Origin: Deltaproteobacteria bacterium
Lineage (GTDB): Bacteria > Desulfobacterota > Desulfobaccia > Desulfobaccales > 0-14-0-80-60-11
Assembly (NCBI GenBank): GCA_016874915.1
Contig: VGSW01000018.1
Span: forward strand, 1 to 35,469
DNA length: 35,469 bases
Direction of reading: 5' to 3'
In this document: one piece after another, positions 1-35,469 of the stretch
Numbering within the stretch: position 1 is the stretch's first letter
Layout of the letters: each line of letters opens with the position of its first letter
Program-made: the position numbers and the translations under genes
The notes under the pieces: generated by a model
Databases searched by the model: none
Told to the model about the DNA's origin: nothing
The model's input: only the letters and a program-made list of their open reading frames with translations

Positions 1-27
1 TTGCTGTCCCCCGGCCCTCCCCTCAGA

Positions 28-1425
28 TCATTTTAAATATCTCTCCTTAAACCGCCGGCATTGCTCCATCAGACTCCGGGCCACCTCCGGGTTGCTGCCG
101 AAATGGAGGTGAACGTAACTGGCCAGGACGTTGCCCCAGGTGTACCCTTCCAGCCGGGAAGCCTCCCCGTTCCGGTCGGTGAGGCGGTAGAGGCGGCCCA
201 GCCCCCCGGGATCGGAGACGATTTCCGAGTAGTGGAACTCGTGGCCCCGGGCCTGGGTCCCCGCGGGGCCCAGCAGTCCATCTGCGGTCAAGGTGATTTC
301 CCGGTATCCCAAGGCTCGCAGCCGGGGCAGCATGCGCACCCGGAAGGGCAGCACTCCGGCCAGGGCATGGCTCTTTCCCTCCAGGTCCTTTATTTCTTGA
401 GATAAAAACATCAGCCCACCGCATTCCGCGTAAATGGGCATCCCAGCCCGGGCCCGGTCGTTAATCGATTTTAAGAGACCGCGGTTCTCCGCCAACCGCC
501 CGGCGAAGACCTCGGGGTAGCCGCCCCCCAGGTAGAGGCCATGAAGGCTTTCGGGCAAATCCCGGTCATGGAGGGGCGAAAAGGGGACGATCTCCGCCCC
601 GAAATGCTCCAGCCACTCCAGGTTCTCCGGATAGTAGAAGCAGAACGCCTCATCCCGGGCCACTCCCAGCCTTGCTTTATCGGAACAGCCAATCGGCTCA
701 GCTGCGGCGGCCTTATCGGTTTTAATAACCGGCAGCCTCCGGAGCAGGCCATCCAGGTCCAGACATTCTTCCATCAAATCGGCCAGGCGCTCCAGATATT
801 GTGCGGTCAGCGGATGCTCCTCAGCCGTGGTCAGGCCCAGGTGACGCTCCGGGATGCTCAATTCCTGATTCCGGGGGATGCCGCCCAAACAAACCGCGTC
901 TTTCTTAAGCTCCAGGGCCTGCTCCAGATAGCGCCGGTGGACGGCGCTCCCCACTCGGTTAAAGATCACCCCTGCCAGGGTCAGTTCCGGGTCGAAAGTG
1001 GCGAATCCGTGCACCAGCGCCGCGGCGCTCCGGGCCATGGCCCGGGCGTCCACTACCAGCCCCACCGGCAGCCCCAGCCATTTGGCCATCTGGGCCGTGG
1101 ACCCCGCGTCGCTGGCCCCGTCATAGCCGTCAAAGAGGCCCATCACCCCTTCCACCACCGCCAGGTCGGCCAACGCGGCGTGTCGCCGAAAATTGGCCGC
1201 ATTATACTCCCGGGTGAGCATCCAGCCGTCCAGGTTTCGGGACATCACCCCCGCCGCCTGCCCGTGGTGGCCCGGATCGATGAAGTCCGGCCCCACCTTG
1301 AAGGGTTGGACCGTGAGGCCCCGCCGGCGGAATGCGGCAATCAGCCCTAGGGTGACGGTGGTCTTGCCCACCCCGCTGTGAGTACCGGCAACGACCAGGC
1401 CGCGGCAGGCGCTAATCGATGTCAT
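28..1425 (-). CDS. cbiA: Cobyrinate a,c-diamide synthase (CbiA/CobB)
   Basis: Glutamine- and ATP-dependent amidation of the a and c side chains of cobyrinate in the cytoplasm; a cobalamin biosynthesis step. The 465-residue protein has the N-terminal dethiobiotin-synthetase-like P-loop (GTHSGVGKTT), the family motif PFKVGPDFIDPGHH, and a C-terminal class I glutamine amidotransferase domain with the nucleophile in YAECGGLMFL and a GHEFHYS block near the end. The open frame extends 13 codons further to a TTG. I chose the ATG at 1425 because a purine-rich AGAAGGGAAG directly precedes it and the conserved region starts right after it. It is the last gene of the riboswitch-headed cobalamin block, 144 nt after btuF. 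Because cbiK is nearby, the anaerobic (Cbi) pathway is the natural context. Full length, no lesions seen. Confidence 0.93.
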   Translation of the reverse strand: MTSISACRGLVVAGTHSGVGKTTVTLGLIAAFRRRGLTVQPFKVGPDFIDPGHHGQAAGVMSRNLDGWMLTREYNAANFRRHAALADLAVVEGVMGLFDGYDGASDAGSTAQMAKWLGLPVGLVVDARAMARSAAALVHGFATFDPELTLAGVIFNRVGSAVHRRYLEQALELKKDAVCLGGIPRNQELSIPERHLGLTTAEEHPLTAQYLERLADLMEECLDLDGLLRRLPVIKTDKAAAAEPIGCSDKARLGVARDEAFCFYYPENLEWLEHFGAEIVPFSPLHDRDLPESLHGLYLGGGYPEVFAGRLAENRGLLKSINDRARAGMPIYAECGGLMFLSQEIKDLEGKSHALAGVLPFRVRMLPRLRALGYREITLTADGLLGPAGTQARGHEFHYSEIVSDPGGLGRLYRLTDRNGEASRLEGYTWGNVLASYVHLHFGSNPEVARSLMEQCRRFKERYLK

Positions 1426-1569
1426 CTTCCCTTCTGGACCGCGTTTCAATTTTATGTCAGTCAAGAAACTGAGGCCTTCTTGACCGAAGACCGGAGACCG
1501 AAGACCGGGGACAGGAGTCCGGATTCCGGCTCCCGATTATCTTCCCCGTCTCCCGTCCCCTGTCCCCGG
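1426..1569. repeat. Heptanucleotide-period array between btuF and cbiA
   Basis: From about 1484 to 1569 nearly the whole gap reads as degenerate 7-nt units on the plus strand: CCGAAGA, CCGGAGA, CCGAAGA, CCGGGGA, CAGGAGT, CCGGATT, then CCCGTCT, CCCGTCC, CCTGTCC, CCGGTCA. The btuF stop codon (TGA) is the first triplet of the array on the coding strand. No gene is seen here. Confidence 0.75.
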
Positions 1570-2454
1570 TCATTTAACGCCCCCTCCCGCGTCCGGATGA
1601 AGAAGCCGGGCCAGGGTTTCCACCGCTTCCACCGACCGGGGGCCGGGGCGGGAAAAGAGGCTTTCCTCCACCACCAGCACCCGGCCCCGGCGCACCGCCT
1701 GGAGAAGGTCGTAGTGGGGCCGGGCCTTGATGTCCTGGGGACTCCGGTTCATGGGCCCTTTTTGGATGATATAGACTTCCGGGTCTTCTTTAATCAAAGT
1801 TTCCAGGCTGAAGCTCACCAGCTTCTGGGAGCTGGCCACGATGTTTTGGCCTCCCGCCCGGGTGATGATGTGGTGGACCAGAGACCCCTGCCCCGCGGCC
1901 AACAGGTTGTGATAGCGCACCTCAAAGAAGACCTTGGGCTGCCCCCGGCCCGCCACTTGGCGGGCCACTTCCTGAAGCCGGGCCTCCATGTCCTTGACCA
2001 AGGCCCCGGCCTGGTCATTTTTGCCCGTAAGCTCTCCCAGACGCCGGATGGTGCCGAACAGCCCCGGAAAATCATGGGGCGCGAAGACCGCCACCGGAAC
2101 TCCTTCCTGCTCCAGGCGCCTGACCCCCAGCAGCCCTTTTTTCACCCCTCCTTGGACTACCAAATCCGGCTTTAAGGCCAGGATCATCTCTAAGTTGGGC
2201 TGGAGATGGGTGCCCACCGTGGGGAGGTCGGGCAGGGTTTCATCTCCCCGGGTCCGGGCCACGATTTCCGGGGTCGCGCCCAGGGCCTGGAGGATCTCGG
2301 TGATGGCCCCGTACAGCGAAATGATGCGCCGGGGCGGGGAATTAAGGACCACTTCCTGGCCCCGGTCGTCCGTAACGGTTGCCGCGCCCCAGGAATCCGC
2401 CGCGCTGCCCACTAGAGTCATGACTAGTAGGATTAAGGAGAAATGCCTTCTCAT
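1570..2454 (-). CDS. btuF: Periplasmic cobalamin/corrinoid-binding protein, BtuF-like
   Basis: Substrate-binding component of the FecCD-type importer encoded just upstream. It is 294 residues long, with an N-terminal signal peptide (MRRHFSLILLVMTLVGSAADSWG, given here as the first 23 positions only) and then a class III periplasmic-binding fold: TVTDDRGQEVVL, PPRRIISLYGAITEILQALGA, and LEMILALKPDLVVQ. This pattern is shared by B12 (BtuF) and iron-siderophore binding proteins. The corrinoid assignment comes from the context (cobalamin riboswitch, cbiK, cbiA), not from a specific binding residue. The gene starts 33 nt after btuD, and the 33-nt gap is a short hairpin repeat. A siderophore or heme ligand is the main alternative. 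Confidence 0.82.
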   Translation of the reverse strand: MRRHFSLILLVMTLVGSAADSWGAATVTDDRGQEVVLNSPPRRIISLYGAITEILQALGATPEIVARTRGDETLPDLPTVGTHLQPNLEMILALKPDLVVQGGVKKGLLGVRRLEQEGVPVAVFAPHDFPGLFGTIRRLGELTGKNDQAGALVKDMEARLQEVARQVAGRGQPKVFFEVRYHNLLAAGQGSLVHHIITRAGGQNIVASSQKLVSFSLETLIKEDPEVYIIQKGPMNRSPQDIKARPHYDLLQAVRRGRVLVVEESLFSRPGPRSVEAVETLARLLHPDAGGGVK

Positions 2455-2467
2455 ACGAAGCCTTCAC

Positions 2468-2487
2468 GGGCGCAATAAATTGCGCCC
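2468..2487. repeat. Short palindrome between btuD and btuF
   Basis: GGGCGCAAT and ATTGCGCCC form a perfect 9-bp inverted repeat with 2 nt between the arms. The btuD stop codon (2490-2488) lies directly against it in the flanking CTACG motif, so the repeat unit seems to supply the stop. Similar GTAGGGGCG palindromes are common intergenic repeats in bacteria. Confidence 0.7.
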
Positions 2488-3309
2488 CTACGATACACCC
2501 GCCTTCAAAATCTCCGGCTCTGCCGCCGCGTCTCCCGACAGCGGCAGCATCACCCCATAAAGCCGGCCGGACAAAGGATGCCGGGCCACTTCCATGGGCG
2601 TCTCAAAAACCGCCGACAATATCTCTGAGGTAAAAACCAGTTCCGTCGCCCCGTCTTCCACCATCCGGTCATCCTTCAGGATAATGAGGCGCCGGCAGTA
2701 CATGGCCGCCAGGTTTAAATCGTGGATGGCGCAAAGCACCGTGAGGTTTTTCTCCCGGTTGAGCGCCTGGCACAGTTCAAAGATTTCCAGTTTCTTGCGC
2801 ACGTCCAGGCTGGAGGTGGCCTCGTCCAGCATCAGGATGTCCGGCTCCTGGGCCAAAGCCCGGGCGATGACCACCCGTTGGCGCTCCCCGCCGGAAACTT
2901 CCGTCACCAGTCGGTCCTGCAAGTGCTCCGTGGTGGTCTGGCGCATGGCCCGAAGCCCGGCCATCAGGTCTTCCGGGGTCAGGGTCCCCAGGCGCCGCCG
3001 CCGGGGATAGCGCCCCATGAGCACCACTTCCATGCAGGAGAAGGGAAAACGGATCTCGTTGCTCTGGGGCACCACCGCCATGGTCTGGGCGCGAACGCGG
3101 CTGGCCACGGACTGCAAATCCTGCCCGTTAAGCTCGATGGCCCCGGCTTGGGGCGGCAGCAGGCCCGCCAGGGCGTTGACCAGGGTGGACTTGCCGCTGC
3201 CGTTGGGGCCCAGGATGCCCACAAATTCCCCCCGATCCACCTGAAAATTCAGGTCTTCCAGAACGGCGCGGGCGCCGTAGCCTAGGGAGAGCGCCTTTAC
3301 CCGGATCAC
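2488..3309 (-). CDS. btuD: ABC transporter ATP-binding protein of cobalamin importer
   Basis: Cytoplasmic ATPase powering the BtuC-type permease. It is 273 residues long, with Walker A GPNGSGKSTL, signature VSGGERQRV, Walker B ILMLDEATSSLD and a switch histidine in CAIHDLN. The frame is open far upstream, but that part overlaps the permease in another frame. The GTG at 3309 overlaps the permease stop (GTGA), a standard translational-coupling arrangement, and gives the usual family start (IRVKALSLGYG). It is the second gene of the importer operon. The C-terminus ends at a TAG supplied by an intergenic palindrome. Confidence 0.92.
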   Translation of the reverse strand: MIRVKALSLGYGARAVLEDLNFQVDRGEFVGILGPNGSGKSTLVNALAGLLPPQAGAIELNGQDLQSVASRVRAQTMAVVPQSNEIRFPFSCMEVVLMGRYPRRRRLGTLTPEDLMAGLRAMRQTTTEHLQDRLVTEVSGGERQRVVIARALAQEPDILMLDEATSSLDVRKKLEIFELCQALNREKNLTVLCAIHDLNLAAMYCRRLIILKDDRMVEDGATELVFTSEILSAVFETPMEVARHPLSGRLYGVMLPLSGDAAAEPEILKAGVS

Positions 3310-4394
3310 CACACCCCCCGGCCCTTGCGGGTTTTGAGGAGATAGAAGAAAAAGGGGCCGCCCAAGAGCGCGGTCACCACCCCCACGGGCAGCTCCTGGC
3401 CCCCCGGCAGAATCACCCGGGACAGGACGTCGGCCCAGATGAGGGTGAGCCCGCCGGCCAGGGCCGCCAGGATAAGCAGCCGCCCGTGAGACGGCCCCGC
3501 CAAAATGCGGATGAGGTGGGGCACCACCAATCCCACAAAGCCGATGACCCCGGACACCGACACCGCCGCGGCGGTGAGCAGGGACGCGGCCAGCAGCAAT
3601 TGGAGCCGGGTGCGGGACACCGCCACCCCCAGGTAATGGGACTGTTCTTCCCCCAGGGCCAGGATGTCCAGCTCCCGGTAGTTCAGGGCCGCCAGCACCA
3701 AGCCCGCCAGCCCGTAAGGGAGCAGAAACCCCACATGCACCCAGCCCCGGCCGGAAAAACTGCCCATGATCCAAAAGACGATAGCCGACAGCGACTCTTC
3801 GTCCAGGCTTTTAATCAGGCTGATAAAGGCCGACAGGAAGGTGCTCACCACGATGCCCGCCAACACCAAAGACTCCTGGCGGATGCGGCCTTCTTCCCGG
3901 GACAGAATGAGCACCGCCACCAGCGCGGCCAACGCCCCGGCCAGGGCCCCCAGCGGCAGGGCGCTAAGGCCCCAAAAGGCTCCTTCTATGCCGAGGACAA
4001 CCAACAGCGCGGCGCCGAAGGCCGCGCCGGTGGACACCCCGATGGTAAAGGGGTCGGCCAGGGGATTGCGCAGCAGACCCTGGAAGATCACCCCCGCCCC
4101 GGCCAGGCAGGCCCCCACCAACGCCGCCAGCACCGCCCGGGAGAAGCGCAGGTGAAAGACGATCACTTCCCCGGTGCGGTCCAGGGTAAAACTGCTTAAA
4201 CCTATTTTATTCAAAAATGCCTGGGCGATTTCCCCCCACCCCAAATCCAATCGCCCGATGGCGGTGGCCAACCCGATGGACGCGGCCAGGGACAGGCCCA
4301 GGACGGCCAGGGTCACGGCAAAGCGCCTGGACCCGGCCCGGCGCCGGTCCCAGGTCTCCTGGATTTCCAGGGCGGAGAGTTCTTCTGCCTTCAT
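3306..4394 (-). CDS. btuC: FecCD/BtuC-family permease
   Basis: Inner-membrane permease of a B12 or siderophore-type importer. The 362-residue protein has many hydrophobic segments and family blocks such as RAVLAALVGACLAGAGVIFQ, RNPLADPFTIGVSTGAAFGA, and GVIGFVGLVVPHLIRIL (the loop that contacts the ATPase). The N-terminus carries about 20 polar residues before the first membrane segment. The ATG at 4394 follows a CCGAAAA-type heptamer array (about 4402-4438), and no strong Shine-Dalgarno sequence is visible. It is translationally coupled to btuD. The 600-nt distance from cbiK means it may have its own promoter. Corrinoid specificity is inferred from the neighbours. Confidence 0.9.
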   Translation of the reverse strand: MKAEELSALEIQETWDRRRAGSRRFAVTLAVLGLSLAASIGLATAIGRLDLGWGEIAQAFLNKIGLSSFTLDRTGEVIVFHLRFSRAVLAALVGACLAGAGVIFQGLLRNPLADPFTIGVSTGAAFGAALLVVLGIEGAFWGLSALPLGALAGALAALVAVLILSREEGRIRQESLVLAGIVVSTFLSAFISLIKSLDEESLSAIVFWIMGSFSGRGWVHVGFLLPYGLAGLVLAALNYRELDILALGEEQSHYLGVAVSRTRLQLLLAASLLTAAAVSVSGVIGFVGLVVPHLIRILAGPSHGRLLILAALAGGLTLIWADVLSRVILPGGQELPVGVVTALLGGPFFFYLLKTRKGRGVW

Positions 4395-5004
4395 TTAATT
4401 ACAGTTTTCGGTCTTCGTTTTCAGTTTTCGGTTTTTTGATTATAGCCTTTGCTCCGGAAAGGCAATCCAAAATGGCATCTTGGGAAAAATCTCCCTATTT
4501 CGCGAGAGATCACTAACCAAAAATATATTTGTGGCACAGGCCTGGCCTGTGTGCGCCGTCTGTTCTGCCAAGACACCTTCCCACAGGCTGGAAGCCTGTG
4601 CCACTCATGTCAATGTATTTTGTTTTTCATTAAAGCAAGAGGCAGCCGATCTTCAGATGCCCTTTCCGGAGTTATTACTCGGAGCGGAAAATGGATTACC
4701 TTCACCCCCACCCCAGCCCTCCCCCCTCAAGGGGGAGGGGGCAAAAGGAAGGAACTTCTTTAATGCTCCGAGTTTAAGGCAACAATCGGTTCGGTTTTTT
4801 ATCCTGCCTTGAAAAGTTCCTTAGGATTGGTAGCACAGGCTTTCCAGCCTGTGCCGGCGCAGGCTGAAGCCTGCGGCTACAAAAACTTTTCATGATTTAC
4901 GGGTGAGCCAACGGCTCATGAGGGACTGTTCCCAAAACTCCGCGTGGGAACGCCATTTTTTGCCGCAGCCTGCTTCGGCGCCACATTTATTAACTGTTTA
5001 CTGC
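4395..5004. repeat. Repeat-packed intergenic region between cbiK and btuC
   Basis: No gene is supported in these 610 bases. The region holds in order: a heptamer array (about 4402-4438); an inverted pair GTGGCACAGGC/GCCTGTGCCAC (4532-4603) enclosing further hairpins; one copy of the MITE-like element (4674-4773); a cruciform-like GTAGC...GCTAC element with two inner hairpins (4830-4880); a decayed GTTCCCA...TGGGAACGC hairpin (about 4918-4950) related to the one at 15575-15628; and an ACTGCTT/ACTGCTC heptamer array (about 4986-5025). The array runs into the end of cbiK, whose last codons and TAA stop it encodes. The layering suggests a landing site for small repeats. Confidence 0.7.
4674..4773 (+). 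mobile_element. MITE-like element, copy 1
   Basis: A 100-bp unit bounded by ATTACTCGGAGC and GCTCCGAGT. Internally it has GGAAAATGGATTACC, a CCCTCCCCCC/GGGGGAGGGGG hairpin and AAGGAAGGAACTTCTTTAAT. Nearly the same sequence occurs in reverse orientation at 14278-14380. No coding capacity. Terminal inverted repeats, two dispersed near-identical copies and no ORF fit a non-autonomous mobile element. Confidence 0.65.
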
Positions 5005-5877
5005 TTACTGCTCACGGCTCACTTTTTTCAAGGCCCCGGCCAGGTGGTCCAGGTAAACCTGGATGATCCCTTCCTGATAACCCAGCCCCCGGTCACCAGC
5101 CTGAATCTTGTAAGCTTTGTGCTTCAGGAGTTCCGATTTCCAGCTCTCCGGCTCGTCCCCCATGATGTCTTTGGCCATGTGTTCTCCGGCCACGAACAGG
5201 AAGGGGATGAACAGCACGGCCTGGGCGGAGGACACTTTGACTCTAGACAATGCTTCCTCCCGGGTGGGCTTACCAGCCACCACTGCCAGGTAGACCTGCT
5301 GCTGGGGGAACCGCTGGCGCAGCAGTTCCCCGAAGGCCAGGTATTCCCCCTCCCCCTTGGGATGGGGGCTGCCGTGCCCCACCAGCACCACCGCGTTCTG
5401 CTTTAAGTCCTGGGGAAAATTGGGTTCCAGGGCCTTGAGGACCCGCTGCCGATCTTCCGGGGAAGTCAAGAGCGGCGGGCCTAAGGCCACCTGGAGGCCG
5501 GGGACGCTTTTACTTTCCCTTACAACCTCTTCCCACTCCTCCCCCGGCACTACGTGGAGGGATTGGACCGCGACCCTGGCAAAGCCCGCGGCCTTGAGGC
5601 CCTGAAGCGTCTGGGCCAGGTCCTTTAAATCCCGGCCCTGCTCCTTTTTCACCTTGGCCCGCACTTTCTGCGAGGTGAAGGCCCAGCGCACTTCATGGCC
5701 GGGAAACCGCTCTTTGACCTTTTTGTCGAAATAATCATAAGTGGCTACGGCCGGGGTGCTGGTTCCGAAGGCCACCAGCACGATGGCCGGCTTGGCCGCG
5801 GCTGCGGCAGAAACCGCGGGCATTGCCGGAACCAGAACAAACAGCAACAACCAGAATCTCAGGAACAGGCGCATCAT
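5005..5877 (-). CDS. cbiK: Sirohydrochlorin cobaltochelatase CbiK with signal peptide
   Basis: Inserts Co2+ into sirohydrochlorin early in anaerobic cobalamin synthesis. The 290-residue protein has CbiK-type motifs: IVLVAFGTSTP, SLHVVPGEEW, VLVGHGSPHPKGEGEY, and FLFVAGEHMAKDIMGDE, with histidines in positions expected of metal and catalytic ligands. Residues 1-27 form a clear signal peptide (positively charged start, LLLFVLVP core, AVSA cleavage region), so the mature enzyme is probably periplasmic, as known for one of the two CbiK forms in Desulfovibrio. GGAGG lies 5 nt before the ATG at 5877. It is the first gene below the cobalamin riboswitch and terminator, so expression should fall when cobalamin is plentiful. 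The stop codon lies inside a heptamer array. Confidence 0.92.
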   Translation of the reverse strand: MMRLFLRFWLLLFVLVPAMPAVSAAAAAKPAIVLVAFGTSTPAVATYDYFDKKVKERFPGHEVRWAFTSQKVRAKVKKEQGRDLKDLAQTLQGLKAAGFARVAVQSLHVVPGEEWEEVVRESKSVPGLQVALGPPLLTSPEDRQRVLKALEPNFPQDLKQNAVVLVGHGSPHPKGEGEYLAFGELLRQRFPQQQVYLAVVAGKPTREEALSRVKVSSAQAVLFIPFLFVAGEHMAKDIMGDEPESWKSELLKHKAYKIQAGDRGLGYQEGIIQVYLDHLAGALKKVSREQ

Positions 5878-5928
5878 CTTCTCCTCCCGTTTAAGGAAAT
5901 GGTTGTCGCGTCCCGCCGCGGCGCGAGT

Positions 5929-5988
5929 AAAAAAAAATCCTTAAGCCACAAAGGACTTAAGGATGACACCCGGTTATTAATCCTTAAG
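5929..5988 (-). terminator. Riboswitch expression platform: terminator with alternative antiterminator stem
   Basis: Three 9-nt segments alternate on the transcript: CTTAAGGAT (5988-5980), ATCCTTAAG (5964-5956) and CTTAAGGAT (5945-5937), with nine T running from 5937 to 5929. Segment 2 can pair with segment 3 (10-nt loop) to make an intrinsic terminator, or with segment 1 (15-nt loop) to prevent it. It lies between the cobalamin aptamer and cbiK. Confidence 0.8.
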
Positions 5989-6049
5989 GCGACTGCCGGG
6001 GTCCAGCCGACAGTCCGCGGGGCCGCAGTCACTTGCGCTGCGAAATCAT

Positions 6050-6222
6050 CCGCGCCGGTCTGGGCAGGTCTTCTGGCTCCCGGATCCTCCTACTCCCTGC
6101 GCCTTCCCATCTCGCTAAAAGAAACAGTGGCCAGATGCAGGTTTCGTCCCCGGTCACAGCGGCGGGACCGCGACGGCTCTCCGTCTTCCCTATTAAACCC
6201 GAACGGTACCCAGACGGTTTGG
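6050..6222 (-). ncRNA. Cobalamin riboswitch aptamer
   Basis: Reading the minus strand gives the conserved cobalamin riboswitch blocks in order: TTAATAGGGAA, a P5/P6 stem (GACGGAGAGCCGTC), CGGTCCCGCCGCTGTGACCG, GATGGGAAGGCG, and the B12 box GAGCCAGAAGACCTGCC. Closing arms TCTGGG and CCCAGA form P1. It lies upstream of cbiK and the importer genes, which is the expected target set. Ligand class (adenosyl- versus aquocobalamin) cannot be read from this. Confidence 0.93.
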
Positions 6223-6226
6223 TGAA

Positions 6227-6256
6227 ATCTTAGCCAAAGGCGGCGTGGTTTGTCAA
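6227..6256 (-). promoter_or_regulatory. Sigma70-like promoter of riboswitch transcript
   Basis: TTGACA (6256-6251), an 18-nt spacer and TAAGAT (6232-6227). The predicted start near 6220 falls right at the beginning of the aptamer. Confidence 0.7.
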
Positions 6257-6304
6257 TGGAAATCTTGGGGGAGGGAATAGAGCCACAGGTGGCCACGGGC
6301 CGCC

Positions 6305-7123
6305 CTAGATTTCTACTCCCAGCGCTCTATAAGCCGCCCTTGCCATAACGTCTACTGGAGCGGTCTGGCCAGTCCACATCTCAAACTGGGCCGCGCCCTG
6401 GTGGATGAGCATTTGCAGGCCGTCAATGGTCCGGCAGCCCCGGGTCTTAGCCTCCCGCAAAAGCCGGGTTTCCAGGGGCCGGTACACGATGTCCATGACC
6501 AACTCGAACCGGTCCAAAAGCTGCGGTTCTAAGGGAATGGCCTCCGCTTCCGGCGCCAGGCCCACCGGGGTGGCGTTGATGAGGACCGCGGCCGGGTACT
6601 CCTCCAGACGGCCGGGAGAGACCACCTCCACCCAAAATTCCCGGGATAAGGCCAGGGCCTTGGCTGTATCCAGGTCGGTGACGGCCGCCTGCCCCCCCTT
6701 TTCCAGGATGGCGAAGACCATGGCCCGGGCCGCGCCCCCGGCCCCCAGGATGAGAAAGCGCTTCCCGGCTATTTCAACCTTTTCCTCCAGGGCCTTGAGC
6801 GCGCCCAGCCAGTCGGTGTTGTAGCCGATGAGCCGTTCCTCCCGGCGCACCACGGTGTTCACCGCGCCCATGCGGGCCGCCTGGGGGTCAAGTTCATCAA
6901 TCAGGGGGATGATCTCTTCCTTAAAGGGGATGGTGACGCTCACCCCCTGGATGCCCAGGCCCCGGAGCCCCGCCACCGCCTCTTTCAGGTCCGTCACCGG
7001 GAAGGCCGCATAGACCGCGTTGATCCCCAACTCCCGGAACGCGGCGTTGTGCATGGCCGGGCTTAGAGAATGGGCCACGGGCCGCCCCAGGATGCCGTAG
7101 ATTTGGGTATGGGCGTCAATCAT
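6305..7123 (-). CDS. aroE: Shikimate dehydrogenase
   Basis: Reduces 3-dehydroshikimate to shikimate. The 272-residue protein has the substrate-binding blocks HSLSPAMHNAAF, GVSVTIPFKEE (catalytic lysine), AVNTVV and YNTDWLGAL, then a Rossmann motif LGAGGAARA near residue 126. After the second strand the usual NADP-binding N-R-T sequence is replaced by VTDLDTAKA. An aspartate at that place is more typical of NAD-preferring family members, so cofactor use may differ (inference). It is the last gene of the aromatic operon; a 96-bp palindrome ends 5 nt below aroD and begins 10 nt above this start. No terminator is visible after it, and the next feature downstream is the riboswitch promoter. Confidence 0.93.
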   Translation of the reverse strand: MIDAHTQIYGILGRPVAHSLSPAMHNAAFRELGINAVYAAFPVTDLKEAVAGLRGLGIQGVSVTIPFKEEIIPLIDELDPQAARMGAVNTVVRREERLIGYNTDWLGALKALEEKVEIAGKRFLILGAGGAARAMVFAILEKGGQAAVTDLDTAKALALSREFWVEVVSPGRLEEYPAAVLINATPVGLAPEAEAIPLEPQLLDRFELVMDIVYRPLETRLLREAKTRGCRTIDGLQMLIHQGAAQFEMWTGQTAPVDVMARAAYRALGVEI

Positions 7124-7132
7124 AAAATATTA

Positions 7133-7228
7133 TTAACCGCAGATGAACGCAGATATTTTCTCGTGCCCAAGTTTGGGCACGAGAAAATAAATATCAATCT
7201 GCGTTTATTGGCGTTCATCGGCGGTTAA
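7133..7228. repeat. Nested palindromic element between aroD and aroE
   Basis: The outer arms TTAACCGC and GCGGTTAA, with imperfect GATGAACGCAGAT/ATCTGCG-type continuation, enclose a perfect inner hairpin ATTTTCTCGTGCCCAA / TTGGGCACGAGAAAAT. Same two-level architecture as the elements at 11336, 12843, 16644 and 25598, with different arm sequence. Confidence 0.75.
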
Positions 7229-7231
7229 ACA

Positions 7232-7963
7232 TCATTTCGTCAGTAGCCGCCATAGGCGGTGTAGTTTGTTTATGGTGATTTGCCCAGGAGCCGAGGCCCC
7301 TCTTTTGCTGAAAGGCGCAAAAGTCAGGAAGCTCCCCAATAGCGGCGCCGCCACTCGGGACCACATGCCCAGCGGCCCCATGCAGAACGCAATGATCTCC
7401 CGCCCTTGGGCCTTTGCCTTTGGGATGAGGGACAGAACCCGCAGGTTGTCTTCCGGCTTCCGGGCCAGGGTGACCATCTTGACCACCTGGGCCTCTGCGG
7501 CCACCATTTCTTCCAGGACCGCCTCCAGCCTCCCGGACTCCGGGGTGCCGTCAAAATCATGCCAGGAGAGGATAATTCCGGCGGCGCCCCGACGCCCTGG
7601 CAGCTCCCGCCGCCAAGCCGCATCCACCGCCAGTTCCACGTCCAGGAAGTCCACCCCGTAAGTCAGGCATTCTTCCAATAGCGCTAAACGCTCAGCTTCC
7701 GCCCCGGCCCATTGCCCACCCTCTTCCCGCCGGCGGTTGGTGGCGATGACCGGCCCAGGCCGGGTGCGGAACAGCCGCGGCAAGTCCGGCTTCTCCAGAT
7801 AATCCAGGCGCATCTCCGTCCACAGGCCCCGCCGCGCCGCCCGCAGGTAGAGGCCCCGGGCGCGGTTGACCGTGGTTTCCACCACCGGCACGCAGATGCG
7901 CAGAGGGTTGGGAGACTCTGTTTTCTGTTTTCTGTTTTCTGTTTTCTGTTGTTTTTCTGTCAT
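7232..7963 (-). CDS. aroD: 3-Dehydroquinate dehydratase, type I
   Basis: Dehydrates 3-dehydroquinate to 3-dehydroshikimate by a Schiff-base mechanism. It is 243 residues long. Catalytic residues are visible as H135 (ILSWHDFDGTP) and K162 (VVKMVTLARKPEDN), with the substrate block EMRLDYL near residue 50. Residues 1-20 (beginning MTEKQQKTENRKQKTES) are not part of the enzyme fold. They are the translation of a CAGAAAA heptamer array, and true family homology starts around LRICVPV. The ATG at 7963 has only weak upstream complementarity to 16S rRNA; a GTG in CVPV would be the alternative start. Fourth gene of the operon, 123 nt after pheA. Confidence 0.9.
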   Translation of the reverse strand: MTEKQQKTENRKQKTESPNPLRICVPVVETTVNRARGLYLRAARRGLWTEMRLDYLEKPDLPRLFRTRPGPVIATNRRREEGGQWAGAEAERLALLEECLTYGVDFLDVELAVDAAWRRELPGRRGAAGIILSWHDFDGTPESGRLEAVLEEMVAAEAQVVKMVTLARKPEDNLRVLSLIPKAKAQGREIIAFCMGPLGMWSRVAAPLLGSFLTFAPFSKRGASAPGQITINKLHRLWRLLTK

Positions 7964-8088
7964 CCGAATCCCGGCTCACTGATTAAGCGTGGTTAAGAAT
8001 ATAGTTCGGCAGCCATTAATCTCACATATAGCTAACCAGAGGCCCTCTCCGATTTTCACAGAAAACAGAAAACAGAAAACAGAAAACT
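7917..8088. repeat. Inverted heptamer arrays flanking the pheA-aroD junction
   Basis: TGTTTTC units repeat about four times at 7917-7953, and the complementary ACAGAAA units repeat about four times at 8056-8088, in inverted orientation around a 100-nt core. The first array codes for the AroD N-terminus, and the second begins at the pheA TAG stop. The two arms could pair in the transcript. Confidence 0.8.
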
Positions 8089-9172
8089 ATCCTAAAACCT
8101 CCACCCCCGGCGCCTTGGGGAAGGAACCCAGCAGCTTGAAATGGGCGCTGATGGATTCTATTTCTTCCAGGGCCGGGCGCACCTGGGGGTCTTCCCGGTG
8201 ACCGTCCAGGTCCACGAAGAAGAGGTAGCGCCAGGCCTCGTTCCTGGCCGGGCGGGAAACAATACGGGTCATGTTGATGCCCCGCTCCGCCAAGGGCCGC
8301 AGGGTATGGTATAGGGCGCCGGGGACGTTGTCCACCGCAAAAATGATGGAAGTCTTGTCGTGCCCCGTAGGTCCCGGAGTATGGGAGCCGATGACGAAGA
8401 AGTGGGTGACGTTTCCCGGGTTGTCTTCGATGCGCCGCTCCACCACCCGCAGATCATAGAGAGGCGCCGCGAAGGCTGAAGCGATGGACGCGGCGTTGGG
8501 GTTTTTGGCAGCTTTCTGGGCCGCCATGCCAGTGGAGCCCACTTCGATGATAGGAACCTCGGCCATGCGGGTGGCCAGCCAGCGCCGGCATTGGCCGTAG
8601 GCTTGGGGGTGGGTGTAGATCACCTCGATGTCCTGGCGCTGCCCGGATTTGGACAAGAGGTCGTGGGAAATCTCCAGGAAGATCTCGCCGCTGATTTTAA
8701 GAGAGGTTTCGGCAAAGAGGTCCAAGGTGACGTTAACCACGCCTTCGGTGGAATTCTCGATGGGCACCACCCCATAGTGGTACTTTCCCTTTTCCACTTC
8801 GGTGAAAACTTCCTGGATGGTGGCCAGGGGGCCGAAGCGGGTGGCCCGGCCGAACTTTTTCAAGGCTGCCAGGTGGGAAAAAGTGGCCTCCGGCCCCAGG
8901 AAGGCCACCCCCAGGGGGGCCTGGATTTCCCGGGCCGCGGAGATAACCTCCCGGAAGATGTTGCGCAGGGCCGCGGGGGTCAGGGGGCCGGGGTTAAGAT
9001 GCATCAGGTGGGCCAGGACTTCTTCCTCCCGTTGGAAATCCAGGGTCCCCTCCCCTTCTCCTTTTTTAATCCGGCCGATTTCCCGGGCCAGGGTCATGCG
9101 GCGGTTCAGGAGTTCCAGGAGTTCCCGGTCCAGGGCGTCAATTTGCTGGCGAATCTGTTCTTTTTCCGTCAT
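8087..9172 (-). CDS. pheA: Chorismate mutase / prephenate dehydratase (P-protein)
   Basis: Bifunctional enzyme of phenylalanine synthesis, 361 residues. Residues 1-90 are an AroQ-type chorismate mutase (IRQQIDALDRELLELLNRRM). Residues 92-270 are prephenate dehydratase (VAFLGPEATFSHLAA, GVVPIENSTEGVV). Residues 280-355 form an ACT regulatory domain with GALYHTL and a VSRP version of the ESRP phenylalanine-binding motif. The dehydratase motif usually written TRF reads THF here (NPGNVTHFFVIG): the catalytic threonine is kept, but the arginine is histidine. The start lies 3 nt after the preceding gene, with a GGAG inside that gene's last codons, so it is probably translationally coupled. Full length. 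Confidence 0.93.
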   Translation of the reverse strand: MTEKEQIRQQIDALDRELLELLNRRMTLAREIGRIKKGEGEGTLDFQREEEVLAHLMHLNPGPLTPAALRNIFREVISAAREIQAPLGVAFLGPEATFSHLAALKKFGRATRFGPLATIQEVFTEVEKGKYHYGVVPIENSTEGVVNVTLDLFAETSLKISGEIFLEISHDLLSKSGQRQDIEVIYTHPQAYGQCRRWLATRMAEVPIIEVGSTGMAAQKAAKNPNAASIASAFAAPLYDLRVVERRIEDNPGNVTHFFVIGSHTPGPTGHDKTSIIFAVDNVPGALYHTLRPLAERGINMTRIVSRPARNEAWRYLFFVDLDGHREDPQVRPALEEIESISAHFKLLGSFPKAPGVEVLG

Positions 9173-9175
9173 GGT

Positions 9176-10174
9176 TCATTTCTCCAGGATGGTTTCCTGG
9201 ATCTTGTGGCCGAAATGGCGGCCGGCTTCTTCCAGGGCGGCCAGCACCTTATCACCCGGCTGCAAGCTCACGATGGACACCGCTTCGCCGCCGGGACGGG
9301 TGAGGCGGATGGTTTCCGCGTTCTGGAGGATGGTGGTGATTTCCCGGCCCTCGGCTTCCGCGGCCACCAGCATCAGGGGGCGGCGCTCCACCTTGACCCG
9401 GCCCACCACCGCGGTCGCGGTGCGGCCCTCATGGTTGACGATGAGCACCTCGTCTCCGGCCTTCAGTTCCCCCAGGTACTTGGTCTTGGCGGAGCTTACC
9501 CGGATATAGGCGTGCACCGGCCCGGCATTAACCCTAAAAGGCCGGGGCGCCACGTAGGGGGTCTTCAGAGACTCGGCGTGCACCAGAAACAGCCCCCCGG
9601 AGGAGTTGCCCACCAGCATGCCTTCTCCCAGGCCCATGTTGGTGCAGGTGTCCACGCAGACCCGGTCGCCCATGCCCAGGGGCTCTATGCGGGTGATGCG
9701 GGCTTCCGTCAGTTCCAGGGCCGGGGAAGCCTCCTTCACCAGTCGGGCTATCTCTTTGATAAGCCCGGGACTGGACGCGGTGGCCACCAGCCCGTCCACC
9801 CCTTTCTCCAGCACCCCCAGCAGCATGCGGGCCGACTGGACGTCCTCGGCCTGAGCGAAGAGGTTTCCGTTTCCGGTCCGGGCCACCAGGTTCTCCAGGG
9901 GGATAACGGTCCAGTCGGTGGTGTGCACCACCACCGGCCCGGTGCGGGCCAGGCGCACCACTTCCTCCTCATCCTGGGAGCCGGTAATGGTGACCTCGCG
10001 CAGGTCCTTTCCGGGAACCAGGTCGCCGTCGGGGGCGATGATCGTGATGAGGCCCAGGGCCTTGACTTCCCCGGCCCGGCCTTCCGGGACCCACACCGCG
10101 TCCGCGCCGCTTTCCAGGGCGGTGGTCACCAGTTTCTTATCCCAGGGGTCTATCTTGACCCAAAGCTGCTTCAT
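9176..10174 (-). CDS. aroB': 3-Dehydroquinate synthase II (archaeal-type, AroB')
   Basis: NAD-dependent enzyme converting ADTH to 3-dehydroquinate, the second step of the alternative early shikimate pathway known from methanogens and some Desulfobacterota. It is 332 residues long. The family is recognised from MKQLWVKIDPWDKKLVTTALE, GADAVWVPEG, ITRIEPLGMGDRVCVDTC, and GGLFLVHAES. An AAGGA stands 7-8 nt before the ATG at 10174. Its partner, ADTH synthase, is directly upstream and pheA directly downstream, which supports the pathway reading. It is unrelated in sequence to classical AroB. Confidence 0.92.
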   Translation of the reverse strand: MKQLWVKIDPWDKKLVTTALESGADAVWVPEGRAGEVKALGLITIIAPDGDLVPGKDLREVTITGSQDEEEVVRLARTGPVVVHTTDWTVIPLENLVARTGNGNLFAQAEDVQSARMLLGVLEKGVDGLVATASSPGLIKEIARLVKEASPALELTEARITRIEPLGMGDRVCVDTCTNMGLGEGMLVGNSSGGLFLVHAESLKTPYVAPRPFRVNAGPVHAYIRVSSAKTKYLGELKAGDEVLIVNHEGRTATAVVGRVKVERRPLMLVAAEAEGREITTILQNAETIRLTRPGGEAVSIVSLQPGDKVLAALEEAGRHFGHKIQETILEK

Positions 10175-10191
10175 GGCTGCTTCCTTTACAT

Positions 10192-10272
10192 AGAGCGGTT
10201 TAGCGGTTCGGCGGTTTGGCCATTAACAAAAAATTGCCAAACCGCTAACCCGCTAACCCGCCAAACCGCAAC
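10192..10272. repeat. Heptamer-derived hairpin between ADTH synthase and DHQ synthase II
   Basis: GCGGTTTGGC (10211-10220) and GCCAAACCGC (10236-10245) make a perfect 10-bp stem with a 15-nt loop. The stem extends imperfectly outward through GCGGTTTA-like and TAACCCGC-like 7-nt units on both sides. There is no T-run, so it is not a convincing terminator. Confidence 0.7.
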
Positions 10273-11070
10273 TCACATCGCCTGCAAGAACGACAACGCC
10301 TCCTCCACCCCCACGTTTTCATGTACCAGCAGGCTCATGGCCCCCACCATGCGGGTGGGGTCCCGGTGCTGGAAGACGTTGCGGCCGATGGACAGCCCCG
10401 CGCCCCCGGCCTCGATGGAGCCCTTCACCATCTCCAGGATCTCCCGGTCCGAGCTCATCTTGGGACCCCCGGCGATGACCACCGGCACCGGGCAGCCCAT
10501 CACCACTTCCCGAAAAGATTCCACCGAGCCGGTGTAGGAGACCTTGATGATGTCCGCGCCCAGCTCCGCGGCCAGCCGGGCCACGTGCTTGATGACCCCC
10601 ACGTCGTATTCGTCTTTGATCTTCTCGCCCCGGGGGTACATCATGGCCAGCAAGGGCATGCCCCAGTCCCGGGCCTCCCGGGCCACCCGGCCCAAATCAG
10701 CCAGCATCTCCCTTTCCGAGCCGTTGCCGATGTTGATATGGATGGAGATGGCGTCGGCTCCCAGCTTGATGGCCTCCTCCACGGTGCACACCAGGGTCTT
10801 GGCGTTGGGGTAAGGGGAGAGCGCGGTGGACCCGGACAGGTGAATGATGAGGCCCACGTCTTTCCCTCGGCGGCGGTGGCCGCCTTCCACCAGGCCCTTG
10901 TGAATGACGATGGCGTTGGCGCCGCCCGCGGCCACCTTGTTGACCATGTCCTTCATGTCAATGAGGCCCTGAATAGGCCCCACCGTGACCCCGTGGTCCA
11001 TGGGGACGATGACGGTGCGCCCGGTTTCCCGGTTCATGAAGCGTTCCATGCGAATGAGTTTGCCAACCAC
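10273..11070 (-). CDS. aroA': 2-Amino-3,7-dideoxy-D-threo-hept-6-ulosonate synthase (ADTH synthase, AroA')
   Basis: Class I aldolase-type enzyme making ADTH, the committed entry to the archaeal-type shikimate route in place of DAHP synthase. Aldolase motifs visible: [11 protein letters not shown] (D25, H26), [11 protein letters not shown], and the Schiff-base lysine K176 in [12 protein letters not shown]. An open frame continues 28 codons further up, but I start it at the GTG at 11070. That codon follows GGAGGAGG by 5 nt and gives the usual family N-terminus ([11 protein letters not shown]); the upstream extension is proline/arginine-rich and overlaps the leader terminator. 265 residues. It is the first structural gene below the Tyr/Phe leader attenuator, so it is the main point of control. 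Confidence 0.92.
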
Positions 11071-11124
11071 TTTTTCCTCCTCCCGCGGCCTCCCTGGATT
11101 AGCAGACGACCCCGGCCCGAAACG

Positions 11125-11161
11125 AAAAAGCCGTGGCCGCCTCGCCGGCGCCACGGCTTTT
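11125..11161 (-). terminator. Attenuator terminator upstream of aromatic operon
   Basis: AAAAGCCGTGGC and GCCACGGCTTTT form a 12-bp stem with a 12-nt loop, ending in five T (11129-11125). It sits 22 nt after the leader-peptide stop and 55 nt before the ADTH synthase start. A nested competing helix can form: transcript 11212-11201 with 11144-11135, and 11199-11189 with 11167-11157. That pairing uses both arms of the terminator. Confidence 0.85.
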
Positions 11162-11182
11162 AAAAGATTTTCTTACTCTGGG

Positions 11183-11266
11183 CTAAAGTCTTTTAAAAGT
11201 CGAGGCGCGGCCCAGGCCCGTAAAATAATAGTAGCTAAAATAATAATAGCGGGACCAGGGGAGCAT
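11183..11266 (-). CDS. Tyr/Phe-rich leader peptide of the aromatic amino acid operon
   Basis: A 27-codon ORF starting at ATG 11266 with GAGGA seven nt upstream and ending with TAG at 11183. The peptide begins MLPWSRYYYFSYYYFTGLG: eight of nine residues in the central block are tyrosine or phenylalanine, and a Trp precedes it. Its place between a strong promoter and an intrinsic terminator matches classical ribosome-stalling attenuators (as in E. coli pheA, pheST and trp). The Tyr/Phe codons lie at 11248-11222, so a ribosome stalled there would leave 11212-11189 free to form the antiterminator. A ribosome reaching the stop codon would cover that segment and let the terminator fold. The role is inferred; the sequence elements are directly visible. 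Confidence 0.85.
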   Translation of the reverse strand: MLPWSRYYYFSYYYFTGLGRASTFKRL

Positions 11267-11288
11267 TCTTTCTTCCTCGACTAGGTAA

Positions 11289-11317
11289 TTCTTAAATAAA
11301 CCTGTTTGGTATGTCAA
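11289..11317 (-). promoter_or_regulatory. Promoter of leader and aromatic operon
   Basis: TTGACA (11317-11312), a 17-nt spacer and TAAGAA(T) (11294-11289). The start site would fall near 11281, just ahead of the leader ribosome-binding site. Confidence 0.7.
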
Positions 11318-11335
11318 GAAAAAATTCGCAATCTT

Positions 11336-11421
11336 CTCACGCAAAGGCGCAAAGATTAAGATAAGTTTAAGAGCCACGGCCTTAGCCGTGGCCCTTGAAA
11401 ACTTGGCGTCTTGGCGTGAAG
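11336..11421. repeat. Nested palindromic element (GGCGCAAAG family)
   Basis: The outer arm CTCACGCAAAGGCGCAAAG (11336-11354) faces CTTGGCGTCTTGGCGTGA (11402-11419). The inner hairpin is GCCACGGC, CTTA, GCCGTGGC (11373-11392). The rest of the interval from 11422 to 11521 shows only an ACACCTG-type heptamer array (about 11493-11523) abutting the hemC stop. Confidence 0.75.
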
Positions 11422-11521
11422 TAGATTTTGGAAGCCTATTTGTGCGGAAGACGCAACCTACTAATGGCGGAGACGGCTCGCCCCATATCCCTAAAACCTG
11501 ACACCTGACACCTGAAACCTG

Positions 11522-12490
<969 letters not shown>

Positions 12491-12501
12491 GGCCGCCTCT
12501 T

Positions 12502-12726
12502 TTAACCGCAGGTACTGCACGACGTGGCGGCGCAGCCGGTGCAGGACGCGCCCTTGGGGTTGGAAGCCGCGGTGAACTTGTACCCCACCTTGGCGGCGCA
12601 GGCGCTCATGAGCTTTTCCACGTTCTTCCCCCCGCACATGGGGCACTCAACCTCCGGGTCGCTCCCGAAGACCAGTTTTTCAAACTCCTTGCAGCAGTCC
12701 TGACAACAAAATTCAAATATGGGCAT
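12502..12726 (-). CDS. FmdB-family zinc-ribbon protein
   Basis: Small 74-residue protein starting MPIFEFCCQDCCKEFEKLV, followed by CPMCGGKNVEKLMS. This is the FmdB/CxxC-CxxC regulatory-type zinc ribbon found widely in bacteria and annotated as a putative regulatory protein. The C-terminus is also cysteine-rich (CTGCAATSCSTCG), as in many members. GAGG lies 8 nt before the ATG. Its function is not established; it is cotranscribed with hemC (11-nt gap) on this layout. Two extra cysteines next to the usual ones (CC at both knuckles) are visible. Confidence 0.85.
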   Translation of the reverse strand: MPIFEFCCQDCCKEFEKLVFGSDPEVECPMCGGKNVEKLMSACAAKVGYKFTAASNPKGASCTGCAATSCSTCG

Positions 12727-12842
12727 GAGCCAAACCTCGTATTTGTTTTTTTATAGTAAAACCTAATCATTAGCCGCAGAGCGGCAATGTCTGACAATAA
12801 AATATTATCATATTTTAGCCCCTGGGAAAGCCCCGGCTCCAC

Positions 12843-12977
12843 AGAATTAAAAGATAAACCACCAAGACACAAAAGCACAAAGAATCACCAAGGAATATTT
12901 ATTGGCGTCCTGGGATTCCAGGACTTTTTCTTTGTATCTTTGTGTCTTTGTGTCTTGGTGGTGAGCCTTTTAATTCT
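12843..12977. repeat. Long nested palindrome after the export operon
   Basis: AGAATTAAAAG/CTTTTAATTCT forms the outer 11-bp arm, CCACCAAGACACAAA/TTTGTGTCTTGGTGG a 15-bp arm, and GTCCTGG/CCAGGAC the inner hairpin. It is a diverged relative of the GGCGCAAAG elements. It ends 4 bp from the stop of the last permease and could act as a 3' mRNA structure. Confidence 0.75.
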
Positions 12978-12980
12978 ACG

Positions 12981-14111
12981 CTACGCCAGCGTTCTCCGGA
13001 ACCGGAGTACGCTCAACGCCAGCATGGCGCTGCCCAGGCCCACCAGGGCCGCCATTTGGGGCCAAAGGACTTTAAGCCCCACTCCCTTGAGAAACACGTC
13101 CTGGACCACGATGACGAAATAACGCAAGGGATTGAGATAAGTGCAGTATTGGAAAAACGGCGGCATGTTGTTGATGGGGAAGATCAGCCCTGACATCATG
13201 ATGGCCGGAGTCAGAAAGAAGGTCCCGGCCATCATGGCCTGCTGCTGGGTGGAGGACGCGGTGGAAATGAGCAGCCCCAGGCCCACGGAGTTGAAAAGAA
13301 AGCTCACCGTACCCAGAAACAGCACCACGACGCTCCCCCGGAAAGGCACCTCGAACCACAGAACCGCGATGAGGGTCACCATGACCACTTCCAGCAAGGA
13401 AATAATGACAAAAGGGATGGTTTTCCCCAGGAGGAATTCCACCGGCCGGAGGGGGGTCACCAGGATCTGCTCCATGGTGCCGATCTCCCGCTCCCGGACC
13501 ACGGCCAGGGCGGTGAGCATAAGGCTCACCAGCATCACCACCATGGCAATGACCCCGGGGACGAAGGACCAGCGGCTGAGCAGGTTGGGATTGTAGGCGG
13601 CCCGGGGCTCCAGGGTCACCGGCGACTCCAGTTTGGCCCGCACTCCCAGGATCCTGAGCCGCGCCTGCATCTGGTCCAGAGTGTAGTCATTGAGGATGGT
13701 GCCGGCGTACCGGTTCACCACCTGGGCCGCGTTGGAATCGGTGGCGTCGGTGATGAACTGGAGCGGCGCTCCATGACCTGCCTTGAGTTTCTGGCTGAAA
13801 TCCCAGGGCAGATGGACCACAAAGGTGACCTGGCTGCGGTCGATGAGGTCTTTCATCTCCTTCTGATCCCGGATGAAATGGCTGACATTGAAATACCGGT
13901 TGGAGCGGAACCGGTCGGCCAGGCCCCGGGATTCCTGGCTGCGGTCTTCATCATAGATAGCCGTGGCCACGTTGGTGATGTCAAAGTTAATGGCGTAGCC
14001 ATAGGACAGAATCTGGACGATGGGGGGCACTATGAGGAAAAACCTTAGCTTCTTGTCCCGCCAGACCTGGATGAATTCTTTAATGATGATCTGCCAGATG
14101 CGCCGCCACAT
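12981..14111 (-). CDS. ABC-2 type permease (YbhR/YbhS-like), second copy
   Basis: Membrane subunit of an exporter. The 376-residue protein has an N-terminal membrane segment (LRFFLIVPPIVQILSYGYAI), a large external domain (residues 45-170), and five or so C-terminal membrane segments. It carries the family stretch VVREREIGTMEQILVTPLRP between them, the coupling-helix region that contacts the ATPase. Last gene of the export operon. The start follows a CCGAAAA heptamer array (14117-14142) and the MITE copy at 14278-14380. Substrate unknown; related E. coli YbhFSR exports drugs and cations. Same fold and about the same length as the neighbouring permease, so the two probably form a heterodimer. 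Confidence 0.88.
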   Translation of the reverse strand: MWRRIWQIIIKEFIQVWRDKKLRFFLIVPPIVQILSYGYAINFDITNVATAIYDEDRSQESRGLADRFRSNRYFNVSHFIRDQKEMKDLIDRSQVTFVVHLPWDFSQKLKAGHGAPLQFITDATDSNAAQVVNRYAGTILNDYTLDQMQARLRILGVRAKLESPVTLEPRAAYNPNLLSRWSFVPGVIAMVVMLVSLMLTALAVVREREIGTMEQILVTPLRPVEFLLGKTIPFVIISLLEVVMVTLIAVLWFEVPFRGSVVVLFLGTVSFLFNSVGLGLLISTASSTQQQAMMAGTFFLTPAIMMSGLIFPINNMPPFFQYCTYLNPLRYFVIVVQDVFLKGVGLKVLWPQMAALVGLGSAMLALSVLRFRRTLA

Positions 14112-14277
14112 AATAGTGTTTTCAGTTTTCGGTTTTCGGTTAAATAACTTGAAATTTGTTAATAAGTTACTTTTTAGCTTGTTTTTATTGAAAGAGAGGG
14201 CGCGATTTGGGTGAATAGCCCTTATTGCCTTCCAAAGCGCCTACCCTTGATCTCCGATTTCCAGGGACAACGATATT

Positions 14278-14380
14278 ATTACTCGGAGCATTAAAGAAGT
14301 TCCTTCCTTTTGCCCCCTCCCCCTTGAGGGGGGAGGGCGGGGGTGGGGGTGAGGGTAATCCATTTTCCGCTCCGAGTAAT
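14278..14380 (-). mobile_element. MITE-like element, copy 2
   Basis: 103 bp bounded by perfect 12-bp inverted repeats ATTACTCGGAGC and GCTCCGAGTAAT, nearly identical to 4674-4773 but inverted. It sits 1 bp from the permease stop codon at 14382. Central C-run/G-run hairpin, no ORF. Confidence 0.7.
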
Positions 14381-14381
14381 A

Positions 14382-15518
14382 TCACCTGATCTTTTTCTCG
14401 AACCGGCGCAGAGCCAGTAAAATGAATAGAACCGCAGCCCCTGCCAACATCAGGGCTTGGGGCCACAAAACCTCCAGGCCCACGCCCTTGAGATAAATTC
14501 CCTTGGAGATGGCCACCAGGTAACGGGCCGGCACCAGATAGGACATTAACTGGAGCGGCGCCGGCATCAGGTAAATGGCAAAGACGAACCCTGACAACAG
14601 GAAAGCCGGCAAAAAAGTGGTGAGTATGGCCATCTGGTAGGCCTGGAGCTGGTTTTGACAGGAAACCGAAATGAGCAGCCCATGTCCCAGGGTGGCCACC
14701 AGGAACAGGGCGGACATGCCCACCAGCAACGGCACGCTGCCCCTTAGGGGCACCTGGAAAAGGAACTGGGCCATGATAATGACAATGGCCATGTCCAGCA
14801 TACCCACAAAGAAATAAGGGCCCAGCTTGCCCAGGAGGAGTTCGCCTTTCTTCAGGGGGGTGGCCATAAGGCTCTCCATGCTCCCCCGCTCCACCTCCCG
14901 GACCACCGTGAGCGCGGTGAGCAGCGCCCCCACCATGGTCATGATGACCACGATGAGCCCGGGCACGATGAAGTTGATGCTCTCCAGGTCTTCGTTGAAC
15001 CACATCCTGGCATCCAGCTTCACCGGCGTCTCCAGGCGGATCAACCCCTTCCGGTTCAAGCGCTCTTGCAGCAGGTCCGCGTTAAATCCGGAAACCACGG
15101 CCTGCACATAGCCCAGGACGAGGTTGGCGGTGTTGGCGTCGGTGCCGTCCAGCAGGACCTGGACCTTGGCGGTGGTTTCCCCCTTTTTCAAGTGCCGGGA
15201 AAAGTCGTAAGGCAGCACCAGGGCCAGCGTCACCCGGCGATCGTCCATGAGGCGCTGGATTTCTTCATAGCTGAAAGGGTGATAGCGCACGTCAAAGTAT
15301 TCCGAGCCTTCAAAACGCTTGATGAAGTCCCGGCTCACCTGGGTGCGCTCCTGGTCGTACACTGCGGTGGGCACGTGTTTGATGTCGAAGGTGAGGGCAT
15401 AGCCGTAGAGCAGCAGCAGGATGATGGGGAGCAGGATAATGAGAATCAGGCTCCGGGGGTCCCGCCGGATGTGGATCAATTCCTTGCGAAATATGGCCCT
15501 GGTGCGCGCCCAGTTCAT
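14382..15518 (-). CDS. ABC-2 type permease (YbhS/YbhR-like), first copy
   Basis: Inner-membrane exporter subunit of 378 residues. It has an N-terminal membrane segment (SLILIILLPIILLLLYGYAL), a long periplasmic domain with TVVREVERGSMESLMATPLKK after it, and C-terminal membrane segments ending in a basic tail (RRFEKKIR). It follows the second ATPase by 163 nt, a gap filled with a CAGTTGC-type heptamer array and two hairpins. With the other permease it makes the transmembrane core. The order adaptor, ATPase, ATPase, permease, permease equals E. coli ybhG-F-S-R with ybhF split. Confidence 0.88.
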   Translation of the reverse strand: MNWARTRAIFRKELIHIRRDPRSLILIILLPIILLLLYGYALTFDIKHVPTAVYDQERTQVSRDFIKRFEGSEYFDVRYHPFSYEEIQRLMDDRRVTLALVLPYDFSRHLKKGETTAKVQVLLDGTDANTANLVLGYVQAVVSGFNADLLQERLNRKGLIRLETPVKLDARMWFNEDLESINFIVPGLIVVIMTMVGALLTALTVVREVERGSMESLMATPLKKGELLLGKLGPYFFVGMLDMAIVIIMAQFLFQVPLRGSVPLLVGMSALFLVATLGHGLLISVSCQNQLQAYQMAILTTFLPAFLLSGFVFAIYLMPAPLQLMSYLVPARYLVAISKGIYLKGVGLEVLWPQALMLAGAAVLFILLALRRFEKKIR

Positions 15519-15628
15519 GTCAGTTGCCAGCGGTCAGTTCCCAGTTGCCAGTGAGCAGTGAGCATTTTTTTCCTCGTTCCCAAGCTCCCGCTTGGGAACG
15601 CATTTTTTTTGCCAAGCTCTGCTTGGCA
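15519..15628. repeat. Heptamer array and double hairpin inside export operon
   Basis: About 15519-15565 is a 7-nt array (CAGTTGC, CAGCGGT, CAGTTCC, CAGTTGC, CAGTGAG, CAGTGAG). It is followed by CGTTCCCAAGC/GCTTGGGAACG (15575-15600, 11-bp stem), eight T, and TGCCAAGC/GCTTGGCA (15610-15628). A decayed copy of the double hairpin lies near 4918-4965. Confidence 0.75.
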
Positions 15629-15681
15629 TCCTAATCCAATTCTTCTAACTGAAAACCCAACACCCAGAACTCAAAACCCCC

Positions 15682-16620
15682 TCATCCCTTGGCTCGATCA
15701 ACTAAAGAAATGAACGCGTCCTCCAAGGTGGGGGGTACCCGGGCCATTCGATGCAGAGCGATATGGTTCGCCGCCAGAACGTTTTTAATGGCCTCTTCCA
15801 CCTCTTCGGCGTGAGTGGTGGCCACGTGGAGGCCGTAGCCGAAGACCGCGGCTTCCCTCACCCGGGGGAGCTTCTTGATGAGGTCCAGGGCCTCGCCCAG
15901 CCTGTCTCCGGGCTGGACCGCGATGATCTGCTCCGGCACCCCCTCCTTCAATTCCCGGGGCGTGCCCTGGGCAATGAGGCGGCCCGCGGAAATAAGCACC
16001 AGGCGGTCGCAGAACTCCGCTTCGTCCATGTAGTGGGTGGTCACCAGGATGGTCACCCCCTTGGCGGCCAGGGCGTAAATCAGGTCCCAAAAATTCCGCC
16101 GGGAAATGGGGTCCACCCCGCTGGTGGCCTCGTCCAGGAACAAAATCGGCGGCTCATGGAGGATGGCCGAGGCCAGGGCCAGACGCTGCTTCAACCCCAA
16201 AGGAAGCAGCCCGGTCAGTTCCCCGCGGCGTTCCCACAGGCCCACCAGGTTGAGAGCCTCCTGGGTGCGCTCCTTGACCCGGACGGGGGAAAGGCCGTAG
16301 ATGCCCCCGAAGAATCGCAGGTTTTCCTCCGCGGTGAGGTCCTGATAAAGGGAAAAACGCTGGGACATATACCCCAGATGTTGCCGGATCTGATCCTGCT
16401 TTCGGATGATGTCATAGCCACCCACCGTGCCGGCGCCGCGGGTGGGCAGCAGCAGGCCGCAGAGCATCCGGATGGTGGTGGACTTGCCCGCGCCGTTAGG
16501 CCCCAAAAACCCGAAGATCTCCCCCCGGTTGACCTGAAAACTGACCCGGTCCACTGCGGTGAAATTGCCGAAGACCTTGGTAAGGTCCTCAACGACTATG
16601 GCTTTTTCGTTTTCCATCAC
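15682..16620 (-). CDS. ABC exporter ATPase with degenerate signature motif (YbhF C-half-like)
   Basis: 312-residue ATP-binding subunit. Walker A is GPNGAGKSTT, Walker B ILFLDEATSGVD, and the switch histidine lies in VTTHYMDEAEFCDR. The signature region reads LLPLGLKQRLALA instead of LSGG. Such an LPLG form is typical, as I recall, of the second ATPase half of YbhF-type tandem proteins. A C-terminal extension (residues 225-312, PPTLEDAFISLV) is characteristic of drug-type exporters. Its partner ATPase at 17147-18097 has the canonical motif, so the pair probably forms an asymmetric dimer. It lies just downstream of the palindrome-flanked small gene. Start at the first of two ATGs; GTAATGTC-like upstream, no strong Shine-Dalgarno. 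Confidence 0.9.
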   Translation of the reverse strand: MMENEKAIVVEDLTKVFGNFTAVDRVSFQVNRGEIFGFLGPNGAGKSTTIRMLCGLLLPTRGAGTVGGYDIIRKQDQIRQHLGYMSQRFSLYQDLTAEENLRFFGGIYGLSPVRVKERTQEALNLVGLWERRGELTGLLPLGLKQRLALASAILHEPPILFLDEATSGVDPISRRNFWDLIYALAAKGVTILVTTHYMDEAEFCDRLVLISAGRLIAQGTPRELKEGVPEQIIAVQPGDRLGEALDLIKKLPRVREAAVFGYGLHVATTHAEEVEEAIKNVLAANHIALHRMARVPPTLEDAFISLVDRAKG

Positions 16621-16643
16621 TTATCTATAAACCAAAGACATTA

Positions 16644-17038
16644 CCTCACGCCAAGGCGCAAAGGCGCAAAGAAAAAATAATGATATAATGACAAACTATT
16701 AAGGATTTTCATTTCGATCGAGAATGTGCCTCCTATAAAACTCCAAAATGTTAGTTCGGAATTTTTGAAGGCCTTCATCAGAAAGTGTGGTTTTAAATTT
16801 TGTGTCATTGTCAGGACACGATATTGTTAAATTCTTCGTAGGATCGGCACCTCCACAACGATAAATACTCAACTTGATATACAATGTTTTTCCTTTGCCA
16901 GAATATGATACATTTGCCATCCCCGGTCTCCTTATTATGGTTTGACAAAGATAAATCGCCTAAATATTAAATAATCTTTGTGTGGCCCAGGTAGAATGCC
17001 TGGACCACAACTTTGCGTCTTGGCGTCTTTGCGTGAGG
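16644..17038. mobile_element. Expanded palindromic element carrying a small gene
   Basis: The left arm CCTCACGCCAAGGCGCAAAG... (16644-16671) and right arm ...TTGGCGTCTTTGCGTGAGG (17011-17038) are 28-nt inverted repeats matching at 24 positions, the same family as 11336-11421 and 25598-25700. The other copies are 85-105 bp, but this one spans 395 bp. It contains the AT-rich ORF 16699-16920 plus an inner hairpin GTGGCCCAGG/CCTGGACCAC (16984-17008, one mismatch). Confidence 0.65.
16699..16920 (-). CDS. Small hypothetical protein, 73 residues
   Basis: Not recognised. It starts MANVSYSGKGKTLYIKLSIY and ends LEFYRRHILDRNENP: soluble, no membrane segment, two cysteines, mixed charge, with a lysine-rich strand-like first half and a helical second half. 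The DNA is markedly richer in A+T than the flanking ATPase genes. CCGGGGATGG lies at its start, with only a weak GGAG-like sequence (GGAGACCGGGG) ahead. It interrupts the expected direct junction of the two ATPase genes and is enclosed by palindrome arms, so it may be a transferred passenger. Coding status is likely but not certain. Confidence 0.55.
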   Translation of the reverse strand: MANVSYSGKGKTLYIKLSIYRCGGADPTKNLTISCPDNDTKFKTTLSDEGLQKFRTNILEFYRRHILDRNENP

Positions 17039-17040
17039 AA

Positions 17041-17165
17041 TATCTTTATTCTGCCCCCTGCTAACCTGCTCACAACTCACTGCTTGCTTCCTGCTCCATG
17101 CCCACTGATTACTGATTACTGATCACTGATTACTGGTCACTGTCACTCACTGCTCACTGCTCGCT
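17041..17165. repeat. Heptamer array at end of first ATPase gene
   Basis: Units such as ACTGATT, ACTGATC, ACTGGTC and ACTGCTC repeat with a 7-nt period from about 17095 to 17165. The last codons of the ATPase (SSEQ) and its TGA are read from the array. Confidence 0.8.
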
Positions 17166-18097
17166 CCCACCAACTGGGCGAACAAGTCTTCCAGGCCCGG
17201 CTCCGCCAGGGCCACGCACACCCGGGTCAGCCCCGCTCCTTCCAGGGTCTCCTGAATGGGCATCTGGGCCTGGGCCTGATTGTCCACCGTGACCATGAGC
17301 CTATCTCCCATGGCCAGCAGATGGCGGGCCAGGGGAAAGTCAGCCAGTAGCTTTTTGGCGGCGTGCAGGTCATCGGCCCGCACCTCCAGCAGTTCCCCCA
17401 GATAGCGGGCCTTGAGATGGGCCAGCTTATCCGCCACCAGCAGGCGGCCCCGGTGCATCAGCCCTATCCTATGCGCCCGCTCCGCCTCGTCCATATAAGC
17501 CGTGGTCACAAAGATGGTCATGTCCGTGCCCAGAAGTTGGTAGAGAATGTGCCAGAATTCCCGGCGGGACACGGGGTCCACCCCGAAAGTGGGCTCATCC
17601 AGGAACAGGACCCGGGGCGTGTGGATGAGGGCGCAGGCCAGGCCCAGCTTCTGGCGCATGCCGCCGGACAGGTTGCCCGCCAGGCGGTCCTGAAAGGGCG
17701 TCAGGTTGGAAAAACCCAGCAGTTCCGGAAGCCGGTCCTTCCGCTCCCCTTGGGACACCCCGTAAATGTCGGCGTAAAAAATCAGGTTTTCCAGGACCGT
17801 GAGGTCGTCGTACAACCCGAAGCGCTGGGGCATGTAGCCGATCCGCTCTTTGAGGCGCTCCGAGTCTTTTACCGTGTCACAGCCCAAAACCTCAGCCCGG
17901 CCCCCGTCAGGGTCCATGATACCCACCAGCAGGCGCATGGAAGTGGTCTTACCGGCCCCGTCCGGCCCCACCAGGGCAAAGGCCTCCCCCTGGGCCACCT
18001 CCAGGCTAAAGCCGTCCACCGCCGTCAGGGACCCGAAATGCTTAGTGAGGCCCTCAGCCCGGATGGCCGGTTCGCTGCTGCTATGGCTGGCTGTCAA
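17147..18097 (-). CDS. ABC exporter ATPase with canonical signature (YbhF N-half-like)
   Basis: 316-residue cytoplasmic ATPase. Walker A is GPDGAGKTTS, signature NLSGGMRQKLGLA, Walker B VLFLDEPTFGVD, switch region VTTAYMDEAERAHR (alanine where histidine is usual). The C-terminal regulatory extension ends GLEDLFAQLVGA. The start ATG at 18097 overlaps the end of the adaptor gene by 17 nt, so translation is coupled. In E. coli this ATPase and the next are fused in YbhF; here they are separate genes with a small insert between them. The missing switch histidine here and the degenerate signature in the partner suggest the two ATP sites are unequal. Confidence 0.9.
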   Translation of the reverse strand: MTASHSSSEPAIRAEGLTKHFGSLTAVDGFSLEVAQGEAFALVGPDGAGKTTSMRLLVGIMDPDGGRAEVLGCDTVKDSERLKERIGYMPQRFGLYDDLTVLENLIFYADIYGVSQGERKDRLPELLGFSNLTPFQDRLAGNLSGGMRQKLGLACALIHTPRVLFLDEPTFGVDPVSRREFWHILYQLLGTDMTIFVTTAYMDEAERAHRIGLMHRGRLLVADKLAHLKARYLGELLEVRADDLHAAKKLLADFPLARHLLAMGDRLMVTVDNQAQAQMPIQETLEGAGLTRVCVALAEPGLEDLFAQLVGASSEQ

Positions 18098-19082
18098 GGA
18101 GGACCACCGCCTGCGCCGGCATCCCCGGCTTGAGCTCGTGGTTGGGGTTGGCGCACCGGATCTTGGTGCGGTAAACCAGGGTCACCCGTTCTTTGAAGGT
18201 CTCCACCGACTTGGGGGTGAATTCCGGTTTGGAGGAAATGAAAGAAACCCAGGCGGGATATTTCTTGTCGGGATAGCTGTCCGTGGTGATTTCCGCTTTC
18301 ATGCCATAGCGCACCTTGGCCAGGTCCGTTTCCGGGATGTAGCCCTCGAACCAGATGTCATCCAGGAGGCCCAGGGTGACCACGGTGGAGCCGATGGCCG
18401 CCACTTCCCCCACCTCCGCGGGCTTCACCAGTACCACCCCGTCCGCGGGCGCGGTGATGGTGGCGTATCCCAGCCGGGTCTGGGCCAGTTCCAGGGTGGC
18501 CTTGGCCTGTTCGAACTCCGCCTTGGCCGCGTCGATATCTTCCTTGCGGAAGCCCTCTTTGCGCAGGTCGTACTGCTCCCGGGCGCTCTTCAGGTTGGCC
18601 CGGGCCATGAGAAAGTCGGCCTCCACCTGGTCCCGGGTCTGTTTGGACACCGTTTTGCGCTCGTATAGGTTCTGGTAGCGGTGAAACATGATCTGTTTGT
18701 TATCCAGGTCCGCCTTGGCCTTGGCCACCGCGGCCTTGGCTTCCTCGATTTCCTGCACCCGGTACCCTGCCAGGTACTTGGTGAGGTTGGCCCGGGCCGT
18801 AGCCATCCGGGCCTGGGCCTGGGCCACTTCGTCTCTCAGGTCCTGGGCTTCCAACTCCGCCACCACCTGGCCGGTTTTGATCCAATCTCCCTCATCGAAG
18901 TGGATCTTGACGATTTTCCCCGAAACCTTGAACGCCAGGTCCGTTTCCGTGGCTTTGATGTGGCCGGAAAGTTTCAGCCGGTCATGGTTTTTGCTCAAGT
19001 GATGCCGGGTATAGAGCCAATAACCCAGACTCCCCCCGCCTACTAGCAGAAGTATCACAAGTGCAAGGCGTTTAACTTTCAT
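18081..19082 (-). CDS. HlyD-family membrane fusion protein (YbhG-like)
   Basis: Periplasmic adaptor of the exporter, 333 residues. One N-terminal membrane anchor (LALVILLLVGGGSLGYWLY), a lipoyl-like half (SGHIKATETDLAFKVSGKI, VVAELEAQDLRDEV), a long alpha-hairpin or coiled coil (about residues 75-195, rich in Ala, Lys and Gln), and the returning lipoyl/beta-barrel half (ITAPADGVVLVKPAEVGEV). TGGAGAAG precedes the ATG. First gene of the operon with a promoter-like sequence 50-80 nt upstream. It likely connects the ABC-2 permeases to an outer-membrane channel encoded elsewhere. Confidence 0.91.
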   Translation of the reverse strand: MKVKRLALVILLLVGGGSLGYWLYTRHHLSKNHDRLKLSGHIKATETDLAFKVSGKIVKIHFDEGDWIKTGQVVAELEAQDLRDEVAQAQARMATARANLTKYLAGYRVQEIEEAKAAVAKAKADLDNKQIMFHRYQNLYERKTVSKQTRDQVEADFLMARANLKSAREQYDLRKEGFRKEDIDAAKAEFEQAKATLELAQTRLGYATITAPADGVVLVKPAEVGEVAAIGSTVVTLGLLDDIWFEGYIPETDLAKVRYGMKAEITTDSYPDKKYPAWVSFISSKPEFTPKSVETFKERVTLVYRTKIRCANPNHELKPGMPAQAVVLLDSQP

Positions 19083-19132
19083 GACTTCTCCAACGCCATT
19101 TCCGGGTTCCTGACATAATGCCCTCGGTCTTC

Positions 19133-19162
19133 ATTTTAGCGCCAAACCGGGAGCCTTGTAAA
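19133..19162 (-). promoter_or_regulatory. Candidate promoter of export operon
   Basis: TTTACA (19162-19157), an 18-nt spacer and TAAAAT (19138-19133), about 50 nt before the HlyD-type gene. Confidence 0.5.
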
Positions 19163-19243
19163 GCATTCCTGACCTTGAGGGTGGGCCTGTCCCCGGCAGC
19201 GATGCAGACCTCGGTGTTCTATAGAAGATTATCCCCCCAATAT

Positions 19244-19274
19244 AAAGACCCCGCGGGCGAGCCGCGGGGTCTTT
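19244..19274 (-). terminator. Hairpin terminator after multicopper oxidase gene
   Basis: Perfect 13-bp stem AAAGACCCCGCGG / CCGCGGGGTCTTT with a 5-nt loop, 32 nt past the oxidase stop. The T-run is short (TTTATATT). Confidence 0.75.
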
Positions 19275-19305
19275 GCATGGCAAACCTGCTTTTCGGATTA
19301 GGCCC

Positions 19306-21909
19306 CTATGGTCCGGGCATCACTACTAATGGCCGCATCATATCGTTCTCTTCATGCCCCAGCAGGTGGCAGTGCCACACGAACTCATGGCCGAAGTTGG
19401 TTATGGCGTTGACGGTAACCCGGGGGTTGCCGTCCGGGCCGAATCTGGTGAACTGTGTGGTAGTCCCCAGTGCGCTGGTGGGGTCCAGAGGCCGCATGCT
19501 GACCGGAACCGCGAAGGGGACCGTGGGCAAATCGGCCTTCATGGCAATGATGATGTCTTCCAAGGGGTTCATCCGGACGGTTTCCTTCCACCCCTGTTCG
19601 TTGGGGTCGGGGGGCCTGATTTGGCCGTCCCAGCCCACCCGGTTGATCACCTGAACGTTGAACAGGTGGAAGTGGATGGCATGGGTGTCCACCCCGTTAT
19701 GAGTGATCTTCCAGAGCTGGGTTTCACCGGCGTTGAATACCTCGTCGGGCTGATCGATGTACTTGAAGGGGAGGGTCGTTTGGTTAAAGGCAGTGGTGAA
19801 CTTTCGTTCCAGCGCCAGTACGGAATTCATTCGTCCATAGTCGTCAAAAAGCTCGTGTAAAGCTTTGGGCTGCAAGTCCCTAGTTACCGGTGCGCCTCCC
19901 CCCACCGGGGTGTAGGTCAAGGTGTTGTCCTGGATTCTCGCATAGGAATCGGCGGCGGCCTGCCAGGGCGGCGGATAGGTGGTTTGCGGCACGATGGGCG
20001 GCGGCTGGGAGTTTACGTAGGCGGCCGTGATGGCGGTGTTCAACGCGGCCTTATCAAAGGGTACCCGGGACCGTTTCCCCCTTACCTTGAAAATCATGAT
20101 GGTCCGGGTGTTGGGCCCAAATCTTGCTTTGGTGGAGGGGGCGCCGCCGCTGGCGGTTAGGTCTGGGTTGCCCGTGTAGTAGTCCTGGCGCGGGTCCGAC
20201 GCGGGCACGGGCGCTGGCGCGTCGTTATAGAGAACCAGGGTCTTGCCGTTATACCTGGAAAAGTCAATGATAACGTCGGCCCGCTCCGCCGGCCCCAGAA
20301 ACAGCGCCTTTTCCTTGACGTTCAAGACCACGATGTTTCTGCGGTCGTACTCGTAGTTGACCGGCTGGGGGGGAATCACCGCCGGCGCCGGCAGGAACCC
20401 GCCTTCACTGCCGATCTGAATCATGGGCGGGCCTGCGGTCTTCGGATCCGGCACTCCCCCATCCCGGTTGTCCGTGGGCCAGAGAGGCGGGAATTTCTTG
20501 GTGGCCACCGCCTTCACCATCTTGACTTCCGTGCCCCGGTAAGCTTTATAGAGCTGCAGGTTGAGGAAGCGGTCATTGCAGGCGTTCAGAATCCGGAACC
20601 GGTAGGCCTTGGGCTCCACGTTGAGGTAAGGATAGGGGGTGCCGTTGACCAGCATGGTGTCCTTGAAGGCTTCGGGCACGTGGGATACTTCCGGCAGCGG
20701 CCCGATGGCGGGAAACACCGGCCAAAACCAGGGGCCGTAGTCCCACCGCCCGGTGGGGTTCATGCCGTCCGGGGCCGTGGGGTCCTGGTTGGGCTCATAG
20801 ACATGGGGAAACCAGAGATCGCCGGGCAGCCCGTCAGTGATACCCTGGGCCGTCCGCCACACATTCCACTTCGAATCCTGGATATCCACGTCCACGGGCA
20901 CGAAGGTCTTATCCTGGATGATCAGAGGAATTCCATACTTGTAAATTCCGCCCCCTTGATTGGGAAGGACCTTGGCGAGAGTCGGATTGATGCCGGTGAC
21001 ATTGGTGCCGTCAATCAAATCGTCCTCGAACTGGTCCACCAGCAGATAGCCCGCGGCCTCGCCGGCGTAAACATTGAGGCGGGTAATCCCGTAGGAATGG
21101 TCGTGGTAGAACATCAACCGGCTGCTCTGCTGGTTGGGATAGTAAAAAGTGCCCATGCCGTCGGTAGGAGTGCCCGGAACCTGGCCCGGCCCCGCCCCCA
21201 CCATGTCGGGAACGTTCTGGAAGCTCACGCCTTTGGGATAAAGAGTCGTTTCCGTCGCGGGGGTGATCCATTGGTGGGGCGTGCCGTCGCTGATCCACGG
21301 CGTGAAGCCGCCGTGGAGATGGATGGTGGCCCGGTTCTGCTTGTAGGTTTCACTGGGGCCGCCGGGATCGGGAACGGGAGGGCCCATCCCGGCCCCCATG
21401 ATGGTTTCGTCCACCGGCAAGAAGAGGTTGCCCGCGGCGCCCACCCCCAGGTTGTTGGTGAACTTGATGCGCACCGGTTTCCCGTTTCCCGCCACCCCCG
21501 GCGGGTTCGCCGGATTGTAACGACGCCCCAGGATCACAGGTCCCAAATACTTGGCATTGGTGTCCGGGCCGTTGATTTGATAGTAACCCCGGAGTTTGGT
21601 GGCCTTGGGCAGGTCCCGGTGCAGCTGCTGGGTATAGTCCGTCAGACCGATCTCATAATAATCAGACCCTGGATAGGTGGTCGTATCCGGAACCGCCACC
21701 GGGATGTATTGTCCCAGGTCGTTGGCGTTGGCCGCGCCCAAACCGGGCAGGGAATGGACAAACTTCTGCATTATGGGGCTGTTGGCGTAAAAAGTGACGC
21801 CGGGCGGCCCCGCGCCGGCATGGGCCGGGGCTACTACCACAGGCAGTGCAACCACCCCCCAGGCAAACCCCGCCACCCCTATGAACATTAACAATCTTCG
21901 GATACTCAT
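19306..21909 (-). CDS. Secreted multicopper oxidase
   Basis: Large (867 residues) laccase-fold oxidase that couples substrate oxidation to four-electron reduction of O2. A signal peptide ends near residue 31 (APAHAGA). All copper ligands are visible: H197 and H199 (HLHGG), H269 and H271 (YHDHSYG), H743, H746 and H748 (HAIHFHLFN), and the C-terminal HCHLLGHEENDM block (H846, C847, H848, H852, M857), giving T1, T2 and T3 sites with an axial methionine. It is longer than typical three-domain CueO/PcoA proteins and has extended loops between cupredoxin domains. Substrate unknown: Cu(I), Mn(II), Fe(II), bilirubin-like or phenolic. AGGAGG lies 7 nt before the ATG. It is divergent from the exported dioxygenase-like gene, and an O2-using enzyme stands out in a genome with an anaerobic-looking gene set. 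Confidence 0.93.
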   Translation of the reverse strand: MSIRRLLMFIGVAGFAWGVVALPVVVAPAHAGAGPPGVTFYANSPIMQKFVHSLPGLGAANANDLGQYIPVAVPDTTTYPGSDYYEIGLTDYTQQLHRDLPKATKLRGYYQINGPDTNAKYLGPVILGRRYNPANPPGVAGNGKPVRIKFTNNLGVGAAGNLFLPVDETIMGAGMGPPVPDPGGPSETYKQNRATIHLHGGFTPWISDGTPHQWITPATETTLYPKGVSFQNVPDMVGAGPGQVPGTPTDGMGTFYYPNQQSSRLMFYHDHSYGITRLNVYAGEAAGYLLVDQFEDDLIDGTNVTGINPTLAKVLPNQGGGIYKYGIPLIIQDKTFVPVDVDIQDSKWNVWRTAQGITDGLPGDLWFPHVYEPNQDPTAPDGMNPTGRWDYGPWFWPVFPAIGPLPEVSHVPEAFKDTMLVNGTPYPYLNVEPKAYRFRILNACNDRFLNLQLYKAYRGTEVKMVKAVATKKFPPLWPTDNRDGGVPDPKTAGPPMIQIGSEGGFLPAPAVIPPQPVNYEYDRRNIVVLNVKEKALFLGPAERADVIIDFSRYNGKTLVLYNDAPAPVPASDPRQDYYTGNPDLTASGGAPSTKARFGPNTRTIMIFKVRGKRSRVPFDKAALNTAITAAYVNSQPPPIVPQTTYPPPWQAAADSYARIQDNTLTYTPVGGGAPVTRDLQPKALHELFDDYGRMNSVLALERKFTTAFNQTTLPFKYIDQPDEVFNAGETQLWKITHNGVDTHAIHFHLFNVQVINRVGWDGQIRPPDPNEQGWKETVRMNPLEDIIIAMKADLPTVPFAVPVSMRPLDPTSALGTTTQFTRFGPDGNPRVTVNAITNFGHEFVWHCHLLGHEENDMMRPLVVMPGP

Positions 21910-22176
21910 TGCCTTCCCTCCTGACCTCGAATCCGAGCTAAAGTGTGAAAGACTCGTTTTTCTACTATTTTGATATATAATTTATCATCAAATTAACAAC
22001 TTTCTAGTAGCACAACAATAGGTAAAACTTCCTATTCTGCCATAGGTAATTTTACTTATTTATTTTTTTATTGCTAGATATTTTTTTTGCTAGATATTTT
22101 TTTTACTATAAAAGGCCATCCTGGAAATCATTGATGTTGCCTTGACAGGGATGGGGGGTCTTCTTATAAAAGACTC
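21910..22176. promoter_or_regulatory. AT-rich divergent promoter region
   Basis: Separates the oxidase (minus) and dioxygenase-like gene (plus). It is much richer in A+T than its surroundings. It holds an imperfect dyad TTTGAT...ATCAAA, a direct repeat ATAGGTAA-(A/T)-like (about 22017-22056), two exact 16-bp copies GCTAGATATTTTTTTT (22073-22104), and the promoter at 22142-22170. Regulator unknown. Confidence 0.6.
22142..22170 (+). promoter_or_regulatory. Consensus promoter giving a leaderless transcript
   Basis: TTGACA (22142-22147), a 17-nt spacer and TATAAA (22165-22170). The start codon ATG at 22177 lies at the expected transcription start, and no Shine-Dalgarno sequence is present. Confidence 0.65.
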
Positions 22177-22692
22177 ATGAACCATGCAACCTGGTTGTTC
22201 TACGCCCTGATCGTCCTGGCCACCTTCTGGTGGTCTGTGGGGGCCGGTTACCAGACGCCCCGGCTGCTGGCCGCGGAGAAGTCCTCCTCCGGCAAGCCGG
22301 AATTCGCCTGCCCGCCCACGCAGCCCGACCAGTTGGGGCCTATGTACGTGCCGGGCGCCCCGGTAAGGGCCAAAGTGGGCGAAGGCTACGTTTTGAGCGG
22401 CATGGTTAAATCAGCCGCGGACTGCTCTCCCATTGCCGACGCCCGCCTCGAATTCTGGCTAGTAAACCCCAAAGGCGAATACGACGACGACCACCGGGCC
22501 ACCATGTATTCCGATAAAAACGGGGCTTACCGGTTTGAAAGCAATTTTCCGCCTTCCTACCTCTGGCGCCCCTCCCATATCCATCTCAAGGTCACCGCGC
22601 CCGGACACCAGACCCTGGTGACCCAGCACTATCCGGTAAAGGGCACGAAGCAGGCCACTTTTGATTTGGTGCTGGTCCCCGTTTCAAAGTAA
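22177..22692 (+). CDS. Exported intradiol ring-cleavage dioxygenase-like protein
   Basis: 171 residues with an N-terminal membrane/signal segment (about residues 5-24) and then a compact intradiol-dioxygenase beta-sandwich: LGPMYVPGAP, LSGMVKSAADCSPIADARLE, EYDDDHRATMYSDKNGAYRF, SYLWRPSHIHLKVTAPGH. Candidate non-heme Fe(III) ligands Y102, Y128, H134 and H136 are all present in the right order, so it may be catalytically competent, though smaller than catechol or protocatechuate dioxygenases. The substrate is unknown; secreted single-domain members exist in bacteria and fungi. Divergent from the multicopper oxidase, which also needs O2. Likely leaderless translation from the ATG at 22177. Confidence 0.82.
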   Translation: MNHATWLFYALIVLATFWWSVGAGYQTPRLLAAEKSSSGKPEFACPPTQPDQLGPMYVPGAPVRAKVGEGYVLSGMVKSAADCSPIADARLEFWLVNPKGEYDDDHRATMYSDKNGAYRFESNFPPSYLWRPSHIHLKVTAPGHQTLVTQHYPVKGTKQATFDLVLVPVSK

Positions 22693-22875
22693 TTAAATCT
22701 CTCTATCAAAGCGCGATAAAAAGCTTCTCTGTTTTCGCCGTAATCCGACGGTCTGGAGGACCGCTCTGGCTAAAGACTGCGACTGACGCCTTGGGTTAAA
22801 AAATTATCAACTGTAGCCGTCACTACAGCACTCCGTCCTTATCATAGTTATGTTGAATTTAAAAAGAGGTGAACC

Positions 22876-23517
22876 ATGATCCTGGCAATTAACGGCAGCC
22901 CCAAGCCCCAGGGCAATTTGCACCGCATGGTGGAGAAAATCGTCCGGGATACCGGAGAAAATTATGAATTGGTCCACCTGGCCAAGTTGAAAATCAACCC
23001 CTGCTTTGGCTGCGTCAAGTGCGCCGACACCCAGCGCTGCATTCAAAAAGACGATATGGCCCCGTTATACGATAAGATCCTGGCCGCAGACGCCCTCATC
23101 GTGGGCGGGGTGGTTTACTTCGGTCACCCCAATGCGTTTACCTATACTTTTCTGGAAAGACTTTTCCCGCTGCGCCACCGGGAGCCCTTGACCATGGGGA
23201 AGCCCGCGGCCGCGGTGTGCGTGGGGGGAGATGAGGCCGAACCCAGCGTCCGCCAAATCGCTTATCAACTGGAAAGCTACTTCAACTTCAAGGTGGTGGG
23301 CTCGGTCTTTTTCAACAGCGCCACCCCGCCCTGTTTTATTTGCGGTTATGGGACCACCTGCCGTTATGGCGGACCAGCCCGCTGGATGACGCCGGAAGAA
23401 TTTGAGAAATTCACCGAAATAACTCCGGAGATGTTTCAGAACTTTGAAGACCACCAGGATGTGATGAGGGCATGTGAGATTCTGTCGGAGGAGCTAAAGG
23501 CGGCCATAAACCAATAA
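22876..23517 (+). CDS. Iron-sulfur flavoprotein (flavodoxin-fold NAD(P)H:FMN reductase family)
   Basis: 213-residue flavodoxin-like protein (MILAINGSPKPQGNL, the FMN phosphate loop). It has the compact cysteine motif C43-x2-C46-x2-C49-x5-C55, which matches the CX2CX2CX4-7C cluster motif of the ISF family known from Methanosarcina and other anaerobes. ISF proteins are linked to O2/H2O2 detoxification and electron transfer. A second cysteine-rich patch (PPCFICGYGTTCRYGG, about residues 151-166) is unusual and may bind metal. AGAGGTG stands 5-6 nt before the ATG. A stable hairpin lies after the stop, and the Crp/Fnr gene follows 119 nt later. Confidence 0.87.
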   Translation: MILAINGSPKPQGNLHRMVEKIVRDTGENYELVHLAKLKINPCFGCVKCADTQRCIQKDDMAPLYDKILAADALIVGGVVYFGHPNAFTYTFLERLFPLRHREPLTMGKPAAAVCVGGDEAEPSVRQIAYQLESYFNFKVVGSVFFNSATPPCFICGYGTTCRYGGPARWMTPEEFEKFTEITPEMFQNFEDHQDVMRACEILSEELKAAINQ

Positions 23518-23530
23518 TATTCAACCTTCC

Positions 23531-23559
23531 AGGGGGCGGATACACGTGGTCCGCCCCCT
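23531..23559 (+). terminator. GC-rich hairpin after flavoprotein gene
   Basis: AGGGGGCGGA / TCCGCCCCCT, 10-bp perfect stem with a 9-nt loop. It is followed by AAAAATCTTCATTT rather than a clean T-run, so termination is possible but not certain. Confidence 0.55.
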
Positions 23560-23636
23560 AAAAATCTTCATTTGAGGGAAGCCCATATCAAAATCAAGAA
23601 GCAGGAAAGACCTCTGCGCCTTTTGGGGTAAAAGCT

Positions 23637-24326
23637 ATGACTTGTCCATGTGACCGCGTCGCAGATAATACCTTAGCCGCCACCGCCACCTGCATCGGCC
23701 ATCTATGGGTTTTTGAGAGTCTTAAGCCACAAGAATTGCAGGCCCTTACCCAGGCTGCCCTCCGCAAGCTCTATAAAAGGGGACAGGAAGTTTTTTCTCA
23801 AGGCGATCCGGCCCATAAGATGTTTTTAATCAAAGCGGGCCGGGTCAAATTGAGCAAACTTACCGAAGGTGGAGATGAAATAACCCTTGATATCAGAAAA
23901 GCCGGGGATTTCTTAGGGGAAAGCATGCTTATTGAAGATACCGATTACCCCTTAACCGCCGTTTGCTTAGAAGATACCTTTATTTGCGGGTTTACCAAGA
24001 GTGACTTTGAAAAGTTGGTACTGGAAAATCCCTCCATCGGCTTGCAGGTCATTAAGAACTTAAGCAAGCGTATCGACTGGCTGACCAGCCGGGTGGGCAG
24101 CCTGTCACTTTCCAATCTGGAGGATAAGCTCTACTCCGTTCTCATGCAGGTAGCCCGGGAACATGGGATAAAAAGCCATAAAGGTTATGCCATCCAGTTT
24201 CCGCTTACCCATGAAGAACTGGGTTTTCTGGTGGGAGCACATCGCGTAAGCATCACCAGGGCCATGAAATCCCTGAAGGAATCGGGAAAGATTATGCAAC
24301 AAGGCAAGACTCTCATCCTGGTGTGA
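23637..24326 (+). CDS. Crp/Fnr-family transcriptional regulator
   Basis: 229 residues: cyclic-nucleotide-binding-type sensor domain (residues 20-140, with FSQGDPAHKMFLIKAGRVKL), dimer helix, and a C-terminal winged helix with recognition region THEELGFLVGAHRVSITRAMKSL. Three cysteines lie in the N-terminal arm (C3, C5, C19) and two more near the end of the sensor domain. Spacing differs from Fnr, so an Fe-S cluster is only a possibility. The arginine/glutamate residues of the cAMP pocket are not obvious, which argues against a Crp. Next to the iron-sulfur flavoprotein and oxidase genes, a redox or oxygen sensor role is plausible. Converges on uspA with 3 nt between stops. Confidence 0.88.
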   Translation: MTCPCDRVADNTLAATATCIGHLWVFESLKPQELQALTQAALRKLYKRGQEVFSQGDPAHKMFLIKAGRVKLSKLTEGGDEITLDIRKAGDFLGESMLIEDTDYPLTAVCLEDTFICGFTKSDFEKLVLENPSIGLQVIKNLSKRIDWLTSRVGSLSLSNLEDKLYSVLMQVAREHGIKSHKGYAIQFPLTHEELGFLVGAHRVSITRAMKSLKESGKIMQQGKTLILV

Positions 24327-24329
24327 ACT

Positions 24330-24770
24330 TCACGGGCTCACCACCAGCACCGGCAAGTCCGAGGCTTCCAGAACCCGTTCGGTCACGGAACCCAGCAGCG
24401 ACCGCCGGTGCCCCTTGCGCCCCATCTTGCCCATGACGATGAGGTCCACCCGGTGGCGCTCCGCCTCCTGCATGATGATCTCATCGGGTATGCCCTCGTG
24501 CATCTCCACCCGGACCGCCACCCCCCGCTTTTTGGCCTCGCCGCTCAGGGTGGCCAACAGCTTGCTGCCGCTTTCCTGCATGTCGTGCAGCAGGCGGGGG
24601 CGCTCCTGGCCCGACAGGCGGGACAGTTCGGCCAGCACTGAGGAATCCACTACGTAGAGCAGAATTTCTTCCGCCCCGAAGGCCCCGGCCAGGTCCAGGG
24701 TCAGGCGGTGGGCCTCCAGGGACGCGGCGGAGCCGTCCACCGGCGCCAGGATTTTTTTGAGCCGCGCCAT
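24330..24770 (-). CDS. uspA: Universal stress protein, UspA family
   Basis: 146-residue single-domain UspA fold: ILAPVDGSAASLEA at the N-terminus and the ATP-binding loop VMGKMGRKGHRRSLLGSVTERVL (read as G-x2-G-x9-G-S), then LPVLVVSP. The frame opens 12 codons earlier, but the ATG at 24770 is preferred: GAGAGGGGAA lies about 9 nt upstream and the family starts there (MARLKKILAPVD). Probably an ATP-binding stress protein. It lies downstream of the ATPase operon, separated by 200 nt containing two CCTGAAA heptamer arrays, and may or may not be cotranscribed with it. Confidence 0.9.
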   Translation of the reverse strand: MARLKKILAPVDGSAASLEAHRLTLDLAGAFGAEEILLYVVDSSVLAELSRLSGQERPRLLHDMQESGSKLLATLSGEAKKRGVAVRVEMHEGIPDEIIMQEAERHRVDLIVMGKMGRKGHRRSLLGSVTERVLEASDLPVLVVSP

Positions 24771-24827
24771 GTTATTCTTTCCCCTCTCCCGATACTGCCA
24801 ACTCAATCACAACTCATCGACCCACTC

Positions 24828-24972
24828 TTTCAACTGAACCCTGAAACCTAAAACCTGAAACCTAACCCGGACGAGCCGGAACCAAAAAGGATGAAACAAA
24901 TTTTCTGCCAGAAAAAGCATGAATCTTATTTCTAAGGTACTAAAACCTAAAACCTGAAACCTAAAACCTATC
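24828..24972. repeat. Paired CCTGAAA/CCTAAAA heptamer arrays
   Basis: Units CCTGAAA and CCTAAAA recur at about 24828-24866 and 24941-24972 in the same orientation around an AT-rich core. The atpD stop (TAG) is part of the second array (TAGGTTT on the coding strand). Confidence 0.75.
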
Positions 24973-25594
24973 TCAAACCAGCCTTGCGGGCCTTGACCCG
25001 CTTCAGATGAAACAGGCTCTCCCGCTCCCGCTCCTCCAGGGCGCTCTCCAGGTAGTGAATGGTTTCCCGGTAGGACGGGATAATCATGTAATTCAGGGCG
25101 TTGGTGCGCCGCACGGTGCGCTTCAACTCCTCCGCCAGCCGCCACAGGATGGCTTCCACTTCCGCCAGTTCGGCGATTTGGGAGAGGACTTCCTTAACCG
25201 CCAGGTGGCATTGGTCCAGCGCGGCCACGGTGCCGCCGAAGCTGAACCGGGGCCGCCGGGCGCCGGGGGTGAATTCCACCACCGGCATGGGCATCCCCAG
25301 GAAGGCCCGTTCCTTTATGGTGATGGCGTCGTCCGAGGCCACCCCCAGGGCGGCCCGGGCCACCCCTTCCCTTCCCAGGGCCAGAAACCCGTCGGTGAGA
25401 TGACCATATGCCGTCTCCAGGGCTTCCTCCACCCGACGCCGGAAGCGGTCTGCCTGCTTCTGAAGGCGCTGCATCTCCCCCAGCAGCAGGTCCCGCTTTT
25501 CCTCCAGGAAGGTGAGGGCCTCCACCGCCAGACCGTGTTCCTCCTGGACCTTGAGGAGGTTGCCTTTGGTTACGGATAAGGCCAGCCTAGCCAT
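24968..25594 (-). CDS. atpD: V/A-type ATP synthase subunit D (central stalk)
   Basis: Central rotor-stalk subunit linking the A3B3 head to the membrane ring; 208 residues, the normal family size. Two long helices frame the protein (residues 1-75 and 125-200), with the middle block PVVEFTPGARRPRFSFGGTVAALDQ. The family N-terminus is MARLALSVTKGNLLKVQEE. I start at ATG 25594 rather than the frame opening at 25618, because the extension overlaps the palindromic repeat and the family starts with MARL. Last gene of the operon, 104 nt after atpB; the gap is a nested palindrome. Confidence 0.93.
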   Translation of the reverse strand: MARLALSVTKGNLLKVQEEHGLAVEALTFLEEKRDLLLGEMQRLQKQADRFRRRVEEALETAYGHLTDGFLALGREGVARAALGVASDDAITIKERAFLGMPMPVVEFTPGARRPRFSFGGTVAALDQCHLAVKEVLSQIAELAEVEAILWRLAEELKRTVRRTNALNYMIIPSYRETIHYLESALEERERESLFHLKRVKARKAGLR

Positions 25595-25597
25595 ATT

Positions 25598-25698
25598 AGT
25601 TCTCTCGCCAAGGCGCAAAGACGCAAAGACAAAGTCTTTTTTGGCGCAGGCAAAATGCCTGCGCCAAAAACTTTGCGCCTTGGCGTCTTAGCGAGAAA

Positions 25699-25700
<2 letters not shown>
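25598..25700. repeat. Nested palindromic element between atpB and atpD
   Basis: The outer arms CTCGCCAAGGCGCAAAGACG and CTTTGCGCCTTGGCGTCTTA are inverted, with flanks AGTTCTCTCGC / GCGAGAAACT. The inner hairpin TTTTTGGCGCAGGCA / TGCCTGCGCCAAAAA is a perfect 15-bp stem with a 3-nt loop. The atpB stop touches its edge. Confidence 0.8.
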
Positions 25701-27123
<1,423 letters not shown>

Positions 27124-27194
27124 AACGTTATTGTTCTGAATATGGCCCCTCTATTCACTTTGAACCTTGAACTTTGAACTATTCGAAACAAAAT

Positions 27195-28952
27195 TTACCC
27201 CGCCAAAGCTTCCAAGCTCTCATTCAGCCTTTTTCCCAACTCATCAAACTCCCCCATCCGGTCCTCCCCGATGACGGCCTTCATGCGCAGCAGGTCCCGC
27301 ACCGCCTCCAGTTCCTGAATCTGATAAAAGGGGATCCCCCGGTTCAGGATTTCCCGGGCCTTGCCGTAGGTGGCCAAAATCAGCCCTAGCATCTTCATCT
27401 GCCGGGCCGGGGAGCAGTACATGTCCAGGGGATCGAACGCGCTTTGCTGGAGAAACCCCTCTTTAAGCCAGCGGGCCGCCTCCAACGTCAGGCGTTGGGC
27501 GTCGGGCAGAGCCTCTTCCCCGATGATTTTCACGATCTTCTGAAGCTGAAAGTCCTCTTGAAGGAGCTTCAGGGCCGCGTCCCGCATCTCTTTGAAGGCC
27601 GGGTCCACTTCTTTGGCCCACCACCCGGCCACCGCGTCGGCATATTCGCTGTAGCTGTCCATGGGGTTGATGGCCGGGAAGTAGCGGGCTGCGGCCAGCT
27701 CCTTGTCCAGGCCCCAAAAACAGCGGACAAAGCGCTTGGTGTGCTGGGTCACCGGCTCGGAAAAATCCCCGCCCGGGGGCGACACCGCGCCGATGACCGA
27801 CACCGACCCCCCGTCGCCGTTCAAAGTGATGACGCTCCCGGCCCGTTCGTAAAAATCCGCCAGCCGGGTGGCCAGATACGCCGGAAACCCCTCTTCCGCA
27901 GGCATCTCCTCCAGCCGCCCGGAGATCTCCCGCAGGGCCTCGGCCCATCGGGAAGTGGAGTCGGCCATGAGGGCCACCGCGTAGCCCATATCCCGGAAGA
28001 CCTCCGCCAGGGTGATGCCGGTGTAAATGGAAGCTTCCCGGGCCGCCACCGGCATGTTGGAGGTGTTGGCGATGAGGATGGTGCGCTCCATGAGGGCATG
28101 TCCGGTGCGGGGGTCCTGGAGGGCCGGCAACTCCGTCAGGATGCCGGTCATTTCATTGCCCCGCTCGCCGCAGCCCACGTACACGATGAGGTCCGCGGCG
28201 CACCATTTGGAAAGCTGGTGCTGGGTGATGGTCTTCCCCGTGCCGAAGCCCCCGGGGATGGCCGCCGCGCCCCCCTGGGCCAGGGGAAAGAGGGCATCCA
28301 GAACCCGCTGGCCGGTGACCAGGGGCTCTGCGGGCAGGAGGCGCTTGCGGTAAGGCCGCGCTTTCCGCACCGGCCAACGGTGCCATAGAAAAAGCTCCGT
28401 TTCCCGGCCCTTGGCATCCTTTACCCGGGCGATGGCATCCTCCAGGGTGTATTCCCCCGCCGGAGCCGCATAAGTAAGGGTCCCTTCTACCCCGGGCGGC
28501 GCCAACACCCGGTGGGTCAGGGCCGGGGTTTCGGGCACGGTCCCCAGGATCTGCCCGCCGGAAACTGCGTCTCCCTCTTTAAGAATGGGGGTAAAGGTCC
28601 ACACCCGCTCCCGGTCCAGGGGACGGGCGGAAACGCCCCGGGCGATGAACGCGCCCGAGGCCTGCGCCAGCCGCTTCAGAGGCCGCTGGATGCCGTCAAA
28701 GATCTGGCCCAACAATCCCGGCCCGATCTCCACCGAGAGGGCCGCGCCTTGGCCCGTTACCTCATCCCCGGGACGCACCCCGCCAGTCTCTTCATAGACC
28801 TGGATGGTAGCCGTTTCGCCCTCTAAAGCGATGACCTCGCCGATGAGGCGTTGGGCCCCCACCTCCACCACTTCATACATGGACAGCGCGCGGCCGCCGC
28901 CGGCCTTGATCACCGGCCCGCTGACCCAGAGGACTTGGGATTTATCGGTCAT
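27195..28952 (-). CDS. atpA: V/A-type ATP synthase subunit A (catalytic)
   Basis: Catalytic nucleotide-binding subunit, 585 residues. Walker A GGFGTGKT at 234-241, catalytic block CGERGNEMTG at 261-270, LMADSTSRWAEALREISGRL, the SVSVIGAVSPPGGDFSEPVTQ loop, and the A-type insertion domain (about residues 110-190). The frame opens 50 codons earlier, but that part is the translation of an intergenic palindrome. The ATG at 28952, after AAAGGGAAT, gives the normal start (MTDKSQVLWVSGPVIKA). The usual proline in the family P-loop (GPFGSGKT) is glycine here (GGFGTGKT). An exceptionally strong hairpin ends 13 nt upstream of the start. Confidence 0.95.
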   Translation of the reverse strand: MTDKSQVLWVSGPVIKAGGGRALSMYEVVEVGAQRLIGEVIALEGETATIQVYEETGGVRPGDEVTGQGAALSVEIGPGLLGQIFDGIQRPLKRLAQASGAFIARGVSARPLDRERVWTFTPILKEGDAVSGGQILGTVPETPALTHRVLAPPGVEGTLTYAAPAGEYTLEDAIARVKDAKGRETELFLWHRWPVRKARPYRKRLLPAEPLVTGQRVLDALFPLAQGGAAAIPGGFGTGKTITQHQLSKWCAADLIVYVGCGERGNEMTGILTELPALQDPRTGHALMERTILIANTSNMPVAAREASIYTGITLAEVFRDMGYAVALMADSTSRWAEALREISGRLEEMPAEEGFPAYLATRLADFYERAGSVITLNGDGGSVSVIGAVSPPGGDFSEPVTQHTKRFVRCFWGLDKELAAARYFPAINPMDSYSEYADAVAGWWAKEVDPAFKEMRDAALKLLQEDFQLQKIVKIIGEEALPDAQRLTLEAARWLKEGFLQQSAFDPLDMYCSPARQMKMLGLILATYGKAREILNRGIPFYQIQELEAVRDLLRMKAVIGEDRMGEFDELGKRLNESLEALAG

Positions 28953-28965
28953 ATTCCCTTTGGTC

Positions 28966-29175
28966 TGTGGGGGGAGGGCAGGGAGCAACGCTCCCTGCCC
29001 TCCCCCCACACCCCCTCCCAACCCTTTAAGGGGGCCGGGAAAGGCGGGGCCTTTAGCCCCGACTTTCCCGGCAATCACTACCTTCTTAAAAGACCTCTGC
29101 AAAATACCTGGTTGAACGGTAATCTTTAAAATCCCTCCCCCTTGAGGGGGGAGGGTTAGGGAGGGGGTGGGAAAT
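28966..29175. repeat. Three strong hairpins between atpE and atpA
   Basis: 28966-28986 and 28990-29010 are perfect 21-nt inverted repeats (GTGGGGGGAGGGCAGGGAGC and its complement) with a 3-nt loop. 29034-29050 and 29056-29072 are 17-nt arms with one mismatch. 29128-29175 is a CCCTCCCCC/GGGGGAGGG hairpin followed by GGGAGGGGGTGGG. No ORF. They could act as mRNA stabilisers or partial terminators within the operon. Confidence 0.8.
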
Positions 29176-29226
29176 CTTTTCCTGATTTAAGCATGTTAGT
29201 TCAGTTAGCCCCCCTCCCCCAAATTC

Positions 29227-29841
29227 TTAACCTCCCCACAGCCTCCGGGCCAATTCCGCCCTGAGACTCTCCCGCTGGCGCTCCATGAGGCCCTGGAAAG
29301 TCTGGTCGTAGCGCACCCGGCCGTCGGCCCGGGTTACGGTGAAGCCGCCGGGAGGAAGCTCTGCATCCACGGAGAATTCCAGTTTCCGGCCGCTCTCCCG
29401 GCTGACTGCCTCCATTAATTCCGGGGTGAGCCACCGGTTTTCCTCGGGGTGGGCCGCCACCCGGAAGCTCTCTCCTTCCAACTGTCCCAGGATTCGAAGC
29501 AGGCTTTTCTTAAGCCACTCCGGGTATTCCGCCGACTCCCGGAAAGCCAGGAGCCGCTCTCTTCCTTGCTCCAGAGCTTCATTTAACCGGGCTTCTTTGG
29601 CCTGGGCCACGAGGCGCTTGCTATCCAGTTCGGCCCGGTCCAGGCTGCTGCGGGCCGCCAGGTGAGCCTGGGCCTGGACTTCCCGCCGGGTGTGCTCCAG
29701 GACTTCCCGGCCCCGGACTTCCTCGTCGGCCGCCATCCGGGCCGCCTGGTCCCGGGCCTGGGCCACTATCCGGGCCGCCTCCTTTTCCCCCCGGTCCAGA
29801 ATGGCCTGGCACAGGAGCTCTACCTGGTCATAAAGCGCCAT
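29227..29841 (-). CDS. atpE: V/A-type ATP synthase subunit E (peripheral stalk)
   Basis: 204-residue peripheral stalk subunit. An Arg/Glu/Ala-rich N-terminal helix or coiled coil (residues 1-105: EKEAARIVAQARDQAARMAADEEV-type, only partly quoted) precedes a globular C-terminal domain (residues 110-204, with GGFTVTRADGRVRYDQTFQGLMERQRESLRAEL). Start ATG 29841 immediately follows a CCGAAAA/CCGGAAA heptamer array with no clear Shine-Dalgarno sequence. Together with subunit G/H it forms the stator. Confidence 0.85.
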   Translation of the reverse strand: MALYDQVELLCQAILDRGEKEAARIVAQARDQAARMAADEEVRGREVLEHTRREVQAQAHLAARSSLDRAELDSKRLVAQAKEARLNEALEQGRERLLAFRESAEYPEWLKKSLLRILGQLEGESFRVAAHPEENRWLTPELMEAVSRESGRKLEFSVDAELPPGGFTVTRADGRVRYDQTFQGLMERQRESLRAELARRLWGG

Positions 29842-30073
29842 ATCGCGGTTTCCGGTTTCCGGTTTTCGGTTTTCGGTTATAAATCGAAACCACCATTAAT
29901 CTTGGCTTTATGTTCCCGAATTGTATTAGTTAGTCCTTTTTTGCCCAACAAGCCATCCCCAAGAAAGGGCGATTCGAGATCGTCCAAAGGTACAAGCTAA
30001 GGCTGCGGCTATATCTATCGATTTAGGCCCCGTATAATACCAAAAACCGGAAACCGAAAACCGAAAACCGTCT
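29842..30073. repeat. Inverted heptamer arrays between atpF and atpE
   Basis: GGTTTTC/GGTTTCC units at about 29846-29880 and the complementary AACCGAA units at about 30043-30071 flank a 160-nt AT-richer core without a recognisable gene. Same arrangement as around the pheA-aroD junction. Confidence 0.75.
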
Positions 30074-30391
30074 TTACCCCCGGGGTACACCCATCACCGC
30101 CCGCAACCGCTCCATCAGGGGCTGGGCCCCTTCCACCGCCCCGGTCATATCCGGAATTTCCACGATCAAGGGCGGCATGCCCGCCTCCCGGGCCGCATCT
30201 ACCTCAGCCTGGACCTGCCGGGCCAGGCGCTGAGTTATCAAAATCAAACCCACCTCAGGTCTGCCTTGCGCCTGGGCCAGAAGCCGCCGGGCCTCCTCCG
30301 GAGTTTCCGCCCCGCCCCCCGGCAGCCCCGCCAGGGCAAAGGCCAGAAAAGTGCGAGGGTCGGCGATGACAAAGAAGCCTTGGGGATCGAT
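30074..30391 (-). CDS. atpF: V/A-type ATP synthase subunit F, apparent ATC start
   Basis: Small central-stalk subunit. Translating the frame gives 105 residues: IDPQGFFVIADPRTFLAFALAG at the start, then EVGLILITQRLARQV, PPLIVEIPDMTGAVEG and MERLRAVMGVPRG before TAA (the first block is quoted only in part). This fits the family fold (GDPDT-like first strand, GLILIT second strand, PLIVEIP third). No ATG, GTG or TTG exists between the upstream in-frame TAA and this block. A perfect AAGGAG (30403-30398) stands 6 nt before an ATC codon at 30391, the best initiation site visible. CTG upstream is the alternative; a sequencing error is also possible. Lies between atpK and atpE as expected. Confidence 0.82.
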   Translation of the reverse strand: MDPQGFFVIADPRTFLAFALAGLPGGGAETPEEARRLLAQAQGRPEVGLILITQRLARQVQAEVDAAREAGMPPLIVEIPDMTGAVEGAQPLMERLRAVMGVPRG

Positions 30392-30407
30392 GGCTTTCTC
30401 CTTGTAG

Positions 30408-30504
30408 TTGACAGTGGACAGTTCACAGTCGACAGTTAGCGGTTTGGCGGTTTAGCAGTTTAGGGATAAAAACTATCTGCTCACCGCTCACTGCTCACTG
30501 CTCA
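30408..30504. repeat. Heptamer arrays between atpK and atpF
   Basis: GACAGTG/GACAGTT and GCGGTTT-like 7-nt units (about 30408-30465), then CACTGCT units (about 30474-30505), the latter starting right at the atpK stop. Confidence 0.75.
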
Positions 30505-31054
<550 letters not shown>

Positions 31055-33007
31055 TCACGCGCCCCGCTCCAGGGGCTTAAAAGGCTCGCCGCCGCCGTGA
31101 AAGAACTTGCTTAAAAATTCATAATACTCCAGGCGCACGATCTGGATGGACACCACCAGCCCCTCCAGGACAATGATGACCACGTTGCCCAGGGCCACGG
31201 TGAGCCAGTAGGCCACGCCGCCGCCGCCCATGCGCCCCAGCGTCTCCGCCAGGGAAAAGACCGCGATGAACAGCCCGGCATGGGCCAGGGCAAACGCGGC
31301 GATGCGGATATACGAAATAGTGTTGGCCACGTAACGCACCGTGGAATCCACCACCTCGATGGCCCCTTCCAGGAGCAGGAGGCCCCGCCCTGCCCCGGGG
31401 CTCTCCGGCGCGGGGGGCCGCCGGAGCCTCAGGAAAATATAAAAAGCTCCCATGCCCAAGGTGGCCGCGGCCGCTCCCACCGTGACCCAGAAATCCCACT
31501 GCCAGGCCCCGGTGAGCAGGTATCGCAGCCCCAACCCGGCCATAATCCAGTAAATCAGCGCGGCCAGCAGCCCTGCGGCGGGGAGCCGGCTCTGACCCAG
31601 GCGCACCGCGTTGATGAACCCCAATATCACCCCCAGGCTGATGGATGCCAGGCCGAAGATGAGGGCCATCTTGAGAAAGTAGTTGATATTTTTCAAGGGG
31701 GCAAACCATAGCGGCGGAAACAGGCCCTCCACGCCGAAGACGCTGCCGTACAGCACCCCGAAGATCATGGAGGCCACGCCGCACTCCATGAGAATGACGC
31801 CGTAGTCGGTGTAGCGGAAAAACCGGCGGAAGATGAGGTAACCCAACCCAAAGAGCACCGCGCCCTGGCCCACGTCGCCGAACATCAGCCCGAACATCAC
31901 CAAAAAGGTCACGGCCAAAAACGCAGTGGGCTCCACTTCCCGGTAGCTGGGGGTGCCGTAGGCCGTGGTCAGCCTCTCAAAGGGCCTGAGCAGATAAGGA
32001 TTATTGAACAGAATGGGAATCTTGAGAATCCCTCCCCGGGCCCCGGGAACAGCTTCCGGGGACAAGACTTCCACCTCCACCCGCTCTTCCAGTTCCTGAG
32101 CCAGAGCGCCTTTAAGCTCCTCCACCAGGTGGGCCGGAATCCAGCCGCTGATGAGGTAGGAGCGGTCCACCTTGCCGAATAGGACCCGAGCCCGGAGCAG
32201 GGTGCGGGTCAGGTCGATGCGGTTTCGCAGGCGCACCAGGGCCGGGCCCAGGCGCTCCCGGAGATCAGCCCGCCGGGATTCCATCTCCGCCAGGGCGCCT
32301 TCCAAATCCTTAATTTGACCCTTCACCTCCGCCAACAGGTCGTCGATGGCGCCCGCGGCTCCCGGCGGCAGCTCCAGGTGCTCAAAGAAGGCCCCTTTCA
32401 AGGCCCCCTCCAGGATGTCCCGGTCCGCGGCCAGGCCCGCCAGCACGATAAGGGTGCGGTTCTCCACCTGGATCACCGGGATGATGGCATGGTGCAGGTG
32501 TTCCAGGGCTTGCTCCAGCCGGGGGAGATTCTCCGTCGGCGTCCAGCCCGGAGCCAGATACGCAAACTTAAGGCCCGCCAGGTCGCCGGGGGCCAGGCCG
32601 GCGGGAAGCAGGTATTCCAGGTTCTTCTGGTACTGGCGCCGCACCGTTAGCTGCTCCTTGACCTCTTGGAAGCGGCTCAACAGAGGATCGGCCTGGCCGC
32701 GAATCTCTTCCGCCATCTCTTCCAGAGAAAAAATATCTTTGGCCGGGTCCAGGTCCGAGGGGATGTCCACCACCTGGGGCGGAATATCCAGAGCCGCGGC
32801 CCAGCGGTCCACTTCCTCCCCCACCTTTTGGTAGCGCTCCAGCAGGCCCCGTTCCAGCTCCCCCATGTAGCCCAGCTTTCCCAGGGGGGTCTCCACCAGG
32901 TTGATGAGGTGCATGATGCGGAGCCGGGTAAGGATGGCGGTGACCTTGGAGATGTTCTCCTCCGCCGCCTGGATATTCACCAGGACCAGGGGTACGGACC
33001 GAAACAT
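31055..33007 (-). CDS. atpI: V/A-type ATP synthase subunit I (a-subunit)
   Basis: 650-residue stator and ion-channel subunit. The N-terminal half (residues 1-345) is cytoplasmic with two long helical stretches. The C-terminal half has seven to eight membrane segments starting FLVMFGLMFGDVGQGAVLF. The essential arginine is visible at about R568 in TISYIRIAAFALAHAGL, matching the SYLRLWALSLAHA motif of the family. The start codon overlaps the stop of subunit C (ATGA). Full length. Confidence 0.95.
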   Translation of the reverse strand: MFRSVPLVLVNIQAAEENISKVTAILTRLRIMHLINLVETPLGKLGYMGELERGLLERYQKVGEEVDRWAAALDIPPQVVDIPSDLDPAKDIFSLEEMAEEIRGQADPLLSRFQEVKEQLTVRRQYQKNLEYLLPAGLAPGDLAGLKFAYLAPGWTPTENLPRLEQALEHLHHAIIPVIQVENRTLIVLAGLAADRDILEGALKGAFFEHLELPPGAAGAIDDLLAEVKGQIKDLEGALAEMESRRADLRERLGPALVRLRNRIDLTRTLLRARVLFGKVDRSYLISGWIPAHLVEELKGALAQELEERVEVEVLSPEAVPGARGGILKIPILFNNPYLLRPFERLTTAYGTPSYREVEPTAFLAVTFLVMFGLMFGDVGQGAVLFGLGYLIFRRFFRYTDYGVILMECGVASMIFGVLYGSVFGVEGLFPPLWFAPLKNINYFLKMALIFGLASISLGVILGFINAVRLGQSRLPAAGLLAALIYWIMAGLGLRYLLTGAWQWDFWVTVGAAAATLGMGAFYIFLRLRRPPAPESPGAGRGLLLLEGAIEVVDSTVRYVANTISYIRIAAFALAHAGLFIAVFSLAETLGRMGGGGVAYWLTVALGNVVIIVLEGLVVSIQIVRLEYYEFLSKFFHGGGEPFKPLERGA

Positions 33008-34065
33008 CAGATCACCCCCGCCAGCCCCGGCCTAAGCTGGGGCAGGACCCTCTCCGCCGGAAGATTGAGCAGCTTGCCGGTGGCCAGGGTGATGAGGTGG
33101 TGAATTTCCATTTCCTTCAAAAACAGATAGGAAAGAGGCAGGCCCATCTGGAAGGGCGGCAGCCGCTGCAGCTTGGCCAAAGTCTCGGCCCAGTAAGCCG
33201 TCAGGCGTTCTTCCACCGCAACCCGGTCCGCCGCCCCGGCCAGCCGGGTTTGCAGCGGCCGGGGCAGCCGGGCCGCCATTTCCGCCGTGTCCCGGGCAAA
33301 AGCCAGGTCCCGGCGGGCCTGGGGTTTGATAAAGCTGCCGGCCTCAATGAGGTATTGATAGATTTCTTCCCCCGGGAAGCCGTAAATCTCCCGGAAGCGG
33401 CCCACCCACAAGATGTTGGTGATGTCGGCCCGGAGGTCCAGAACGCGGCCGGCCAGGCGGCGGTCCGTCCTGGACAGGTGTTTGAGCCCCTGGCGCAGAT
33501 AGTCGAAGACAAAAAGGTCCAGGGACATTTCCAGGGGAAAGAGGCTTTGTTCCTGTTGGTACCGGGGTAGGCCCCGGGCCAGGGGCATGCCCCAGATAGT
33601 GGGGGCCAGATGGTCCGCCAGCGCGGGGATGTTCCCCTGGCGCACCAGCTCGCCGAAATTTAAAGGGGTCAGCCCATTTAGGGGCAAAAGCTTTCGGGCG
33701 GCCTCTTCGGGAGCCAGCCCCTGGTGCAAGGCCCTAAGGACCACCTTGAGGTTTTCTGCGGCCAGGCGCACCGCCAGCCGCTCCAGAAACCGGGCCTCCC
33801 GCCGCATCAGTCCCCGCCGCACCTTGAGGAAGGCCTGGGCCAGGTCGCCGTAAAGTCGGCGGTTCAAATCGGCTTCCGCGTCCGGGGAGCGCCAGTCCCA
33901 ATCTTTCAGGGCCGGCCCGTAAGCCGTGGACATCAGGTATCCCGCCATCTCCTGGAGGTCCCGGGCCTTGAGAAGATACCGGTAGTCCTCCGGCGTGAGG
34001 AGCCGGCTTTTCATGGCCATGACCTTGGCTCCCCCATAAGCGTAGCGCAGGACCTGGAAAATCAT
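33007..34065 (-). CDS. atpC: V/A-type ATP synthase subunit C (rotor socket, AC39 family)
   Basis: 352-residue subunit joining the central stalk to the c-ring. Recognised from the start YAYGGAKVMAMKSRLLTPEDYRYLL, the three-fold helical bundle with repeated LxxxxRLxxxNLK-type helices (AVRLAAENLKVVLRAL), and DIERxN-like DITNILWVGRFRE. Overlaps its upstream neighbour by 4 nt (ATGA) and its downstream neighbour likewise, so all three are translationally coupled. Confidence 0.92.
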   Translation of the reverse strand: MIFQVLRYAYGGAKVMAMKSRLLTPEDYRYLLKARDLQEMAGYLMSTAYGPALKDWDWRSPDAEADLNRRLYGDLAQAFLKVRRGLMRREARFLERLAVRLAAENLKVVLRALHQGLAPEEAARKLLPLNGLTPLNFGELVRQGNIPALADHLAPTIWGMPLARGLPRYQQEQSLFPLEMSLDLFVFDYLRQGLKHLSRTDRRLAGRVLDLRADITNILWVGRFREIYGFPGEEIYQYLIEAGSFIKPQARRDLAFARDTAEMAARLPRPLQTRLAGAADRVAVEERLTAYWAETLAKLQRLPPFQMGLPLSYLFLKEMEIHHLITLATGKLLNLPAERVLPQLRPGLAGVI

Positions 34066-34373
34066 GCCGTCAGAACCCGGGAGACCAGCAGGGCCAGGGC
34101 TTCCTCCTTCCCGGCGGCCTCCTTTTCTCTCAGTCCCTGGATATAGCGGGCAGTAGCCGCCTGGATCTCCCCGGCCCGCGCCTCGGCCTCTTTCAGGATG
34201 TCATCCTGGGCCGACTGGCGCACCTGGGCCAGTTCGGCCTGCAGACGGACTTTTAGATCCTCCACCTGGGACCGGGCTTGAGCCAGGAGGCTCCCGGCCT
34301 CATTTTCGGCCGCGGCCACCGCCCCATGAGCTTGGCGGTCCGCGGCGATGATTTTTTGCAGATCGGACAACAT
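34062..34373 (-). CDS. atpH: V/A-type ATP synthase subunit G/H (peripheral stalk)
   Basis: 103-residue, highly charged, almost wholly helical protein (ADRQAHGAVAAAENEAGSLL, ARSQVEDLKVRLQAELAQVR) with heptad/hendecad spacing typical of the E/G(H) stator coiled coil. First gene of the ATPase operon; overlaps atpC by 4 nt. No strong Shine-Dalgarno sequence lies ahead of the ATG. The sequence is low-complexity, so family assignment rests largely on size, composition and position. Confidence 0.8.
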   Translation of the reverse strand: MLSDLQKIIAADRQAHGAVAAAENEAGSLLAQARSQVEDLKVRLQAELAQVRQSAQDDILKEAEARAGEIQAATARYIQGLREKEAAGKEEALALLVSRVLTA

Positions 34374-34681
34374 TATTCTGTATATCGATTATTGCCTTTG
34401 CTCCTTCAAAGGAAAAAGGCGTAGATTTTTCGGTGCTCAAAGGTTAACAAACTCTCCCTCCCCCCTGGATGGGGGAGGGCTGGGGTGGGGGTGGCGAAAT
34501 TATTTCAGTGCGGTGGAGGCATACTTTTACCACCCTCCCCCAACCCCCTTCCCTCTCAAAGGGAGGGGGCTTTTCCAGTGGTCCACGCCCTACCTCGTTT
34601 GATAGGGATATGGACTTAGGGCGATGTCAAAAGACCGAAGCTAAAGCAACAATCGAAATCTGGGTAATCTGTAGATTAAAC
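34374..34681. repeat. Intergenic region upstream of ATPase operon
   Basis: No gene. Two G/C-run hairpins: CCCTCCCCC/GGGGGAGGG (about 34457-34480, followed by GGGGTGGGGGTGG) and CCTTCCCT/AGGGAGGGG (about 34547-34569), the same C-run family as inside the MITE-like element and near atpA. A TTGACA occurs at about 34632-34627 on the minus strand but without a well-spaced -10 box, so the operon promoter is not settled. Confidence 0.6.
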
Positions 34682-35227
34682 CTATCTCCCGTAATACCCG
34701 GTAATACTGGCCTGGGCCAGAACCTTCCCCTCCAGGGCCTTCTGGAAGGCCGTCAGACTGGTGCTCACCGGCAGGTCCAGTTGAGGGACGTTCAGGGCGT
34801 ACAGGGTGACCACGTAAGGATGGTCGCCGGTGCCCCGGGGCGGCTGGGGGCCGCCGTAGCCCAGGTCGCCGAAGGAATTTTTCAGCTCCGCCGCGCCCGG
34901 GGGCATCTTTTTCATTGAGGCCCCTTCCTCCAGGGACGCGGCCTCCGGCGGCAGGTTGATCACCAGCCAATGCACCCAGTTCCGGGCCACCGGGTGCGGG
35001 TCCACCACGGACAGAGCAAAGGCTTTGGTTCCCGGGGGGGCGCCGGACCAACTCAAGGGTAGGGAGACGTTTTTTCCCCCGGCTCCGGGCATCACGTACT
35101 TTTGGGGAATCTTCCCCCCATCCGAGAACGCGCTGGAAGCAAGTTTCATGGCCGGTCCTCCTGAGGTTACGGCAGGGGTTATAAAAAGAAAGGTCGTTAT
35201 GGCACACCAAAACAGGCTTTTTTTCAT
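34682..35227 (-). CDS. Exported YbhB/YbcL-family (PEBP, Raf-kinase-inhibitor-like) protein
   Basis: 181 residues with a signal peptide (KKSLFWCAITTFLFITPAVTS, positions 2-22 approximately) and then the PEBP fold: MKLASSAFSDGGKIPQKYVM, SVVDPHPVARNWVHWLVINLP, GYGGPQPPRGTGDHPYVVTLYAL. The ligand-pocket residues (the DPHP and H-x-Y blocks) are conserved. AGGAGG lies 9 nt before the ATG at 35227; the frame open beyond it is intergenic. The role of bacterial PEBP-like proteins is poorly defined. Monocistronic here, with no link to the ATPase operon visible. Confidence 0.9.
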   Translation of the reverse strand: MKKSLFWCAITTFLFITPAVTSGGPAMKLASSAFSDGGKIPQKYVMPGAGGKNVSLPLSWSGAPPGTKAFALSVVDPHPVARNWVHWLVINLPPEAASLEEGASMKKMPPGAAELKNSFGDLGYGGPQPPRGTGDHPYVVTLYALNVPQLDLPVSTSLTAFQKALEGKVLAQASITGYYGR

Positions 35228-35281
35228 CGGCTGATCCCTCCTGGCCAATGGGCGTGGGGTCGCCAAGGAAAGAGGTTGCAT

Positions 35282-35330
35282 GAGGCCAGATGTATTTTGG
35301 CGGGGCGGGCCTCCAGGCCCGCCCAAACCT
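35282..35330. repeat. Short GC-rich hairpin upstream of the PEBP gene
   Basis: GGCGGGCCT / AGGCCCGCC with a short loop at about 35302-35322. Nothing else recognisable in the gap 35228-35362. Confidence 0.5.
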
Positions 35331-35362
35331 TCCATTCCCTAACACTACTACGTTAAGTAATT

Positions 35363-35469
35363 TTAAGAATCATCCATTATGATTGAACGCCGACAACAAG
35401 GGCAAAAGCCCAGCTTCAGCATTAGCATGCGTTGGATTTCCCTCTTGGCGCGTGGGAGGGTCCACCCAG
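35363..35469 (-). CDS. Possible C-terminal fragment of a gene entering from the right edge
   Basis: The minus strand is open from the window edge to a TAA at 35363 and reads ...AKREIQRMLMLKLGFCPCC then RRSIIMDDS. The CPCC knuckle and charged helix look gene-like, and the strand agrees with its neighbours. A short plus-strand frame (ATG 35379 to the edge) overlaps it. Not recognised; only about 35 codons are visible. Confidence 0.3.
   Translation of the reverse strand, partial: GWTLPRAKREIQRMLMLKLGFCPCCRRSIIMDDS

Follow-up and report, generated by a model that had tools for sequence, protein, structure and literature searches.

A probable Tyr/Phe leader-peptide attenuator before an archaeal-type shikimate operon in Desulfobacterota

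How does an anaerobic bacterium that enters the shikimate pathway by the alternative, archaeal-type route adjust transcription of the entry genes to its supply of aromatic amino acids? The question is raised by a leader region on the minus strand of a 35,469-nucleotide stretch of DNA (herein referred to as the window), which is contig 18 of a 3.7-Mb genome assigned to a Deltaproteobacteria bacterium and whose closest named relatives carry the record labels Deltaproteobacteria, Syntrophales, Syntrophobacterales, Desulfobacca and similar. The leader region sits between a hemC-type gene, which lies upstream in the same direction, and an operon that begins with ADTH synthase. An earlier interpretation made from the letters of the window (the sequence-only reading) had proposed a Tyr/Phe leader-peptide attenuator here, composed of a TTGACA promoter element, a GAGGA ribosome-binding site, a 27-codon ORF, a stop codon and a 12-bp terminator with a T5 run ahead of ADTH synthase, and all of these parts were located where it had placed them (table 1).

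Table 1. Coordinates of leader, attenuator and operon features in the window
Feature	Position	Strand	Basis or remark
-35-like hexamer TTGACA	11312..11317	-	consensus scan: 1 found in 900 bp, 0.4 expected
-10-like hexamer AAGAAT, spacer 18	11288..11293	-	consensus scan, weak match, putative start
Segment 1 AGTCGAGG, holds leader Shine-Dalgarno	11275..11282	-	can pair with 11205-11198
Shine-Dalgarno GAGGA of leader ORF	11274..11278	-	7 nt 5' of ATG; sequence
Leader peptide ORF MLPWSRYYYFSYYYFTGLGRASTFKRL, 27 codons + TAG	11183..11266	-	ORF translation and relatives
Regulatory codons TAT TAT TAT TTT AGC TAC TAT TAT TTT	11222..11248	-	Tyr x3, Phe, Ser, Tyr x3, Phe
Segment 2, outer antiterminator arm GCGCC	11204..11208	-	TGCGCC in most aligned relatives
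Segment 2, inner antiterminator arm CTTTTAAAAG	11190..11199	-	lost in L047, L049, L050, L053
Leader stop codon	11185-11183	-	
Segment 3, inner antiterminator arm CTTTTAAAAG	11157..11166	-	overlaps terminator 5' arm
Segment 3, outer antiterminator arm GGCGC	11148..11152	-	overlaps terminator 5' arm
Intrinsic terminator, stem AAAAGCCGTGGC / GCCACGGCTTTT	11125..11161	-	T5 run 11129-11125
ADTH synthase (2-amino-3,7-dideoxy-D-threo-hept-6-ulosonate synthase), GTG start	10273..11070	-	TIGR01949, 383 bits, cut-off 299
3-dehydroquinate synthase II	9176..10174	-	NF002627, 479 bits, cut-off 392
pheA, chorismate mutase / prephenate dehydratase	8087..9172	-	NF008865, 272 bits, cut-off 219
aroD, type I 3-dehydroquinate dehydratase	7232..7963	-	TIGR01093, 140.0 bits, cut-off 139.3
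aroE, shikimate dehydrogenase	6305..7123	-	NF001319, 315 bits, cut-off 252

Judged by its profile matches, the operon would supply shikimate-pathway intermediates and, via pheA, a phenylalanine precursor, a content that matches the leader codons. ADTH synthase most likely starts at GTG 11070; a longer ORF from 11154 would begin inside the terminator. The terminator stem joins 11161-11150 to 11137-11126 around a 12-nt loop and was not listed by the terminator scanner because the scanner admits loops of 3-8 nt; as four T of the T5 run are paired with AAAA, the stem comes down to A4:T4 and eight GC-rich pairs, leaving a short free U-tract. The folding energy of the leader region taken as a single sequence is unremarkable (z -1.04). 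A full TTGACA is present in 12 of the 24 rows of alignment A1 (all rows of the window's group, with the end of L035, missed by the pattern, set by hand), and the remaining rows start inside or past that position.

With its YYYFSYYYF run the leader peptide, as predicted by translation, reaches eight aromatic residues in ten, whereas none of 200 dinucleotide shuffles of the window's 450 nt reaches seven (the highest value, six, was seen twice). Among the 76 loci with at least 300 nt upstream of ADTH synthase, window included, 63 reach at least 7/10, against 3/750 dinucleotide-keeping shuffles and 4/76 reverse complements. All 23 Desulfobacca-like named loci (L033-L055) have a leader at ≥5/10 and 21 of them at ≥7/10; for the other named loci (L056-L112) the count at ≥5/10 is 45/57. 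Five of the 12 exceptions have less than 200 nt upstream (L060, L066, L069, L072, L091), L060 and L069 starting inside a recognisable leader, and two more carry leader and tandem hairpins farther upstream (L084 at -477, L112 at -464), separated from ADTH synthase by a repeated unit of roughly 26 nt in L112 and by other DNA in L084. L056 has a possible leader at -506, the aromatic run of L081 (MAHNLSGKCYRYFF) is broken by an early TAG, which may be a sequencing error in a T-run or else mark a defective leader, and L059, L093 and L098 have no leader at 6/10 within 900 nt upstream.

Of the 297 genomes of the phylum searched at E 1e-60, 90 have ADTH synthase. From 100 matches listed we took the upstream DNA of 80, leaving out nine of the window's own family, G094, the partial matches G104 and G268, and the eight weakest. 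Half of these further loci (40/80) have a leader at ≥6/10, for which the shuffle background is 16/750, and 32/80 at ≥7/10; counted by family, a leader occurs in 16/30 further families at ≥6/10 and 14/30 at ≥7/10. The other 14 have none at ≥6/10 (f25 0/10 loci, f66 0/4), f47 has one in 1/5 loci, and none was found at that level in any of the six loci below 55% identity, which may be non-orthologues. The ADTH synthase genes of f25 (L173, L175-L183), which are without any aromatic leader, are preceded in 7/10 loci by an ORF of ~50 codons (VEELVSIDWTLAELV...YLNELLKVRG) that ends 31-46 nt before the gene.

The leader codons extend beyond those of the window. A Trp codon stands in or beside the run in 74 of the 107 leaders at ≥6/10 (from 161 loci, both sets pooled, with some genomes in both), so that the leader family reads Tyr, Phe and often Trp; the sole leader Trp codon of the window lies three codons before the run. 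In four relatives (L042, L044, L046, L051) the ORF shifts frame past the aromatic run (TGPGVRLDF) over an RNA that is nearly unchanged, which points to selection on RNA and codons. The leaders of L047, L049, L050 and L053 end short of segment 2; these loci have lost the CTTTTAAAAG arms and kept TGCGCC:GGCGCA.

The antiterminator in A1 is a nearly continuous helix of TGCGCC-TCGA-CTTTTAAAAG with CTTTTAAAAG-CCGT-GGCGCA, in which the inner loop itself contains one C-G and one G-C pair; in the window the outer helix takes the form GCGCC (11208-11204) with GGCGC (11152-11148). Over the 24 relatives 92.1% of cells are paired, a value that none of 500 shuffles attains and that falls to at most 56.4% when the helix is slid, and the outer arm in its six-pair form pairs in 140/144 cells. 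This helix takes up the terminator 5' arm, so the two exclude each other; the 12-bp terminator is paired in 93.1% of cells. The protector helix, an addition to the sequence-only reading, joins AGTCGAGG (11282-11275) to CCTCGACT (11205-11198), spans the whole leader ORF, includes the Shine-Dalgarno and is paired in 91.1% of cells. Covariation of the antiterminator is weak within A1 (four pairs with double changes, score 0.074; the slid version has five), and the Shine-Dalgarno and terminator helices show none above shuffles (score reached by 267/500). We rate the protector lower because it is conserved rather than covarying; the duplex of Shine-Dalgarno region and segment 2 has only a modest advantage over shuffles (in five loci, 10 to 101 of 500 were as low).

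The antiterminator described here departs in one respect from the sequence-only reading, which had paired 11199-11189 perfectly with 11167-11157 and, outside this, 11212-11201 with 11144-11135 across a 2-nt bulge. The inner pairing held (11199-11190 is perfectly complementary to 11166-11157). For the outer pairing the complementarity is real, but its role as the antiterminator's outer helix had to be given up: over the 24 relatives 71.4% of its cells are paired and several loops lack it, the window and L033 are the sole rows in which all ten pairs form, and wherever a folding scenario left its main six pairs unmasked their probability was 0.00. The full antiterminator built on it is paired in 79.9% of cells, against 92.1% for the GCGCC:GGCGC version. 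Its covariation is not worse (seven pairs with double changes, score 0.090, versus four and 0.074) and does not separate the two, so that the case for GCGCC:GGCGC rests on conservation and folding; most likely, this is the outer arm, and not a pairing with the terminator loop.

A second alignment (A2) comprises 34 of the 45 leader-bearing loci of L056-L112, whose sequence is unlike the window's; the other 11 (L070, L083, L086, L089, L099, L101, L102, L104, L105, L106, L107) were excluded by eye, before any count, because they have no second hairpin or are diverged. Segment 2 is here mostly GGTCTGCC and segment 3 mostly GGGCAGACC, the inner helix TGCGCT:AGCGCA becomes TGCGTT:AACGCA in several loci, and a protector, CAGGCAG:CTGCCTG, flanks the aromatic codons. 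The ON state is paired in 90.8% of cells with 12 pairs changed on both sides (at most 48.8% and nine pairs when slid; matched by 0/500 shuffles on four of five measures and by 3/500 on the number of further pair types) and the OFF state in 94.4% with 14 such pairs (at most 55.6% and six when slid; 0/500 on all five measures). These compensatory changes, as read from the aligned sequences, offer independent support for the alternative helices. The expectation that relatives would share a Tyr/Phe-rich ORF with alternative stems was thus borne out and the attenuator proposal survived it; covariation of the stems is clear in the 34 A2 loci and weak in the 24 rows of A1.

To relate these helices to translation, we modelled RNA as free once 13 nt past the start of the A-site codon and folded it to equilibrium. 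In the window, a ribosome with the last Phe codon (15) in its A site leaves the antiterminator at 0.90-1.00 and the terminator at 0.00; the terminator rises to 0.29-0.44 with Tyr codons 12-14 in the A site, to 0.56-0.65 for stalls at codons 7-10 (the first four aromatic codons), and stands at 0.94 with a ribosome at the stop codon and 0.93 without a ribosome. In the 24 relatives, a stall at the last aromatic codon brings the terminator to ≤0.10 in 14, and a stall at the run codon best for the antiterminator does so in 22, a choice of codon that favours the hypothesis; with the ribosome at the stop codon the terminator is ≥0.59 in all 24, and without a ribosome ≥0.64 in 22 (L039 0.30, L035 0.54). 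Switching is almost absent in L052 and L054 whatever the codon, and the antiterminator of L047 rises no higher than 0.34. The earlier idea that a stall on the Tyr/Phe codons frees the antiterminator and a ribosome at the stop codon blocks it therefore agrees with the folding, incompletely at the early codons and in L052 and L054.

We hypothesize, with high confidence, that a ribosome-mediated transcription attenuator sensing charged tRNA-Tyr and tRNA-Phe controls the ADTH synthase operon; conservation, mutually exclusive conserved helices and ribosome-position folding, all of them computational, support the original proposal in this respect. The locus combines the features of the class, namely an ORF of product codons, a terminator before the first gene, an exclusive and conserved antiterminator, the stall and stop geometry, and a matching operon. 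The DNA itself shows the promoter-like site and the Shine-Dalgarno, the aromatic ORF, the terminator and the conserved alternative pairings, and from them we infer the steps that lead from stall to readthrough. When Tyr- or Phe-tRNA is scarce, the leading ribosome would stall on the aromatic run (with the strongest effect at the last codons), cover segment 1 and leave segment 2 (GCGCC-TCGA-CTTTTAAAAGA) free to pair with the emerging segment 3 (TCTTTTAAAAG-CCGT-GGCGC); the terminator 5' arm would then be occupied and transcription would go on into the operon. When both amino acids are plentiful, the ribosome would reach the stop codon and cover segment 2, allowing the terminator to form, and in the absence of translation segment 1, with the Shine-Dalgarno, would pair with segment 2 and the terminator would likewise form. 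The weak -10 element, the short U-tract and the lack of a leader in some ADTH synthase lineages count against this mechanism. If correct, it provides a concrete control circuit for the alternative shikimate entry in a large group of anaerobic bacteria.

Other mechanisms could place a short ORF and a terminator ahead of such an operon. The ORF might encode an arrest peptide, TnaC-like, whose nascent chain senses free aromatic amino acid and for which codon supply is irrelevant; a conserved short ORF does precede the terminator, and arrest peptides are known as controllers of aromatic amino acid genes (tnaC). We consider this very improbable, given that the peptides have little in common across clades beyond aromatic richness, with Y, F and W in varying order, that within clades the peptide ends (CASTFKRP, TGLPGVR) coincide with RNA arms, and that the four frame-changing loci alter the end of the peptide and keep the RNA. 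The hairpin could instead terminate an upstream transcript from the hemC side, where a gene in the same direction is available, or act as a plain constitutive attenuator, with the ORF a chance product of T-rich DNA, which favours Phe codons. The shuffles given above (3/750 reaching 7/10, against 63/76 loci) make a chance ORF hard to accept, the antiterminator arms are conserved outside the terminator, and the leader stays with the hairpins despite the intervening DNA before the gene in L084 and L112, so that this explanation appears slighter still.

Least probable of all is a riboswitch or T-box that controls the terminator beside an incidental ORF. A premature terminator ahead of a biosynthetic operon would suit it, but the one element that Rfam places in the window at gathering threshold, a cobalamin riboswitch, lies 5 kb away, and lower Rfam thresholds gave nothing relevant over the leader. 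Weak matches near the leader (E 0.0026 to 4.8) involve sRNA, microRNA and viral models, fall far short of the gathering scores and are taken as chance matches to a long hairpin. Known leader families do not describe the attenuator either: none was found at gathering threshold in the window or the 10 relatives tested, with no match to Phe_leader (RF01859) in the window and a best score of 24.4 bits versus 55 in the relatives (L155), a best His_leader score of 29.7 bits versus 49 in the relatives (L128), and the trpB motif (RF04312; described in PMC11109978) absent from the window and at 32.2 (L125) and 29.1 bits (L128) versus 59 in the relatives.

The operons of relatives bear on what the leader reads. 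In all five relatives scanned, one each from f2, f36, f38, f48 and f85, DHQ synthase II follows ADTH synthase, the operons hold pheA, aroA, aroE, aroD, aroL and aroC in varying sets, and some hold a prephenate dehydrogenase-like gene below cut-offs. Three of the five carry Trp in the leader. That Trp codons go with trp genes in the operon was considered and rejected for these relatives, as no trp gene was named among the downstream ORFs scanned (part of each region); the Trp codons there thus fit control of the common pathway. In Desulfovibrio vulgaris the operon does continue into a trp operon (PMC1173090).

Relatives in several families differ from the window, which has a single terminator, in having two hairpins between leader and gene (the A2 loci and at least one locus each of f5, f15, f17, f34, f36, f48, f59, f72 and f85). 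CCACGGC, the 3' arm of the first hairpin, is the complement of GCCGTGG, the 5' arm of the second, and this 4:5 pairing is present in 97.3% of A2 cells, with three pairs changed on both sides. These computational results suggest a six-segment relay (ON, 2:3 + 4:5; OFF, 1:2 + 3:4 + 5:6), in which one ribosome position would decide both tandem hairpins through capture of the second hairpin's 5' arm by the freed 3' arm of the first; we hold the case for and against it to be evenly balanced. For RNA grown to the end of segment 5, the medians of the 34 loci are 1.00 for 2:3, 0.00 for 3:4 and 0.99 for 4:5 with the ribosome at the best codon, and 0.93 for 3:4 and 0.03 for 4:5 with the ribosome at the stop codon. 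With segment 6 added, the second hairpin wins at equilibrium even under a stalled ribosome (medians of 34: 5:6 1.00, 4:5 0.00, 3:4 back at 0.58), so the relay, if it works, must be kinetic. L064 and L080 fail to switch, whichever codon is occupied; in L062, L065, L082, L085 and L110 a ribosome at the stop codon does not keep 4:5 from forming (0.86-1.00). The alternative to the relay is a duplicated, partly constitutive terminator, which could possibly have come about by local duplication of one hairpin.

The first hairpin is without a U-tract, and the second alone is followed by one, in all four f36 loci (L117, L118, L120 and L126, from distinct genomes; L104 is a named copy of L126) and in L128, one of two f72 loci. 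Because the first hairpin there has no U-tract, the leader could govern termination solely through 4:5. L117, L126 and L128 clearly agree with this in nascent folding, and L118 less so; L120 does not fit, with 4:5 at 0.72 when the ribosome is at the stop codon. If true, the relay would be an unusual way for one stalled ribosome to control a terminator untouched by its own antiterminator. The chances are about equal, in our estimate, that the switch of the window is the simple form of an old and widespread Desulfobacterota aromatic attenuator of which the relay is one form.

We also considered whether GCCGTGG is a generic terminator stem of these genomes, which would make 4:5 trivial. In the 80 named loci (349,599 bases, mostly 2 kb to each side of the gene), every GCCGTGG-type terminator matched by pattern was upstream of ADTH synthase: 39 are on the sense strand within 450 nt upstream, and 31 matches on the other strand (among them one at -376 in L084) represent hairpins of this kind seen in reverse. 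As a bare word, GCCGTGG is ~2- to 10-fold commoner than composition predicts (window, L193-L198), which counts against specificity. In the window a hairpin (GGCCACGGCTAAGGCCGTGGC, about 11367-11395) with the GCCGTGG stem of the terminator and without a U-tract lies upstream of the promoter.

Ribosome-mediated attenuators of amino acid operons are known from Escherichia coli, where PheL precedes pheA and TrpL precedes the trp operon. The present locus resembles them in its short leader ORF of product codons, its mutually exclusive protector, antiterminator and terminator helices, and a stop codon at which a ribosome that completes the leader would block segment 2. It differs in belonging to another phylum, in that the ADTH synthase/DHQ synthase II pathway entry would be controlled, in a mixed Tyr/Phe run (in relatives often with Trp) and in a leader Shine-Dalgarno that lies inside the protector helix. 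Comparative predictions of attenuators have reportedly been made by Vitreschak and Gelfand and by Lopatovskaya and Lyubetsky. The ermK attenuator of Bacillus has two terminators. There, too, a ribosome stall in a leader ORF prevents termination, and its multiple terminators would resemble the tandem hairpins of the relatives; it differs in that stalling is drug-induced and the gene confers resistance, and in that the window has a single terminator (ermK is treated in PMC5418344).

The sequence-only reading had regarded the pairing of such an attenuator with ADTH synthase and DHQ synthase II as not known to be described, a statement that calls for qualification. We found no leader peptide for an ADTH synthase operon described in the literature searched (open-licensed papers, best matches of longer lists), and the available portions of PMC4833913 and PMC2965389 name none. 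A putative attenuator is, however, already tabled before aroA'-aroB'-aroQ-pheA-aroF-tyrA-[trp operon] of D. vulgaris (Song et al. 2005, Table 7; PMC1173090), an entry that in the available part of that paper consists of a table line and a short remark and derives from a prediction website. Attenuation ahead of these two entry genes had thus been predicted for a member of the same broad group; unlike for the present locus, that part of the paper gives no peptide, codons, antiterminator or conservation, and the word "leader" is absent from its main text so far as available. The uORFC-13-1 motif of Acholeplasma aroF (PMC8632094) likewise has an upstream ORF with phenylalanine codon(s) and then a terminator before the first aromatic enzyme; the likeness is one of description, and the gene is a DAHP synthase in other organisms. 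A 2013 survey of four Rfam leader motifs suggested that amino acid attenuators may originate in gamma-proteobacteria with very few transfers (PMC3766115), a picture with which an attenuator in many Desulfobacterota families sits uneasily.

Several minor features of the operon may be recorded. Just after aroE lies the cobalamin riboswitch (RF00174, 106.3 bits, window 6046-6228, minus strand), an unrelated RNA switch that adjoins the end of the attenuated operon; it precedes a gene for a CbiK-like sirohydrochlorin cobaltochelatase (5005-5877, scoring under the cut-off of its model) and one for a B12/siderophore-type transporter permease (3306-4394). By eye, long inverted repeats occupy the spacers between ADTH synthase and DHQ synthase II (~10193-10270), between aroD and aroE (~7150-7193) and between pheA and aroD (~7917-7965 with 8055-8090), the last of which seems to have extended the aroD start (TEKQQKTENRKQKTE).
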